NCBI RefSeq assembly: GCF_009852415.1
Contig: NZ_WOXS01000002.1
Location: 5,000,001-5,064,000 of the forward strand
Length of the DNA: 64,000 bases
Direction of reading: 5' to 3'
Source of the DNA: Streptomyces sp. Tu 3180
GTDB lineage: Bacteria > Actinomycetota > Actinomycetes > Streptomycetales > Streptomycetaceae
Below the pieces are notes generated by a model that worked only from the letters and a program-made list of their open reading frames with translations, was not told where the DNA came from and did no database searches. Positions 1-64,000 of the stretch are shown piece after piece. A program made the translations under genes and the position numbers. Numbering within the stretch: position 1 is the first letter of the stretch; the number at the start of each line of letters is the position of its first letter.

Positions 1-531
1 CACATCGCCAACTCGCCCGCCACCCTCACCCTCCCCGAGACCCACTTCGACCTCGTCCGCCCCGGGATCGCGATGTACGGCGTCTCGCCCAGCCCCGAGA
101 TCGGCACCCCCGCCGACTTCGGACTGCGCCCGGCGATGACCCTGTCCGCCTCCCTGGCCCTGGTGAAGCACGTCCCGGGCGGCCACGGCGTCAGCTACGG
201 CCACCACTACGTCACCCCGGGGGCCACCACCCTGGGCCTGGTCCCCCTCGGCTACGCGGACGGCATCCCGCGCCACGCCTCCTCCGCCGGTCCCGTCCTG
301 GTCGAGGGCAAGTGGCGCACGGTCGCGGGGCGGGTCGCGATGGACCAGTTCGTCGTCGACCTGGGCGGGGACGAGCCGGGGCCGGGGGCCGAGGCGGTCC
401 TCTTCGGCCCCGGTGACCGCGGCGAGCCCACCGCCGAGGACTGGGCGCAGGCCGCGGGCACCATCGCGTACGAGATCGTCACCCGGATCGGAAGCCGCGT
501 GCCGCGCGTCTATGTCAATGCGGCCCCGTGA
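1..531 (+). CDS. alr: Alanine racemase, C-terminal part (5' end outside window)
   Basis: PLP-dependent racemase that makes D-alanine for peptidoglycan in the cytoplasm. The frame is open from base 1 and ends at a TGA at 529-531, so only the last 176 residues are present. The visible part holds the end of the PLP barrel (FDLVRPGIAMYG) and the C-terminal beta domain, including the GYADGIPR segment with the catalytic Tyr region and the VAMDQFVVDL strand that lines the entry to the partner active site. Length and order fit the family. It is followed by a hydrolase gene about 110 bp downstream, and with tsaE this is the usual Streptomyces order. Confidence 0.95.
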   Translation, partial: HIANSPATLTLPETHFDLVRPGIAMYGVSPSPEIGTPADFGLRPAMTLSASLALVKHVPGGHGVSYGHHYVTPGATTLGLVPLGYADGIPRHASSAGPVLVEGKWRTVAGRVAMDQFVVDLGGDEPGPGAEAVLFGPGDRGEPTAEDWAQAAGTIAYEIVTRIGSRVPRVYVNAAP

Positions 532-639
532 ACGGGCCGACGGCATGAACATGTTGACGCGTGCGGGGAACGGGACGGATGACCCGCGCGGAGCCGCGGG
601 CCCCACCCCGGCCAGCGACCCGGCGAAGAGGAGCGGTAC

Positions 640-1917
640 GTGAGCGAGAGCAGTGCGGAGGCCGTCACGACCGCCGCCACGACCGCCGCCACGACCGCCG
701 CCGCGGCGGCCGCCTCCGCCGCGGGGGCGGCCGGGAGCTGGCGCCGGGCGACCGGCATCGCCGGCGTGGCGATAGGCGTGATCGCCACCGGGGCCGCCGC
801 CGGTGTCGCGATAGAACGGATGACGGTCGGCCGGGGCATGCGCAGGAAGGCCCGGCTCGCCCTCGACGCGGCGGGACCGTACGGCGCGCTGCGCGGCACG
901 CCCGGCAAGGCGTACGCCGACGACGGCACCGAGCTGTACTACGAGGTCGACGACCCCGACCCGGACCCCGACGCCACCACGCCCGCGCGTCGCCGCCGGC
1001 TGTTCGGCCGCAGGTCCCCGGCCCCGGTCACCGTCGTCTTCAGCCACGGCTACTGCCTCAACCAGGACTCCTGGCACTTCCAGCGGGCCGCGCTGCGGGG
1101 CGTCGTCCGGACCGTGCACTGGGACCAGCGCAGCCACGGCCGCTCGGCGCGGGGCGCGGCCCAGGTGGAGCGGGGCGAGCCGGTCACCATCGAGCAGCTG
1201 GGGCGGGACCTGAAGGCCGTCATCGACGCGGCGGCGCCCGAGGGACCGGTCGTGCTGGTCGGGCACTCCATGGGCGGGATGACCGTGATGGCCCTCGCCG
1301 GCCTGTACCCGGAGCTGATCCGCGAGCGGGTCGTCGGCGTCGCCCTCGTCGGCACGTCGTCCGGGCGGCTGGGCGAGGTCAACTTCGGACTGCCGGTGGC
1401 CGGGGTCAACGCGGTGCGGCGGGTGCTGCCGGGGGTGCTGAAGGCGCTCGGGCAGCGGGCCGAGCTGGTGGAGAAGGGGCGCCGGGCCACCGCGGACCTG
1501 TTCGCCGGGGTCATCAAGCGGTATTCGTTCGCGTCCCGGGACGTGGACCCGGCCGTCGTCCGGTTCGCCGAGCGGATGATCGAGTCCACGCCGATCGACG
1601 TGGTCGCCGAGTACTACCCGGCGTTCAGCGACCACGACAAGACCGAGGCCCTCGCCCACTTCGCCGGTCTGCCGGTGCTGGTGCTGGCCGGCGTGCAGGA
1701 CCTGGTGACGCCCAGCGAGCACAGCGAGGCGATCGCCGACCTGCTCCCGGACGCGGAGCTGGTGATGGTGCCGGACGCCGGGCACCTGGTGATCCTGGAA
1801 CACCCGGAAGTGGTCACCGACCGGCTCGCCGACCTGCTCGTCCGCGCGGGCGCGGTGCCGGCAGGGACTACCGTGAACGGTTATGGAAGCACCAGCGACA
1901 CCGCACGGCCCGGCTGA
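640..1917 (+). CDS. Alpha/beta hydrolase, membrane-tethered
   Basis: Probable serine hydrolase; the substrate cannot be told. The GTG start at 640 follows GAAGAGGAG at good spacing. The first 30 residues are an Ala/Thr-rich low-complexity run coded by repeated ACGACCGCCGCC units. They are followed by a hydrophobic helix (about 45-65) that should anchor the protein in the membrane. The hydrolase core then shows the oxyanion HG (FSHGYC), the nucleophile motif GHSMGG (Ser210), a late acid (GVQDLVTP) and the catalytic His (DAGHLVI). The last 35 bp overlap the start of tsaE, suggesting translational coupling. This gene sits between alr and tsaE in many Streptomyces. Confidence 0.85.
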   Translation: MSESSAEAVTTAATTAATTAAAAAASAAGAAGSWRRATGIAGVAIGVIATGAAAGVAIERMTVGRGMRRKARLALDAAGPYGALRGTPGKAYADDGTELYYEVDDPDPDPDATTPARRRRLFGRRSPAPVTVVFSHGYCLNQDSWHFQRAALRGVVRTVHWDQRSHGRSARGAAQVERGEPVTIEQLGRDLKAVIDAAAPEGPVVLVGHSMGGMTVMALAGLYPELIRERVVGVALVGTSSGRLGEVNFGLPVAGVNAVRRVLPGVLKALGQRAELVEKGRRATADLFAGVIKRYSFASRDVDPAVVRFAERMIESTPIDVVAEYYPAFSDHDKTEALAHFAGLPVLVLAGVQDLVTPSEHSEAIADLLPDAELVMVPDAGHLVILEHPEVVTDRLADLLVRAGAVPAGTTVNGYGSTSDTARPG

Positions 1918-2416
1918 GCCGCAGCCGCCCACGAACGCCGTCGAGCTGACCGTCACCTCGCCCGACCAGATGCGCGAGCTCGGCCGCAGGCTCGCCAAGC
2001 TGCTGCGCGCGGGCGACCTCGTGATGCTCTCGGGTGAGCTCGGCGCGGGCAAGACGACACTGACCCGGGGGCTCGGCGAGGGACTCGGCGTCCGGGGCGC
2101 GGTCACCTCCCCGACGTTCGTGATCGCCCGGGTGCACCCGTCCCTGGGCGAGGGCCCGCCGCTGGTCCACGTCGACGCGTACCGGCTGTCCGGCGGACTG
2201 GACGAGATGGAGGACCTCGACCTCGACGTCTCGCTGCCCGAGTCGGTGATCGTCGTGGAGTGGGGCGAGGGCAAGGTCGAGGAGCTGACCGAGGACCGCC
2301 TCCAGCTCGTCATCCACCGCGCGGTCGGCGACACCACGGACGAGGTGCGGCACGTCACGCTCACCGGTCTGGGCGAGCGCTGGAGGAGCACCGACCTGAG
2401 CGTGCTGTCGGCCTGA
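1883..2416 (+). CDS. tsaE: tRNA threonylcarbamoyladenosine biosynthesis ATPase TsaE
   Basis: TsaE is the P-loop ATPase that works with TsaB and TsaD to form t6A at position 37 of ANN-decoding tRNAs. The protein has 177 residues, a little longer than the roughly 150 of E. coli because of an N-terminal extension. The Walker A motif GELGAGKTT (Lys57) is intact, and the typical SPTFVIARVH, HVDAYRL and VIVVEWGE segments follow in order. The start lies inside the end of the upstream hydrolase gene. tsaB, rimI and tsaD follow 1.2 kb downstream, which supports the assignment. Confidence 0.93.
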   Translation: MEAPATPHGPAEPQPPTNAVELTVTSPDQMRELGRRLAKLLRAGDLVMLSGELGAGKTTLTRGLGEGLGVRGAVTSPTFVIARVHPSLGEGPPLVHVDAYRLSGGLDEMEDLDLDVSLPESVIVVEWGEGKVEELTEDRLQLVIHRAVGDTTDEVRHVTLTGLGERWRSTDLSVLSA

Positions 2417-2450
2417 GGGCCATGCGCGCTCCCGGGGCCGGCCCCGGGGC

Positions 2451-2576
2451 CGCTTCGGGCTGCCGGGGATCGTTCCGGACCGCTTCGGGCTGCCGGGGAA
2501 TGCTCCGGACCGCTTCGGGCCGTCCGGGCCGGTCAGGACCGCTCCGGACCGCTCGAGGACGCTCCGGACCGCCGCC
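2451..2576 (+). repeat. Imperfect 30-bp tandem repeat after tsaE
   Basis: Two 30-bp units (2451-2480 and 2481-2510) beginning CGCTTCGGGC agree at 27 of 30 bases. They are followed by a degenerate third unit and further CGCTCCGGAC blocks up to about 2576. The array lies in the gap between tsaE and the next small gene and has no convincing open reading frame of its own. Confidence 0.7.
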
Positions 2577-2653
2577 GGTGAACATTCCGACAAGGCGTCG
2601 GCAAACTGTTGCGTTCGGCGTCCCGGGCGTGGTCACATGGTATCCAGCTCGTA

Positions 2654-2669
2654 GTTAGGTGTACCTAAC
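2654..2669. promoter_or_regulatory. 16-bp palindrome, possible metalloregulator operator
   Basis: The sequence GTTAGGTGTACCTAAC has perfect 7-bp arms around a GT centre. It lies 32 bp before the ATG of the next small gene. The arms resemble half-sites of DtxR/IdeR-type iron or manganese boxes (TTAGGTTAGGCTAACCTAA), although the spacing is three bases shorter than the usual 19-bp box. The palindrome is seen directly; the regulator is inferred. Confidence 0.45.
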
Positions 2670-2700
2670 CACGTCCGCCCCCGACCCCCAGGAGGCGTCC

Positions 2701-2940
2701 ATGTCGGCCGACCGGAGCACCCGCCGACCCGCGGTGCGACAGCAGCCGGAGTCGCTTTCCGGGGTGCCGATGCGCGACCTGCTCGCCGCCTGCGCCGCGG
2801 CCGCCGCGATCTCCACCCCGCCCCGAGCCCCCGAACCCCGGCCCTCCGAGCCGGCGAAGGGGCGCGACCTCCACGACCCCTGCGGCCACCCGGACCACCC
2901 GGGTCGCCCGGGCCGCACGGACCGCCGCGAGGCCGCGTAG
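2701..2940 (+). CDS. Small conserved hypothetical protein
   Basis: The ATG at 2701 follows a good ribosome binding site (AGGAGG about 9 bases upstream), so I prefer it to an upstream GTG in the same frame that would lie inside the palindromic site. The 79-residue product has no membrane segment. It has an Arg-rich N-terminus, a short Ala-rich helix (about 25-38), a Pro-rich middle, and a His/Cys/Asp patch (DLHDPCGHPDHPG) that could bind a metal. I do not recognise the family. The metalloregulator-like palindrome directly upstream and the His/Cys patch fit each other, but a metal role is only an inference. Confidence 0.6.
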   Translation: MSADRSTRRPAVRQQPESLSGVPMRDLLAACAAAAAISTPPRAPEPRPSEPAKGRDLHDPCGHPDHPGRPGRTDRREAA

Positions 2941-2981
2941 CCGGCACGGTCCGCCCGGGCGGGTCCGCCGGCCCCCGGCGG

Positions 2982-3539
2982 TCACGGGACGACGACGACC
3001 TTGCGGCCGATCGCCGCGAACCCCCACATCGCCGCGCCGTCGGCACGGGTCTCGCGGATGCCGCCCGTCCGCTCCTGCGGGTTCCGGGCCGGGACCGAGC
3101 CGTCGACCGCCGCGCTGAAGCCGATCACCGTGCCCTGCGCGGAGGCGAAGCGGACGACGTGTTCGACCGGGACGCCGTCCGACCCGGTGATGCGCCGGGA
3201 GCGGGAGGTGACCCGGTAGGTGCCCGGCGCGGGGTCCACCGTGCTGGGGCTGACCCCGAAGGTGCGCCTGACCCTGCCGTCGTCCCCCACCAGCCACACC
3301 CGGTCGTCGCCGAGGGAGTACACGACGCGGACGCCCTGGCCGGACCGGCGGGGCAGGGGCGCGGGACGGTCCCCGCCCCGGGACCCCTCGGGGGCGGCCT
3401 GCGCGCCCCCGGCGCTCGACCGGAGCAGCTCGGGCGGGACGCTCACCGACGCCTGGTGGCCGAGGTAGCCGACCGTCGCGAAGGCCGCCGCGGTGAGCCC
3501 CGCCACGATCGCCGAGCTGGTGCCTGCCACCGTCGCCAC
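2982..3539 (-). CDS. Degenerate YkuD (L,D-transpeptidase-like) protein, catalytic Cys absent
   Basis: The 185-residue protein has an N-terminal signal-anchor (about 8-28), a Pro/Gly/Arg linker, and then strands that read like a YkuD domain: VRVVYSLGDDRVWLV, a PGTYRV turn, and a C-terminal WGFAAIGRKVVVVP that matches the usual end of these domains. Active L,D-transpeptidases carry SHGC-[VI]-R before that end; here the aligned segment is RTGGIR (about 157-162), so the nucleophilic Cys and its His are gone. It is probably exported and binds or senses peptidoglycan without cross-linking it. The fold assignment is by remembered pattern only. Confidence 0.6.
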   Translation of the reverse strand: MATVAGTSSAIVAGLTAAAFATVGYLGHQASVSVPPELLRSSAGGAQAAPEGSRGGDRPAPLPRRSGQGVRVVYSLGDDRVWLVGDDGRVRRTFGVSPSTVDPAPGTYRVTSRSRRITGSDGVPVEHVVRFASAQGTVIGFSAAVDGSVPARNPQERTGGIRETRADGAAMWGFAAIGRKVVVVP

Positions 3540-3649
3540 CTCTGTCCCGCTCTGTCCCGTCCTGTACGTATGTCGACGCGACCGTAGCAGTAAGTGACCG
3601 GCCGGCCGCCGCGGCCGTGGCCGGGGCGCGGGAGCCGTAGGCTGTTTGC

Positions 3650-4303
3650 GTGCTCTTGCTCGCTCTGGATACCGCCACCCCCGCCGTCACCGTCGCGCTG
3701 CACGACGGCCGCGACGTCATCGCCTCGTCCAGCCAGGTGGACGCCCGCCGCCACGGCGAGCTGCTGCTCCCGGCGATCGACCGGGTGCTCGCCGAGGCCG
3801 GCCGGAGGCTGGACGCCGTCACCGGGATCGTCGTCGGCGTCGGCCCGGGCCCCTACACCGGACTGCGCGTCGGCCTGATGACCGCGGACGCCTTCGGGCT
3901 CGCGCTCGGCGTCCCCGTGCACGGTGTGTGCACGCTGGACGGCCTCGCCTACGCGGCCGACCTCCAGGGCCCCTTCGTCGTGGCGACCGACGCCCGCCGC
4001 AAGGAGGTCTACTGGGCGCGTTACGCCGACTCCCGCACCCGCCTCACCGACCCGGCCGTCGACCGGCCCGCCGACATCGCCGAGCAGGTCGAGGGCCTGC
4101 CCGCGGTCGGCGCGGGCGCGCTGCTGTACCCCGACACCTTCCCCAAGGCGCACGAGCCCGAGCACGTGTCCGCCGCCGCCCTGGCCCGGCTGGCCGCGGA
4201 GAAGCTCGCGGAGGGCGCGCAACTGCCCGCGCCCCGGCCGCTGTACCTGCGCCGGCCCGACGCCCAGGTCCCCAAGAACTACAAGGTGGTCACCCCCAAG
4301 TGA
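3650..4303 (+). CDS. tsaB: tRNA threonylcarbamoyladenosine biosynthesis protein TsaB
   Basis: TsaB is the non-catalytic ASKHA-fold partner that dimerises with TsaD in t6A synthesis. The 217-residue product begins MLLLALDTATPAVTVALHDG and contains VGVGPGPYTGLRVG, the conserved signature of the TsaB/TsaD fold. The GTG at 3650 is the only start that keeps the N-terminal strand intact. Its last four bases overlap the next start as GTGA, so rimI is probably translationally coupled. Confidence 0.95.
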   Translation: MLLLALDTATPAVTVALHDGRDVIASSSQVDARRHGELLLPAIDRVLAEAGRRLDAVTGIVVGVGPGPYTGLRVGLMTADAFGLALGVPVHGVCTLDGLAYAADLQGPFVVATDARRKEVYWARYADSRTRLTDPAVDRPADIAEQVEGLPAVGAGALLYPDTFPKAHEPEHVSAAALARLAAEKLAEGAQLPAPRPLYLRRPDAQVPKNYKVVTPK

Positions 4304-4812
4304 CCGGATCCGAGACTGCCGTGCTGCGCGAGATGCGCTGGTGGGACATCGAACCCGTGCTGGAACTGGAGCGGGGGCTGTTCCCCGACGACGCCTGGTC
4401 GCGGGGGATGTTCTGGTCCGAGCTGGCCCACGCGCGCGGGCCCGGGGCGACCCGCCGCTACGTCGTCGCCGAGGAGGACGACCGGATCGTCGGATACGCG
4501 GGCCTCGCCTCCTCCGGGACGGACTCCGACGGCGCCGCCGCCGCGGCGGACATCCAGACCATCGCCGTCACCCGCGACCACTGGGGCACCGGCCTCGGCT
4601 CGCGGCTGCTGACCGAACTGCTGCGGGCGGCGACCGCCTTCGAGTGCGCCGAGGTGATGCTGGAGTGCCGGATCGACAACGTCCGCGCCCGGAAGCTCTA
4701 CGAGCGCTTCGGCTTCGAGACCATCGGGGTCAGGCGCGGCTACTACCAGCCGGGGAACGTGGACGCCCTGGTGATGCGGCTGACCGACCCGTCCACCCCC
4801 GCGAACCCGTGA
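4300..4812 (+). CDS. rimI: Ribosomal protein S18 alanine N-acetyltransferase RimI
   Basis: GNAT-fold enzyme that acetylates the N-terminal alanine of ribosomal protein S18 with acetyl-CoA. The GTG at 4300 overlaps the tsaB stop (GTGA); a GTG at 4321 is an alternative. The 170-residue protein shows the acetyl-CoA loop in variant form (DHWGTGLGSRLL), the preceding strand IQTIAV, and the C-terminal CRIDNVRARKLYERFGF typical of RimI. An acidic Ser/Asp/Ala insert lies before the CoA loop. Placement between tsaB and tsaD is standard in actinobacteria. Confidence 0.93.
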   Translation: MTGSETAVLREMRWWDIEPVLELERGLFPDDAWSRGMFWSELAHARGPGATRRYVVAEEDDRIVGYAGLASSGTDSDGAAAAADIQTIAVTRDHWGTGLGSRLLTELLRAATAFECAEVMLECRIDNVRARKLYERFGFETIGVRRGYYQPGNVDALVMRLTDPSTPANP

Positions 4813-4853
4813 ACCCGTGAATCCCGTGAACGGCGGACAAGGAACCGAGACCC

Positions 4854-5969
4854 ATGGCTGACGAACCCCTGGTACTGGGGATCGAGACCTCCTGCGACGA
4901 GACCGGCGTCGGCATCGTCCGCGGCACCACCCTGCTGGCGGACGCCGTCGCCTCCAGCGTCGACGAGCACGCCCGTTTCGGCGGCGTCGTCCCGGAGGTC
5001 GCCTCCCGGGCGCACCTGGAGGCGATGGTGCCGACGATCGACCGCGCGCTGAAGGAGGCGGGGGTGAGCGCGCGCGACCTGGACGGCATCGCCGTCACCG
5101 CCGGTCCCGGCCTCGCCGGCGCGCTGCTGGTGGGCGTCTCGGCGGCCAAGGCGTACGCCTACGCCCTCGGCAAGCCCCTGTACGGCGTCAACCACCTCGC
5201 CTCGCACATCTGCGTCGACCAGCTCGAGCACGGGGCGCTCCCGGAGCCGACGATGGCGCTGCTGGTGTCCGGCGGGCACTCCTCGCTGCTGCTGTCGAGC
5301 GACATCACCTCCGACGTCCGCCCGATGGGCGCCACCATCGACGACGCGGCCGGCGAGGCCTTCGACAAGATCGCCCGCGTGCTGAACCTCGGCTTCCCCG
5401 GCGGCCCGGTCATCGACCGGTACGCCAAGGAGGGCGACCCGGACGCGATCGCGTTCCCGCGCGGTCTGACCGGGCCGCGCGACCCGGCGTACGACTTCTC
5501 CTTCTCCGGGCTGAAGACGGCCGTGGCCCGCTGGATCGAGGCCAGGCGGGCGGCGGGGGAGGAGGTGCCGGTGCGCGACGTGGCGGCCTCCTTCCAGGAG
5601 GCGGTCGTGGACGTGCTCACCCGCAAGGCGGTGCGCGCCTGCAAGGACGAGGGCGTCGACCACCTGATGATCGGCGGCGGTGTGGCCGCCAACTCCCGGC
5701 TGCGCCTCCTCGCCCAGGAGCGCTGCGAGGCGGCCGGCATCCGGCTGCGCGTGCCGCGGCCCAAGCTGTGCACGGACAACGGCGCGATGGTGGCGGCGCT
5801 GGGCGCGGAGATGGTCGCCCGGGGCCGCCCGGCCTCCGACTGGGGCCTGTCGGCGGACTCCTCGCTGCCGGTGACGGACCCGCACGTGCCGGGCGAGGCG
5901 CACTCCTCCGCGCACGACCACGCGCACGACCACGTGCACGAGATCAGCAAGGAGAACCTGTACTCGTGA
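4854..5969 (+). CDS. tsaD: tRNA N6-adenosine threonylcarbamoyltransferase TsaD
   Basis: Catalytic subunit that transfers the threonylcarbamoyl group from TC-AMP to A37 of tRNA. The 371-residue protein has the N-terminal [13 protein letters not shown], the metal-binding pair HLASH, the SGGHSSL loop and [11 protein letters not shown], all expected for TsaD. The C-terminus carries an unusual His/Asp-rich tail ([11 protein letters not shown]) that may bind a metal. Its stop overlaps the next GTG as GTGA. Confidence 0.96.
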
Positions 5970-6229
5970 CGGTCGCGCTGATGTGGGAGGCCCGGGCGGT
6001 GCCCGGCCGGGGCGCGGACCTGCTGGTCTGGGCGCAGGAACGGCTGCGCGAGCTGCCCGGGCGTCCCCTGCGCCGGGAGACCCTCCGCGCCCCGCAGGAC
6101 CGCGTCCTGGTCATCACCTGGTGGGACGCCCCCCACGACGCGCGGCTCCCCGAACTGCCGGAGCCGGACGGGGAACTGGTCACACGTCCGGTGCACCGGT
6201 GGCGGTTCGAGTCGCTGGGCGGCGACTGA
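5966..6229 (+). CDS. Conserved hypothetical protein coupled to tsaD
   Basis: The GTG at 5966 overlaps the tsaD stop, with AAGGAG upstream inside tsaD, so the two genes are very probably translationally coupled. The 87-residue product is soluble, begins [20 protein letters not shown] and has a Trp-Trp pair ([10 protein letters not shown]). The size and pattern suggest a small ferredoxin-like alpha/beta fold such as the ABM family, but I cannot assign a function. Its last 50 bp overlap the convergent membrane protein gene. Confidence 0.6.
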
Positions 6230-6701
6230 CCGGCGAGGTCGCGAGCTTCCACGATCCCAGCGGCACGGACCTGCGCCACAGCAGCTTGCCGTTCCGGCGT
6301 TCCCAGACGGCGACGGTCGTGGCCTTCAGCAGCCAGCCCGCCGCCGTCGGCAGGGGCATCAGGGCCGTCCACGGCTCCCACGCGAGTGCCATCGCCAGCG
6401 TGGGCAGCGCTATCACGGGGAAGAGCCCGGGCAGGAAGAGGTGCCCGCGCAGGGGCTCGTCCGGGGGCAGCGCCACGTCCTCGGCCAGCGGGGCGGCGGC
6501 CCGGTAACTCCGTACGTCGAAGACCACGTCCAGGAGCAGGACCAGCGCCGTGACGCCTGACGCCACCGCGACGGCCGTCCCCGGCGGCGCGCCGGGGAGC
6601 GGCGGGAACCCGCGCACGGCGCCCGTCACCGCCGCGCAGACGGCCGCGGCGACCAGCGCCGTGCCGGTGGCCCTGATCTCGTGGTACAGACTCCGGTACA
6701 T
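6180..6701 (-). CDS. Hypothetical multi-pass membrane protein
   Basis: 173 residues with about four hydrophobic segments: ALVAAAVCAAVTGAV, AVASGVTALVLLLDVVF, LFPVIALPTLAMALAW and MPLPTAAGWLLKATTVAVW. The N-terminus is short and cytoplasmic-like, and the C-terminus is basic. No family is recognised. The 3' end overlaps the convergent tsaD-coupled gene by 50 bp. The neighbour upstream on the same strand is the decayed beta-glucosidase. Confidence 0.6.
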   Translation of the reverse strand: MYRSLYHEIRATGTALVAAAVCAAVTGAVRGFPPLPGAPPGTAVAVASGVTALVLLLDVVFDVRSYRAAAPLAEDVALPPDEPLRGHLFLPGLFPVIALPTLAMALAWEPWTALMPLPTAAGWLLKATTVAVWERRNGKLLWRRSVPLGSWKLATSPVSRRPATRTATGAPDV

Positions 6702-6735
6702 CCCGACGCGCCCCCCGGTGCTTGCCGCGCGCGGG

Positions 6736-7805
6736 TCAGGCCGCCGGCGACACCTCCGTCCCGCACCGCAGCCGCCGGTCCGGACCGAGCACCCGCACCG
6801 GTCCCGTGAGGGTGAGCCGCGCCGTGTGGCGCACGTCCGCGCTGGATGCGGCCAAACGTAGTTCCAGGACGCCGGGTTCGACCACCCGCCTGCCTGAACG
6901 GTCGGTGAACGCCGAGAGGTCCGCGTGGAAGCGGAACGTCACCCGCGCCGCCGCGCCCGGGGCCAGCTCCACCCTCCGGTAGCCGCCCGGACGGACGTCC
7001 GGGCGGGTCACCGGCGCCACCGGGTCGTGCAGGTGGAGCCGCACGACCTCGGCCCCCTCGCGCCCGCCCGTGTTGCGCACGGTCGGGGACACGTCGTGCG
7101 CCCCGTCCGTCGCGAGCTCCACCGGTTCGTCGCCGCCCGTGAAGTCCTCCCGGGCGAACGTCGTGTACGGGCGGCCGTGGCCGAAGGGGTACAGCGGGGT
7201 CGGGTCGAGGTTGCCGACCTCGCCCGCCAGGCCCAGCGGCGGCTGGAGGTAGGTCCACGGCTGGCCGCCGGGCCCCCGGGCACGCCCACCGGCAGCCGGC
7301 CGGAGGGGGTGACGCGGCCCGACAGCACTCCCGCCACCGCCGGGCCGCCCTCCTCCCCCGGGAGGAAGGCCTGGACGACGGCGCCCAGGCGGCCCTGCCA
7401 GCGGCCGAGCGCGTACGGGCGCCCGGTGAGCAGCACCAGGACGACCGGCACGCCCGTCGCGACCAGCGCGTCGAGGAGCTCGCCCTGGACACCCGGCAGG
7501 TTCAGGTCCGCCGCGTCGCACCCCTCGCCGGAGGCGCCGCGGCCGAACAGGCCCGCCCGGTCGCCGAGCACCGCCACGCACACGTCCGCCTCAGCGGTCC
7601 GCGCGACCGCCTCCCCGAAGCCCGCCGCGTCCGGGTCGGAGGTCATGTCGTGCTGGTGCGGGGCGACGCCGTCGCCGTCCGTGTCGGCGCCCACCCACAC
7701 GCCGTACAGCTGGGCGGCCTTCTCCTCCAGGGGCATCCGGGAGAGCAGGTCGTCGACGCGGGCGGCGGCGGGCAGGGCGGGGTCCCGCCAGGGCGCGGTG
7801 GTCAT
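6736..7805 (-). pseudogene. Glycoside hydrolase family 3 beta-glucosidase, decayed
   Basis: The N-terminus (RVDDLLSRMPLEEKAAQLYG) and the C-terminal half (GRPYALGRWQGRLGAVVQAF, then YPFGHGR and a fibronectin-III-like end) are clearly GH3. Two lesions are visible. First, the sequence jumps from APHQHDMTSD directly into the second GH3 domain (AVARTAEADVCVAVLGD), so nearly all the catalytic barrel, including the nucleophile Asp region, is missing; about 400-450 residues are lost against the usual 750-800. Second, the frame breaks at the C5 run at 7273-7277, after VGVPGG and before QPWTYLQPPL. One base restored there would rejoin the two frames. The divergent LacI regulator and its operators are intact. 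Confidence 0.85.
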
Positions 7806-7839
7806 GAGGCTTCCGTCGGGTGGACGAACGGCCCTCTCA

Positions 7840-7884
7840 CGAACTTTCCGAGCGAATGTTTCGAATCAAGCGGCGAATGTTCCG
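7840..7884. promoter_or_regulatory. Three LacI-type operator boxes
   Basis: Three 11-bp imperfect palindromes lie between the divergent GH3 remnant and the LacI gene: CGAACTTTCCG (7840-7850), CGAATGTTTCG (7853-7863) and CGAATGTTCCG (7874-7884). They resemble the CGAAACTTTCG box of Streptomyces xylanolytic LacI regulators. The arrangement suggests control of both the old glucosidase promoter and the regulator itself. Confidence 0.6.
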
Positions 7885-7943
7885 GGAACCCATGGCGCCC
7901 GGGGGACTACGTCAAGAGGGCCCGCAGGGATACGATCGCCGCC

Positions 7944-8996
7944 ATGACTTCCCCGCAGCCCGCCGAAACCCGGACGCGAGGGCGCAGCACGCAGACCGCG
8001 ACCCTCGCCGAAATCGCCCGCGAGGCCGGCGTCTCCGCGCCGACTGTTTCGAAGGTCCTCAACGGTCGCGCCGACGTCGCCCCCGCCACCCGGAGCCGGG
8101 TCGAAGGGCTGCTGCGCGCCCACGGCTACCGGCGCCGACGCGCCGAGGCCACCCGCTCGCCCCTGATCGACCTGGTCTTCCACGAGCTGGAGAGCGCCTG
8201 GGCGATGGAGGTCATCCGGGGCGTGGAGAACGTGGCCCGGGACGCGGGCCTCAGCGTCGTGCTCTCCGAGAGTGCGGGGCGGCTCACCCCGGGGCGCACC
8301 TGGGCCGACCAGGTCGCCGCGCGCCGCCCGCACGGCGTGATCCTCGTGCTGTCCGGCCTCGACGAGTCCGGGCGGGCGCTGCTGACCAGCCGCTCCATCC
8401 CGTTCGTGGTGATGGACCCGGCCGGCGACCCGGGCACCGACGTGCCGTCCATCGGCGCGACCAACTGGCAGGGCGGGCTCGCCGCCACCCGGCACCTGAT
8501 CGATCTGGGGCACACCAGGATCGGGGCGATCAGCGGGCCCTCGCGGATGATGTGCAGCCGCGCCCGCGTCGACGGCTACCGCGCCGCCCTGGAGACCGCC
8601 GGGCTCCCGGTGGACCCCGGGCTGATCGTGACGGGCGACTTCCACCACGAGGCCGGCTACCGGCAGGGCCTCGCCCTGCTGCGCCGGGACGACCGGCCCA
8701 CCGCCGTCTTCGCCGGCAACGACCTCCAGGCCCTCGGGCTGTACGAGGCCGCGCGCGAACTGGGGCTGCGGATCCCCGAGGACCTGAGCGTGGTCGGGTT
8801 CGACGACCTGCCGGTGGCCCGCTGGGTGGGGCCGCCGCTGACGACCGTGCGGCAGCCGCTGACGGAGATGGCGGAGGCGGCGGCCAAGCTGGTCCTCGAC
8901 CTGGGCAGGGGCGAGGACCCGGCGGCGGCGACCCGGGTGGAGCTGGCGACGAGTCTGGTGGTGCGCAGCAGCACGGCTCCGCCGGGCGGGGCGTGA
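7944..8996 (+). CDS. LacI-family transcriptional regulator
   Basis: 350 residues. The helix-turn-helix (TLAEIAREAGVSAPTVSKVLNGR, shown here only as the LacI signature A-x-EAGVS-x-x-TVSKVLNG) lies at about residues 20-42. It is followed by the hinge and a full periplasmic-binding-protein-like effector domain ending in GFDDLPVARWVGPPLTTVRQ. The ATG at 7944 is chosen because the DNA-binding domain follows directly. It is divergent from the GH3 beta-glucosidase remnant, so it probably responded to an oligosaccharide released by that enzyme. The regulator outlived its local target. Confidence 0.9.
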   Translation: MTSPQPAETRTRGRSTQTATLAEIAREAGVSAPTVSKVLNGRADVAPATRSRVEGLLRAHGYRRRRAEATRSPLIDLVFHELESAWAMEVIRGVENVARDAGLSVVLSESAGRLTPGRTWADQVAARRPHGVILVLSGLDESGRALLTSRSIPFVVMDPAGDPGTDVPSIGATNWQGGLAATRHLIDLGHTRIGAISGPSRMMCSRARVDGYRAALETAGLPVDPGLIVTGDFHHEAGYRQGLALLRRDDRPTAVFAGNDLQALGLYEAARELGLRIPEDLSVVGFDDLPVARWVGPPLTTVRQPLTEMAEAAAKLVLDLGRGEDPAAATRVELATSLVVRSSTAPPGGA

Positions 8997-9047
8997 GCCG
9001 CCCGGCCTCTTCCTCCTCCGCGTCCCCTCCGGCCCCTGCGTCCTCCT

Positions 9048-9058
9048 CGAAAATTTCG
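9048..9058. promoter_or_regulatory. Perfect CGAAA-N-TTTCG palindrome
   Basis: CGAAAATTTCG is an exact match to the CGAAA-N-TTTCG class of LacI operators and lies 52 bp after the LacI gene and about 95 bp before the LCP gene. It resembles the three boxes upstream of the same regulator. Confidence 0.45.
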
Positions 9059-9095
9059 GGGGGAGGGGGAGGGATGTCGCGCGCTCCCCGAAGTC

Positions 9096-9108
9096 TGAGA
9101 ATTTCTCA
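9096..9108. promoter_or_regulatory. AT-rich palindrome upstream of LCP gene
   Basis: TGAGAATTTCTCA has perfect 6-bp arms around one T in an otherwise GC-rich gap, 44 bp before the LCP start. This is a possible operator; the binding protein is unknown. Confidence 0.3.
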
Positions 9109-9151
9109 AGAAAACCGGCCCGGGGGTCGTTGCTCACCATAATTCGGACTT

Positions 9152-10276
9152 ATGTTCCTGCTCGTGACGGGACATCAGGGGAGCGGCGGAACCGGTGACG
9201 GCGGGGCCGGGGACGGCGGGGACGGGTCCGGGGACGCGGGCATACGGGCGGGCGTGCGGGCGGCCCGGCGGACGCGGGTGCTGAAGGCCGCCGGACTCGC
9301 GCTGGCGGGCGTGCTCGTCCTGGGCGCCGGGGCGGCGGGCTGGGTGTACTGGCAGCTCAACGGCAACATACGGAGCGTCGACATCGACGGCGCCCTGGGC
9401 GACGACCGCCCCGCCGGGCCGCCGCCCGCGTCCCCGGACGCCTCCGGCCCGGCCTCACCCGTGCCGACCGGCTCCCTGAACATCCTGGTCCTGGGCTCGG
9501 ACTCGCGCGGCGGCGCGGAGAACCGGGCGCTCGGCGGCGGTGACAGCGCCGGCGCCCGTTCCGACACCGCCATGGTCGTCCACCTCGGCGCCGGCCGGAG
9601 GGCCGCGACGGTGGTCAGCATCCCGCGCGACACCCTCGTCGACCGGCCCGCCTGCCCCCTGGAGGACGGGGAGTCGACCCGTGCGGCCTCCGGTGTGATG
9701 TTCAACAGCGCGTACGAGGTGGGCGGGCCGGTGTGCGCCGTGAAGACCGTCGAGTCGCTCACGGACGTCCGCATGGACCACTACGTCGAGATCGACTTCG
9801 CCGGCTTCGCCCGCCTGGTCGACGCGCTCGGCGGGGTCACCGTCACCACCGAGGAGGACATCGACGACGACCGCAGCCACCTCACCCTGGACGCCGGCAC
9901 CCACCACCTCGACGGCACGGACGCCCTCGCCCTGGCCCGCACCCGGTACGACATCGGCGACGGCAGCGACCTCGGCCGCATAGGACTCCAGCACCAGCTG
10001 GTGAAGGCGCTGCTGGAGCAGATCGCGGACGAGGACCTGCTGACCAGCCCCACCCGGCTGTACCGGGTCGCCGACACCGTCACCGGCAGCCTCACCACCG
10101 ACACCGGCCTGGACTCACTGGGCGAACTGACGCGCCTGGCCCAGAGCCTGCGGGACCTCCCGCCCGACGGCGTCACGACCCTCACCATGCCGGTCGTCCC
10201 GGCCCCCTGGGACCGCAACCGCGTGGTGGCGGACGAGCCGGAGGCGGGGGAGCTGTGGGCTTCGCTGACGGGATGA
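9152..10276 (+). CDS. LytR-CpsA-Psr (LCP) family cell-wall glycopolymer ligase
   Basis: LCP proteins transfer polyprenyl-linked glycopolymers such as teichoic acids to peptidoglycan outside the membrane. The 374-residue protein has a Gly/Asp-rich cytoplasmic tail, one transmembrane helix (about 47-70, LAGVLVLGAGAAGWVYW), then the LCP domain: NILVLGSDSRG, DTAMVVHLG, ATVVSIPRDT and ALALARTRYD. These include the Asp and Arg residues that bind the pyrophosphate. The ATG at 9152 lacks a clear ribosome binding site; a GTG at 9164 is in frame. Two palindromes lie upstream. Confidence 0.93.
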   Translation: MFLLVTGHQGSGGTGDGGAGDGGDGSGDAGIRAGVRAARRTRVLKAAGLALAGVLVLGAGAAGWVYWQLNGNIRSVDIDGALGDDRPAGPPPASPDASGPASPVPTGSLNILVLGSDSRGGAENRALGGGDSAGARSDTAMVVHLGAGRRAATVVSIPRDTLVDRPACPLEDGESTRAASGVMFNSAYEVGGPVCAVKTVESLTDVRMDHYVEIDFAGFARLVDALGGVTVTTEEDIDDDRSHLTLDAGTHHLDGTDALALARTRYDIGDGSDLGRIGLQHQLVKALLEQIADEDLLTSPTRLYRVADTVTGSLTTDTGLDSLGELTRLAQSLRDLPPDGVTTLTMPVVPAPWDRNRVVADEPEAGELWASLTG

Positions 10277-10635
10277 GGCGACCATCCGTTCGGCTGACCG
10301 GCGCCGGTCCCGACCGCCACGGGCCCCGGACCCGTGGCGTCCTCGGGCCGGCGGCCGGCGGGGCCGCCCCGCCGGGCCGTCGCGCCCTCCGGCGCGCCCG
10401 GGTCCGCGCACGCCGCGAGTACGCCCGGCCGGCGTTCCGGGGTGCGTGATCGTCGACGGCCTCGGCGACGACGGGGCGGTGCCCGTCCTGACGCCGCCCG
10501 GCCGGAAGAGGGCCGGGCACGCGGACGAGCACCGGGTCCCCCACGGCACCGACGCGGTGATCCCGGAGGGGCCGGCCGGGGGTCCCGCGGCCGGCGGGGA
10601 GAGCGTCGCGCCCGGAGCCGGCCCGGTCCGGCGCC
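10277..10635. other. 359-bp gap without recognised gene
   Basis: Convergent gap between the LCP gene and the methyltransferase gene. The open frames here are GC-driven and lack a plausible start or recognisable protein. Several GC palindromes around 10505-10615 could act as terminators, but none is clean. Confidence 0.5.
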
Positions 10636-11820
10636 TCAGCGCACCGGGTGCCCCAGCAGCATCGCCGGGGCGCCGTCGACGCGGGTCAGGAACACCGTGA
10701 CGGACCCGGTGCCGTGCGGCTTGGGCAGGACCCTGCGGCGCAGCTCCTCCGGCTCCACCGCCGAGCCGCGCTTCTTGACGGTCAGGGTGCCGATGCGCCG
10801 CTCCCGCAGCAGCGCCTTCAGCTTCTTGGCGTTGAAGGGGAGGCGGTCGGTGATCTCGTAGGCGGTGGCGTACGGCGTCGGGCGGTGCTCGTCCGCGGTG
10901 ACGTACGCGATGGTCGCGTCGATCAGCCCCCCGCCGAGGTCCCGCGCGACCTCGGCGACGAGGTGCGCGCGGATGACGGCGCCGTCGGGCTCGTACAGGT
11001 ACCGGCCGGGCGGCCGGACCGCGGGATCGGGCAGGCCGCGGGAGAGCAGCGTGCGGGGGCCGGGCAGCAGGGTCGCCCGGACCGCCCCCGGACCGGCCGC
11101 CTCCCCCGTGCCGAACCACAGCACCGCCTCCTTCACGTCCCCGCCGTCCGAGATCCACTCGGCCTCCGCGTCGCCGGGCACGGCCTCGTGCGGGATGCCG
11201 GGCGCGACCTTGAGCGCGGCGGCGCGAGGAGCGGTGCGGGCCGCTCCGACCGCCCAGGACAGCGGGGGCGAGTACGCCTCGGGGTCGAAGACGCGGCCCC
11301 GGCCGCCGCGCCGGGCCGGGTCGACGAAGACGGCGTCCCAACCGGCCGTGTCCACCTCCGTCACGTCCGCCTGCCGCACCTCGATCAGCTCCGCGAGCCC
11401 CAGCGCGTCGGCGTTCGCCCGGGCCGCCGCGGCGGTGAGCGGGTCCCGGTCCACCGCCAGCACCCGGATCCCGGCGCGGGCCAGCGCGATCGCGTCCCCG
11501 CCGATCCCGCAGCACAGGTCGGCCACGGACGTCACGCCCAGTTCCGCGAACCGCCGTGCCCGGTAGGCCGCCACGCTCGCCCGGGTCGACTGCTCCACCC
11601 CGTTCGGGGTGAAGAACATCCGCCGGGCGTCCTCGGCCCCGAACTTCGCCACCGCCCGCTGCCGCAGCCGCGCCTGGCCGAGCGCCGCCGACACCAGCTC
11701 GGCGGGGTGCTCGCGGCGCAGCCGGGTCGCGACGGCGAGTTCGTGCGCCGGGTCGGTGCCGTGCACCTCGTCGAGGAGGGCGCGGCCTTCGGGGGTGAGG
11801 AGGGGGGCGAGGTCGTTCAC
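10636..11820 (-). CDS. THUMP-like class I SAM-dependent methyltransferase
   Basis: The 394-residue protein begins at a GTG (11820). The middle carries a Rossmann methyltransferase: SVADLCCGIGGDAIALA (SAM-binding loop) followed by LAVDRDPLTAAAARANA and VFVDPARRGGRGR, the DPAR variant of the nucleic-acid methyltransferase NPPY-like motif. The C-terminal part (RLPFNAKKLKALLRERRIGTLTVKKRG, cited as the FNAKKLK block) matches the THUMP-like domain found with these enzymes. Probably an RNA or DNA modifying enzyme; the substrate is unknown. Confidence 0.85.
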   Translation of the reverse strand: MNDLAPLLTPEGRALLDEVHGTDPAHELAVATRLRREHPAELVSAALGQARLRQRAVAKFGAEDARRMFFTPNGVEQSTRASVAAYRARRFAELGVTSVADLCCGIGGDAIALARAGIRVLAVDRDPLTAAAARANADALGLAELIEVRQADVTEVDTAGWDAVFVDPARRGGRGRVFDPEAYSPPLSWAVGAARTAPRAAALKVAPGIPHEAVPGDAEAEWISDGGDVKEAVLWFGTGEAAGPGAVRATLLPGPRTLLSRGLPDPAVRPPGRYLYEPDGAVIRAHLVAEVARDLGGGLIDATIAYVTADEHRPTPYATAYEITDRLPFNAKKLKALLRERRIGTLTVKKRGSAVEPEELRRRVLPKPHGTGSVTVFLTRVDGAPAMLLGHPVR

Positions 11821-11910
11821 CGGCTCATTGTGAGCCAGTCGGTGGACCGTGCGCCTCCGGCCGTGGTGTCGGGCCGGGGCGCGGGAGGCGGGCTGCGAGG
11901 ATCCGGCAGC

Positions 11911-12843
11911 ATGCGAGTAGTAGGACAAAATGACAAAAAGTGGTCCCGCTGCCGGACACGGGGCGGTGTACGGACCGGCCTCGTCGTGCTCGCGCTCGCC
12001 GCCCTCGCCCCGGGCTGCGGACGGGGCGACACCGAGGTCGTGGCGGCGGGCGGCCAGCAGCGCTTCGAGGCGCCCCCGGCCCGCGCGCTCGACTCCTACG
12101 CCACGAAGCTGCGCGCGGCGTACGCCGCCAGGGCCGCCGCCGCGAAGCGCTGGGGGCTGAAGAAGGTGCCCCTGACCGCTCCCGCGCCCCCGGCGCGGAA
12201 GCCGCGGATCACCACCCGCGAGGGCTTCGAGGTCGACGGCCACCGCCGGCTGGGCCTCCCCCCGGTCTTCACCACCGTCCCCACCGAGGAGAAGGTCGTC
12301 TTCCTCACCGTCGACGACGGCGCCGAGAAGGACCCCGCGTTCCTGCGGATGATGAGCGAGCTGAGGATCCCGTACAGCGCCTTCCTCAGCGACTACCTCG
12401 TCAAGGAGGACTACGGGTACTTCAAGGAGATGCAGGACCGGGGCGTCGCCCTGCACAACCACACCCTGCACCACCCCTACCTGCCGGCCCTGTCCTACGC
12501 CCGCCAGAAGCGCGAGATCTGCGGCATGCAGGAGGTCGTCGAGGAGCGCTACGGCGAGCGCCCCGTCCTCTTCCGCCCGCCCTTCGGCAACTACGACAAG
12601 GCCACCCTGCGCGCCGCGAAGGCCTGCGGGATCACCCACGTCCCCCTGTGGAACGAGGAGGTCTTCGTCGACCACTGGGAGTACCGCGAGTGGGACCGCG
12701 AACTGCACCCCGGCGACATCGTCCTCACCCACTTCCGGGGCCGCGGCGAATGGGAGGGCACGATGCCGGACATGGTCCGCCGCTTCCTGGACAAGGTCAC
12801 GGCCGAGGGATACGCGGTGGGGCGGCTGGAGGACTACCTGTGA
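11911..12843 (+). CDS. Polysaccharide deacetylase (NodB domain), lipoprotein-like
   Basis: Extracytoplasmic deacetylase of the carbohydrate esterase 4 fold, likely acting on cell-wall or chitin-like glycans. The ATG at 11911 precedes a basic N-terminus and a hydrophobic stretch ending APGCGRG, a weak lipobox. The NodB motifs are all present: TVDDGAEKD (motif 1 Asp pair), HTLHH (metal-binding H-x3-H) and FRPPFGNYD. 310 residues. The stop overlaps the start of the next gene (GTGA), which encodes a second NodB protein; the pair looks like a tandem duplication. Confidence 0.88.
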   Translation: MRVVGQNDKKWSRCRTRGGVRTGLVVLALAALAPGCGRGDTEVVAAGGQQRFEAPPARALDSYATKLRAAYAARAAAAKRWGLKKVPLTAPAPPARKPRITTREGFEVDGHRRLGLPPVFTTVPTEEKVVFLTVDDGAEKDPAFLRMMSELRIPYSAFLSDYLVKEDYGYFKEMQDRGVALHNHTLHHPYLPALSYARQKREICGMQEVVEERYGERPVLFRPPFGNYDKATLRAAKACGITHVPLWNEEVFVDHWEYREWDRELHPGDIVLTHFRGRGEWEGTMPDMVRRFLDKVTAEGYAVGRLEDYL

Positions 12844-13628
12844 GGCGCCGGGGGGCACGGACCGCCCTCCTCGCGGCGGTCGCCCTGCTGGCCGCGCTCG
12901 CCGGGTGCGGCCCGTCGGCGGGGCCGGGAGCCGGGACGGCCGCGCCCGGGGCCGGGGAGAGCGGCGCCGGGGACGGCGCGGGCCAGTCGCCCGGAGACGG
13001 CCCCGCGCCGGGAGGCGGCGTGCCGCCCGTCGTCGACCACGTCCCGACCGAGGACGAGGTCGTCTTCCTCACCTACGACGACGGCGCCGAGCGCGACCCC
13101 CGCTTCATCGACCTGGTGCGCGAACGCCGTCTCCCCGTCAGCATGTTCCTCACCGACAGCGTGGTGGGCCCCGGATACGCCCACTTCGCCCGCCTGCGCG
13201 CGGTCGGCGCGAGCCTGCAGAACCACACCCTCGACCACCCCGCCCTGCGCGGTCTGCCCTACGCCGGCCAGCGCGCCGAGATCTGCGGCCAGCAGCGCAA
13301 GCTCGCGTCCCGCTTCGGCGTCCGTCCGCACCTCTTCCGCCCGCCCCACGGCACGTACGACGCCACGACCCTGCGCGCCGCCGCCGACTGCGGCATCACG
13401 GCGGTCGTGCTCTGGCGGGTGACGCTGGAGGGCGACGGCGGCCTCACCTACACCCACGGCGCGCACCGCCTGGCCCCCGGCGACATCGTCTCCGTGCCGT
13501 CGGCCGGCACCCCGCCCCTGTCCCTGGCGGAGCGGACGACGCGGTTGCTGCGGGAGGTGGAGGAACAAGGGCTGAGGGTCGGCAGGCTGGAGGACCACCT
13601 GCGGCCGGCGCGCCCGCCCGGCGCCTGA
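12840..13628 (+). CDS. Polysaccharide deacetylase (NodB domain), lipoprotein
   Basis: Second member of the tandem pair. The GTG at 12840 overlaps the previous stop. The signal ends with a clear lipobox (LAALAGC), so the protein should be lipid-anchored on the outer face of the membrane. A Gly/Pro/Ala linker leads to the NodB domain with TYDDGAERD, the metal pair HTLDH, and FRPPHGTYD. 262 residues. It ends differently from its partner around the last motif (VVLWRVTLEGDGG), so substrate preference may have diverged. Confidence 0.88.
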   Translation: MRRRGARTALLAAVALLAALAGCGPSAGPGAGTAAPGAGESGAGDGAGQSPGDGPAPGGGVPPVVDHVPTEDEVVFLTYDDGAERDPRFIDLVRERRLPVSMFLTDSVVGPGYAHFARLRAVGASLQNHTLDHPALRGLPYAGQRAEICGQQRKLASRFGVRPHLFRPPHGTYDATTLRAAADCGITAVVLWRVTLEGDGGLTYTHGAHRLAPGDIVSVPSAGTPPLSLAERTTRLLREVEEQGLRVGRLEDHLRPARPPGA

Positions 13629-13755
13629 GGACGGGGCCGCGCAGGACCGGGGCGGTGACCCGGGCGCACCGGCTCGCGGAGGCGGCCACCGCACGCCGGC
13701 CGGCCGCACGGCCCCCTGCGGAAGAGGCGCCGCATCCGCGACGCGCCGCGGGTAA

Positions 13756-13782
13756 TTGGCACTCCGCTTGACCGAGTGCTAA
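13756..13782. promoter_or_regulatory. CIRCE operator 1 (HrcA), with overlapping promoter
   Basis: TTGGCACTC-N9-GAGTGCTAA matches the CIRCE consensus TTAGCACTC-N9-GAGTGCTAA with one base changed. The spacer contains a -35-like TTGACC (13768-13773), and TAGTCT 18 bp downstream (13792-13797) can serve as the -10. HrcA binding would therefore block the polymerase directly. Confidence 0.92.
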
Positions 13783-13802
13783 TCGCGGTCATAGTCTCAG
13801 GT

Positions 13803-13829
13803 CTGGCACTCCCCCCTGGAGAGTGCCAA
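13803..13829. promoter_or_regulatory. CIRCE operator 2 (HrcA)
   Basis: CTGGCACTC-N9-GAGTGCCAA is a second inverted repeat with the same 9-bp spacing, just downstream of the predicted transcription start of groES. Confidence 0.9.
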
Positions 13830-13928
13830 ACACGCGACGGGCAGGTCCGGCACCCGCGACGACGGATCGACCTGGTCGCCACCTCAGACAGTTAACCCCG
13901 TGAGATCTCCGAAGGGGGAGGTCGGATC

Positions 13929-15978
<2,050 letters not shown>

Positions 15979-15998
15979 GCGACCCGCTCACAGCGACA

Positions 15999-16038
15999 CG
16001 AGGGCCCGGCACCGCTGAACGGCGGTGCCGGGCCCTCG
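15999..16038. terminator. groEL terminator hairpin
   Basis: A perfect 17-bp stem (15999-16015 with 16022-16038) around the loop TGAACG starts 20 bp after the groEL1 stop. It also faces the convergent pectate lyase gene and may serve both. Confidence 0.85.
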
Positions 16039-16081
16039 CCGTGCGTCCCCGGACCTCCGGGGACCCAGCGGTCCCGCGGTC

Positions 16082-17470
16082 CTACTGGTACGTCACGTCG
16101 GATTCCTCGTAGAGGCAGGACTTGCCGTCGGGACCACTGCCGAGCGCGGTCGGCTCGTCACCGCTGTCGTTGCCCTCGAACCGCTCGCAGACGACGATCT
16201 TCTTCTTGGTGTCGCCGGCGATCCGCACGCCCGAGAGGGTCGCGGTGTCGCCGTAGTTGGCGTTGACGCCGGCGAGGACCTTGCCGGGGCCGGTGACCAG
16301 GACGTCGTCGATCACGACGTGGCGCTGGTACTGGGTGCCGCAGTTGCCGCACGAGCGGTAGAGCTTGCCGAAGTCGGACACCTGGAAGTCCCTGATGGTC
16401 AGGGTGCCGGCGCCGTTGTGCTGGAAGACCTTGTCGTCGGCCTTGCGGGCACCGCCGCCGATCACCTCGTACTGCGCCGCCGCCGACTTGCCCTTGAAAC
16501 TGGCGGCGTCCTCGCCGACGTCCTCCCACCACACGTTCACCAGGGTGCAGCTGCCCGTGCAGTGCACTCCGTCGGCGGCGGGCGAACCGAGGATCACGTT
16601 CTTCAGCGTCGCACCGTCGGCGAGCTCGAACAGCGGGTCCTGGCCTTCGCCCTGGCCGCTGCCGCCGAGGTCGCCCGAGCCGTGGAAGCGCTTCAGGGAA
16701 CCGTCGTACTCGCCGCTCACCTCGATGGTCGAGGAGACGGGCTGCTCGTCGGTGGCGGTGGGCCAGGAGGCGAGGCCGGTGCCGCCGGACGGCTCGTCGT
16801 CCGCGGGCGCGGTGGCGCCCGCGGAGGGGGACGCGGGAGCCGAGGGGGAGGCGGCGGGCGCGGAAGCGGAGGGAGACGCGGTGGCGCTCGCCGTGGGGGT
16901 CGCCGGAGGCGTCGAACCGTCCACCTCCTGCAGGGTCCAGCTCTTGCCGGCGGCCTTGTCACAGGAGTTCTGCTGCAGGAGACCGGACTTGGGGTTCAGG
17001 CACTTCTCGCTGTGCGCGTTGATCAGGTGGTGGGCGGCGTCGCCGAGGGAACCCACCTTCCAGACCTGGGAGGGGCCCGTGCCGCACCTCTGCTGCTGCA
17101 CGGCCTTCCCGGCGGAGGCCGAATCGCCCCTGACGCCCACGCACAGGCCGGTGGCGGAGGACCTCACGGTGAAACCGTCGCCGGAGCCGGCCAGTTCCCA
17201 GCTCTGGTCCGCGCCCCCGTCGCAGGCCGCCAGGGCCAGCTGCACCCCGTCGGCCGTGCTCCCCGACGGGACCTCCAGACAGGTTCCGCCCGCCGCGTTC
17301 ACCAGGCGGTAGGTGCCCGCGCCCGGTCCCGCGGCGGATGCCGACATCAGCACGCCGCCGACCACGGCGCCGCCCACCAGGGATGTGGTGAGAGCGCCGA
17401 TCAGGACGGTGCGGCGCCGGCCGTTCTTCCTCCGGTGCCCCGTGCGCGGGGCGGTGTTCGTACTGCGCAT
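16082..17470 (-). CDS. Secreted pectate lyase (PL3) with N-terminal ricin-type lectin domain
   Basis: Plant-cell-wall enzyme that cleaves polygalacturonate by beta-elimination outside the cell. The ATG at 17470 gives 462 residues: a twin-Arg-like basic N-terminus and signal peptide (about 12-46), a ricin-B/CBM13 trefoil with three Q/S-x-W repeats and Cys pairs (about 50-185), a Ser/Pro/Ala-rich linker (about 190-245), and a PL3 domain with EGQDPLFELADGATL, GVHCTGSCTLVNVWWEDVGE, DKVFQHNGAG, YRSCGNCGTQYQRH and YGDTAT. The Cys pattern and the WWEDVGED block are characteristic of PL3. An upstream start would add residues before the signal and is unlikely. Confidence 0.88.
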   Translation of the reverse strand: MRSTNTAPRTGHRRKNGRRRTVLIGALTTSLVGGAVVGGVLMSASAAGPGAGTYRLVNAAGGTCLEVPSGSTADGVQLALAACDGGADQSWELAGSGDGFTVRSSATGLCVGVRGDSASAGKAVQQQRCGTGPSQVWKVGSLGDAAHHLINAHSEKCLNPKSGLLQQNSCDKAAGKSWTLQEVDGSTPPATPTASATASPSASAPAASPSAPASPSAGATAPADDEPSGGTGLASWPTATDEQPVSSTIEVSGEYDGSLKRFHGSGDLGGSGQGEGQDPLFELADGATLKNVILGSPAADGVHCTGSCTLVNVWWEDVGEDAASFKGKSAAAQYEVIGGGARKADDKVFQHNGAGTLTIRDFQVSDFGKLYRSCGNCGTQYQRHVVIDDVLVTGPGKVLAGVNANYGDTATLSGVRIAGDTKKKIVVCERFEGNDSGDEPTALGSGPDGKSCLYEESDVTYQ

Positions 17471-17518
17471 GTCACGGCTTTCGTTCGGTGTGCGATGGCC
17501 CTCGGTGTCCACCGGCCG

Positions 17519-17564
17519 GAAGTCGCCGCCGCACGGCAAGGGGTTGCCGTGCGGCGGCGACTTC
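17519..17564. terminator. Perfect 21-bp hairpin between two secreted-protein genes
   Basis: 21-bp perfect arms (17519-17539 and 17544-17564) around a GGGG loop, downstream of the 17603-18514 gene and upstream of the pectate lyase gene on the same strand. Most likely a terminator; it could also stabilise the 3' end of the upstream mRNA. Confidence 0.75.
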
Positions 17565-17602
17565 TTTCAGAGCCGTGGGACCGGGCCCTCGCCCACCGCC
17601 GG

Positions 17603-18514
17603 TCAGCCGCGGGTCAGGCGGACCGCCGTGGTCTGCGTGACCGTCACCGGCTTGTCGTAGTCCGGGTCCGTGGCCGTCGCCCGCGCCTCGACCTCCACGT
17701 CGCCGCGCTGGAACGGTACGGACCCGGTGGGTGTGGCCGTCGCGGTCCAGTCGACCGGTGCGCCCGGAACGCAGGACACCGACGTGGAGTACGAGCCGCG
17801 GATGAGGTTCTGCTTCTTCACCTGGGTGACGTCACCGGACACGTTCACCTGGACGGGCTTGTTGCAGCTCACCGTGCCGTGGAGGGTGGCCTTGCCGTTG
17901 AGGGTGCTCGCCTTGCCCTCCAGCGCGACGGCGAGGCCGAGGTCGAGCGCGGCCGGCGGGGCCGGGTTGTCGATGTGGACCTCGCCGCGGGCGGCGGTGG
18001 AGCCTCCCTCGCAGTGCTGCACGAAGGTGGCGTCGAGCTTCTTCACGTAGCCTTGCGGGCCGAACTCCACCGCGGCGATGGTGAACTCGCCGGTGAGGGT
18101 GTTGCATCCGCGGCCGTTGCCGCTGAGGGACAGGCCGGGCTCGGTCGGCTCGTTGAAGGGGTGGCGGGTGGCTCCGGTGTACGTGCCCGGCGCGAGGGCC
18201 GTGCCGGAGGGGGCGGCGAGGTCGAGGTACCACCAGTCGCCGTTGGCCCCGTCCACGGAGAGGGAGACGACGTTGTTCCCGGTGTCGGCGGAAACGTTCA
18301 GGCGGTCCTGGGACGAGGTCGAGTAGGCGTAGGACCGGCCGCCGCTGATCCAGTCGCCCTCGTCGCCGCTGAAGCTGAAGGAGCCTTCGGCGACCGGCTG
18401 CGCGTGCGCCTCGGAGCCGGCCAGCAGGCCGGTGGATCCGGTGGCGAGGCCCAGGGCCAGCGCGAGGACGGCGGCGGCGCGGCCGAGAGCGCGTCGGGGC
18501 GCGGTGAGTTTCAT
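17603..18514 (-). CDS. Secreted hypothetical protein
   Basis: 303 residues. The ATG at 18514 has AGGGGGAT upstream at good spacing. A standard signal peptide ends at about AQPVAEG (SEAHA-Q). The mature part begins with a beta-rich module around GDEGDWISGGRSY and GDWWYLDLAAP. It contains conserved Cys residues (GRGCNTL, QHCEGG, SCNKPV, VSCVPG), which should form two disulfides, and it ends in a possible immunoglobulin-like domain. No enzyme motif is recognised. The CebR-like site 80 bp upstream and the pectate lyase downstream suggest a role in plant-polysaccharide use, as inference. Confidence 0.65.
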   Translation of the reverse strand: MKLTAPRRALGRAAAVLALALGLATGSTGLLAGSEAHAQPVAEGSFSFSGDEGDWISGGRSYAYSTSSQDRLNVSADTGNNVVSLSVDGANGDWWYLDLAAPSGTALAPGTYTGATRHPFNEPTEPGLSLSGNGRGCNTLTGEFTIAAVEFGPQGYVKKLDATFVQHCEGGSTAARGEVHIDNPAPPAALDLGLAVALEGKASTLNGKATLHGTVSCNKPVQVNVSGDVTQVKKQNLIRGSYSTSVSCVPGAPVDWTATATPTGSVPFQRGDVEVEARATATDPDYDKPVTVTQTTAVRLTRG

Positions 18515-18593
18515 GGATGTATCCCCCTGCTGAGACGGAGTTCCCCTGTGCCGACGGGAACCGATCATCGGCGGGGTGAGTCTGCCAAGCGGG

Positions 18594-18607
18594 TGGGAGC
18601 GCTACAA
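18594..18607 (-). promoter_or_regulatory. CebR-like operator (12 of 14 bases)
   Basis: TGGGAGCGCTACAA matches the palindromic CebR box TGGGAGCGCTCCCA at 12 of 14 positions, including the full left half and centre. It lies 80 bp upstream of the start of the secreted protein gene. CebR is the cellobiose-responsive LacI repressor of Streptomyces. Confidence 0.45.
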
Positions 18608-18823
18608 CTGGGTTTCTCCAGGCTTCAGTTGATGTTCAGGACGCGCCCGGCCGTGCGGCACGTCCGGCCGGTTCGAGGGCGGGCCGGGCGTCCGGCGGCG
18701 CCTTGGGGCGGGGCAGGGCGTCGAGCCCGGTGACGAGGTCCCGGTCCCGTCGGCCCGCGCGAGGAGGGGGACCATCGGCTTCACCGTGAATACTGTCGGA
18801 CCCGTCGACACGTGAGGAAGCAC

Positions 18824-19216
18824 ATGTCCGTCACCACCCTTCTGAGATCCCTCCTCGCCGCCGTGCTCATGGCCTCGGCCACCGCCTGCGGCGCGTCGTC
18901 CGCGCCGGACGTCCCGGTGGGCACCCCGGCCGGCCCGGGGGGCACCGAGACGCCCCGTTCGGCTGACCCCGAGCCGGTCGCCGCCGTCATGCCGGACGTC
19001 ATCGGCGGCAACGCCGGGCGCGCGCACGAGCAGATGGGCTCCGGGACCGACGTGACCTTCAGGGACGCCAGCGGCCGGGGCCGTTCCGTGGACGACCCGG
19101 CCGAGTGGAGGATCTGCGGCTCCCGGCCGGGACCGAACCGGCAGATCACCGACTATCCGGTGGTCCTCGACGTGGTGAGGGTTTCGGAGGACTGCGCGGA
19201 CGTGGTGCCCCGGTGA
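18824..19216 (+). CDS. Putative lipoprotein with PASTA-like segment
   Basis: The ATG at 18824 follows GTGAGGAAGCAC. The 130-residue product has a signal peptide ending in a lipobox-like SATAC-G, a Pro/Gly linker, then AVMPDVIGGNAGRAHEQM, which resembles the start of a PASTA domain (P-x-V-x-G), and a short Cys-containing end (RICGSRPGPN, SEDCADVV). It is probably attached to the outer membrane leaflet and may bind the cell wall. Low conservation; hypothetical. Confidence 0.6.
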   Translation: MSVTTLLRSLLAAVLMASATACGASSAPDVPVGTPAGPGGTETPRSADPEPVAAVMPDVIGGNAGRAHEQMGSGTDVTFRDASGRGRSVDDPAEWRICGSRPGPNRQITDYPVVLDVVRVSEDCADVVPR

Positions 19217-19283
19217 TGTCTCCCGGGCCCACGGGGCGGCGGAGCAGGCCGGGCGGAATGCCGCGGAGCGGGAGGGGGTGGCG

Positions 19284-20336
19284 ATGAGTCGGGTGCTCTA
19301 CGCGGAGGAGTCGTGGAACCCGCTGGCGCGGACCGTGGAACTCACCGAGGACCGGTTGCGCAGGGGCCGCGGGGAGACACCGCTCCAGGAGCTGAACCTC
19401 GGCGCCATGGCCGAGGCGTTCCTGCGGGGGTACTGGCTCGGCGGCGGCGGCACGGAACGCCCCCTGGAGCGGCTGGCGGACGGCCGCGGGGCCGTCCCGG
19501 TCACCCGCGTGACCGGGACCACCACGCCCCTCAAGGTGCACCGGGCCGCCGAGTTCGCCCGCGCCCTGGGCGACCTGGCGGTCCGCGGGTGCGGCGGCCC
19601 GGGCGCGGTGGCCGTCCTCGCCGAGCGGGCCCGGGCGGAGGGCGTGCCCCTGTGGATCGCGCGCCGGTACGCACCGGGCCCCGCCGGACCGATCGCCGTC
19701 GCCGTGGACCGGCGCCTGGTCCGCGTGGACGTCTGGGGACCGCACGCCCCCGCCGTACGGCTCAGGGCGCCGCACGGCTTCCGCGGCGAGTCGGCCGCTT
19801 CGGACGGCGGCCTGTTCCTGACCGTCGGCGACGTCCCCGCGCGGCTCGTCCTGCGCCGGAAGTTCCGCAGGTCCAGGAGCAGCGTCGAGATCCACCTGCC
19901 CGACCGGCACTGGACGCTGCGGCGGGAGAACGCGGAGAGCTCGTGGCTGCTGCGCGGCGACCGGCGCGTCGCGCTGCTGACCCGGCCCCCACGACGGCCG
20001 GATCTTCCCCCCGGCACGGTGCTGCTGCCGCTGGCCGGCGTGCGCCACGAGAGCCCCGACCCCCTGGACGCCGTCATGGCCCACGCCGTCGCCGTGTCCT
20101 TCGGCCTCGGCGACACGACGGGCCTGGCCCGGTTCCGCACCGTGCACCGCTCCCGTGAGGGGGGCGACGAGGCGTGGGACCGTCCCTGGTACAGCAACCT
20201 CGGCCGGGGCCGGGAGGACAACGAACCCGGCGGCGGCGACGGCTGGGGCAGCGACGGGGGAGACGGCGGTGACGGCGGGGGAGGCGACGGCGGCGGCGGT
20301 GGTGACGGCGGCGGGGGCGGCGGCGGGGGCGACTAG
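19284..20336 (+). CDS. Hypothetical protein with Gly/Asp-rich tail
   Basis: 350 residues from the ATG at 19284, which is better spaced from GGGAGGGGG than a GTG at 19278. The first 290 residues are soluble, Arg-rich and without a membrane segment, and resemble no family I can name. The last 50 residues are almost only Gly and Asp (GGDGWGSDGGDGG and onward), as in TIGR04222-type or holin-like tails. Its TAG stop is formed by the CTAG at the left end of the MITE-like element, so the insertion probably landed exactly at the stop codon. Confidence 0.55.
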   Translation: MSRVLYAEESWNPLARTVELTEDRLRRGRGETPLQELNLGAMAEAFLRGYWLGGGGTERPLERLADGRGAVPVTRVTGTTTPLKVHRAAEFARALGDLAVRGCGGPGAVAVLAERARAEGVPLWIARRYAPGPAGPIAVAVDRRLVRVDVWGPHAPAVRLRAPHGFRGESAASDGGLFLTVGDVPARLVLRRKFRRSRSSVEIHLPDRHWTLRRENAESSWLLRGDRRVALLTRPPRRPDLPPGTVLLPLAGVRHESPDPLDAVMAHAVAVSFGLGDTTGLARFRTVHRSREGGDEAWDRPWYSNLGRGREDNEPGGGDGWGSDGGDGGDGGGGDGGGGGDGGGGGGGGD

Positions 20337-20523
20337 GGGGTGTCGTTCGGATCAGGCCGGCTCCGGGCAACGGTGCCTTGCGGACCGACCCGAGCGGGGT
20401 CTGGTGCGTGCGGACGCAAGGCGGAGGAGGGCGCCGGGGCGGAGCCCCGGCAACCGACGACAACGCCGCAGATGCGCGTGCCGGGCCCCGCGGCCCCGGC
20501 AAGATCCAAACGACGCCCCCTAG
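20333..20523. mobile_element. MITE-like element with 21-bp terminal inverted repeats
   Basis: The left end (20333-20353, CTAGGGGGTGTCGTTCGGATC) and the reverse complement of the right end (20503-20523, CTAGGGGGCGTCGTTTGGATC) agree at 19 of 21 bases. The 191-bp element has no coding frame. CTAG at both outer edges would fit a 4-bp YTAR target duplication, as known for IS5-group elements. A related end occurs at 33343. Confidence 0.75.
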
Positions 20524-20596
20524 GCGGGCGGCGGACGGGTCCCGGGAAGCGGGGCCGGGTCCTCGGCGGACACGGCCCCGCTGGTCCGACCGGGCG

Positions 20597-21484
20597 TCAG
20601 CCCGCCCAGACCTCGGCCTCGTCGGCGGGAACGGTGGTGGCCAGGCCCAGTTCCTTGCGGGCGGCGACCGACTTGTTCGGGTCGATGTCGGTGAACGCCG
20701 GGTCGTAGGCGACGTAGAACGCGTCGGCGTCGGCGGCGTTCGCGGCCTTCTTCCAGTTGCCGGCCGCCTTCGTCAGCGTCGCGCGGAGCTTGCCGACCTC
20801 GGTGCCCTCGATGCCGTCCAGCCCCTCGACGTGCGCGTCGAGGGCGGCCGCGACGGCCTTGGCCTGCGCCTTGTAGCCGGCCAGGTCGTCCTCGACGGTC
20901 TCCTTCTCGGGCTGGTTCGCCCACAGGGCCTCGTAGACCGCGTTCGAACCCTCGAGGTACGTGACCTGCTCGGGCTCGAGGGACTTCGCGGTGTCCAGCG
21001 AGCCCTTGAACGCGCCCTTCTCCGAGGTGTAGGTGCAGCTCACCGCGCGGTCACCCGTCGCCCAGCTCTCCTTGGTCGGGGTGTAGTAGAAGAGGGCGAC
21101 GCCCTTGGGGAGCGCCCAGGTGTCCGGGGCGTACTTCTGCGCCTCGACCGGGCAGCGCTCGTCCGCGACCGCCGTGATCCCGTCGTTGCCCGGGTACTCC
21201 TTGCCCTCGTCGATCTTGAACTCGCCGACGACCTGGCCCTCGTGCGCCTCGTCGCAGGGCACGATCTCGACGGCGTACGCCTCCCCCTCGGCCTTGCCGT
21301 TCGGGTTGTAGCAGTCGCCGACGTCCAGTGAGAACACCGAGCGCTGGCGAGCCACCTTCTTCGCGCCGTCCTTGGCGCTGTCGACGGCGTCGGAGACCTC
21401 CGAGCACCCCACCGCGCCGATCGCGAGCAGGGCGACGACGGCGGATATGCCGCGGAGGGAACGGTAGGGGGCACGGACGGTCAT
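20597..21484 (-). CDS. Lipoprotein with septum-formation-like domain
   Basis: 295 residues with a signal peptide ending in a good lipobox (IGAVGC), so it should be anchored outside the membrane. The mature part starts with an Asp/Lys helix, then VFSLDVGDCYNPN, IVPCDEAHEGQVVGEF and ERCPVEAQKYAP. This is the Cys/His pattern of the septum-formation family domain common in actinobacterial lipoproteins. The C-terminal third is helical. The domain call is from memory of that pattern. The upstream region contains an AT-rich stretch suited to a promoter. Confidence 0.7.
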   Translation of the reverse strand: MTVRAPYRSLRGISAVVALLAIGAVGCSEVSDAVDSAKDGAKKVARQRSVFSLDVGDCYNPNGKAEGEAYAVEIVPCDEAHEGQVVGEFKIDEGKEYPGNDGITAVADERCPVEAQKYAPDTWALPKGVALFYYTPTKESWATGDRAVSCTYTSEKGAFKGSLDTAKSLEPEQVTYLEGSNAVYEALWANQPEKETVEDDLAGYKAQAKAVAAALDAHVEGLDGIEGTEVGKLRATLTKAAGNWKKAANAADADAFYVAYDPAFTDIDPNKSVAARKELGLATTVPADEAEVWAG

Positions 21485-21962
21485 GACGTGTACATCCTCT
21501 TATGTGATCTTTATGAGGGGGGCGCGCGCATCGTATGCCACTCCCGTGGCACCGGTGGTGCGGGGGTCCTCACCTCATCGCGGCGTCTGTCTGACGCGTG
21601 ACGGGCCGTGAAGGTTGTAGGCGGCGGATCACTCCGGACACCGGCCGCGCGCCGAGGAGCGCGCACGACGGTCGAGCGCCGACGACGGTGGAGTCCCGGA
21701 GGTGCCCCGTCGGCCTCACCGGCCGCGCCGCCTACCGCCCCGCCCCACCGCGGACCGGGATGATCGCCGCAGCGGGGTTCCCGAAAACGCACCCGTCTGC
21801 ATGCGCTGGTATCCCCGAGAGGCGCAGTGAGGGTGACGGCTCCGCAGGGAGTCCGGGGCCGACCGCTGAGTGAAGGCGGGCGCGACGAGGGCGCGGGCCA
21901 CCGAGCCCGGTTCCGCCCGGCAGCGGGTGAGCCCCGCCGTCCGGCTTGCGGTGTCCCAGGTG
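21485..21962. other. Gap without recognised gene
   Basis: About 480 bp upstream of the lipoprotein gene. It holds an AT-richer promoter-like patch at 21490-21530 and no frame with coding character. It may include decayed sequence belonging to the accessory region that follows. Confidence 0.4.
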
Positions 21963-22000
21963 GTGGTGGCCCGGGCCGGATCGCCGGACCGGGCCACCAC
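21963..22000. terminator. Hairpin downstream of lipoprotein pseudogene
   Basis: 12-bp perfect arms (21963-21974, GTGGTGGCCCGG, with 21989-22000) lie just after the 3' end of the decayed lipoprotein gene, so this was probably its terminator. Confidence 0.7.
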
Positions 22001-22011
22001 GGCGGTGGTCG

Positions 22012-22468
22012 TCAGGAACGCGGCTCGTCGGTCGCAGCGGATTCCTTGCCCGGCTCGGCGGGCTGGTTCGTGAAGACCGCCAGGTGCCAGGCGCCCTTCT
22101 CCCCCCGTGACGGTGAAGGTGTCCTACGAGGACTTGCCCACCTTGTCCTCTGCCAGGAGGCGGGCCGAGCCGACGCCCGGACCCATGTCACGCCGGATCT
22201 GCACGTCCTTGATCCTCCGCCCTCATCCGCTCCTGTCGGCGAGGATCTGCTCGGCCTCCTGCCGGAACCACTCCTCGTCCTCGACGCCTCCGACCGAGAT
22301 CAGCCCGGCGGTGCTCCGGGAGTTGAGAGCCTGCACGTAGACCTTGACGGCCTCACGGGCCCCGTCGGAGGATGCCGAAGCCGAGGGCGGGGCTTCATCG
22401 TCCTGGGGCGAGCAGCCGGACGTGACGACCGGAGCGGCGGCCACGGCCAGGAGGCGTCGACGTCGCAC
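22012..22468 (-). pseudogene. Decayed lipoprotein gene
   Basis: Read from a GTG at 22468 with AGGAG upstream, the frame encodes a signal peptide with lipobox (VVTSGCSP), then REAVKVYVQALNSR and EEWFRQEAEQILADRSG. It then meets an in-frame TGA (about 22225) and continues as RRIKDVQIRRDMGPG to an in-frame TAG (about 22123). A shift in a G tract near 22100 then leads to KGAWHLAVFTNQPAEPGK and a stop at 22012. Two nonsense mutations plus one frameshift show decay. The intact protein would have had about 150 residues. Confidence 0.75.
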
Positions 22469-22507
22469 AGCACACTCCTGTTTTCCGGTGAGGGGACGAG
22501 CAGCCCG

Positions 22508-22690
22508 TCAGGTCCGGTGCCCATACCACCAGGCGCGTGGGTAGTCGAAGAGGACCTCCTTCAGGCGCGAGCATCCCGTTCCCGTACAGCGGGTCCCAGG
22601 TCCAGGAATGGCCGATTCCCGCTCGAGGGTCTTCTCGATGCGAACCGGATCCGGTCCCGCTGGTGAAGACCCTCACAGGCTTTGCGGCCC
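22508..22690 (-). pseudogene. Decayed gene fragment, C-terminal end only
   Basis: Joining two frames gives a plausible protein end: GHSWTWDPLYGNGMLA, a frameshift, then LKEVLFDYPRAWWYGHRT and a TGA at 22508-22510. I see no N-terminal part and recognise no family. It lies directly upstream of the decayed lipoprotein gene on the same strand and may be part of the same lost operon. Confidence 0.3.
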
Positions 22691-22867
22691 ACCCGACCCA
22701 CGTCGTGACCGCCGAAGAGCGGCCGGGTGCGGTGCGGATCGCGTTCCCAGCTCTGAGAGAGGCCGCTGCGGTGGTTCGCGCGCGCTGTCGGTCGGGCGGT
22801 ATCTCGGACACCGACGCCGGGAACAGGTAGCGTTGTGACCACTATTGGACGCAATCGGGGGGGCTCG

Positions 22868-23353
22868 ATGTTGTCTGAAGCGATGGTGGCGCTGGCCGCC
22901 GCGGGCGGTACCGCGGTCGTCCAGGCGGCGGGCACCGACGTCTGGGAGGAACTGCGCGCACGGGTGGCCCGGCTGCTGGGACGCGGCGCGGCACAGGGTG
23001 AGTCCGACGCACTGGACCGGCTGGACCGCACTCGGACCGCTCTGGAATCCGGTGGTCAGGACGACGTTCCGGAGGTCCGGACCCGTCAGCAGGCCGCCTG
23101 GCAGACCCGCTTCGAGGACCTGCTGGAGGGATTGCAGGAGGCGGAGCGGGAGGACGCGGCCAATGAGCTGCGGACTCTCGTCGACCAGGTGGACGGTGCG
23201 CGTCCCGGTGTCAGCGCCGGCGACGGAGGGACGGCGGCCGGCCGTGACGTGAACGTGAGGGCCGACGGGGGAGTCGCCGGCGGCGTCAACAACTTCAACA
23301 AGGAGGTGACGTTCGGCGTCAACCCTCCCATGCCGGAACGGGAACGTCCCTGA
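22868..23353 (+). CDS. Small partner protein of the NB-ARC/TPR ATPase (putative effector)
   Basis: 161 residues from the ATG at 22868. The N-terminus (MLSEAMVALAAAGGTAVVQAAG) is a hydrophobic, Ala-rich helix pair that could insert in a membrane. The middle (about 30-110) is charged and helical, with many Arg/Glu heptads. The end (about 118-150) is Gly/Asn/Val-rich (AAGRDVNVRADGGVAGGVNN), as in short beta-helical oligomerisation stretches. It sits 71 bp upstream of the NB-ARC ATPase in the same direction. This arrangement of a small protein before a STAND ATPase recurs in Streptomyces and suggests an effector or adaptor. No catalytic motif is seen, so the effector role is inference from position and architecture. 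Confidence 0.6.
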   Translation: MLSEAMVALAAAGGTAVVQAAGTDVWEELRARVARLLGRGAAQGESDALDRLDRTRTALESGGQDDVPEVRTRQQAAWQTRFEDLLEGLQEAEREDAANELRTLVDQVDGARPGVSAGDGGTAAGRDVNVRADGGVAGGVNNFNKEVTFGVNPPMPERERP

Positions 23354-23424
23354 CCCGCTCCGGCGTTTCCCACAGCCCGACCCAGCACCCGCCCGCGCCC
23401 GGACACGCGCTGCCGGTCAGTGGT

Positions 23425-26400
23425 GTGGTGGCCGGCCAACACGTACGCATGCGGGACGCCTACTTCGGGGCCCCCGCGAGGAAACCGCCCGCCGCCGTGA
23501 CCCTCGCCGCCCCGCAGGGCGAGCGCAACCCCGCGCTGCCGCTGCGCGGACGTGAGGCTCTGGTCGAGCAGCTCAAGGACGTTCTGTTCGGACACTCGCC
23601 CGATCGGTTACGCGTGCTCTGCGGAATGGGGGGCTGCGGCAAGACCGCCCTCGCCCTCGAACTGGTCCATCACGCACGAACAGCCGGCCTGGGCCCGGAC
23701 CGGGTGTGGTGGGTGGACGCGCGGCAGGGCGCCACCCTGGAGGCCCGTCTGGAGGCCGTGGCCCGGCGGGCCGGAGCCGCCCAGGAGGAACTGGATGCCG
23801 GCGACGCCGCCGACACGCTGTGGCGCCGGCTGGAGGCCCTGCGCTCCCGCTGGCTGCTCGTCGTCGACAACGCGGACGACCCCGACCTGCTGCACGGGGC
23901 CGGTCGGCTCTCCTCGGGGACGGGCTGGATCCGCCCCCACGGCCACCCCACCGGACTGGTCCTCGTCACGTCCCGCGACGCGGCACAGACCACCTGGGGC
24001 CCCCACGCCGTACTCCACCCGGTGACCGTCCTGGAAACCGGGCAGGCGGCCGAGGTCCTCACCGACCACACGGAGGGTCGGGCGGGCACCGAGCAGGAGG
24101 CCCGGTCACTGGCCGATCGGCTCGGCGGACTCCCCCTGGCACTGCGTCTGGCCGGGGCCTACCTCTCCGAGACCACTTCCACCCCGCCGAAGTTCCGGGT
24201 GCCGGGGACCCCCGCGTCCTTCGCCTCGTACGAGAGCGCACTGGCGTCCGACCCGGACACCACCGGCCTGCAGGGAATCGTCGCGAGCGTCTGGGACCTG
24301 TCCCTGAAACTGCTCGAACGACGCCGCCTCCTGTACGTACGAAGGGTGCTCGCGTTGCTGGCCGGCTTCGCCGACGCCGCCGTCCCCTACGACCTGCTCC
24401 TCGTTCCCGAGGCCCTCACCCGCGTCCGTACGTTCTCGGGGCTGGACGGTCCTGCTCTGTGGCACCACCTTCAGGCCCTCGACACGCTGGGGCTCATCCA
24501 CCTGCTCCCCGCATCACCGGACAACCCGCTGCCGACAGTCCGCCTCCACCCCCTCGTACGCGTCACCAACCGGACTTCCGAAGGCGTTGCCGACGCCGCT
24601 TTCCTGACACGGCTGGCGACTCGGGCCGACGAAGTCGATCCACCTGAGTCACCGACGACGTGGCCTCGGTGGGAAGTGCTCAGTCCGCACGCCCTGCACT
24701 TTCCGCGCCACCTCCCCGATAACGACTCCCACCTGGTGGATCTTGTCGATCCCGCCGTCCTGGCCTGTCGCTATCTGATCGCTCGTGGGTTGAACGACCA
24801 AGCCCTCCACGAACTCACACCCCTTCTCGATAAGTGCTGCCGGGTGCTGGGCGAGGAGCATCCGAACACCCTCACCACCCGCCACACTCTCGCCGAGGTC
24901 CTGGCGGAGCTGGGGGAGCGGGAGGCTGCCCGGGCGGAGTTCGAGGCGGTGCTGGAGATCCGGCGCCGGGTGCTGGGCGAGGAGCATCCCGACACGCTCA
25001 CCACCCGCCACAACCGCGCGTGGGTCCTGGACGGGCTGGAGGAGGCCGTCCGGGCGGAGTTCGAGGCGGTGCTGGGGATCCGGCGCCGGGTGCTGGGCGA
25101 GGAGCATCCCGACACCCTCACCACCCGCCACAACCTCGCCGGCATCCTGGCCGGCAGTCTGGGCCGAAGGGAGGCCGCCCGGGCGGAGTACGAGGCGGCG
25201 CTGGACATCGGGCGCCGGGTGCTGGGCGAGGAGCACCCCGGGACTCTCGCCATCCGTCACGGCCTGGCGTGGGTCCTGGACGGGTTGGGGGAGAGGGAGG
25301 CCGCCCGGGCGGAGTTCGAGGCGGTGTTGGACATCGGGCGCCGGGTGCTGGGCGAGGAGCACCCGAGCACCCTCAACATCCGCGTCAGCCGCGCGTGGGT
25401 CCTGGACGGGCTGGAGGAGGCCGTCCGGGCGGAGTTCGAGGCGGTGCTGGGGACCCAGCGCCGGATGCTGGGCGAGGAGCATCCCGACACCCTCGCCACT
25501 CGCCACGGCCTGGCGTGGGTCCTGGACGGGCTGGGGGAGCGGGAGGCCGCCCGGGCGGAGTTCGAGGCGGTGCTGAAGCTACGGCGCCGCAAGCTGGGCG
25601 AGGAGCATCCCGACACCCTCGCCACTCGCCACGGCCTGGCGTGGGTCCTGGACGGGCTGGGGGAGCGGGAGGCTGCCCGGGCGGAGTTCGAGGCGGCACT
25701 GGACATCGGGCGCCGGGTGCTGGGCGAGGAGCATCCCGACACCCTCACCATTCGCATCAGCCGTGCGTGGGTCCTGGACGGGTTGGGGGAGCGGGAGGCT
25801 GCCCGGGCGGAGTACGGGGCGGTGCTGGAGGTGCGGCGCCGGGTGCTGGGCGAGGAGCATTCGGACACCCTTACCACCCGCCACAACCTGGCGTGGGTCC
25901 TGGACGGGTTGGGGGAGAAGGAGGCTGCCCGGGCGGAGTACGGGGCGGTGCTGGGGATCCGGCGCCGGGTGCTGGGCGAGGAGCATCCCGACACCCTCAC
26001 CACCCGCCACAACCTCGCCGGGGTCCTCGACGACCTGGGGGAGCGGGAGGCTGCCCGGGCGGAGTACGGGGCGGTGCTGGAGGTGCGGCGCCGGGTGCTG
26101 GGCGAGGAGCATTCGGACACCCTTACCACCCGCCACAACCTGGCGTGGGTCCTGGACGGGTTGGGGGAGAAGGAGGCTGCCCGGGCGGAGTACGGGGCGG
26201 TGCTGGGGATCCGGCGCCGGGTGCTGGGCGAGGAGTACCCCGACACCCTCACCACCCGCCACAACCTCGCCGGGGTCCTCGACGACCTGGGGGAGCGGGA
26301 GGCTGCCCGGGCGGAGTTCGAGGCGGTGCTGGAGGTGCGGCGCCGGGTGCTGGGCGAGGAGCATCCCGACACCCTCACCACCCGTGCCTACCTGGCGTGG

Positions 26401-27399
26401 GTGCTGAAGGGGCTGGGGGAGCGGGAGGCTGCCCGGGCGGAGTACGGGGCGGTGCTGGAGGTGCGGCGCCGGGTGCTGGGCGAGGAGCATTCGGACACCC
26501 TTACCACCCGCCACAACCTGGCGTGGGTCCTGGACGGGTTGGGGGAGAAGGAGGCTGCCCGGGCGGAGTACGGGGCGGTGCTGGGGATCCGGCGCCGGGT
26601 GCTGGGCGAGGAGCATCCCGACACCCTCACCACCCGCCACAACCTCGCCGGGGTCCTCGACGACCTGGGGGAGCGGGAGGCTGCCCGGGCGGAGTACGGG
26701 GCGGTGCTGGAGGTGCGGCGCCGGGTGCTGGGCGAGGAGCATCCCGACACCCTCACCACCCGCCACAACCTCGCCGGGGTCCTCGACGACCTGGAGCTGC
26801 GGGAGGCTGCCCGGGCGGAGTTCGAGGCGGTGCTGGAGGTGCGGCGCCGGGTGCTGGGCGAGGAGCATCCCGACACCCTCACCACCCGTGCCTACCTGGC
26901 TTGGGTGCTGAAGGGGTTGGGGGAGTGGGAGGCTGCCCGGGCGGAGTACGGGGCGGTGCTGGGGATCCGGCGCCGGGTGCTGGGCGAGGAGCACCCCGAC
27001 ACCCTCACCGCTCGTCACGGCCTGGCGTGGGTGCTGAAGGGGTTGGGGGAGCGGGAGGCCGCCCGGGCGGAGTACGAGGCGGTGCTGGAGGTGCGGCGCC
27101 GGGTGCTGGGCGAGGAGTACCCCGACACCTTCGTCACCCGCCACAACCTCGCCGGGGTCCTGGCGGAGCTGGGACTGTGGGAGGCCGCCCGGGCGGAGTA
27201 CGAGGCGGTGCTGGGGATCCTGCGCCGGGTGCTGGGCGAGGAGCACCCCGACACCCTCACCACCCGCCACAACCTCGCCGGGGTCCTGGCGGAGCTGGGA
27301 CTGTGGGAGGCCGCCTGGGCGGAGTACGGGGCGGTGCTGGAGGTGCGGCGCCGGGTGCTGGGCGAGGAGCACCCCGACACCCCCGCAACTTCCGACTAG
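23425..27399 (+). CDS. NB-ARC (STAND) ATPase with 20 tandem TPR units
   Basis: 1324 residues, an NLR-like signal-transduction ATPase. The GTG at 23425 is the first plausible start after the partner gene, and a second GTG follows at 23428. NTPase motifs in order: P-loop GMGGCGKTA (Lys73), Walker B WLLVVDNADD (about 143-152), sensor-1 LVLVTSRD, GLPLALRL (about 234-241), and a winged-helix end with LHPLVR. From residue 471 the protein is an array of 20 full 40- to 43-residue TPRs plus a partial one, of the kinesin-light-chain type (RRRVLGEEHPDTLTTRHNLA). Leu62, just before the P-loop, is encoded by TTA, so translation should need the bldA tRNA. In this family the TPRs sense a ligand and the ATPase oligomerises to activate an effector. 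The ligand and the exact effector are unknown. Confidence 0.88.
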   Translation: MVAGQHVRMRDAYFGAPARKPPAAVTLAAPQGERNPALPLRGREALVEQLKDVLFGHSPDRLRVLCGMGGCGKTALALELVHHARTAGLGPDRVWWVDARQGATLEARLEAVARRAGAAQEELDAGDAADTLWRRLEALRSRWLLVVDNADDPDLLHGAGRLSSGTGWIRPHGHPTGLVLVTSRDAAQTTWGPHAVLHPVTVLETGQAAEVLTDHTEGRAGTEQEARSLADRLGGLPLALRLAGAYLSETTSTPPKFRVPGTPASFASYESALASDPDTTGLQGIVASVWDLSLKLLERRRLLYVRRVLALLAGFADAAVPYDLLLVPEALTRVRTFSGLDGPALWHHLQALDTLGLIHLLPASPDNPLPTVRLHPLVRVTNRTSEGVADAAFLTRLATRADEVDPPESPTTWPRWEVLSPHALHFPRHLPDNDSHLVDLVDPAVLACRYLIARGLNDQALHELTPLLDKCCRVLGEEHPNTLTTRHTLAEVLAELGEREAARAEFEAVLEIRRRVLGEEHPDTLTTRHNRAWVLDGLEEAVRAEFEAVLGIRRRVLGEEHPDTLTTRHNLAGILAGSLGRREAARAEYEAALDIGRRVLGEEHPGTLAIRHGLAWVLDGLGEREAARAEFEAVLDIGRRVLGEEHPSTLNIRVSRAWVLDGLEEAVRAEFEAVLGTQRRMLGEEHPDTLATRHGLAWVLDGLGEREAARAEFEAVLKLRRRKLGEEHPDTLATRHGLAWVLDGLGEREAARAEFEAALDIGRRVLGEEHPDTLTIRISRAWVLDGLGEREAARAEYGAVLEVRRRVLGEEHSDTLTTRHNLAWVLDGLGEKEAARAEYGAVLGIRRRVLGEEHPDTLTTRHNLAGVLDDLGEREAARAEYGAVLEVRRRVLGEEHSDTLTTRHNLAWVLDGLGEKEAARAEYGAVLGIRRRVLGEEYPDTLTTRHNLAGVLDDLGEREAARAEFEAVLEVRRRVLGEEHPDTLTTRAYLAWVLKGLGEREAARAEYGAVLEVRRRVLGEEHSDTLTTRHNLAWVLDGLGEKEAARAEYGAVLGIRRRVLGEEHPDTLTTRHNLAGVLDDLGEREAARAEYGAVLEVRRRVLGEEHPDTLTTRHNLAGVLDDLELREAARAEFEAVLEVRRRVLGEEHPDTLTTRAYLAWVLKGLGEWEAARAEYGAVLGIRRRVLGEEHPDTLTARHGLAWVLKGLGEREAARAEYEAVLEVRRRVLGEEYPDTFVTRHNLAGVLAELGLWEAARAEYEAVLGILRRVLGEEHPDTLTTRHNLAGVLAELGLWEAAWAEYGAVLEVRRRVLGEEHPDTPATSD
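24835..27399 (+). repeat. 126-bp coding tandem repeat (TPR array), 20 full units + 1 partial
   Basis: Unit starts fall at 24835, 24961, 25081, 25210, 25336 and 25456, then every 126 bp to 27346. Units 2 and 5 are 120 bp and unit 3 is 129 bp. Units 9, 11 and 14 (25834, 26086, 26464) are identical over all 126 bases, as are units 10 and 15 (25960, 26590), so 25834-26085 equals 26464-26715 over 252 bp. The first six units and the last few differ more. Confidence 0.95.
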
Positions 27400-27851
27400 T
27401 GCCCCGGCAGGACTTCGTCGTCCGGTCCGGGGCGTTCCGGGGCGGCGGAGCGCAGCGGGCTGATGGCCGGTCGGAGGTCGCCCTCGGCCGTGTGCCCGAC
27501 GCCGCCGGCGGTGGCAGCGGCAGGGTGACCGCTCGGCGTCGTCAGCGCCGGTCCGACCGGCTCACCGCGTGACGGCGGCCCCGGCGGTGCCGCAAGCGCG
27601 GTGGCCGGGGACGACAAGCTGCCGGAAGCCGCCGAACCTCCGCCACCGTGGGCCCGACGGCACCAGCGACCTCACCGGTGGGCCCTCTTCCTCCGGGACC
27701 GGGCGGTCGTCGCCGGGAGGCGTGCGCCGACACGACGAGCGTGACATGCCGGTACCGGCCCGGGTGGCGTCGGGCCCCGTACCGATCCGGGCCGCACCCG
27801 TTCCCCACGGCCCGGCCCGCGGCGGGGACGCCCGCCGAGCCGGTGGACGGC
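27400..27851. other. Gap without recognised gene after TPR array
   Basis: Sequence between the ATPase stop and the decayed gene on the other strand. No frame has a plausible protein. A broken copy of repeat or intergenic sequence is possible, but nothing can be supported. Confidence 0.4.
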
Positions 27852-28560
27852 TCAGGGCCGCACCGGTGCGGACCGCAGGTCCTTGAGGAACAGTCCGTTC
27901 AGCACCTCCCACTCGGTGGCCCGGTCCACCACCTCCACCGTCCGGCCGTCCAGCGTGGGCGTGGCGCGCGGGTCCTCCGTCGGCAGCAGCAGCAACCAAC
28001 AGGCCGTGCGGGACGTCGGCAGGGCGCCGCGCCGCCTGCTGGAGGCCCGCCACAGTGACTACCGGCCACCCGCCTCCCAGTAGCGGGCGACCAGCCCGGC
28101 CTCGTGCAGCAGTACGACCGAGCGGGGACCCGCGCCCTCCGCGACGGCCGCCACCCGCTGCCGCGGCTAACCGCGTGTACGAGGCGAGCGCCGCGCCCAG
28201 CGTGCCCGTGAACTTGGCGTCCGCCTTCAGCAGCGCCTGCCAGCGCACCGACTGCTCCTCGGCCGGCTCCCGCAGGGCGTCCAGGAACACGGAGCTCAGC
28301 GACACCGCCACCACCTCGTGCCGCGTGACGAGAACGCCACCCCGCCGGCTATCGACGTGGCCAGTTCCACCGGCCGGACGTCGGATCATCGGCGCCCGGC
28401 TTGGTCCTCCGGTGTGACAACGACCCGGCCGCCGCGCCGCTGCACGGTCAGCCGTGCGGGGGCCCCGGCAGGACTTTCGGAATCGGCGCCGGATTCGTCG
28501 TCCCGTTTGCGATCTCCGCCTCGACCACGGCGCGCACCACGGCCAGGGACGGGCCAAGGT
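27852..28560 (-). pseudogene. Decayed gene, C-terminal end resembling PglZ of BREX-2/Pgl
   Basis: Fragments in three frames read as one protein: AEIANGTTNPAPIPKVLPG, LTVQRRGGRVVVTPEDQAG, then SSVFLDALREPAEEQSVRWQ with LLKADAKFTGTLGAALASYT, a shift to SVVLLHEAGLVARYWEAGG, a stop, and finally ACWLLLLPTEDPRATPTLDG and a stop at 27852. At least three frameshifts or stops separate them. The WLLLLP-x-ED-P-x-x-x-PTLDG-x-x-V pattern at the end resembles the C-terminus of PglZ phosphatase-like proteins as I recall them. The rest is not diagnostic, so the identity is tentative. No intact N-terminus is visible. Confidence 0.35.
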
Positions 28561-28662
28561 TTCGGCGGGGGCCGGCCCCCCGCCGTGCCGGATCTCCTCT
28601 GACGACCGGACCGGAGTCCCGGTCGTCGCCCCGGGCGGAGGACGCGCCGTGCCCGGCGGGGC

Positions 28663-29370
28663 TCACATGTCCGTCGGCTCCACCGCCCCCAACTGCACCA
28701 TCAGCCCGAGCCGGTCGTACTGCCACCAGCCCTCGACGATCTTCCCGTTCGCGCCGAAGCGGAAGACGGTCGTGCCCGTCATGGCGACCTTCTTCCCCGT
28801 GGCCGGAATCCCGAGGAAGTCGTCCCTGTGGGTCCCCTCCCAGCTCCACCGCGTGCACACACGGTCCCCCTGGGCGATCTGGTCCTCGATCCGGAACGAG
28901 AAGTCGAAGCCGCCGCGCCAGGCGTCCATCTCGCGCCGGAGGTGGTCCAGCCCGACGACGTCCTGCTCGTTGGCGGGATCGTGGTCGTGGTAGTGCTCCC
29001 CGACCAGGCCCGTCAGCGGCGACAGGTCGTCCGAGGTGGCCAGCACCTCGAAGAACCGGCGCGCGGAGTCCGTGTTCAGCTGCGCGTCCCGCACCACGTC
29101 CAGGTCGGTGAACGTGGGCATCTCGTCGCAGAGCGCCACCATCTCCCGGAAGATCCGGTCGGTCTCCGGGAGCTGCGAGTTGCGCATCGCCTCCTCGTAC
29201 GACGGGAACTCCACGATCTCGACGACGTGCGCCGCGTCCGTGTGGTCCTTGGCGACCAGGGTGTGCGTCGCCGTCCGCCTTCCCCTGGTCTGCTCGACCC
29301 ACTGGTCCATGAGCCGGTCCATCTCGTCGAGCCGGCTGGTCCTGCAGTCGATGAGCTGTACGAAGGTCAT
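28663..29370 (-). CDS. Ester cyclase / SnoaL-like protein with N-terminal ABM-like domain
   Basis: The ATG at 29370 gives 235 residues. The first 90 residues look like a ferredoxin-like ABM/Dabb domain (VQLIDCRTSRLDEMDRLMDQ and VVEIVEFPSYEEAM). The second half is a SnoaL-like cone fold: RRFFEVLATSDD, EHYHDHDPANEQ, TRWSWEGTHRDDFLGIPATG and MTGTTVFRFGANGKIVEGWW. SnoaL-like proteins are polyketide cyclases, isomerases or ligand-binding proteins; the reaction is unknown here. The SDR gene upstream on the same strand is separate. Confidence 0.75.
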   Translation of the reverse strand: MTFVQLIDCRTSRLDEMDRLMDQWVEQTRGRRTATHTLVAKDHTDAAHVVEIVEFPSYEEAMRNSQLPETDRIFREMVALCDEMPTFTDLDVVRDAQLNTDSARRFFEVLATSDDLSPLTGLVGEHYHDHDPANEQDVVGLDHLRREMDAWRGGFDFSFRIEDQIAQGDRVCTRWSWEGTHRDDFLGIPATGKKVAMTGTTVFRFGANGKIVEGWWQYDRLGLMVQLGAVEPTDM

Positions 29371-29463
29371 GGCGATCGCCTCCGGTGCCCCTCGGGTCCG
29401 GGTCCTGTCAGCACCCATTTTCTCCCCGGGCGCGGGCTCCGGCCCGCCGTGGCCGCGCTCCCG

Positions 29464-30237
29464 CTACCGGGGCCCGTACTTGCGCCCCGTCCGCGAGGAG
29501 ATCCCGCCCAGCACGCCCCTCGGGACCAGCTTCGCCACTCCCATCAGCGCCTTGTAGCGGGGGTCCGGGATCGACACCGACTTGCCCCGGGCCAGGTCCG
29601 CGAGGGCCGTCGCGGCGACCTTGTCCGCGTCCAGCCACATCCAGTTCGGGATGTTGTCCGTCCCCATCCCGGCCCGCTCGTGGAACTCGGTGCGCACGAA
29701 CCCCGGGCACAGCGCCATCAGGCGGACGCCGTTGCCGGCCAGGTCCTGCGCCGCGCCCTGGGTGAACTGCACGACCCACGCCTTGGACGCCCCGTACGTC
29801 CCGCGCGGCAGGAACGCGGCGGTCGAGGCGACGTTCACGACGCCCCCGCGCCCGCGCTCCCGCATCGCCTCCGCCGCCGCCGAGGTCAGCCGGAGCACCG
29901 CCTCGCAGTGCACCTTGAGCATCCTCAGCTCGTCGGCCATGGGGACGTCGAGGTAGCGGCCCTTGTTGCCGAAGCCGGCGTTGTTGACCAGCAGGTCGAC
30001 CGGGTTCTTGCGGTCGCCGAGCCGGGTGGCCACCGCCTCGATGCCCCGGTCCTGAGCCAGGTCGGCCGTCAGCACCTCCGCCTCGATGCCGTGGCGGTCG
30101 TGCAGCTCGGTCGCCTGTTCCCGCAGCCGGCCGGTGTCGCGGGCCACCAGCACCAGGTCGTGTCCGTCGGCCGCCAGCCGCCGCGCGAACGCGGCGCCGA
30201 TCCCAGCCGTCGATCCCGTAATCAGAGCCGTTGTCAT
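29464..30237 (-). CDS. SDR-family NAD(P)-dependent oxidoreductase
   Basis: 257-residue classical short-chain dehydrogenase. The cofactor loop is GSTAGIGAAF (about 8-17), followed by LLVNNAGFG, the catalytic Ser in VNVASTAAF and the YGASK Tyr-Lys pair. An Arg at the end of the second strand (LVLVARD) favours NADP. The C-terminal portion is basic (SSRTGRKYGPR). Substrate not known. The upstream MOSC gene is on the same strand 75 bp away. Confidence 0.9.
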   Translation of the reverse strand: MTTALITGSTAGIGAAFARRLAADGHDLVLVARDTGRLREQATELHDRHGIEAEVLTADLAQDRGIEAVATRLGDRKNPVDLLVNNAGFGNKGRYLDVPMADELRMLKVHCEAVLRLTSAAAEAMRERGRGGVVNVASTAAFLPRGTYGASKAWVVQFTQGAAQDLAGNGVRLMALCPGFVRTEFHERAGMGTDNIPNWMWLDADKVAATALADLARGKSVSIPDPRYKALMGVAKLVPRGVLGGISSRTGRKYGPR

Positions 30238-30312
30238 GGCGTAAGAGTAGTGACCCGGAGTGGAAGCATCCGTTCCGCATCGCGAGCCGGCGCGGACGCG
30301 CCGGACGAGCCG

Positions 30313-30993
30313 TCAGGCCGTGGTGCGCGCACCGTACTTCTCCACGTACGTCCGCGCGATCGCCCGTGCCTCCGGGTGCAGCGCCTCGCCCGCCGCCAGC
30401 AGCCGGGGCAGCAGCGTGCGCTCGGTCGTGACCGCCCGGAACTGCAGCGCGACCGTCACGTCGTGGTCCGGCCGGTGCACGATCCGCACCGCGTCGCCCG
30501 CCCGGACCGCGCCGGGCCGGATCACCCGCAGGTACGCGCCCGGGGCGCCCCGCTCCGTGAACCGCTTCACCCAGCCCCTCTCACCGATGTGGCCCTGGAA
30601 GGTGCGGCAGGGGATGCGTCCGGAGGTGATCTCCAGCACCGCCTCGGCCCCGACGGCCCAGCGCTCACCGATCAGGGCGCCGGACACCTCGACGCCCTCG
30701 GTGGTGAGGTTCTCGCCGAACAAGCCGTTGCGCAGCGGGCGCCCCAGCGTGCGCTCCCACGCGTCGAGGTCCTCGCGGGCCATGGCGTACACGGCCTGGT
30801 CGTCCCCGCCGTGGTGCCGCGTCTCGCACACGGCGTCCCCGGCCAGTCCGCTCGCGCCGGACCCCTTCGGCCCCGGCGCCGCCACCCGCACCGGCCCGTC
30901 CACGGGCCGCTTGTCGATGCCGGTCAGGCCCTCGGGGTGGTCCGTGTACGGCACGGCCCGGGGGTGCCCCAGATTCACAGACAGAAGCCTCAT
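30313..30993 (-). CDS. MOSC domain protein (YiiM-like)
   Basis: 226 residues from the ATG at 30993. The MOSC hallmark is clear: GLFGENLTTEGV with GSGASGLAGDAV, then ITSGRIPCRTFQGHIGE with the Cys that binds molybdenum cofactor or sulfur, and VIRPGAVRAGD. YiiM-like proteins reduce N-hydroxylated compounds with molybdenum cofactor. It is divergent from a LysR regulator that may control it. Confidence 0.88.
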   Translation of the reverse strand: MRLLSVNLGHPRAVPYTDHPEGLTGIDKRPVDGPVRVAAPGPKGSGASGLAGDAVCETRHHGGDDQAVYAMAREDLDAWERTLGRPLRNGLFGENLTTEGVEVSGALIGERWAVGAEAVLEITSGRIPCRTFQGHIGERGWVKRFTERGAPGAYLRVIRPGAVRAGDAVRIVHRPDHDVTVALQFRAVTTERTLLPRLLAAGEALHPEARAIARTYVEKYGARTTA

Positions 30994-31072
30994 GGGCGCA
31001 CGGTAGGCCACGAGGATCAAAGCGTCGACGCATTATTCGTCACCGCGTCAAAGGACGGCTTATCCTCGGAGG

Positions 31073-31969
31073 GTGATCGAAGCCCGTCACCTGCGTGTGC
31101 TGCGCGCCGTGGCCACCACCGGTTCCTTCTCCGCCGCGGCCCGCGAACTGGGCTGCACCCAGCCCGCCGTCAGCCAGCAGATGAAAGCCCTGGAGGCGTC
31201 CGCCGGCACGCCCCTGCTCGTCCGCGGCGGCCGCGAGATGCGCCTGACGCAGGCCGGTGAGGCGCTGGTGCGGCACGCGGCCGGGATCCTCGCCGGACTC
31301 ACCGCCGCCGAGGAGGAGGTCGCCGCCATCGCCGGGCTGCGCGCGGGCCGGGTCCGGCTCGTCTCCTTCCCCAGCGGCAGCTCCGCGCTGGTCCCGACGG
31401 CCCTCGCCGCCCTGCGCGGCGCCCACCCCGGTACCCGGGTCTCCCTGGAGGAGGCCGAGCCGCCCCGCTCCGTCGAGATGCTGCGCGAGGGCGACTGCGA
31501 CGTGGCCCTCGCCTTCCGCTACGAGGGGGCGGCGGGTGCCGAGGAGTGGGACGACCTCGTCGTACGGCCGCTGCTGACGGACCGGCTCGTGGGGCTCGTG
31601 CCCGAGCGGCACCGGCTCGCGCACGCCCGGTCCATCGCCATCGGGGAGCTCGCCGAGGAGCCGTGGATCGCCGGCTGCCCCCGCTGCCGGGGCCAGTTGG
31701 TCGAGGTGTGCGAGGGGGCCGGGTTCACGCCGCGCATCGACTTCGCGACCGACGACTACCCGGCGGTCGCCGGCCTGGTCGGCGCCGGGCTCGGCGTCGC
31801 CGTCCTGCCTGAGCTGGCCATCGAGTCCGTGCGGCCCAGGGGGGTGCGCACCGTCGCCCTGGAGCCCACCGTGCGGCGGGAGATCGTCGCGCTCACCCTG
31901 CCCGACCTCGCGCAGGTGCCGGCGGTCGCCGCGACGCTGGACCAGCTGGCGCGGGCGGCGGCCCGGTAG
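31073..31969 (+). CDS. LysR-family transcriptional regulator
   Basis: 298 residues. The N-terminal winged helix (LRVLRAVATTGSFSAAAREL and CTQPAVSQQMKALEA) is typical, and the effector domain has two periplasmic-binding-like lobes, with GDCDVALAFRYEG and VGAGLGVAVLPELA. The GTG at 31073 starts two residues before the conserved helix. Only 79 bp separate it from the divergent MOSC gene, so it probably regulates that gene and itself from the shared gap. Confidence 0.92.
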   Translation: MIEARHLRVLRAVATTGSFSAAARELGCTQPAVSQQMKALEASAGTPLLVRGGREMRLTQAGEALVRHAAGILAGLTAAEEEVAAIAGLRAGRVRLVSFPSGSSALVPTALAALRGAHPGTRVSLEEAEPPRSVEMLREGDCDVALAFRYEGAAGAEEWDDLVVRPLLTDRLVGLVPERHRLAHARSIAIGELAEEPWIAGCPRCRGQLVEVCEGAGFTPRIDFATDDYPAVAGLVGAGLGVAVLPELAIESVRPRGVRTVALEPTVRREIVALTLPDLAQVPAVAATLDQLARAAAR

Positions 31970-32025
31970 CCGCCCGGACAGAACAAGGGCACGCGAGCGT
32001 GCCCCGTGGTTGCAGAAACGTTCCT

Positions 32026-32355
32026 TCAGGTGTTCGAGGCGGCGTGCCCGCCGGCTGCAGACGCCGACACCAGCCTGTTGCGCGCCCGCCCCATCAGCTC
32101 TTCGCGCTCGTCCTCGGTCAGTCCGCCCCACACGCCGTACGGCTCGCGTACCGCCAGCGCGTGGGCGGCGCACTCGGCGCGCACCGGGCACCTCATGCAG
32201 ACCTCTTTGGCCGAGTTCTCACGAGCGCTTCGAGCCGCGCCCCGCTCGCCCTCCGGGTGGAAGAAGAGCGAGCTGTCCACCCCGCGGCACGCAGCCAGGA
32301 GCTGCCAGTCCCACAGGTCCGCATTCGGTCCGGGAAGGCGGGAGAAATCTGCCAT
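32026..32355 (-). CDS. whiD: WhiB-like sporulation regulator WhiD
   Basis: 109 residues with the four iron-sulfur Cys ligands at positions 23, 53, 56 and 62 (CR...EVCMRCPVRAEC), the GVWGG turn (residues about 73-79) and a basic C-terminal helix (ERE-ELMGRARNRL). WhiD is the 4Fe-4S partner of the principal sigma factor needed for late sporulation. The sequence and its position next to bldM match S. coelicolor whiD. An AAGGGG ribosome binding site precedes the ATG. Confidence 0.93.
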   Translation of the reverse strand: MADFSRLPGPNADLWDWQLLAACRGVDSSLFFHPEGERGAARSARENSAKEVCMRCPVRAECAAHALAVREPYGVWGGLTEDEREELMGRARNRLVSASAAGGHAASNT

Positions 32356-32734
32356 TGCGTGACCCCTTGTAGCCGTTCTGGGCGGATCCGGTGTCCACGA
32401 CCGTACAACTACGATCCAAGGAGATGAAAATATGACTCATTGCGAATCTAGCCCCGGACACCAGTAAACGGGAAGAAATAGGGCTGAACGGGGCATGGTT
32501 GTGATGAAAGTTCAAGGGTCCGCCGTGCGTGTCTGCATCGTGTCCGCCTCCTCACGTAGAGTGCCGAAGATGGCAGACGGCCCCGTAACTCTTTCGAGTG
32601 ACCGTCGTTGAGAGTGCGAGGCGGTTGAAGGAACAAGCGCTCGGGCAGGCGTCCGAGACGGTCGACCGCACAGGTGACGATTTCGTACCAGCCTGGAGGC
32701 TCAAGGTGACGCGCATCAGCTGCGGAGGGCGGCC
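32356..32734. promoter_or_regulatory. Divergent whiD-bldM control region
   Basis: 379 bp between two developmental regulator genes. It is AT-richer than its surroundings at 32410-32480, where the whiD promoter is expected. The bldM side holds the sigma-BldN-type promoter listed separately. A possible second bldM -10 (TAGAGT at 32556-32561) is weak. No gene is present. Confidence 0.7.
32584..32611 (+). promoter_or_regulatory. sigma-BldN-type promoter of bldM
   Basis: CGTAAC (32584-32589), 16 bp, then CGTTGA (32606-32611) equals the -35/-10 pair known for the sigma-BldN-dependent bldM promoter. Transcription would start about 115 bp before the bldM ATG. Confidence 0.85.
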
Positions 32735-33346
32735 ATGACTTCCGTCCTCGTCTGCGACGACTCCCCGCTTGCCCGAGAGGCGCTCCGCCGCGCGGTCGCG
32801 ACCGTGCCCGGCGTCGAGCGCGTGACGACGGCTGCCAACGGCGAGGAAGTCCTCCGCCGCTGGGGAGCCGACCGCTCGGACCTGATTCTGATGGACGTGC
32901 GCATGCCCGGCCTGGGCGGCGTCGAGACCGTCCGGCGGCTGCTGTCCGCCGACCCCGGAGCACGCATCATCATGCTCACCGTCGCCGAGGACCTCGACGG
33001 CGTCGCGCTCGCGGTGGCCGCCGGTGCCCGCGGCTACCTGCACAAGGACGCGTCCCGCGCGGAACTGCGGGCCACGGTCACGCAGGCGCTCGCCGACCCG
33101 ACCTGGCGGCTCGCCCCGCGCCGGCTGCGCTCGGCCGAGATGGGCGCCGCGCCCACGCTCACCGCGCGTGAGATCCAGGTGCTCGAAGGCATGAGCCACG
33201 GCCGTTCCAACGCCGAGATCGGCCGCGAGCTGTTCCTCTCCGAGGACACCGTCAAGACGCACGCGCGGCGGCTCTTCAAGAAGCTCGGCGCCTCGGACCG
33301 GGCCCACGCGGTGGCGCTCGGTTTCCGGTGGGGTCTCGTGCGCTAG
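32735..33346 (+). CDS. bldM: Atypical response regulator BldM
   Basis: 203 residues: a receiver domain (about 1-120, Asp8-Asp9, Asp54 in LILMDVRMPG, Lys in YLHKDAS) and a LuxR-type helix-turn-helix (LTAREIQVLEGMSHGRSNAE, EDTVKTHARRLFKKLGASD). BldM controls aerial growth genes as a homodimer and spore genes as a heterodimer with WhiI. In S. coelicolor phosphorylation at Asp54 is not required. The stop TAG is part of the CTAG at the edge of the repeat element that follows. Confidence 0.96.
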   Translation: MTSVLVCDDSPLAREALRRAVATVPGVERVTTAANGEEVLRRWGADRSDLILMDVRMPGLGGVETVRRLLSADPGARIIMLTVAEDLDGVALAVAAGARGYLHKDASRAELRATVTQALADPTWRLAPRRLRSAEMGAAPTLTAREIQVLEGMSHGRSNAEIGRELFLSEDTVKTHARRLFKKLGASDRAHAVALGFRWGLVR

Positions 33347-33677
33347 GGCCTGTCCTTCGGATCGGGCCGGACGCGGCGCGCGGCGCCGAGCGGCAGCCGG
33401 CGAGCGGGGGCACGCGGATGCCCCCGCCCGGGCCGGACACGCACGGGGCGGCGCCCCCGCCCGTGCCGCACACCCGCGTGACGACGCCCCCTCCGGGGTC
33501 GCACGCGCGTGCGGCGACACCGGCGAGGGACGGCACCGCGGGCGAGGCCCGCCTCCCGTCCGTGCGGGGCGCACGGCCCGGCGGGGCGAGCCCCCGGCCG
33601 CGCGGACCCGTGTCGATCCTGCGGGTCCGGACGATCGGGTCGGGCCGGCCGAACCGGCCGATCCGGACGACAGGCCC
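33347..33677. mobile_element. Second MITE-like element, degenerate
   Basis: The left end (33347-33364, GGGCCTGTCCTTCGGATC, after CTA) and the reverse complement of the right end (33660-33677, GGGCCTGTCGTCCGGATC) agree at 16 of 18 bases. The left end matches the 20333 element at 24 of 28 bases counting from CTAG. The 331-bp interior is GC-rich without a credible gene. Unlike the first element, the right edge is not followed by CTAG. It separates bldM from shbA. Confidence 0.55.
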
Positions 33678-33844
33678 CGGGGCCGGCCGCGTACGCCCCG
33701 GGAAGAGCACCGAAAACCCGGTTCACCAGGGCATCGGCGGTGGCCGAAGGGCGCCCACTGCTCGTTTCGCGGCGGATGCCGCATCCTTGAGGTGTGGAGT
33801 TCCTCGGGGACGAGTCGGTCGAGCGGAAGGGGAGGGCGCAGGGG

Positions 33845-34522
33845 ATGAGTTCCGGCGCACCTGCTCATAACGCTTCGGTGCACAACAACGGGCACGGTGC
33901 CGCGGACCCGGCGTCCGCAGGGCACCATGGACCGATGCGCGACGACGAGGCGGGCACTGCCCAGGGGGCGATCGGTGCGCTCGTCCACCGCGCCGTCGAC
34001 GGGGACGAGCAGGCCACGCACGACCTGCTGGCCCGGGTGCACCCCCTGGCGCTGCGCTACTGCCGCACCCGTCTGTCCCGGCTGCCGGGCGACGCGCGGC
34101 ACTTCGTCGAGGACCTCGCCCAGGAGGTCTGCGTCGCGGTGCTCCTCGCGCTGCCCCGTTACAAGGACACCGGGCGGCCCTTCGAGGCGTTCGTCTTCGC
34201 CATCGCCGCCCACAAGGTCGCCGACCTGCAGCGCGCGGCGATGCGGCACCCCGGCTCGACGGCGGTGCCCTCCGACGAGATGCCCGAGCGTCCCGACGAC
34301 TCCCTCGGCCCGGAGGAGCGCGCCCTGCTCAGCAGCGACGCCGAGTGGGCCAAGAAACTGCTGGCCAACCTGCCCGAGAACCAGCGCGAGCTGCTGCTGC
34401 TGCGCATCGCCGTGGGCCTCACGGCGGAGGAGACCGGACAGATGTTGGGAATGTCACCCGGCGCGGTCCGGGTGGCCCAGCACCGTGCGCTGAGCCGGCT
34501 GCGCGCGCTGGCGGAGCAGTAA
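33845..34522 (+). CDS. shbA: ECF RNA polymerase sigma factor ShbA
   Basis: Sigma factor that in S. griseus is the main transcriber of hrdB, the principal sigma gene. The ATG at 33845 has GAAGGGGAGGG at 9-base spacing and is preferred over a GTG at 33794, which lacks one. The 225 residues hold region 2 ([20 protein letters not shown] and [18 protein letters not shown]) and region 4 ([40 protein letters not shown]). The first 45 residues are a His/Asn/Ala-rich extension. The position between bldM and guaB is conserved. Confidence 0.92.
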
Positions 34523-34640
34523 CCGCCGCCGAGGCGCCCTCCCTTCGGCGCGTGAACGGGCACACCGCCGCGCCCGTACGAACATACGAAGCCAGGAGCC
34601 GTGCATGATCGTGGAATGTGACACCTCCGCTTCCCGTTAG

Positions 34641-36185
<1,545 letters not shown>

Positions 36186-36213
36186 GCGGCCGCACGCAGG
36201 CGGCGGGCTTCCC

Positions 36214-36246
36214 GAGGGCGGTCCCGGAGCATCCGGGGCCGCCCTC
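36214..36246. terminator. guaB terminator hairpin
   Basis: The arms GAGGGCGGTCCCGGA and TCCGGGGCCGCCCTC pair over 14 of 15 positions with a short GCA loop, about 30 bp after the guaB stop. Confidence 0.8.
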
Positions 36247-36304
36247 GCCGTGCCCGTCGGGGATACTGGAAGGCGCTGCAACGCATCAGGGAAAGGCCAC
36301 AGAC

Positions 36305-37429
36305 GTGACTGAGATCGAGATCGGGCGCGGCAAGCGCGGCCGCCGGGCGTACGCCTTCGACGACATCGCCGTCGTCCCCAGCCGCCGTACGCGGGACCCG
36401 AAGGAGGTCTCGATCGCCTGGCAGATCGACGCCTACCGTTTCGAGCTGCCCTTCCTGGCCGCCCCCATGGACTCGGTGGTCTCGCCGGCCACGGCGATCC
36501 GCATCGGCGAGCTCGGCGGCCTCGGCGTGCTGAACCTCGAGGGCCTGTGGACCCGCTACGAGGACCCGCAGCCGCTGCTGGACGAGATCGTCGGCCTGCC
36601 CGCCGAGACGGCCACCCGCCGCCTCCAGGAGATCTACGCCGCCCCCGTCAAGGAGGAGCTGATCGGGCAGCGCATCAAGGAGGTGCGCGACTCGGGCGTG
36701 GTCACCGCCGCCGCGCTCTCCCCGCAGCGCACCGCCCAGTTCTCCAAGGCCGTCGTCGACGCGGGCGTGGACATCTTCGTCATCCGCGGCACGACGGTCT
36801 CTGCGGAGCACGTCTCCTCCTCGCACGAGCCGCTGAACCTGAAGCAGTTCATCTACGAACTCGACGTCCCGGTGATCGTCGGCGGCTGCGCCACCTACAC
36901 CGCCGCCCTGCACCTCATGCGCACCGGCGCGGCCGGCGTGCTGGTCGGCTTCGGCGGCGGCGCCGCGCACACCACGCGCAACGTGCTCGGCATCCAGGTC
37001 CCGATGGCCACCGCGGTCGCCGACGTGGCCGCCGCCCGCCGCGACTACATGGACGAGTCCGGCGGCCGGTACGTGCACGTGATCGCGGACGGCGGTGTCG
37101 GCTGGTCCGGCGACCTGCCCAAGGCGATCGCCTGCGGCGCCGACGCGGTGATGATGGGCTCCCCGCTCGCCCGCGCGACCGACGGCCCGGGCCGGGGCAA
37201 CCACTGGGGCATGGAGGCGGTCAACGAGGAGCTGCCGCGCGGCCAGAAGGTCGACCTCGGCACGGTCGGCACCCTGGAGGAGATCCTCACCGGCCCGTCC
37301 CACACCCCCGACGGCTCGATGAACCTCTTCGGCGCCCTGCGCCGCGCGATGGCCACCACCGGCTACAGCGAGCTGAAGGAGTTCCAGCGCGTCGAGGTGA
37401 CGGTGGCGGACTCGCAGCACCGGCGCTGA
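36305..37429 (+). CDS. GuaB3-type IMP dehydrogenase-related protein
   Basis: 374-residue barrel protein of the GuaB family without CBS domains (MTEIEIGRGKRGRRAYAFDD at the start). The position of the catalytic cysteine loop reads GGGAAHTTR, with His222 where guaB has Cys311, so the covalent XMP intermediate cannot form in the usual way. NAD and IMP contact regions such as IADGGVGWSGDLPKAIACGA are kept. Actinobacteria usually carry this paralogue beside guaB. It may be a regulator or have altered chemistry; the symbol guaB3 is used for the group, but I do not assign the reaction. Confidence 0.9.
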   Translation: MTEIEIGRGKRGRRAYAFDDIAVVPSRRTRDPKEVSIAWQIDAYRFELPFLAAPMDSVVSPATAIRIGELGGLGVLNLEGLWTRYEDPQPLLDEIVGLPAETATRRLQEIYAAPVKEELIGQRIKEVRDSGVVTAAALSPQRTAQFSKAVVDAGVDIFVIRGTTVSAEHVSSSHEPLNLKQFIYELDVPVIVGGCATYTAALHLMRTGAAGVLVGFGGGAAHTTRNVLGIQVPMATAVADVAAARRDYMDESGGRYVHVIADGGVGWSGDLPKAIACGADAVMMGSPLARATDGPGRGNHWGMEAVNEELPRGQKVDLGTVGTLEEILTGPSHTPDGSMNLFGALRRAMATTGYSELKEFQRVEVTVADSQHRR

Positions 37430-37452
37430 GGCCGCGCCCGGCACGGACGGCG

Positions 37453-37494
37453 AAAGGGGCGGGGTCACCCACAGGCGGGTGACCCCGCCCCTTT
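37453..37494. terminator. Terminator of the guaB paralogue
   Basis: 18-bp perfect arms (37453-37470, AAAGGGGCGGGGTCACCC, with 37477-37494) around ACAGGC, 23 bp after the stop codon. Confidence 0.9.
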
Positions 37495-37786
37495 CCGCCG
37501 CGCGGGAGACCCCGGGGGCGCGCGTTTCGGACGAGGGGCGCACGGTCGCTTCCGGGCGGGATTCCGGGAGCGGGCCGCGCCGGACCGGTGGTGTCCGGGA
37601 CCGGCAGCCCGGCTCTCCCCGGCGCTCCCTTTCCGAGGAGATCGCTCCGGACCCCGCCCTCGGGGCCCGGCCCCGGCGGACCGTCCACCGGACCACCGGG
37701 CGGCGCGGGGAAGCGGTCGCCCGGGGGACGCCACCGCGAGCCGACCCGTCGGGACCGGTCGCGCGGACCGCCGCGAGCGGCCCCGC
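37495..37786. other. Gap without recognised gene
   Basis: Convergent gap after the terminator of the guaB paralogue, with CGG/CCG runs and no coding character. Confidence 0.5.
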
Positions 37787-38995
37787 TCACAACCGGTGCG
37801 CCGCCCCCGCGGGAGTGGCCCCCCGCGTGTCCAGCAGCAGCTGGGCCTTCACCGACAGGCCCTGGAGGTCGTACGTGCGGTGCGGCTGGAGCAGGATCGT
37901 CAGGTCGGCGTCGGCGGCGGCCTCGTAGAGGGAGTCGGCGCGGGGCAGCGGGCGGTCGAGGACGATCCAGGACGGCACGTGCGGGTCGTGGTAGCTGACG
38001 GACGCGCCGAGCTCCATCAACCGGACCGCGATCTCCCGGGCGGGGGAGCCCTGCCGGTCGGCGAGGTCGGGCTTGTAGGTGACGCCGAGCAGCAGCACCC
38101 GGGCGCCCCGCGCGGACTTGCCGTGCTCGTTGAGGAGCGCGGCGGCGCGCTGGACGACGTAGTGCGGCATCCGGCCGTTGACCTGCTGGGCGAGTTCCGC
38201 CATGCGCAGGGTGCGGCCCGTGTGGGCGGTCAGGTCCTGGGGGAGGGAGTGGCCGCCGACGCCGGGGCCGGGGCGGAAGGCGAGGAAGCCGAAGGGCTTG
38301 GTCTCCGCGCAGCGGATGACGTCCCACAGGTCGACGCCCAGGTCGTGGCAGAGGACGGCCATCTCGTTGACGAGGGCGATGTTGACGTGCCGGAAGTTGG
38401 TCTCCAGGAGCTGCACGGTCTCCGCCTCGCGGGGGCCGCGTGCGCGGACCACCTTGTCGGTGAGCCGTCCGTAGAAGGCGGCGGCCGACTCGGTGCAGGC
38501 CGGGGTGAGGCCGCCGATGACCTTGGGGGTGTTGGCGGGGGTGAAGTCGCGGTTGCCGGGGTCGACGCGGCTGGGGGAGTAGGCGAGGTGGAAGTCGCGG
38601 CCCGCGCGGAGCCCCGATCCCGACTCGAGCAGGCGCAGGAAGGGGCCCTCCGTCGTCCCGGGGGGCGCGGGGGACTCCAGGATCACCGTGGTGTGCGGGC
38701 GCAGACGGGCGGCGAGCGTGCGGGCGGCCGTCTCGACCTGGCTCAGGTCCAGGCCGCCGTCCGCGGCGCGCGGGGCCGGTGCGCAGACGACCGCGGTGCG
38801 CACCCGGCCGAGCTCGACGGCGTTGGTCGTCGTGCGGAAGCCCCGGGCGAGCATGCGGCGCTGTTCGGCGGGGCTGAGGGAGCCCGTCTCGGGGCCGGTC
38901 CGGTAACCGATCGTGGGAATGCCGGCGGCGACGGCGGCCTGGGCCAGGGGCAGGCCGTACGGTCCGAGTCCGATGACGGCGAGATCTGCGGGCAT
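37787..38995 (-). CDS. UDP-glucose/GDP-mannose dehydrogenase family protein, catalytic Cys replaced
   Basis: 402 residues with the family's N-terminal NAD domain (LAVIGLGPYGLPLAQA), central dimer helix (LLETNFRHVNIALVNEMAVL) and C-terminal UDP-binding domain (VLLLGVTYKPDLADRQGSP). These enzymes oxidise a sugar alcohol to the acid through a thioester on the Cys of GGHCIPVDP. Here that segment is GGHSLPQDL, with Ser250 in the Cys position, and the usual Lys and Asn of the K-LLEN-x-FR helix are Gln and Thr. The protein may be a stalled dehydrogenase or a non-catalytic relative. The gene is intact, and the ATG at 38995 fits the first NAD strand. Confidence 0.85.
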   Translation of the reverse strand: MPADLAVIGLGPYGLPLAQAAVAAGIPTIGYRTGPETGSLSPAEQRRMLARGFRTTTNAVELGRVRTAVVCAPAPRAADGGLDLSQVETAARTLAARLRPHTTVILESPAPPGTTEGPFLRLLESGSGLRAGRDFHLAYSPSRVDPGNRDFTPANTPKVIGGLTPACTESAAAFYGRLTDKVVRARGPREAETVQLLETNFRHVNIALVNEMAVLCHDLGVDLWDVIRCAETKPFGFLAFRPGPGVGGHSLPQDLTAHTGRTLRMAELAQQVNGRMPHYVVQRAAALLNEHGKSARGARVLLLGVTYKPDLADRQGSPAREIAVRLMELGASVSYHDPHVPSWIVLDRPLPRADSLYEAAADADLTILLQPHRTYDLQGLSVKAQLLLDTRGATPAGAAHRL

Positions 38996-39268
38996 GGCGT
39001 GGGCCGTCCTTCCCAGTAGCCGAAGTGGGACAGGCGCGCAAGCCCTGTGGACAGGACGGGCGAGCGCAATGTCAGACTAGGAGTAAATATGACCGATATG
39101 TGGGATTGGTCGGCCGAGTTTCGGTGAGTCGTTCCGCGGGGCCGTCCACAGGGCGGGGTCGCGTGGTGGCCGAAGTCGGGCAAGCCGGTCAGAATTTGGG
39201 CATGAGGGAGGGGAACCGGGCTTCGCCCGACGGGTGCGGCCTGTGCGACCGATGAGCGGGAGGCAGCG

Positions 39269-40975
39269 GTGAGGACAGCGACACTGGGGCCGGCGCAGCG
39301 CGCCGAGTCACTCGCATCCATGGCCGAGCACGAGCTGGACGTACTGGTGGTGGGCGGCGGCGTGGTCGGCGCGGGCACCGCGCTCGACGCCGCGACCCGC
39401 GGCCTGTCCACGGGCCTGGTCGAGGCGCGTGACTGGGCGTCGGGCACCTCCAGCCGGTCCAGCAAGCTGATCCACGGCGGCCTGCGCTACCTGGAGATGC
39501 TCGACTTCGCGCTCGTGCGGGAGGCCCTGAAGGAACGCGGCCTGCTGCTGGAGCGGCTCGCCCCGCACCTGGTGAGGCCGGTGCCGTTCCTGTACCCGTT
39601 GCGGCACAAGGGCTGGGAGCGGCTGTACGCCGGGTCGGGGGTCGCGCTCTACGACGCCATGTCGATGGCCCGCGGCCACGGGCGGGGCCTGCCCCTGCAC
39701 CGTCACCTGAGCCGCCGTCACGCGCTGCGGGTCGCGCCCTGCTTGAGGAAGGACGCGCTGGTCGGGGCGTTGCAGTACTACGACGCCCAGATGGACGACG
39801 CCCGGTTCGTGGCGACGCTCGTCCGCACGGCCGCGGCGTACGGTGCGAAGACCGCCAACCGGGCGCGCGTGACCGGGTTCCTGCGCGAGGGCGAGCGGGT
39901 CGTCGGCGCCCGGGTGCAGGACGTCGAGGGCGGCGGCGAGTACGAGGTCCGCGCCAAGCAGGTCGTCAACGCCACCGGCGTGTGGACCGACGACACCCAG
40001 GCGATGGTCGGGGAGCGCGGGCGGTTCCACGTCCGTGCCTCCAAGGGCATCCACCTGGTCGTCCCCAAGGACCGCATCCACTCCACGACCGGGCTCATCC
40101 TGCGCACCGAGAAGTCCGTGCTGTTCGTCATCCCCTGGGGCCGGCACTGGATCGTCGGGACCACGGACACCGACTGGGACCTCGACAAGGCGCACCCGGC
40201 CGCGTCCAGCGCGGACATCGACTACCTGCTGGAACACGTCAACTCGGTGCTCGCGGTCCCGCTCACCCGGGACGACGTCGAGGGCGTGTACGCCGGGCTG
40301 AGGCCCCTGCTCGCCGGCGAGTCGGACGCCACCAGCAAGCTGTCGCGCGAGCACACCGTGGCGCATCCCGTGCCGGGGCTCGTCGTGGTGGCGGGCGGCA
40401 AGTACACGACGTACCGGGTGATGGCCGAGGACGCGGTGGACGCGGCGGTGCACGGACTCGACGTGCGCGTCGCCGACTGCGTCACCGAGGACACGCCGCT
40501 GGTGGGCGCCGAGGGGTACCGGGCGCTGTGGAACGCGCGGGCGCGGATCGCCGCGCGCACCGGGCTGCACACGGCCCGGGTGGAGCACCTGCTGCACCGG
40601 TACGGGGCGATGGCGGAGGAGGTCCTGGACCTCATCGCCGCGGACCCCTCGCTGGGCCGGCCGCTGCAGGCGGCCGAGGACTACCTGCGCGCCGAGGTCA
40701 CCTACGCCGCCTCGCACGAGGGGGCGCGCCACCTGGACGACGTGCTGACGCGGCGCACCCGCATATCGATCGAGACGTTCGACCGGGGCACGCGCAGCGC
40801 ACGGGAGGCCGCCGGGCTGATGGCTCCGGTGCTGGGCTGGGACCAGGACCAGATCGAGCGCGAGGTGCAGCACTACGAGAAGCGGGTGGAGGCCGAACGC
40901 GAGTCGCAGCGCCAGCCCGACGACCTGACGGCGGACGCGGCACGGCTGGGCGCCCCGGACATCGTGCCGCTGTAG
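39269..40975 (+). CDS. glpD: Glycerol-3-phosphate dehydrogenase
   Basis: FAD-dependent oxidation of glycerol 3-phosphate to dihydroxyacetone phosphate, feeding electrons to menaquinone at the membrane. 568 residues with the FAD loop VVGGGVVGAGTALDAATRGL, the SSRSSKLIHGGLRYLE block, KGIHLVVP, GTTDTDWD and the C-terminal GlpO-type cap (HYGAMAEEVL-type region). The GTG at 39269 follows GGGAGGCAGCG. The product fits glycerol use with the usual GylR control, though the gyl operon is not in this window. Confidence 0.95.
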   Translation: MRTATLGPAQRAESLASMAEHELDVLVVGGGVVGAGTALDAATRGLSTGLVEARDWASGTSSRSSKLIHGGLRYLEMLDFALVREALKERGLLLERLAPHLVRPVPFLYPLRHKGWERLYAGSGVALYDAMSMARGHGRGLPLHRHLSRRHALRVAPCLRKDALVGALQYYDAQMDDARFVATLVRTAAAYGAKTANRARVTGFLREGERVVGARVQDVEGGGEYEVRAKQVVNATGVWTDDTQAMVGERGRFHVRASKGIHLVVPKDRIHSTTGLILRTEKSVLFVIPWGRHWIVGTTDTDWDLDKAHPAASSADIDYLLEHVNSVLAVPLTRDDVEGVYAGLRPLLAGESDATSKLSREHTVAHPVPGLVVVAGGKYTTYRVMAEDAVDAAVHGLDVRVADCVTEDTPLVGAEGYRALWNARARIAARTGLHTARVEHLLHRYGAMAEEVLDLIAADPSLGRPLQAAEDYLRAEVTYAASHEGARHLDDVLTRRTRISIETFDRGTRSAREAAGLMAPVLGWDQDQIEREVQHYEKRVEAERESQRQPDDLTADAARLGAPDIVPL

Positions 40976-41044
40976 GGCCGGGCCCGGCCCGGACCACTCG
41001 AACGAGTGACGCGAACCGGGATCCTCGTGCGAAGCCCGGCCGTT

Positions 41045-42115
41045 CTACGGGGTGCGGGGGCAGAACTCGGCCGCGAGCACCGCGGGTTCGAGGCCGGGGT
41101 CCGTCATCGCGTCCGTGTTCACCCGGAAGGTGAGGACATGCCGGCCGTCGGCGGTGGCCGCGGTGCGCACGTAGCTGCCGGAGATGCGTCCGTTGTGCCC
41201 CCACACGGTGGTGCCGCACGGGAGTTCCACGGGAAACAGCCCCAAGCCGTACGAGCCGCGTGCGGCACGGGTGTCGAGCATCTCGCGCAGCCGGCGCGGG
41301 GGCAGCAGCTCACCGCCGAGCAGGGCCGCGTAGAAGCGGTCCAGATCGGCCAGCGTGGTCACCAGCTCGCCCGCGGCGCCGGCCACCCGCGGGTCGAGCA
41401 GGGTGGTGTCGGTCCCGTCGGCGGCGTAGGCGCGGCCGTGCGGCCGGGGCAGTGACGTGCGGGAGCCGGGGAAGGAGGTGCCCGTCAGGCGCAGGGGAGC
41501 GATGATGCGGCGTTCGGCCTCGGCGGCGTAGGAGCGGCCGGTGACCTGTTCGACGACCAGGCCGAGCAGGACGTAGTTGGTGTTCGAGTAGGAGAAGCGG
41601 CCGTGGCCGGCCGGGGGGTGGGTGAGTGCGATGCGTACGGCCTGAAGAGGCGTGACCGGGACGGTGCCCCGCGTGTCCGCGGAGAAGTCGTACAGGCCGC
41701 TGGTGTGGCTGAGCAGGGAGCGCAGGGTCAGCGCGCGACCGTCGTTGCCCGCTCCCCGCACCAGGCCGGGCAGGTGCTCCTCCACGGTGTCGGACAGCGA
41801 CAGCCTCCGCTCGTCGGCCAGTTGCAGCACGACGGTCGCGATGAACGTCTTCGTGATGCTTCCGGCGCGGAAGTGGTCGGCGCGCGCCACGCCCTCGCCG
41901 GCGTCGGCGTAGCGGGAGCCGTTCCCGTCCAGGGCCAGCAGGGCCGCGGCCGGGGCCCCGCCCCGTGCGACCAGGAGCGGGAGGAGCGCGTCCGCGGGCG
42001 AGGCCGACAGGACCGAAGGGACCGAAGGGATCGACGGGGCGGTCGGAGTGGCCGGGGTCAGGGCGAGCAGGGCCAAGGAGACGGGGACGGCCAGCAGGGT
42101 CCGCAGCGGTGGCAT
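41045..42115 (-). CDS. Serine hydrolase, beta-lactamase/class C-like (D-Ala-D-Ala carboxypeptidase type)
   Basis: Secreted or anchored serine peptidase-like enzyme of the AmpC/DacB-related family. The ATG at 42115 has GGGAGGAG upstream. The 356 residues begin with a signal peptide and a Pro/Ser linker. The catalytic motifs are SITK (Ser-x-x-Lys), YSN (Tyr-x-Asn) and HNG in place of KTG, the usual pattern for the esterase/carboxypeptidase branch. Substrate unknown. It is divergent from the kinase cluster. Confidence 0.88.
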   Translation of the reverse strand: MPPLRTLLAVPVSLALLALTPATPTAPSIPSVPSVLSASPADALLPLLVARGGAPAAALLALDGNGSRYADAGEGVARADHFRAGSITKTFIATVVLQLADERRLSLSDTVEEHLPGLVRGAGNDGRALTLRSLLSHTSGLYDFSADTRGTVPVTPLQAVRIALTHPPAGHGRFSYSNTNYVLLGLVVEQVTGRSYAAEAERRIIAPLRLTGTSFPGSRTSLPRPHGRAYAADGTDTTLLDPRVAGAAGELVTTLADLDRFYAALLGGELLPPRRLREMLDTRAARGSYGLGLFPVELPCGTTVWGHNGRISGSYVRTAATADGRHVLTFRVNTDAMTDPGLEPAVLAAEFCPRTP

Positions 42116-42273
42116 CCCGGCTCCTCCCTCGTCGGGGGCCATCATGCAGGGTGGCGGAACGGACGCTTCACCCGGGCTCCGGGTGTCCGGAGCCCGGCAC
42201 ACCGTCAGAGGCACCCTGGGCGTCGGCCACTTGTCGGGTGAGAGACAATGAAGTCTCTGTCAGGGCGGGTTGC

Positions 42274-44319
42274 ATGAGGGGACGCATGTCGGAGGCGGAT
42301 CGGGCGGGGACACCCCGTCAGGGCAAGAGCGCACGTCTCCTCGCCGGGCGGTACCGGCTGGGAGACGTGCTCGGCCGCGGCGGCATGGGGACGGTGTGGC
42401 GGGCCGAGGACGAGACCCTGGGCCGTACCGTCGCCGTCAAGGAGCTTCGGTTCCCGTCGAACATCGACGAGGAGGAGAAGCGGCGGCTGATCACGCGGAC
42501 GCTGCGCGAGGCCAAGGCGATCGCGCGGATCCGCAACAACAGCGCCGTGACCGTCTTCGACGTGGTCCAGGAGGACGACCGTCCCTGGATCGTGATGGAA
42601 CTCGTCGAGGGCAAGTCGCTCGCCGAGGTCATCCGGGAGGACGGCCTGCTGGAGCCGAGGCGTGCCGCCGAGGTCGGGCTGGCCGTGCTCGACGTGCTGC
42701 GCTCCGCGCACCGTGAGGGCATCCTGCACCGCGACGTGAAGCCGTCGAACGTGCTGATCGCCGAGGACGGCCGGGTGGTGCTCACCGACTTCGGCATCGC
42801 CCAGGTCGAGGGCGACCCGTCCATCACCTCGACCGGCATGCTGGTCGGCGCTCCCTCCTACATCTCCCCGGAACGGGCCCGCGGGCACAAGCCGGGACCG
42901 GCGGCCGACCTGTGGTCGCTCGGCGGGCTGCTGTACGCGGCGGTGGAGGGCTCGCCGCCGTACGACAAGGGATCCGCGATCGCGACGCTCACGGCGGTGA
43001 TGACCGAGCCGCTCGAGGAGCCGAAGAACGCGGGACCGCTCCGGGACGTCATCCACGGGCTGCTCACCAAGGACCCCGCCCAGCGGCTCGACGACGCCGG
43101 GGCCCGGGCGATGCTGAACGCGGTCATCCACGCGCCGGAGGCCGGGGCGGCCGGGTCGGAGCCCGCGGACGCGACGAAGGTCGTGCCGCTGCCGGGGCAG
43201 CCCGGCGGGCGGGACGACGCCGGGGGCAAGCGGGGCGAGGAGGCCGGGGAGAGGCTGCGGGGCGCGTTGCGTTCCGTGCGGAAGGCGGCGGTGGCCGCCG
43301 GCTCGGCCGGAGCCGCGGCACGCGCCAAGTCCGGCAGCACGGGCACGCCTTCGGCGGCCGGCGGGACCCGGGCGGCGGGCACGGCGTCGTCCCCGTCCGC
43401 CCCGGCCGCGGCCCCCGGTTCGCGGGCGGGCACCGGGTCCGGGGCGCAGACGGCCGCGCAGGGCGCGCCGGCCTCGGGCGGGCGGAGTTCGGGGTGGCCG
43501 GTGGTGCCCCCGCCGGACCTGCCGGCGAGGCCCGCGCCGAGGGCGCCGCTCACCGATGTCGTGCCGCGGCGGACGCTGGTGGTCATCGCGGTGGCCGTGG
43601 TGCTCGCCGTCCTCGGCGCCGTGCTGGCCCTCACGCTCGGCGGCGACGACGAGGGCGGCCAGGGGGCGAAGGGCGGCGGGGGCGACCGGGCCGTCACCGG
43701 CGGGACGCCCAGCGCGGACACCCGCAGCGACGGGAGCGACGGCACCCGCACCGACGGCGCGGCGACCGCATCGGCGACCGAGTCGTCGGGCGCGGGAGCC
43801 GGTGCGGCGGACACCCCGGGGGCCGAGGACGGCGAGACGGACGGCCCGGGCGGCTCGGACGACTCGGCGGAGGACGGCGACGGCACCTCCGTGAAGGAGA
43901 CGTACCGGGGGAACCAGGGGTACTCGATCGGACTGCCCGAGGGCTGGAAGTACCGGTCGACGGGGGCCGCGGGAGACCGCTTCACCGGGCCCGACGGGCA
44001 GAAGCTGCTCATCGGCTGGACCACCACCCCGAAGGACGACCCGGTCGCGGACTGGAAGAACCAGGAACGCGGCATGGTGCGCGCCCAGTACCAGAGGATC
44101 CGCATCGAGAAGGTGGACTACCGGGGCTGGAACACGGCCGACTGGGAGTTCACCTATGTGGAGAACGGGACGAAGTACCGGTCCGTCGACCGGGGGTTCG
44201 TCGTCGGCGACCGGCTCGGGTACGGGCTGATGTACACGGCCGAGGCCGCCCGGTGGGACAGCGAGCAGCGCAGGGACACCTGGCGGACGCTGACGAAGTC
44301 GTTCGAACCCAAGTCCTGA
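42274..44319 (+). CDS. Ser/Thr protein kinase, PknB type, kinase 1 of cluster
   Basis: Membrane kinase that phosphorylates Ser/Thr on cytoplasmic targets in response to an outside signal. The ATG at 42274 is followed by another at 42286. 681 residues: glycine loop (GRGGMGTV, about 34-41), VAVKE Lys, HRDVKPSN (Asp154), DFG (Asp172), SPE, then a Gly/Ala/Ser/Thr juxtamembrane linker of about 150 residues, one transmembrane helix (about 434-456), an acidic linker and a C-terminal extracellular domain beginning GYSIGLPEGW. The same outside domain type occurs in most kinases of the cluster. Confidence 0.95.
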   Translation: MRGRMSEADRAGTPRQGKSARLLAGRYRLGDVLGRGGMGTVWRAEDETLGRTVAVKELRFPSNIDEEEKRRLITRTLREAKAIARIRNNSAVTVFDVVQEDDRPWIVMELVEGKSLAEVIREDGLLEPRRAAEVGLAVLDVLRSAHREGILHRDVKPSNVLIAEDGRVVLTDFGIAQVEGDPSITSTGMLVGAPSYISPERARGHKPGPAADLWSLGGLLYAAVEGSPPYDKGSAIATLTAVMTEPLEEPKNAGPLRDVIHGLLTKDPAQRLDDAGARAMLNAVIHAPEAGAAGSEPADATKVVPLPGQPGGRDDAGGKRGEEAGERLRGALRSVRKAAVAAGSAGAAARAKSGSTGTPSAAGGTRAAGTASSPSAPAAAPGSRAGTGSGAQTAAQGAPASGGRSSGWPVVPPPDLPARPAPRAPLTDVVPRRTLVVIAVAVVLAVLGAVLALTLGGDDEGGQGAKGGGGDRAVTGGTPSADTRSDGSDGTRTDGAATASATESSGAGAGAADTPGAEDGETDGPGGSDDSAEDGDGTSVKETYRGNQGYSIGLPEGWKYRSTGAAGDRFTGPDGQKLLIGWTTTPKDDPVADWKNQERGMVRAQYQRIRIEKVDYRGWNTADWEFTYVENGTKYRSVDRGFVVGDRLGYGLMYTAEAARWDSEQRRDTWRTLTKSFEPKS

Positions 44320-44472
44320 GCATGGGCGTTCCCCGTCGTGGGCAGTGAGATGTGGCATCCCCTCTCTGCGGGTTGCCTCCGGCACGTATCGTGAGTGCTT
44401 GCGGACCGTACGAAGCTGGAACGGCCCGTTGGGCGAACGGAACTGACCGACCGTACGGCCGGGGGAGGCAAC

Positions 44473-47133
44473 GTGGAGGACTACGCGGGACGGGTGCTCG
44501 CCGACCGCTACCGCCTGCCGCTGCCGCCCTCCGACGAGTACGAACTCACCGAGACCCGGGCCTTCGACACCTACAGCGGCCAGGAGGTCCTGGTCAGGCA
44601 GATTCCGCTGCCGGAGGTCGTCGAGGCCGAGGTGCTCGACGCGGAGGGACTGCCCGACGGTTTCACGGCCCGTGACGGCGGCGCGCGACGCGGCTCCGGG
44701 CCCGCGCGCGCGGGCACGCGGCGGCCCACCGATCCGGTCGTGCGGCGCGCGGTCGAGGCCGCGCAGGCGGCGGCCGCCATCCCCGACCATCCGCGGCTGG
44801 ACCAGGTCTTCGACGTGTTCGCGGAGGGCGGTTCGCTGTGGATCGTCAGCGAGCTGGTGGCCGCGCGCCCGCTGTCGGCCCTGCTCGCCGAGAAGCCGCT
44901 GTCCCCGTACCGGGCGGCGGAGGTCGCCTCCGACGTGCTGACGGCCTTGCGGGTGCTGCACTCCCACGGCTGGGTGCACCGCAACATCACCGCGCGCACC
45001 GTGCTCGTCTGCGACGACGGACGGGTGATGCTGACCGGTCTCGCGGTCGGCGCGGCGGAGGAGGCGCTGTGCGGCTACGACCCGGTGCCGGCCGCGGACG
45101 AGGACCCGCAGGCGGGGACCGGACCGCACCCGGCAGCGGCCGGGGCCCTGGCCCCGGTGGCGCCCGCGGGAACGCCGGACCCGGGGCGCGGACCGTCCTG
45201 GCCCCCCGGGTTCGCCGCCCCCGCCCCGCCCCGGGACCCCGCCGTGCCCGGCGATCCCGACGCCGCGCGACGGGCCGCCATCGAGGCACGGGCCGGCCGG
45301 CTGCCCGCGGGCGGTGCGGACACGGCAGGCGGTGTCCCCGCCGCGGCGGCCCCGCGCGCCCTGGACAGCGCGGGGGACGTGCGGGCGGCGCGGGCCGGCG
45401 CGATCGCCGCGTACCGGGCGGGCGCCCGTGCCGCCGCCCGGGTGCAGGAGGCCCAGCAGAGCGCCCGTGCCGCCCTGCCCGGAGCCCGGCCCGCCCCGGA
45501 GGGCGACGCCCCGGCCCCCGCCCCGCACGGCGACGGCCCCGCGCAGCCGCCGTACGTCCCGGAGCAGGGCGGCGGAAGCACGGGCACGGCGGCCGGTGCG
45601 GTTCCCCCGGGACGGATAGCCGACCCCTACGGCGTGGGCGGCGCCGGCCGGTACGGCGCCGCGCCCCGCCCCGGTACCGGCAGCACGCCGGCGGCCGGCG
45701 CCGCGCGTGGCGAACAGCCGCGCACGTCCCTTCCGGCCGGCGGCCCCGCGGCCGGCCGAGCCCTCGGTCCCGCGGCCGCCGCGCCGGGACCCGGCGGAGC
45801 CACCCCGCCCGCCCGTTGGGACGACCTGGCGGCGAGCACCCCCGCGCGCCGCGGCCCGACCACCGCGCTGGCCGCCGAGCGGGCGCGGCAGACGCGGATG
45901 GCCGTCGTCGGACCCGTGACGGAGCGGTGGGCGCCGGAACAGGCCGGGCCCGTGCACGAGAACTGGCAGCTGGCCGCGCCGATCGGCCCCGCGACCGACC
46001 TGTGGGCGCTGGGCGCGCTGCTGTTCCGGGCCGTCCAGGGACACGCGCCGTACCCGGAGGAGTCGACGGCCGAGCTGGTGCAGATGGTGTGCGCCGAGCC
46101 GCCCGCGTTCGCCGAGGAGTGCGGTCCGCTCAGGCCGGTCGTGGAGTCGCTGCTGCGTCAGGACCCGACCGAGCGGCCCGACTTCGAGGAGCTGCGCGGC
46201 TGGCTGCGTTCGCTGGTGCGGTCGGCGCCCGAGCCGGAGGCCGGCCTGCACGTCGTCACGGCGCCGCCCGTCGACGCGAGCCGGCTGCCGGTCGTACGGC
46301 GGCGGGGCGAGCTGGTGCGCAGGCGGCGCGCCGCACTGCCCGCGCACCACGGACGGCACAAGCGGGCCAAGCAGGAGGCCGGTTCACCGCGCCGGCTGGG
46401 CCGCGTCCTGCTCCTGCTGGTGCTGCTCGCCCTGGCCGCGGCGATCGCGTACGCCATGCTGTTCATGCCGAAGGCCGGCGAGGGGGACCCGGGCGCCGGT
46501 GCCACCGACCGCACCGGAGCGGCCGGTGAGGTCGGCGGGGCGCCGAGCTCCCCGGACACCGGCGGTGGGGCGGGGGACGGCGGGACCTCGTCCGAGCCGG
46601 ACGACGGCTCCGGGGGCGGTTCGAAGGAGACCTCCGAGGAGTCGGACGCCTCCCCCGAGACGCAGACCACCGGGCCCGAGGTCGCCGACGGCTTCACCCT
46701 GCGCGAGGACCCCGAGGGCTTCCGGGTCGCCGTCGCCGAGGACTGGGAGCGCACCGCGAAGAACGGCAGCGGGCAGGTCGTCTACTCCCGCGGGGACTTC
46801 GAACTCATCGTCGTGCCCGGCCGGGACAGCGCGCAGGAGTACGGCAGCGACCCCATGGCCTACCAGCGGGACGACGAGCGCGAGCTCCAGCCGTACCGCG
46901 ACTCCAGCTGGGCCACCTCCACCGGTCTGAAGACCATCGAGGTGGGCGGACGGACCATGGCCGAGGGGCAGTTCACCTGGACCGGCGACGGGGGCGAGCT
47001 GTACGTCCGCAACCTCGCGGCGCTGATCGAGGGCCGGTACCACGTGGTGCAGGTGCGCGGACCGGAGGCCGAACGGGACGAGGTGACGCGGCTGTTCGAG
47101 CAGGCGGCGGCGACGTACCGGTTCACCGGCTGA
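44473..47133 (+). CDS. Pseudokinase with PknB-like fold, kinase 2 of cluster
   Basis: 886 residues from the GTG at 44473, directly after GGGGGAGG. The kinase fold is kept in order, but the catalytic residues are lost. The beta-3 Lys segment reads EVLVRQIP without Lys; HRD is HRN (Asn171); DFG is replaced by GLA at the LTG position (Gly189). The domain is split by an Ala/Pro/Gly-rich insertion of about 270 residues (205-480) before the C-lobe resumes with PATDLWALGALLF. It then has basic and transmembrane segments (about 643-665) and an extracellular domain starting GFRVAVAEDW. It probably scaffolds or inhibits its neighbours. Confidence 0.9.
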   Translation: MEDYAGRVLADRYRLPLPPSDEYELTETRAFDTYSGQEVLVRQIPLPEVVEAEVLDAEGLPDGFTARDGGARRGSGPARAGTRRPTDPVVRRAVEAAQAAAAIPDHPRLDQVFDVFAEGGSLWIVSELVAARPLSALLAEKPLSPYRAAEVASDVLTALRVLHSHGWVHRNITARTVLVCDDGRVMLTGLAVGAAEEALCGYDPVPAADEDPQAGTGPHPAAAGALAPVAPAGTPDPGRGPSWPPGFAAPAPPRDPAVPGDPDAARRAAIEARAGRLPAGGADTAGGVPAAAAPRALDSAGDVRAARAGAIAAYRAGARAAARVQEAQQSARAALPGARPAPEGDAPAPAPHGDGPAQPPYVPEQGGGSTGTAAGAVPPGRIADPYGVGGAGRYGAAPRPGTGSTPAAGAARGEQPRTSLPAGGPAAGRALGPAAAAPGPGGATPPARWDDLAASTPARRGPTTALAAERARQTRMAVVGPVTERWAPEQAGPVHENWQLAAPIGPATDLWALGALLFRAVQGHAPYPEESTAELVQMVCAEPPAFAEECGPLRPVVESLLRQDPTERPDFEELRGWLRSLVRSAPEPEAGLHVVTAPPVDASRLPVVRRRGELVRRRRAALPAHHGRHKRAKQEAGSPRRLGRVLLLLVLLALAAAIAYAMLFMPKAGEGDPGAGATDRTGAAGEVGGAPSSPDTGGGAGDGGTSSEPDDGSGGGSKETSEESDASPETQTTGPEVADGFTLREDPEGFRVAVAEDWERTAKNGSGQVVYSRGDFELIVVPGRDSAQEYGSDPMAYQRDDERELQPYRDSSWATSTGLKTIEVGGRTMAEGQFTWTGDGGELYVRNLAALIEGRYHVVQVRGPEAERDEVTRLFEQAAATYRFTG

Positions 47134-47295
47134 CGGGGCCGTGCCGCGGGCGCCCGTACGCTTCCGTACGCGCTGTGGTCGCCTCCCGGCCCACGACGCG
47201 ACAACCATCACAGTGCGGTCTCCATGGCACCCCGTCGGTTCCCAGGAAGGGACCGGGTACTTACCCTGGCCCTGTCAAGACCATTGCGGGGCAAC

Positions 47296-48933
47296 GTGAA
47301 TCAGATGCAGGGCCTGCTCGTCGCGGGCCGCTACCGGCTCGGCGACGCCATCGGCAGCGGTGGCATGGGCCGGGTGTGGCGTGCGCACGACGAGGTGCTG
47401 CACCGATCCGTGGCCGTCAAGGAGCTGACCGCCGCGCTCTACGTCTCCGACAGCGAGCAGGCCATGCTGCTGGCGCGCACCCGTGCGGAGGCACGGGCGG
47501 CCGCGCGGATCAACCACTCCGCCGTCGTCACGGTGCACGACGTGCTGGAGCACGACGGCCGGCCGTGGATCGTGATGGAGCTGGTCGAGGGGCGCTCGCT
47601 GGCCGACGCGGTGAAGGAACAGGGCCGCGTCGAGCCCCGCGAGGCCGCGCGCATCGGCCTGTGGGTGCTGCGCGCGCTGCGCGCCGCGCACACCGCCGGC
47701 GTCCTGCACCGTGACGTCAAGCCCGGCAACGTCCTCCTCGGCCGGGACGGCCGCGTGCTGCTCACCGACTTCGGCATCGCGCAGATCGACGGCGACACGG
47801 CCATCACCCGCACCGGGGAGGTCGTCGGCTCGGTCGACTACCTGGCGCCCGAGCGGGTCCGCGGCCACGACCCCGGACCCTCCTCCGACCTGTGGGCGCT
47901 CGGCGCGACGCTGTACACGGCGGTGGAGGGCAGATCGCCGTTCCGCCGCACCTCGCCGCTGACCACCATGCAGGCGGTCGTCGAGGAGGAGGCCGGGCAA
48001 CCGCGGCACGCCGGCCCGCTCGCGCCCGTCATCAGCGCACTCCTGCGCAAGGATCCGGCCACCCGGCCCGACGCGGCCGGGGCCGAGCGGATGCTCGCCG
48101 AGGCGGCGGAGGGGCGCCGGCCGGACGCGGCGCAGGCGCACGTGCCGGCGCAGGCCGTCACCGCCCGGGTGCCGTTGCCGCACGAGACCCGGCCGGACAC
48201 CGCCCTGCCGCCCCAGGTCCCGCCCGCGACCGGCGCCACGGCCGTGCATCCGCCGCACGCGCCCGCCGTCGCCGCGCCCCGACGGCGGGGCCGCCTGACC
48301 GCCCTGGTCGTCGCCGTGGCCGCGATCGTCGGCGGGGGAACCGCGGTGGTGCTGCAGCAGGGCGACGGGGGCACGGGGAGGGGCGATGTCTCCGCGACCG
48401 CCTCCGGCACCCCGGTGCCCACGCCCGACGCCACGGGAACCGGCGGGACCGAGTCCGCGGGCGGTCTCCCGGCGGGCTGGGTGCGCCGCACCGACCCCTA
48501 CGGCTTCAGCATCGCCCTGCCCGGTGAGGACTGGGAGCGCGTCGTCTTCGACGAGGAGACCCGGCAGGTCGACTACACGCCCGACGGCGGCAGGCACTTC
48601 ATCCGCATCGCCGCCGACGACTCCCCCGACTTCGACGACCCGTACGAGCACCTGAGCGATCTGGACCGGCAGATAGAGCGCCGCCTGGTCGACTACCGGC
48701 GGGTGGGACTGGAACGCCGCGTCTACCGTGACCGCGACAGCGCCCGGCTGGAGTACACCTGGACGGCGCTGGCCAAGGACACCGACTTCCCGGGGCCGCG
48801 CCGGGCGGTCGACCAGATGTACATCTCGCGGGACGGGAGCGAGTACGCGATCTACATGTCCGGGCCGGCCGAGGACTGGGCCGTGACCGGCCGGCAGTTC
48901 GAGACGGTGCTGCGGGGCTGGCGCGAACCCTGA
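47296..48933 (+). CDS. Ser/Thr protein kinase, kinase 3 of cluster
   Basis: 545 residues from the GTG at 47296; an ATG at 47305 is in frame. The motifs are complete: GSGGMGRV, VAVKEL, HRDVKPGN (Asp140), DFG, SVDYLAPE. After a Pro/Ala linker comes a transmembrane helix (about 334-356, ALVVAVAAIVGGGTAVVL) and an outside domain with GFSIALPGEDWERV. An active kinase by sequence. Only 160 bp separate it from the pseudokinase. Confidence 0.95.
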   Translation: MNQMQGLLVAGRYRLGDAIGSGGMGRVWRAHDEVLHRSVAVKELTAALYVSDSEQAMLLARTRAEARAAARINHSAVVTVHDVLEHDGRPWIVMELVEGRSLADAVKEQGRVEPREAARIGLWVLRALRAAHTAGVLHRDVKPGNVLLGRDGRVLLTDFGIAQIDGDTAITRTGEVVGSVDYLAPERVRGHDPGPSSDLWALGATLYTAVEGRSPFRRTSPLTTMQAVVEEEAGQPRHAGPLAPVISALLRKDPATRPDAAGAERMLAEAAEGRRPDAAQAHVPAQAVTARVPLPHETRPDTALPPQVPPATGATAVHPPHAPAVAAPRRRGRLTALVVAVAAIVGGGTAVVLQQGDGGTGRGDVSATASGTPVPTPDATGTGGTESAGGLPAGWVRRTDPYGFSIALPGEDWERVVFDEETRQVDYTPDGGRHFIRIAADDSPDFDDPYEHLSDLDRQIERRLVDYRRVGLERRVYRDRDSARLEYTWTALAKDTDFPGPRRAVDQMYISRDGSEYAIYMSGPAEDWAVTGRQFETVLRGWREP

Positions 48934-49065
48934 CGCACCCGGGGCGCCCGGGGCGCCCGGCACCCCCGACGGACCGGCGGTCCGGCGCCTGGCGTGCGCG
49001 AACGTACGCCGCTTGGCCGAATCACCGTACCGGAGCGGGCACATCCGGTGGGGCATGATGGGCCC

Positions 49066-50340
49066 ATGGGGACCGAGGGGGACGCCGAGAACGGGACCGT
49101 GTGGCCCAACGCCCGGGTCATCGCCGGCCGTTACCGCGTGGAGGCGAGGCTCGGGCGCGGCGGCATGGGCGTGGTCTGGCGGGCCACCGACCAACTGCTC
49201 GGGCGGGGCGTCGCCGTCAAGGAACTCCCCCTGGACGAGACGCTCTCCGCGGCGGAGGCCCGGCGGCAGCGGGAGCGCACCCTGCGCGAGGCGCGCGCCC
49301 TCGCCCAGTTGAGCCACCCGCACATCATCGTCGTCCACGACGTGGTGGAGGACGACGAACGCCCCTACATCGTCCTGGAGTTGATCGACGGCGGTTCGCT
49401 CGCCGACCGCATCGCCGCGCACGGTCCGGTCGGTGCCGCCGAGGCCGCGCGGATCGGCATCGACCTGCTCGGCGCGTTGCGGGCCGCCCACACCGCCGGT
49501 GTCCTGCACCGTGACCTCAAGCCCGCCAACGTCCTGCTGGAGAACGGCACCGGCCGGGTCGTCCTCACCGACTTCGGCATCGCCCGGGTCGCGGGCTCCA
49601 CGACGCTCACCGAGAGCGGCTCCTTCGTCGGCTCACCCGAGTACACCGCCCCCGAGCGGATGTCCGGCGCCAGGACGGGGCCGGAGGCCGACCTGTGGTC
49701 GCTGGGCGCGCTGCTGTGCACGGCGCTCAGCGGCGAGTCGCCGTTCCATCGCGACTCGCTCGGCGGTGTCCTGCACGCGGTCGTGGTCGACGAGGTGCGG
49801 CCGCCCGCCGAGGCCGGGCCGATCCTGCCCGTCGTGCGCGGTCTGCTGGAGCGCGACCCCGACCGGCGGCTGGACGCGGACCGGGCCGAACGGATGCTGC
49901 GGGCCTTCCTCGAGACGGGCCGTACGCCCCAGTCCGTGACGCTCGAACCGCTGCCGTCCGAGCGGGGCCCGTCCCGCCGCCGGCTCCCGGCACGGCGGGC
50001 GGAAGGGGGCGGGCGCCCACCGGCCCTGCCCGGGACCGGGGAGGACACCGCACGGCGGCAGCCCCCGAGGAGCGTGCTCGTGGCCGCGCTGGCGGTCGCC
50101 GCGATGGCGGGAGCGAGCATCTCCGCGGCGGCGCTGCTCATGCAGGACCGGGGCGGCGACGGGGGCGGCACGCCGACGAGCACGGCGCCCGGGACACCGG
50201 TGAGCGAGTCGCCCGCGAGCGAGTCGCCCGTGAGCAGGCCGCCCGCGGGCGCATCGCCCTCCGCGTCCCGGACCCCGTCGCCGACTCCCTCGGCCACCCC
50301 CGCGGCGACCGGTTCCCCGTCCCCGCCTCCGGCCGCATAG
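49066..50340 (+). CDS. Ser/Thr protein kinase, kinase 4 of cluster
   Basis: 424 residues from the ATG at 49066. Active-site motifs are intact: GRGGMGVV, VAVKEL, HRDLKPAN (Asp150), DFG, SPEYTAPE. One transmembrane helix (about 337-360) is followed only by a short Ser/Pro/Thr tail (SPASESPVSRPP and onward). Unlike its neighbours it has no folded outside domain, so any sensing must come from elsewhere or from a partner. Confidence 0.94.
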   Translation: MGTEGDAENGTVWPNARVIAGRYRVEARLGRGGMGVVWRATDQLLGRGVAVKELPLDETLSAAEARRQRERTLREARALAQLSHPHIIVVHDVVEDDERPYIVLELIDGGSLADRIAAHGPVGAAEAARIGIDLLGALRAAHTAGVLHRDLKPANVLLENGTGRVVLTDFGIARVAGSTTLTESGSFVGSPEYTAPERMSGARTGPEADLWSLGALLCTALSGESPFHRDSLGGVLHAVVVDEVRPPAEAGPILPVVRGLLERDPDRRLDADRAERMLRAFLETGRTPQSVTLEPLPSERGPSRRRLPARRAEGGGRPPALPGTGEDTARRQPPRSVLVAALAVAAMAGASISAAALLMQDRGGDGGGTPTSTAPGTPVSESPASESPVSRPPAGASPSASRTPSPTPSATPAATGSPSPPPAA

Positions 50341-50439
50341 TCGCGTAAAAGGGAGATAAGCCCCGGTGAGCGTCACGGGTCTGTGACCGGTGAGCATTCC
50401 GGGTGGATGTGCGGCGGCACGGCGCGATATGGATGAACC

Positions 50440-52137
50440 ATGAGCAACGACGGGGGAGCCCGCCAGGGGGCCGACGAGCCCACCAGTTTTGGTCTGCAAC
50501 CGCCGAACCCGCCCGCGGTCGTGCCGCATTCGGGCAACCCGCCCGTGGCCGTGCCGCACCCCGGCAACCCGTACGCGACCCCCACGCAGGTGGTTCCGCA
50601 GCAGGCGCAGCACCAGGCCCGGACGCCGCACGACCCCGGCACCGGGCGGCTCATCGCCGGCCGCTACCGGCTGCTCGCCAGGCTCGGGCACGGCGGCATG
50701 GGCACGGTGTGGCGGGCCAAGGACGAGACGGTGGACCGCGAGGTCGCCGTCAAGGAGCCCCGCGTCCCGGACCACCTTCCCGAACGGGAACGCTCCAACG
50801 TCTTCGAGCGCATGCGCCGCGAGGCCCGCGCCGCCGCCCGGCTCGACCACCCGGCGGTGGTCGACGTGCACGACGTCGCGGTCGTGGACGGTCAGCCGTG
50901 GATCGTGATGGAACTGGTCCAGGGCCGTTCGCTGGGCGCCGTCCTGCAGGAGGAGGGCACCCTCTCCGCGCGTGAGGCCGCCCGGGTCGGCCTCGAGGTG
51001 CTCGGCGCGCTGGAGTGCGCGCACGCGGCGGGCGTCCTGCACCGCGACGTGAAGCCGGACAACGTGCTGCTCGGCCGGCACGACCGGGTCGTCCTCACCG
51101 ACTTCGGCATCGCCCAGATCGAGGGCGAGACCAACCTGACCGACACCGGCGGCTTCGTCGGCTCCCCCGAGTACATCGCCCCCGAGCGGGTGCTGGGCCG
51201 GCGTCCCGGTCCCGCCTCCGACCTGTGGTCGCTCGGGGTGGTGCTGTACGCGGCCACGGAAGGCGTCTCGCCGTTCCGCCGCAGCAACACCCCCGCCACG
51301 CTCCAGTCGGTCCTCAACGCCACGCCCGCGCCGCCCGCCTCCGCGCAGGGGCCGCTGGCCGAGGTCGTCACCGGCCTGCTGCAGAAGGACCCGGCACACC
51401 GTCCGGACGCCGCCCGGGTCCGCGCCCTGCTGGAGGCGGCCGCGAACCCGCCCGAGCCGCAGCCCACGCGGATCGCCCAGGTCCCCGTTCCCGGCTCCGG
51501 GTCCGGCGGCAAGGGGATCCGCATCGGCCGCAAGACGCTGATCGGGCTCGGCGCGGCGGTCGTGGCGGGGGCGGTCGCGGCCTGCCTCGCGGTCGTGGAC
51601 CCGTTCGCGGGGCCCCTGCCGGAGGGCTGGAAGCAGCACGACCTCGGAGACCGGGTGGGCGTCCGCCTCGCGGTGCCGGAGGGCTTCGTGAAGGACGAAC
51701 CCGCCGCCGACTCGGACGGGACGGTCGCCTCCTTCACCGACCCGAGCGGACTGGTGCGGATCGAGACCGACCGCGACCTCAAGTCCGAGGACGAGAACGG
51801 CGAGCTCGAGGCCTCGGCGTCGGAGGAGGCGTTCGCGCACTGGGGCGAGCTCAAGGACGGCGAGTACAGCTGGGGCATCGCCGACACACCGGCGCCCAGG
51901 GGGCGTCCGCGCCAGACCACGTACAAGGACCGCGAGGCGGCCACGAACACCATCGTCTACACGACGACCGGCACGCCGACGCCGCTGGTGCGCGAGGCGC
52001 AGGTCATGTACTACCGGAACGAGGACGGCGACATGTACCGGCTCTGGGTCGTGTACCCGGGCAAGGGCTACTTCGCCGACGACGGCCGGGAGATCGCCCG
52101 CACGGTCTTCGATTCCTGGGAGATCGAGCGACTCTGA
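50440..52137 (+). CDS. Ser/Thr protein kinase, kinase 5 of cluster
   Basis: 565 residues. A 65-residue Pro/Gln-rich N-terminal extension precedes the kinase domain: GHGGMGTV, VAVKEP, HRDVKPDN (Asp203), DFG, SPEYIAPE. The transmembrane helix lies at about 367-387, and the outside domain starts GVRLAVPEGFV and runs to the end (DSWEIERL). The start MSNDGGA is shared with kinase 6, so the two are probably recent duplicates. Confidence 0.95.
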   Translation: MSNDGGARQGADEPTSFGLQPPNPPAVVPHSGNPPVAVPHPGNPYATPTQVVPQQAQHQARTPHDPGTGRLIAGRYRLLARLGHGGMGTVWRAKDETVDREVAVKEPRVPDHLPERERSNVFERMRREARAAARLDHPAVVDVHDVAVVDGQPWIVMELVQGRSLGAVLQEEGTLSAREAARVGLEVLGALECAHAAGVLHRDVKPDNVLLGRHDRVVLTDFGIAQIEGETNLTDTGGFVGSPEYIAPERVLGRRPGPASDLWSLGVVLYAATEGVSPFRRSNTPATLQSVLNATPAPPASAQGPLAEVVTGLLQKDPAHRPDAARVRALLEAAANPPEPQPTRIAQVPVPGSGSGGKGIRIGRKTLIGLGAAVVAGAVAACLAVVDPFAGPLPEGWKQHDLGDRVGVRLAVPEGFVKDEPAADSDGTVASFTDPSGLVRIETDRDLKSEDENGELEASASEEAFAHWGELKDGEYSWGIADTPAPRGRPRQTTYKDREAATNTIVYTTTGTPTPLVREAQVMYYRNEDGDMYRLWVVYPGKGYFADDGREIARTVFDSWEIERL

Positions 52138-52202
52138 ACCGACCGCGCCGGACACGGGTCCGCGCGTCGACAACGACGCGTTCCGCGCGGTAGGGATGGG
52201 GC

Positions 52203-54005
52203 ATGAGCAACGACGGTGGCGCGGGGGGTGCCCGGGGCCGGCTGATCGGTGGACGGTACCGGCTGATCGAGCGCATCGGCTCCGGCGCAACGGGCACGGT
52301 CTGGCGGGCGCTCGACGAACGGACGAAGCGCGAAGTCGCCGTCAAGCAGCCCCGGTTACCGGGCGAACCGGGGGACGAACGCAACCGGAGGGCGGCCCAC
52401 CGGTTCTACCGGGAGGCCCGCGCCGCGGCTCGCGTCGACCACCCCGCCGCCGTCCTCGTCCACGACGTCGTCGTCGAGGAGGACGGGCCGGAGGGGCCCG
52501 AGGAACTGGGCGGGCTCCCGTGGATCGTCATGGAGCTGGTCCGCGGGGAGTCCCTGCACCAGGTGCTCGAGCGCGGTCCCCTGCCGCCCGCCGAGGCGGC
52601 GCGGATCGGTCTCGCGGTCCTCGGCGCCCTGCGTGCCGCGCACTCCGTCGGCATCGTGCACCGCGACGTGAAGCCCGCCAACGTCCTGCTCGGACCTCCC
52701 CCGCTCCCGCATGCGCTCGGGCGGGGGGAGTCCCCTCGGCGGGTGGTCCTCACCGACTTCGGCACCGCCCACGCCCGGGGCGAGGAATCCCCGACGGCCG
52801 GTGCGGAGTCCATCGGCTCGCTGGAGTTCGTCGCCCCCGAGCGGATGTCCGGCCGCAGCGCCGGACCCGCCTCCGACCTGTGGTCGCTGGGCGTTCTGCT
52901 GTACGCCGCGGTCGAGGGCCGGTCCCCGTTCCGCCGTACCACCGCGCAGTCCACGCTCGCCGCGGTCGTCACCGCGGACCCGCCCGAGCCGGAGCGGGCG
53001 GGGGAGCTCGGGCCGCTGATCGTACGGCTGCTGGCGAAGGCCCCCGAGGAGCGCCCGCACGCGGAGGAGGCGGCCGCGGCGCTGGAGGCCGCGGCGGGCG
53101 GCCGGCCGGCGCCGGAGGAATCGGCGGTGCAGAGCCCGAACGCTCCCGGCGCGCGGGAGGCGGGGGAGGGCACCGAAACGGTACGGCCGGACTCCGCCGC
53201 CGGACCCGGTCCCGTACGGACGCCGGAGCGGATACCCCGGTCCGGGCCGGCGCCCGCCGCCCCCGCACCCCCGGACGCCTCCGCCGGCACGGCCCCGGCC
53301 ACCTCCCCCACCGCCGCCCGCTCCGGACGCCGCCCGCTCCGTCCCGTCCCCCTCGCGGCCCTCGGGGTGCTCCTCCTCGCCGGTGGCCTCTGGTCCGCCA
53401 CCTCCCCCGGCGGTCCGGACGCCGGAACGGCCGCCGGACGGACCGCCCGGGTCACCCCCACCGCCGGTCCGGGGGACACGTCCGGTCCGAGGGGCACGTC
53501 CGGTCCGGCGGACATGGGCGGCCCGGGAGCCACCGCCGGTCCGGGAGCCACCGGCTGGACCGCCCACCGCGAGGCCGCCCTGGACGCCGTCCTCTTCCTG
53601 CCGCCCGGGTACCGGGAGGCCGCCCGCGAGGACGGCACGGGCCGCCGGCCCGGGTCCGTGGTCTACGAGGGCGACGGAGGCGTCCGGGTCCGCCTCGCCC
53701 GGTGGGACAGGGCGCCCGGCTCCCCGATGGCACAGGCACGGGACGCGCACGCGGGCGGGGACGACCGCGACGGGGACGCGCGCACGCGCTACACGCGCAC
53801 CAGCGTCCGGGGCCACGAGGCCGCCCTGGCCGACACGATCTACGGCCAGGACGGGAACCCCCCGCGCGTCCTGCGCCTGGTGATCCGCACCGACGACGGC
53901 CGCATGTACGAACTCCGCGTCGACCTGCCCGGGGGAACGCCCCGGGAGAAGGGCACCGCGGTGTTCCGGAGCGTCCGTGACCGGCTCGAGATGGGAGTGC
54001 GGTGA
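52203..54005 (+). CDS. Ser/Thr protein kinase, kinase 6 of cluster, with TTA codon
   Basis: 600 residues from the ATG at 52203, beginning MSNDGGA as in kinase 5. The glycine loop is changed to GSGATGTV, the beta-3 Lys is present (VAVKQP), HRDVKPAN is intact (Asp155), and the DFG reads DFGTA. Leu52, in VKQPRLPGEP next to the beta-3 Lys, is encoded by TTA (52356-52358), so this kinase should be under bldA control. A Pro/Ala linker, a transmembrane helix (about 384-402) and an outside domain (ALDAVLFLPPGYRE) follow. Confidence 0.93.
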   Translation: MSNDGGAGGARGRLIGGRYRLIERIGSGATGTVWRALDERTKREVAVKQPRLPGEPGDERNRRAAHRFYREARAAARVDHPAAVLVHDVVVEEDGPEGPEELGGLPWIVMELVRGESLHQVLERGPLPPAEAARIGLAVLGALRAAHSVGIVHRDVKPANVLLGPPPLPHALGRGESPRRVVLTDFGTAHARGEESPTAGAESIGSLEFVAPERMSGRSAGPASDLWSLGVLLYAAVEGRSPFRRTTAQSTLAAVVTADPPEPERAGELGPLIVRLLAKAPEERPHAEEAAAALEAAAGGRPAPEESAVQSPNAPGAREAGEGTETVRPDSAAGPGPVRTPERIPRSGPAPAAPAPPDASAGTAPATSPTAARSGRRPLRPVPLAALGVLLLAGGLWSATSPGGPDAGTAAGRTARVTPTAGPGDTSGPRGTSGPADMGGPGATAGPGATGWTAHREAALDAVLFLPPGYREAAREDGTGRRPGSVVYEGDGGVRVRLARWDRAPGSPMAQARDAHAGGDDRDGDARTRYTRTSVRGHEAALADTIYGQDGNPPRVLRLVIRTDDGRMYELRVDLPGGTPREKGTAVFRSVRDRLEMGVR

Positions 54006-54079
54006 TCCGGACCGTCTCGCCGTCAACGTCCTGATCAGGGCATTCGTTGCCAGCGTTCACTGGCGCGATGTGAGCGGCC

Positions 54080-54094
54080 GGTAAATCTGTTACC
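54080..54094. promoter_or_regulatory. GGTAA-N5-TTACC inverted repeat
   Basis: Perfect 5-bp arms 43 bp before the aldehyde dehydrogenase start, in a locally AT-rich gap with a possible -10 (TACCCT, 54124-54129). Candidate operator with no known protein. Confidence 0.3.
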
Positions 54095-54136
54095 GACGGG
54101 TACACAAAGCGTTCGCCCGGGCATACCCTGCGGCTC

Positions 54137-55750
54137 ATGACGGACGCGCAGACCCGGGAAACCACCGGCACCAATCCCCTCGCCCCCGCCCCGGAGGGCG
54201 CCCGCACCGCCGCCGACGTGGTCACCCCCGAACTGGTGGCCCGGCTCACCAAGGGGGTCGTCGGTTCCGGGCACACCGCCAGCCACACGCCGTTCACCGG
54301 CGAGAAGCTGGCCGACCTGCCCGAGTCGACGCCCGAGGACGTGGCGAAGGCCTTCGAGGCGGCCCGCGCCGCCCAGGCCGTGTGGGCGCAGATCCCGGTG
54401 CGCCGGCGCGCGGCCGTCCTGCTCCGCTTCCACGACCTCGTGCTCGAGCGCCAGGCCGAGGTGCTCGACCTGATCCAGCTGGAGACCGGCAAGGCCCGTC
54501 TGCACGCCCACGAGGAGGTCCAGGCCGTCGCCGTCGCCGCCCGCCACTACGGCCGCCGGGCCGCCGCGTACCTGAGGCCCAAGCGGCACGCGGGCGCCGT
54601 GCCGGCCCTCACGAAGGTCACCGAACTGCGCCACCCGCGCGGTGTGATCGGACAGATCGTCCCCTGGAACTACCCGCTCGAACTGTCCGTCGGTGACGCG
54701 CTGCCCGCGCTGGTCGCCGGCAACGCGGTCGTCATGAAGCCCGACACCGAGTCCGCCCTGACCGCCCTGTGGGCCCGTGACCTGCTGATCGAGGCCGGTC
54801 TGCCGGCCGACGTCCTGCAGGCCGTCATCGGCCTCGGACCCGTCGTCGGACCCGAGGTCGTCAAGCGCGGCGACTACGTCTCCTTCACCGGTTCCACGCG
54901 CACCGGCCGCGAGGTCGCCACGGTCGCCGCGGACCGCCTGGTCGGCGTCTCCCTCGAACTGGGAGGCAAGAACGCCATGGTGGTCCTGGAGGACGCCGAC
55001 ATCGAGAAGGCGGCGGCCGGCGCCGTGCGCGCCTGCTTCTCCTCCGCCGGCCAGCTGTGCGTCTCCATCGAGCGGCTGTACGTCCACGAGTCGGTCGCCG
55101 ACGTCTTCCTCGACCGCTTCGCGGCCCGCACGCGCGCGATGCGGCTGGGCAGCGCCCTGGCCTACGGCGCGGACATGGGCTCACTGGTCAGCGGACAGCA
55201 GCTGGAGACCGTGAAGGAGCACGTGGAGGACGCCGTCGCCAAGGGCGCGCGGGTCGTCGCCGGCGGTGTGGCCCGCCCCGACATCGGTCCGTACTTCTAC
55301 GAGCCGACCATCCTCGACGGCGTCGAGGCCCCCATGACCGTCTGCACGGAGGAGACCTTCGGCCCGGTCGTGTCGGTCTACCGCTTCTCGACCGAGGAGG
55401 AGGCGGTCGAACGCGCCAACTCCACGCCGTACGGCCTGAACTCGTCGGTCTGGACGAAGGACGCCCGGCGCGGCCGCGAGATCGCCGCCCGGCTGCGCAC
55501 CGGCACGGTGAACATCAACGAGGGCTACGCGTCCGCGTACGGCAGCGTCCAGTCGCCCATGGGCGGCATGAAGGACTCCGGACTCGGCCGCCGGCACGGC
55601 TCCGAGGGCATCCTCAAGTACACCGAGGCCCAGACCGTCGCCCACCAGCGGCTGCTGCCGATGGCCCCCTCGCTCGGCATGGACGACGAGAAGTACGCGG
55701 CGTTCATGAGCCGGAGCCTGCGCCTGATGAAGGCATTCCGTTTCCGCTGA
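54137..55750 (+). CDS. Aldehyde dehydrogenase, succinate-semialdehyde type
   Basis: 537 residues with the NAD-dependent aldehyde dehydrogenase motifs: PWNYPLEL, FTGSTRTGREVA, the Glu-containing SLELGGKN, and the catalytic Cys in SSAGQLCVS. The length and ELGGKN context fit the GabD2 group (succinate-semialdehyde dehydrogenase), but the substrate is not certain. Start ATG at 54137. The GMC oxidoreductase begins 50 bp downstream, so the two probably form an operon. Confidence 0.88.
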   Translation: MTDAQTRETTGTNPLAPAPEGARTAADVVTPELVARLTKGVVGSGHTASHTPFTGEKLADLPESTPEDVAKAFEAARAAQAVWAQIPVRRRAAVLLRFHDLVLERQAEVLDLIQLETGKARLHAHEEVQAVAVAARHYGRRAAAYLRPKRHAGAVPALTKVTELRHPRGVIGQIVPWNYPLELSVGDALPALVAGNAVVMKPDTESALTALWARDLLIEAGLPADVLQAVIGLGPVVGPEVVKRGDYVSFTGSTRTGREVATVAADRLVGVSLELGGKNAMVVLEDADIEKAAAGAVRACFSSAGQLCVSIERLYVHESVADVFLDRFAARTRAMRLGSALAYGADMGSLVSGQQLETVKEHVEDAVAKGARVVAGGVARPDIGPYFYEPTILDGVEAPMTVCTEETFGPVVSVYRFSTEEEAVERANSTPYGLNSSVWTKDARRGREIAARLRTGTVNINEGYASAYGSVQSPMGGMKDSGLGRRHGSEGILKYTEAQTVAHQRLLPMAPSLGMDDEKYAAFMSRSLRLMKAFRFR

Positions 55751-55799
55751 GACAGCCACCGCACCGCACCCGCACCGCAGCTTTCGACGAGGAGAGCAC

Positions 55800-57629
55800 G
55801 TGTCACAGGAGAACTCCGTCCAAGAGCCGGGCGACGAACGGGACGACGACTCCGCGTACGACTACGACGTCGTGGTCGTCGGATCCGGCTTCGGCGGCTC
55901 GGTCTCGGCGCTCCGCCTCACCGAGAAGGGCTACCGCGTCGGCGTCCTGGAAGCGGGCCGCCGCTTCACCCGGGAGTCCCTGCCGAAGAACTCCTGGGAC
56001 CTGAAGAACTACCTGTGGGCGCCCAGGCTCGGCATGTACGGCATCCAGCGCATCCACCTGCTGGGCAACGTCATGGTCCTGGCCGGCGCGGGCGTCGGCG
56101 GCGGCTCCCTCAACTACGCCAACACCCTGTACGTACCGCCCAAGCCCTTCTTCGACGACCCGCAGTGGCGTGACATCACGGACTGGCAGGAGGAGCTGGC
56201 GCCGTACTACGACCAGGCGCGGCGCATGCTCGGCGTCCGGATCAACCCGACGACGACCCCGTCGGACGTGCACCTGAAGGCGGCGGCCGAGCGGATGGGC
56301 GTGGGCGACACCTTCCACCTGGCCCCGGTCGGCGTCTTCTTCGGCGACGGCGGGGACGCGGACGGGACGGTGAGGGCGAAGCCGGGGCAGGAGGTCCCCG
56401 ACCCGTACTTCGGCGGGGCGGGGCCGTCGCGGCGGGCCTGCGCCGAGTGCGGCGAGTGCATGACCGGCTGCCGGCACGGCGCGAAGAACACCCTCAACGA
56501 GAACTACCTCCACCTCGCCGAGAAGGCGGGCGCGGTCGTCCACCCGATGACGACGGTCGTGTCGGTGACGGAGGACTCGCGGGGCGGCTACGCCGTCGCC
56601 ACGCTCCCGACCGACGACCGCCGCAAGGGAAGGGGCCGCACCTTCCGGGCCCGCCGGGTCGTCCTGGCGGCCGGCACGTACGGCACCCAGACGCTGCTGC
56701 ACCGCATGAAGGCCGGCGGCCTGCTGCCGCACCTGTCGGACCGGCTGGGCGAGCTGACCCGCACCAACTCCGAGGCGCTGGTCGGAGCCCAGACCGACGA
56801 CCGCCGTTACCGCAGGGCGACCGGCGCGCCGAAGGTGGACTTCACCCGCGGCGTCGCCATCACGTCCTCCATCCACCCGGACGAGAACACCCACATCGAG
56901 CCGGTCCGCTACGGCCGCGGCTCCAACTCGATGGGCTCCCTGTCCATCCTCCAGGTCCCGTACGCGGGCGGCGGCTCGGGCGCGGCCAGGGTGCTCGGCT
57001 GGCTGGGCAACGCGGCGAGGCACCCCTGGCTGATGCTCCGTTCCCTCTCCAACCGGCGCTGGTCGGAGCGGACCATCATCGGCCTGGTGATGCAGTCGCT
57101 GGACAACTCCCTGACGACCTACCTGAAGCCGTCCGGGATCGGCCGCGGCCTGCTCACCGCCCGGCAGGGGCACGGCGCGCCCAACCCCAAGCAGATCAAG
57201 GCGGCCACGGACGGCGCGTCGGCGCTGGCGGCCGAGATCAACGGCTTCGCGGGCTCCAACGTCGGTGAGCTGACGGGGATGCCGCTGACCGCCCACTTCC
57301 TGGGCGGCTGCCCGATCGGCGCCTCCCGCGAGACCGGCGTGATCGACCCGTACCACCGCCTCTACGGCCACTCCGGGATCTCGGTCGTGGACGGTGCCGC
57401 GGTCTCGGCGAACCTGGGGGTGAACCCGTCCCTGACCATCACGGCCCAGGCCGAGCGGGCGATGTCGTACTGGCCCAACAAGGGCGAGGCCGACCCGCGT
57501 CCGGAGCAGGGCGCCGCCTACCGGCGCCTCCAGCCGGTCGAGCCGAAGTCCCCGGCGGTCCCGGCGGACGCGTTCGGCGCGCTGAAGCTGCCGTTCCTGG
57601 GCATGCCGACGGTGCCGCCGAAGAAGTGA
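55800..57629 (+). CDS. GMC-family oxidoreductase with Cys cluster, cholesterol-oxidase-like
   Basis: 609 residues from the GTG at 55800, preceded by GAGGAGAG. The FAD loop is VVVGSGFGGSVSALRLTEKG. The GAGVGGGSLNYAN segment, the C-terminal HFLGGCPIG and the HGISVVDGAAV-like end are typical of GMC oxidoreductases. A Cys cluster (CAECGECMTGCRHGAKNTL) lies in the middle, as in ferredoxin-linked members. It is located with an aldehyde dehydrogenase, suggesting alcohol-to-acid oxidation of a lipid or sterol-like substrate. Confidence 0.9.
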   Translation: MSQENSVQEPGDERDDDSAYDYDVVVVGSGFGGSVSALRLTEKGYRVGVLEAGRRFTRESLPKNSWDLKNYLWAPRLGMYGIQRIHLLGNVMVLAGAGVGGGSLNYANTLYVPPKPFFDDPQWRDITDWQEELAPYYDQARRMLGVRINPTTTPSDVHLKAAAERMGVGDTFHLAPVGVFFGDGGDADGTVRAKPGQEVPDPYFGGAGPSRRACAECGECMTGCRHGAKNTLNENYLHLAEKAGAVVHPMTTVVSVTEDSRGGYAVATLPTDDRRKGRGRTFRARRVVLAAGTYGTQTLLHRMKAGGLLPHLSDRLGELTRTNSEALVGAQTDDRRYRRATGAPKVDFTRGVAITSSIHPDENTHIEPVRYGRGSNSMGSLSILQVPYAGGGSGAARVLGWLGNAARHPWLMLRSLSNRRWSERTIIGLVMQSLDNSLTTYLKPSGIGRGLLTARQGHGAPNPKQIKAATDGASALAAEINGFAGSNVGELTGMPLTAHFLGGCPIGASRETGVIDPYHRLYGHSGISVVDGAAVSANLGVNPSLTITAQAERAMSYWPNKGEADPRPEQGAAYRRLQPVEPKSPAVPADAFGALKLPFLGMPTVPPKK

Positions 57630-57696
57630 CCGGACCGAGGCGACCGGACCGAGGCGACGGAAGGGAAGGGACGGAAGGGACGGAAGAGGCGGGGCC

Positions 57697-57752
57697 GGAC
57701 AAGGGAGAAGGACCTGTGCCCCCCTCCGAGCCCAGGTCCTTCTCCCTTGTCC
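57697..57752. terminator. Convergent terminator, perfect 20-bp arms
   Basis: GGACAAGGGAGAAGGACCTG (57697-57716) pairs perfectly with 57733-57752. It lies between the GMC gene and the convergent sortase-substrate gene and can stop both. Confidence 0.92.
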
Positions 57753-57800
57753 TGTGCGGCGCCCCGCGCGGTGTCCCGCGCGGGGCGCCGTCAGGCGTCC

Positions 57801-58796
57801 TTACGCCTCCGCGCCGGCCTTGCGGCGACGCACCACGAACACCGCCCCGGCACCGGCCACGACGGCGGCACCGCCGACCAGGCCGATCATCGGAAGGGCG
57901 GAGCTGGAACCGGTCTCGGCGAGGCTGCCGGTGACCTTCGGCGTGTCGGCGCTCGGCTCCTTGTCCGTCACGGGCGCCTTGCCGCCTTCCTGCGGCTCGG
58001 TGCCGTCGGTGTCCGTACCGGCGGCCACGATCTGGAACCGGTACGACACGTCACCGAAGCCGGTGCACTCGCCGTCGGCGTCGCCGTAGATCGTCGCGCC
58101 GAGCGAGAAGCCGGCGCCGACCGGGGCGGACGCCTTCACGTTGACCCGCAGCGGAATGGCGACCTCGTAGCCCGGCTCGAGCTCGTCGGTGGAGCCGACG
58201 TAACCGACCGCGTAGCCGCCCTCGTCGAGGTCCACCCAGCTCTCGCTGTCCGGGTCCCACGCCTGCAGCCGGACCTGCTTGCTCGTGAAGAGGTCGGTGC
58301 CGTCCGCGTCGGAGGAGGCCCCGGCGAAGAAGTCCAGGTCCTGGAGCGTGGAGTCGGAGTTGTTCACCACGTTCAGCGAGAACTTGTGCCAGCCGCTGCC
58401 CGCGGAGATCTTGCCGGGCAGGCCGGTGATGCCGACGTCGACCTTGGTGTCCTCGCACACGGACGGCTCGGGGTCCGGGGACTCCGTCTCCTCCGGCGCG
58501 GACGTGCTCGGCGCCGGGCTGGAGGGCGCCGGGGAGGTGGTCTCCGTCGCCGGGGCCGACTGGCTCGGGGAGGTGCCGGGCGTGGTCTCGTCGGGCGACT
58601 CCGTCGGCGCGGTCGTCTCCGGCGCGGACGGCGAGGGGGACGTCCCGGCCGTCTCACCGCTGCCCGAGGACTCGGTCGTGGAGACGCTCGGCGCGTCCGT
58701 GGGGTCGGTCGCGTACGCGGCCGGGGCCGTGAGGAGGGCGACCGGGGCTATCACTGCCGTCGCGGCCGCTGCGGCCATGGCACGGCGAAGCTTCAT
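57801..58796 (-). CDS. Sortase-anchored surface protein (LAETG)
   Basis: 331 residues: signal peptide, a Ser/Thr/Pro/Glu-rich stalk (about 30-110), a folded domain with VDVGITGLPG and AVGYVGSTDELEPG, and a C-terminal sorting signal LAETG followed by a hydrophobic helix and RRRK. This matches the LAxTG signal recognised by class E sortases. The stalk projects the domain beyond the wall. No ligand is recognised. Confidence 0.85.
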   Translation of the reverse strand: MKLRRAMAAAAATAVIAPVALLTAPAAYATDPTDAPSVSTTESSGSGETAGTSPSPSAPETTAPTESPDETTPGTSPSQSAPATETTSPAPSSPAPSTSAPEETESPDPEPSVCEDTKVDVGITGLPGKISAGSGWHKFSLNVVNNSDSTLQDLDFFAGASSDADGTDLFTSKQVRLQAWDPDSESWVDLDEGGYAVGYVGSTDELEPGYEVAIPLRVNVKASAPVGAGFSLGATIYGDADGECTGFGDVSYRFQIVAAGTDTDGTEPQEGGKAPVTDKEPSADTPKVTGSLAETGSSSALPMIGLVGGAAVVAGAGAVFVVRRRKAGAEA

Positions 58797-59031
58797 GAAG
58801 ACCTCGGGAAGTCCGGTGTACCGCGGTGGCGGTACGCGTGGGCAGGCGCCTCCGTGTGGGGCGCACGGGTGTGGTCCGTGAGTGTTCAGTGAGTTCGATC
58901 AACGACGTCCGCGGATGGTTGTCCTGCCCCTCACAGAATTTTTATGTGACGTGGGTCACTGGTGAGGGGTGATCGTCGCCGGCGTACGCTCGGCGGCCTA
59001 CCACCGCCGCCGAGAGGAAGTCCGCGACCCC

Positions 59032-60258
59032 GTGGCCGAGCAGCCGTCCGAAGAGCCCAGACCGGAGTCCTCCTCCCTCCCGGACGAGGTGTGGGAGAAG
59101 TTCGTCCGGGACAGCGAGCGGGACATCCGCGCCTCCGCCCCCAAGGAGCCCTCCGCCCGGGCCCGCATGGTGACCGGACGGCTGCGGGCCATGGACGAGG
59201 CACAGGCAAGGAGGGGCGGTGGCGGCGGACGCCGGTGGGGCGGGAAGAGGGCCGCCGCGCCCGCCCGGCCGGAGGGCTGGCGTACCGGTCCCGCCCCGCG
59301 GGGGACGGACGGCCGGGCCTCGCGCCGCCGCAGGGGCTGGAGCGTCGTGGGCGTGCTGGCCGCCGCCCTGGCCGTCGTCGCCGTCGACCCGTCCGCCGCG
59401 CTGTCCTGGCTGCCGGGCGGACTCGGTGACGGAACCGGCGGCGCGGACGCGACCGCCACGCGGTCCCCGGCGCCGCTCGCCCCCGAGACCGCCCGCCCCA
59501 GCGGCGCGCCCTCCGCGGCCCCCGCCGGCACCCCCACCCGCGAGCGGCCCTTCGCCGGATCCCCGGCCGCCCGCTGGGAGTCGGGGGCAAACGCCATCCG
59601 GCTGCCGGAGGCGAAGGCCGTCAACGGGATCCCCGCCGACCGGATCGAGGGGGCCCTGCGGCGGACGAAGGAGTTCCTGGCCGCCTCCAACCTCGACCCC
59701 GAGGTGCTGAGGGGCGGCGAACCGGAGAAGGCGCTGGCCCTCGTGGACCCCCTGGAGAAGGACTACCTCTCCGACCTGCGCGCCGCGCTGCGCGAGCCCG
59801 CCGAGGAGAACGACCCGGTGTGGACGTTCACCCGGTTCGACCCCGAGGAGGTCGACCTCGTCGACGACGTACGGGTCCGCGGCCGCATGACGGTGGAGCC
59901 CGTGGGCGAAACCGCCGGGAGGGCCGTGATCAAGGCCGACTACACCTTCGTGTACGCGGCGACCCGCGCCGACGGCGGTGACGAGGTGGCCCGGGCCATC
60001 GTGCGCCGGGTGGTCGAGGTGGACGTCATGGACCCCGCCAGGTACCGGGCGACCGACGGGTACCTCTGGATCCACGCCGTCGACGGCGAGATCTCCAACG
60101 ACGACTGCCGGGACGGCGACGGCGTGATCCGCCCGCAGTTCCTCGCCGACCGGCGGACCGGCCCCGAGCCGACCGGGGAGGTGGTCGACCCGTACGACCG
60201 CAGCCGGGGGGTGACCGGGGACGACGACGCGGGGTGCGGCGTCGTCACCCGCTCCTGA
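59032..60258 (+). CDS. Hypothetical membrane protein
   Basis: The GTG at 59032 follows GAGAGGAAG and is preferred to a GTG at 58969 without one. 408 residues: an acidic N-terminus (LPDEVWEKFVRDSERDIRAS), a helical basic stretch, one transmembrane helix (about 105-125, VVGVLAAALAVVAVDPSA), a Pro/Ala/Thr linker, and an extracellular domain of about 230 residues (RWESGANAIRLPEAKAVNGI and YTFVYAATRADGG). The DEVWEKFVRD motif recurs in Streptomyces membrane proteins, but I know no function. Confidence 0.7.
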   Translation: MAEQPSEEPRPESSSLPDEVWEKFVRDSERDIRASAPKEPSARARMVTGRLRAMDEAQARRGGGGGRRWGGKRAAAPARPEGWRTGPAPRGTDGRASRRRRGWSVVGVLAAALAVVAVDPSAALSWLPGGLGDGTGGADATATRSPAPLAPETARPSGAPSAAPAGTPTRERPFAGSPAARWESGANAIRLPEAKAVNGIPADRIEGALRRTKEFLAASNLDPEVLRGGEPEKALALVDPLEKDYLSDLRAALREPAEENDPVWTFTRFDPEEVDLVDDVRVRGRMTVEPVGETAGRAVIKADYTFVYAATRADGGDEVARAIVRRVVEVDVMDPARYRATDGYLWIHAVDGEISNDDCRDGDGVIRPQFLADRRTGPEPTGEVVDPYDRSRGVTGDDDAGCGVVTRS

Positions 60259-60301
60259 CACCGGCACCGGTGCGGGGCCGTACGGGTGCCGTACGGGGTG
60301 A

Positions 60302-60336
60302 GAAGGGCCCCGCGGGACGGAACCGCGGGGCCCTTC
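60302..60336. terminator. Terminator hairpin
   Basis: 14-bp perfect arms (GAAGGGCCCCGCGG) around GACGGAA, 44 bp after the stop of the hypothetical membrane protein. Confidence 0.88.
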
Positions 60337-60834
60337 CCCGGTCAGCACCGACGTCAGGGCGGCGTCGGTGCCGGGGAGCGGCGCCGGGGGGAACGCCGCT
60401 GGTCTTCCGGTGCGGGCGCGGGACGACGCGGTGGTCCGTGGGGGACCCGGGCCGCCGCGGGGCCGCCGCGCCTCGTGTGCGACGGGTGCGCCCTCCGTGG
60501 CCCTCCGCGGTCCTCGGGCCCGGACGGGTGCGGTTCCCGCCGGCCGGCCCCGGGCGTCCCCGGGACCGGCCGTTCTCTCGGGTGACCGGGCTGCTGTCCC
60601 CTGCCGTCCGGTCACTCCTCCGGAGCGAGGTCCCACGACGTACGGCACGATCCGTACGCCTCATCGCTCCGGTGAGCCACGCGTGGTTCTTTCGGGCCCG
60701 CCCCTGGCCGGCACGGACACCGGTACCAACGAAGCGGTTCCGGACCGGTCACGCGCCGTACGGGTGAGAGGCGATGCGCACGTCTGTACCGGGAACGGGA
60801 GGACGGGAACGCGGTCCCCGTGCCGCCCGCCGGC
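60337..60834. other. Gap without recognised gene
   Basis: About 500 bp between a terminator and the 3' end of the chorismate mutase gene. The open frames here are Arg/Pro/Gly-rich shadows without start signals. I see nothing that can be supported. Confidence 0.5.
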
Positions 60835-61152
60835 TCAGATCCTGCCCCGGCACAGCTCCAGCAGGGTCATCGCGAGCGTGGTGCCCGGCTTGCCCAGCGC
60901 GTCCCGGTAGTGGGCGAGGACCTCCATCTCGCGGGAGAGGTTCACGCGCCGGCCGCCGGAGGCGATCCGTTCCTCCTGGATGACGGCCGACACGGCCATC
61001 CGTTCCTGCACCAGGCCGATGATCCGGTCGTCGAGCGCGTCGATCCGCTCGCGGGCGCCGGTGATCACCTCGGCGGCCTCGGCGGTGCGGGCGCCGGTCC
61101 TCTCGGCGGGCCGTGCCGGCGTGGACCTCGTCGTGGCGGCGGTGACGGTCAT
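60835..61152 (-). CDS. Chorismate mutase
   Basis: AroQ-class enzyme converting chorismate to prephenate for Phe and Tyr. 105 residues with the helical pattern R-x-R-I-D-A-L-D-x-x-I, the conserved catalytic Arg and Lys/Gln positions (IIGLVQERMAVSAVIQEER), and a C-terminus ELCRGRI. The ATG at 61152 fits. A leader peptide with Phe and Tyr codons and an attenuator hairpin precede it, pointing to control by aromatic aminoacyl-tRNA supply. Confidence 0.88.
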   Translation of the reverse strand: MTVTAATTRSTPARPAERTGARTAEAAEVITGARERIDALDDRIIGLVQERMAVSAVIQEERIASGGRRVNLSREMEVLAHYRDALGKPGTTLAMTLLELCRGRI

Positions 61153-61211
61153 GTCGGGGCTCCTCGGTGGGCGGGTGCGGGGTGCCCCGGAGCGACAGGA
61201 CCCGGGAAACG

Positions 61212-61248
61212 CCAGGCGCCCCGGACCTTGTCGGCCCGGGGCGCCTGG
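61212..61248 (-). terminator. Attenuator hairpin upstream of chorismate mutase
   Basis: 13-bp perfect stem (CCAGGCGCCCCGG) between the leader peptide stop and the chorismate mutase start. It is positioned as a transcription terminator inside the leader. Confidence 0.8.
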
Positions 61249-61267
61249 GAAGTCGCTTGTCAGTTGC

Positions 61268-61339
61268 TCAAGCAGCACGACCATGGCAGCCGGCGGGCCG
61301 GTTGCCATAGGTAAAGAGGAAGGTCGGGTGCGTGAGCAT
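61268..61339 (-). CDS. Leader peptide of chorismate mutase (Phe/Tyr attenuation)
   Basis: The 23-codon reading frame ATG..TGA encodes MLTHPTFLFTYGNRPAGCHG followed by RAA. It contains Phe-Leu-Phe-Thr-Tyr, with TTC, TTT and TAT codons, the last two rare in Streptomyces. The hairpin GGCAACCGGC/GCCGGCTGCC (61285-61306) lies right after the Tyr codon and could act as the competing structure. The frame, the codon choice and the downstream terminator together make a leader. No strong ribosome binding site is visible. Confidence 0.75.
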   Translation of the reverse strand: MLTHPTFLFTYGNRPAGCHGRAA

Positions 61340-61461
61340 GGCGCCCAGTATGCCGCGCCTTCGCGGAGCGTCCAACACGGATCGCATGGTGAGACGCGCA
61401 TCCGCGCGGTGCCGTGCGGTGCCGCCCCGGGAGCGCGGGCGGGCGTCCACGCCCACCCCGG

Positions 61462-61467
61462 TAGAAT
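61462..61467 (+). promoter_or_regulatory. Possible -10 element of guaA
   Basis: TAGAAT lies 43 bp before the guaA start. The -35 region is poor, so this is only a candidate. Confidence 0.35.
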
Positions 61468-61509
61468 CGGGAGACACAAGACCCCCGCCCCACCGCCGGA
61501 AGGCACCTC

Positions 61510-63090
61510 GTGTCATCAGCGACTCCCGCTGCCAACGCGCCCGACACCGTCCTGGTCGTCGACTTCGGCGCACAGTACGCCCAGCTCATCGCCCGTCGCG
61601 TCCGCGAGGCGCGGGTCTACAGCGAGATCGTGCCGAGCACCATGCCGGTCGAGGAGATCCTCGCCAAGAACCCCGCGGCGATCATCCTGTCCGGCGGCCC
61701 CTCGTCCGTGTACGAGGAGGGCGCCCCCCGCCTCGACCGCGAGATCTTCGAGGCCGGCGTCCCCGTCTTCGGCATGTGCTACGGCTTCCAGCTCATGGCC
61801 CAGAGCCTGGGCGGCCAGGTGGACAACACCGGCGCCCGTGAGTACGGCCGTACGGACCTGCACGTCTCCAGGACGTCCTCCACCCTCTTCGAGGGCACCC
61901 CGGACGAGCAGGACGTCTGGATGTCGCACGGCGACGCCTGCTCCGCCGCCCCCGAGGGCTTCACCGTCACCGCCTCCACGGACGTCGTGCCGGTCGCCGC
62001 GTTCGAGAACGACGACAAGAAGCTCTACGGCGTCCAGTACCACCCCGAGGTGATGCACTCCACGCACGGGCAGCAGGTGCTGGAGCACTTCCTGTACCGG
62101 GGCGCGGGCCTGTCCCCGAACTGGACCACGGGCAATGTGATCGACGAGCAGGTCGAGGCGATCCGCGAGCTGGTCGGCGACAAGCGCGCCATCTGCGGCC
62201 TGTCCGGCGGCGTGGACTCCGCCGTCGCCGCGGCCCTCGTCCAGAAGGCCATCGGCTCCCAGCTGACCTGCGTGTACGTCGACCACGGCCTGATGCGCAA
62301 GGGCGAGACCGAGCAGGTCGAGAAGGACTTCGTGGCCGCGACCGGCGTCCAGCTGAAGGTCGTGGACGCGTCGGAGCGGTTCCTCACCGCGCTCAAGGGA
62401 GTCTCGGACCCCGAGGAGAAGCGGAAGATCATCGGCCGCGAGTTCATCCGGGTCTTCGAGCAGGCCCAGGCCGAGATCATCGCGGACGAGGGCCCGGCGG
62501 TGGAGTTCCTGGTCCAGGGCACGCTCTACCCGGACGTCGTCGAGTCCGGCGGCGGCACCGGCACCGCCAACATCAAGTCCCACCACAACGTCGGCGGCCT
62601 CCCCGAGGACCTCGAGTTCAAGCTGATCGAGCCGCTGCGCAAGCTGTTCAAGGACGAGGTCCGGATGGTCGGCCAGGAGCTCGGCCTGCCGGAGGAGATC
62701 GTCCAGCGCCAGCCGTTCCCCGGTCCGGGGCTCGGCATCCGCATCGTCGGCGAGGTGACCAAGGAGCGGCTGGACCTGCTCCGCGAGGCCGACGCCATCG
62801 CCCGTGAGGAGCTGACCGCGGCCGGTCTCGACCGGGACATCTGGCAGTGCCCGGTGGTCCTGCTCGCGGACGTGCGCTCGGTGGGCGTCCAGGGTGACGG
62901 CCGGACCTACGGCCACCCGATCGTCCTGCGTCCGGTCTCCAGCGAGGACGCCATGACCGCCGACTGGTCCCGGCTGCCGTACGACGTCCTCGCGAAGATC
63001 TCGACCCGCATCACCAACGAGGTGCGGGACGTCAACCGCGTCGTCCTCGACGTGACCTCCAAGCCGCCGGGGACCATCGAGTGGGAGTAG
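61510..63090 (+). CDS. guaA: GMP synthase (glutamine-hydrolysing)
   Basis: Amidates XMP to GMP. 526 residues: class I glutamine amidotransferase ([11 protein letters not shown] with the Cys nucleophile, and YHPEV-x-H with His/Glu), the ATP pyrophosphatase P-loop [12 protein letters not shown], and a dimerisation domain ending KPPGTIEWE. The GTG at 61510 is the usual start. It completes the guanine branch with guaB. Confidence 0.98.
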
Positions 63091-63108
63091 TCCCGTCCGC
63101 GACGGGGC

Positions 63109-63582
63109 TCAGGTCCGCCTGAGAGCGCGCACCGGCTCTCCGGGCTTCCAGACCTGGACGACGAGGTACCTGTCGTCCTCGACGTAGGTCCGCACGACCT
63201 CCGTCAACTCGGTGCGGAAGAGGTGGAACGGCTCCGGCGGTTCCACCTCTTCGGCGTACTCGGCCCTGGTCCGCGCGTCCTCGACCTCGATCGCCCGCCC
63301 GCTGATCCGGACGTCGCCGCCGCCCATGCCCGTGCCCTCCCCGGGGTTCGCCTGGAGCGCGAAGCGCGGGTCGCGCCGCAGGTCGAGGGCCTTGAGCGAG
63401 TTCGGCATCATGCCGAACCAGAGCTCTCCGTTCAGGAAGCGGACCTCCAGGCCGGTGGTGCGCGGCGAGCCGTCCCTGCGCAGGGTCGCGAGGACGTGGT
63501 GGGTGTACGCGCGGAAACGGGCCTCGACGGTCTTCGCGAGGTCGGGTTCGGCCGCGGCGAAGGCCTCCCAGTTCGTGTTCAT
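63109..63582 (-). CDS. PNPOx-fold (pyridoxamine 5'-phosphate oxidase family) protein
   Basis: 157 residues from the ATG at 63582. The split barrel is recognisable: HHVLATLRRDGSPRTTGLEV, GELWFGMMPNSLKALDLRRD, a FALQANPG strand and VVRTYVEDDRYLVVQVWKPG. Such proteins bind FMN or F420 and reduce or sense small molecules. The cofactor cannot be told apart from sequence alone. The 3' end is 18 bp from the guaA stop. Confidence 0.8.
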   Translation of the reverse strand: MNTNWEAFAAAEPDLAKTVEARFRAYTHHVLATLRRDGSPRTTGLEVRFLNGELWFGMMPNSLKALDLRRDPRFALQANPGEGTGMGGGDVRISGRAIEVEDARTRAEYAEEVEPPEPFHLFRTELTEVVRTYVEDDRYLVVQVWKPGEPVRALRRT

Positions 63583-63654
63583 GGGGAGAGTGTGGCGCGG
63601 ATACCGGACATCCTGTGTCGGGCATCCGCGGCGTCCCTCGGACGGGGGTGGCAG

Positions 63655-63707
63655 GCCGGTCCGGACCGGTCCGGATCCGGTCCGGGCCGGATCCGGTCCG
63701 GACCGGG
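63655..63707. repeat. Palindromic GGTCCGGACC cluster
   Basis: Two perfect GGTCCGGACC palindromes (63658-63667 and 63695-63704) with GGATCCGG palindromes between them make a 53-bp block of alternating CCGG dyads upstream of the PNPOx gene. It may form a hairpin or be a binding site. Confidence 0.4.
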
Positions 63708-63883
63708 TGCCGTCGAAGGCCCGGGTCCCGTCGCGCTGGATCACCTCGGCCGCAGGGGAGTTCGCGCGGCCGGGTCAACACGGCGCGTCGAAGTTCACCC
63801 GTCCGACCGGACCTGCCGAACGGGGAGGGCGTGGCGTAGGGCACAATTCGCTCTCGTCGCGGGGGAGTTGTCGGAGTGCGGGT

Positions 63884-64000
63884 GTGCGTCAGCGGGCGTG
63901 CGCGTGGTTGTGGTCCTGGTCGGGTGTGCGGGGAAGGCGGGCTTCGGGCGTGGCGGTGCAGGAGGCGAGACGGGACGGCGCGGACGCGGTCCCGCACGAG
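63884..64000 (+). CDS. Possible start of a gene running off the window
   Basis: A GTG-started frame with high GC at third positions runs to the edge (VRQRACAWLWSWSGVRGRRA, then a second GTG at VAVQEARRDG). In many Streptomyces a PspC-domain sensor kinase lies after guaA, but no motif is visible yet, so this is tentative. Confidence 0.25.
   Translation, partial: MRQRACAWLWSWSGVRGRRASGVAVQEARRDGADAVPHE

Follow-up and report, generated by a model that had tools for sequence, protein, structure and literature searches.

The window, a stretch of 64,000 nt from contig NZ_WOXS01000002.1 of Streptomyces sp. Tu 3180 whose positions serve as coordinates throughout, contains a gene for a chorismate mutase of the AroQ type (105 aa, 60835..61152) with the Shine-Dalgarno sequence GAGGAG at 61160..61165. 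Chorismate mutase is the entry enzyme of phenylalanine and tyrosine synthesis. Matches above cut-off to NCBIfam NF005894 (E = 6e-36) and to Pfam CM_2 support the identity that a first-pass annotation had given to the gene. On the other side of the intergenic leader lies guaA (61510-63090, plus strand), while chorismate mutase and all elements described in the following are located on the minus strand. The 23-residue leader ORF proposed earlier is indeed found in the sequence at 61268..61339 and encodes the putative peptide MLTHPTFLFTYGNRPAGCHGRAA with the codons ATG CTC ACG CAC CCG ACC TTC CTC TTT ACC TAT GGC AAC CGG CCC GCC GGC TGC CAT GGT CGT GCT GCT TGA. Two Phe codons and one Tyr codon fall, as had been noted, within a run of five, TTC CTC TTT ACC TAT (Phe-Leu-Phe-Thr-Tyr, 61307..61321), in which TTT occupies 61313-61315 and TAT 61307-61309. 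The accompanying remark on rare codon choice holds for TTT and TAT, which account for 7 of 240 Phe codons (~3%) and 5 of 256 Tyr codons (~2%) across the likely genes of the window, but not for the first Phe codon, which is the common TTC.

Upstream of the leader, a -10 hexamer CATACT (61347..61352) ends 7 nt 5' of the ATG, and a -35-like hexamer TTGGAC (61370..61375) is found 17 nt 5' of the -10 box. Among 100 aligned loci from Streptomycetaceae, 89 have a -10-like hexamer, mostly CATACT, 6-7 nt 5' of an in-frame start, and 36 of these 89 have TTG at a spacing of 16-18 nt, so that the -35 element is only partly conserved. The short distance between the -10 box and the start codon implies a leaderless or nearly leaderless leader mRNA; the published leaders of S. 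lividans are likewise mostly leaderless (PMC8079986).

A hairpin at the Tyr codon had been recognized before and is confirmed by folding and alignment as hairpin 1 (ATGGCAaCCGGcccgCCGGcTGCCAT, 61283..61308), which begins with the last two bases of TAT and is predicted to block the antiterminator. Its 3' arm is shared with the 5' arm of a predicted antiterminator, GGCuGCCaUGG (61281..61291), whose 3' arm CCAGGCGCC (61240..61248) is at the same time the outer 5' arm of the terminator. This antiterminator pairing, GGCUGCCAUGG/CCAGGCGCC, did not appear in the first-pass annotation and is backed here by ribosome-masked folds, covariation and a swap test. It encloses a small hairpin GCUUG...CAAGC (61255..61273), seen in folding and covariation, that holds the leader stop codon. 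The terminator hairpin that had been placed before the structural gene is present at 61212..61248, but its stem CCAGGCGCCCCGGGCC/GGTCCGGGGCGCCTGG comprises 16 bp, one of them a G-U pair, instead of the 13 bp given earlier; it has a 5-nt loop and a stability of about -39.5 kcal/mol. It is followed by a weak U-containing tail, CGTTTCCC (61204..61211), and with 3 U in 8 positions the tail CGUUUCCC is not a real U-tract. A content of 3 U in 8 is also the most frequent one at the 100 loci, and a consensus scan for intrinsic terminators did not call the terminator. Directly after it, an extra small hairpin CCCGG...CCGGGG (61185-61206) was observed, apparently also in many relatives.

Within the genus, 148 of 150 genomes have a match to this type of chorismate mutase, and the leader, which was looked for in 70 of them, was present in every upstream region read. 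When 121 genomes of the family were scanned with a covariance model built from 66 upstream regions, 105 gave a match to the element, the weakest of these matches covering only the terminator, at unrelated genes. Second matches of the model in other family genomes (L141-L155) were likewise dismissed as terminators of unrelated genes. All 100 aligned Streptomycetaceae loci of this chorismate mutase carry the element, which rules out a chance ORF. In 14 family genomes, picked mainly because the model had detected no clear element or a first search no such gene, this enzyme type was matched in none, indicating that the element goes with this gene. A chorismate mutase of some kind was found in nine of ten genomes searched further, including the window's own genome, and the genomes without the attenuated enzyme mostly still have the canonical type.

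Conservation of the leader peptide, which the first-pass annotation had put forward as a check, is borne out at the decisive positions, as Phe is retained at the UUU position in 99 and Tyr at the UAU position in 98 of the 100 loci. The codons UUU and UAU themselves each occur in 96 loci. The positions next to them are variable, and the codon that separates the two is mostly ACC or AGC. At codon -4, the upstream Phe position, 65 loci encode Phe and all 65 use TTC. Since the neighboring codons vary and the upstream Phe is always encoded by TTC, the two rare codons are kept specifically. The choice of UAU is explained in part by the contribution of its last two bases to hairpin 1. UUU is unpaired in the folds and its choice is not accounted for by pairing; its third base is probably best explained by selection on decoding. 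Natural variants in which the element is partly decayed, by loss of the Phe or Tyr codon or by alteration of the terminator, occur at L040, L038, L135 and L140; the Phe codon is missing at L038 and the Tyr codon at L135 and L140.

Downstream of the Tyr codon, selection acts on the RNA. The peptide after Tyr-Gly often reads RPAGCHGRAA, but three loci (L011, L064 and L067) have an indel in the loop of the hairpin that puts the codons behind Tyr-Gly into another frame, giving for example RPVRLPWSCA. The hairpin arms are nevertheless identical at these loci, and the RNA pairing is kept. A function of the GCHGRAA segment as a peptide was ruled out on these grounds.

The 211-nt leader folds at -108.3 kcal/mol and is more stable than all 200 dinucleotide shuffles (z = -4.2). 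For the masked folds, the footprint of a ribosome positioned on UUU or UAU was left out and the sequence up to the terminator 5' arm was folded. In these folds, GGCuGCCaUGG paired with CCAGGCGCC around the GCUUG/CAAGC hairpin, with -34.1 kcal/mol for the Phe stall and -21.6 kcal/mol for the Tyr stall. With the ribosome placed on the stop codon, the antiterminator pairing was gone from the masked fold. A similar antiterminator is predicted at 93 of the 100 loci, and in the two exceptions inspected the automatic parse had taken in the whole terminator. A second possible outer antiterminator helix between the hairpin 1 loop and the terminator core was weakly supported.

The first-pass annotation had also proposed to look for covariation of the hairpins in other Streptomyces, and in the Streptomycetaceae alignment the combination of hairpin 1 and terminator does covary, with 95% paired cells and 13 pairs showing changes on both sides. 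The corresponding values for the antiterminator are 84% and 10. In each of five measures, the two pairing sets score above every one of 500 shuffles, and they perform better than slid versions, with relatedness only partly removed. Covariation is strongest in the terminator, where 11 of 15 modelled pairs have changed on both sides, while hairpin 1, which is paired in 91% of cells among 98 distinct sequences, has few two-sided changes because its sequence hardly varies. In a swap test with 55 diverse loci, native antiterminator halves were superior to exchanged ones (z -4.7 for the Phe stall and -2.2 for the Tyr stall) compared with -1.0 and +0.2 for controls; the hairpin 1 arms gave -2.7 and the terminator arms -12.2, relatedness again being only partly removed. 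Two hallmarks of the attenuator class are thus found at this locus: folds, swap test and covariation agree on mutually exclusive hairpin 1, antiterminator and terminator structures, and the leader ORF, whose translation is predicted, contains codons for the end products of the downstream enzyme's branch.

The element is very likely a ribosome-mediated transcription attenuator by which chorismate mutase is expressed according to how much charged tRNA-Phe and tRNA-Tyr is available. Transcription would begin at or beside the leader AUG, and hairpin 1 would form while the leading ribosome translates. When Phe- or Tyr-tRNA is scarce, the ribosome would stall with UUU or UAU in the A site and cover the 5' arm of hairpin 1, the freed 3' arm could then pair with the outer 5' arm of the terminator, and RNA polymerase would enter the gene because the terminator is not formed. 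With both tRNAs charged, the ribosome would reach and cover the UGA-bearing small hairpin inside the antiterminator, such that hairpin 1 and the 16-bp terminator would win and transcription would stop. In our folds of the complete transcript, the terminator always prevails in stability, hence the model needs kinetic, co-transcriptional folding. Ribosome stalling, termination in vivo, the direction of the response and the physiological signal are what we infer from the sequence. A point against an attenuator is that the near-invariant codons amount to one Phe and one Tyr, whereas many classical leaders have more.

Alternatively, the leader might respond to a single amino acid, with only the Tyr stall or only the Phe stall being productive and the other codon incidental. 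The masked folds would agree with such a sensor, as the Tyr stall masks the whole 5' arm of hairpin 1 and the Phe stall only its outer part, and L038, L135 and L140 do without one of the codons. Nevertheless, the almost complete retention of both residues in Streptomycetaceae (99 and 98 of 100) and their recurrence in other families make a single sensor rather unlikely. With a similar, if slightly smaller, likelihood, stalling could act on how chorismate mutase is translated, on the stability of its mRNA or on the access of Rho instead of on an intrinsic terminator. The hairpin without U-tract fits this explanation, and hairpins of this kind in Streptomyces may mark Rho-dependent or processed ends (PMC8269248). 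However, U-poor 'I-shaped' terminators are known in GC-rich bacteria (PMC8269248), the Shine-Dalgarno sequence is situated about 47 nt past the hairpin and outside of it, and covariation is strongest precisely in the 16-bp GC stem and the alternative pairing that it takes part in. An arrest of the nascent chain by a motif F-x-Y-G in response to a small molecule instead of uncharged tRNA is highly improbable, because the core FTYG, although nearly invariant in Streptomycetaceae, varies outside of them (FFYG, RFYG, SFYG, YFYG), its Gly is explained by the participation of GGC in RNA pairing, and the residues before the core, which would occupy the exit tunnel, differ in identity and number.

Attenuation at this branch of metabolism has precedents. 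The pheA and pheST attenuators of gamma-proteobacteria (cited in PMC1262725) combine a leader peptide that contains Phe codons with a hairpin, an antiterminator and a terminator, and pheA acts in the branch from chorismate to Phe. The chorismate mutase leader shares with them the arrangement of leader peptide and alternative hairpins before an enzyme of this branch, but it has codons for both Phe and Tyr, no more than one or two of either, a leaderless start and a U-poor, GC-rich terminator, and it gave no Rfam match above threshold. The trpL leaders of Streptomyces and Corynebacterium are closer in being actinobacterial, in their leaderless leader ORF and in the logic of three hairpins; in contrast to the leader described here, they sense Trp (WWW), control trpE and have terminators that end in poly-U (PMC1262725, PMC8079986). 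Leaders that respond to several amino acids are represented by ilvB1 of Mycobacterium tuberculosis (PMC13236596) and ilvBNC of Corynebacterium (PMC10272879), in which LVVI serves to sense all products of the branch. These belong to the branched-chain pathway and were tested experimentally, with codon replacement abolishing the induction of M. tuberculosis ilvB1 (PMC13236596), whereas the chorismate mutase attenuator is a prediction from sequence.

No Rfam family matched at gathering score in the window, and the leader region gave only sub-threshold matches at chance level, so that no described Rfam leader family, T-box or riboswitch was recognized. Seliverstov et al. (2005) stated that they observed no conserved regulatory RNA elements ahead of Phe/Tyr operons in Actinobacteria (PMC1262725), and none of the eight leaders listed for S. 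lividans is for Phe or Tyr (PMC8079986). We found no description of a chorismate mutase leader from Streptomyces or mycobacteria in a literature search that did not extend to Lopatovskaya et al. 2010 (Mol Biol 44:128), a possible earlier source, or to the supplements of Streptomyces Term-seq studies. The kind of attenuator is thus already known, and its Phe/Tyr member at chorismate mutase is not described in the literature searched. A conserved Phe/Tyr switch at the entry step of the branch would fill a gap among the known actinobacterial leaders, and the leader would be a compact reporter of aromatic amino acid supply as well as a direct engineering target in producers of many aromatic natural products.

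The same genome encodes a second, more canonical chorismate mutase (C2:2318811-2319047, minus strand) without the leader, indicating that the putative switch controls one of two isozymes. A comparable leader was looked for at this gene, at class II DAHP synthase and at prephenate dehydratase and was present at none of them, and a wider aromatic regulon in this genome was rejected on these grounds. The rest of the genome gave no second full-length element and no more than partial matches with the terminator stem, and a weak model match (26 bits) at C2:3415526 was discarded as it has neither a Phe/Tyr leader nor chorismate mutase. At L226, a trp leader MFAHPTQNWWWTASPAAH with a terminator is arranged divergently to class II DAHP synthase (C2:2429477-2430772, opposite strand). 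Over its first 18 bases, this trpL (ATGTTCGCGCACCCGACC) has only 2 mismatches to the beginning of the chorismate mutase leader (ATGCTCACGCACCCGACC), and this likeness suggests shared ancestry or a constraint imposed by leaderless initiation.

Outside Streptomycetaceae, full-length matches of the model led to two further groups of leaders. In Nocardiopsidaceae (L177-L225), 48 of 49 records show a leader MQRNFWRFYGYRP... in front of type I DAHP synthase, and the one exception is cut near its edge. This leader contains Phe, Trp and Tyr codons and comes with a terminator. DAHP synthase catalyzes a step that the pathways to Phe, Trp and Tyr share. This makes the Nocardiopsidaceae leader a candidate sensor of all three, and predicts that one leader can integrate three aromatic amino acids. 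In other families of Actinomycetes, leaders of the types MTRSAFFFYGSG, MLDKRRFFYGYRSAVPVV and MSLHSFYGGRARSPLCR lie upstream of chorismate mutase, usually with a GC-rich hairpin next to them. Such Phe-Tyr leaders were found at 12 of 19 loci, compared with 0.05 expected from shuffles; at the other 7 chorismate mutase loci outside Streptomycetaceae the motif detected no leader, and one of these has RFYGGR in a longer frame. On balance, we lean towards an old, class-wide family of aromatic attenuators in Actinomycetes, possibly kin to trpL, in which the leader codons reflect the branch point at which the controlled enzyme acts (Phe and Tyr at chorismate mutase in many families; Phe, Trp and Tyr at DAHP synthase in Nocardiopsidaceae) and which controls one of the two isozymes in Streptomyces. 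Among the individual families, RRFFYGYR leaders precede chorismate mutase in f4 (L235, L242 and L245) and SFYGGR or LFYGDR leaders in f18 (L239, L246 and L247), and the hairpins downstream of these leaders are different.
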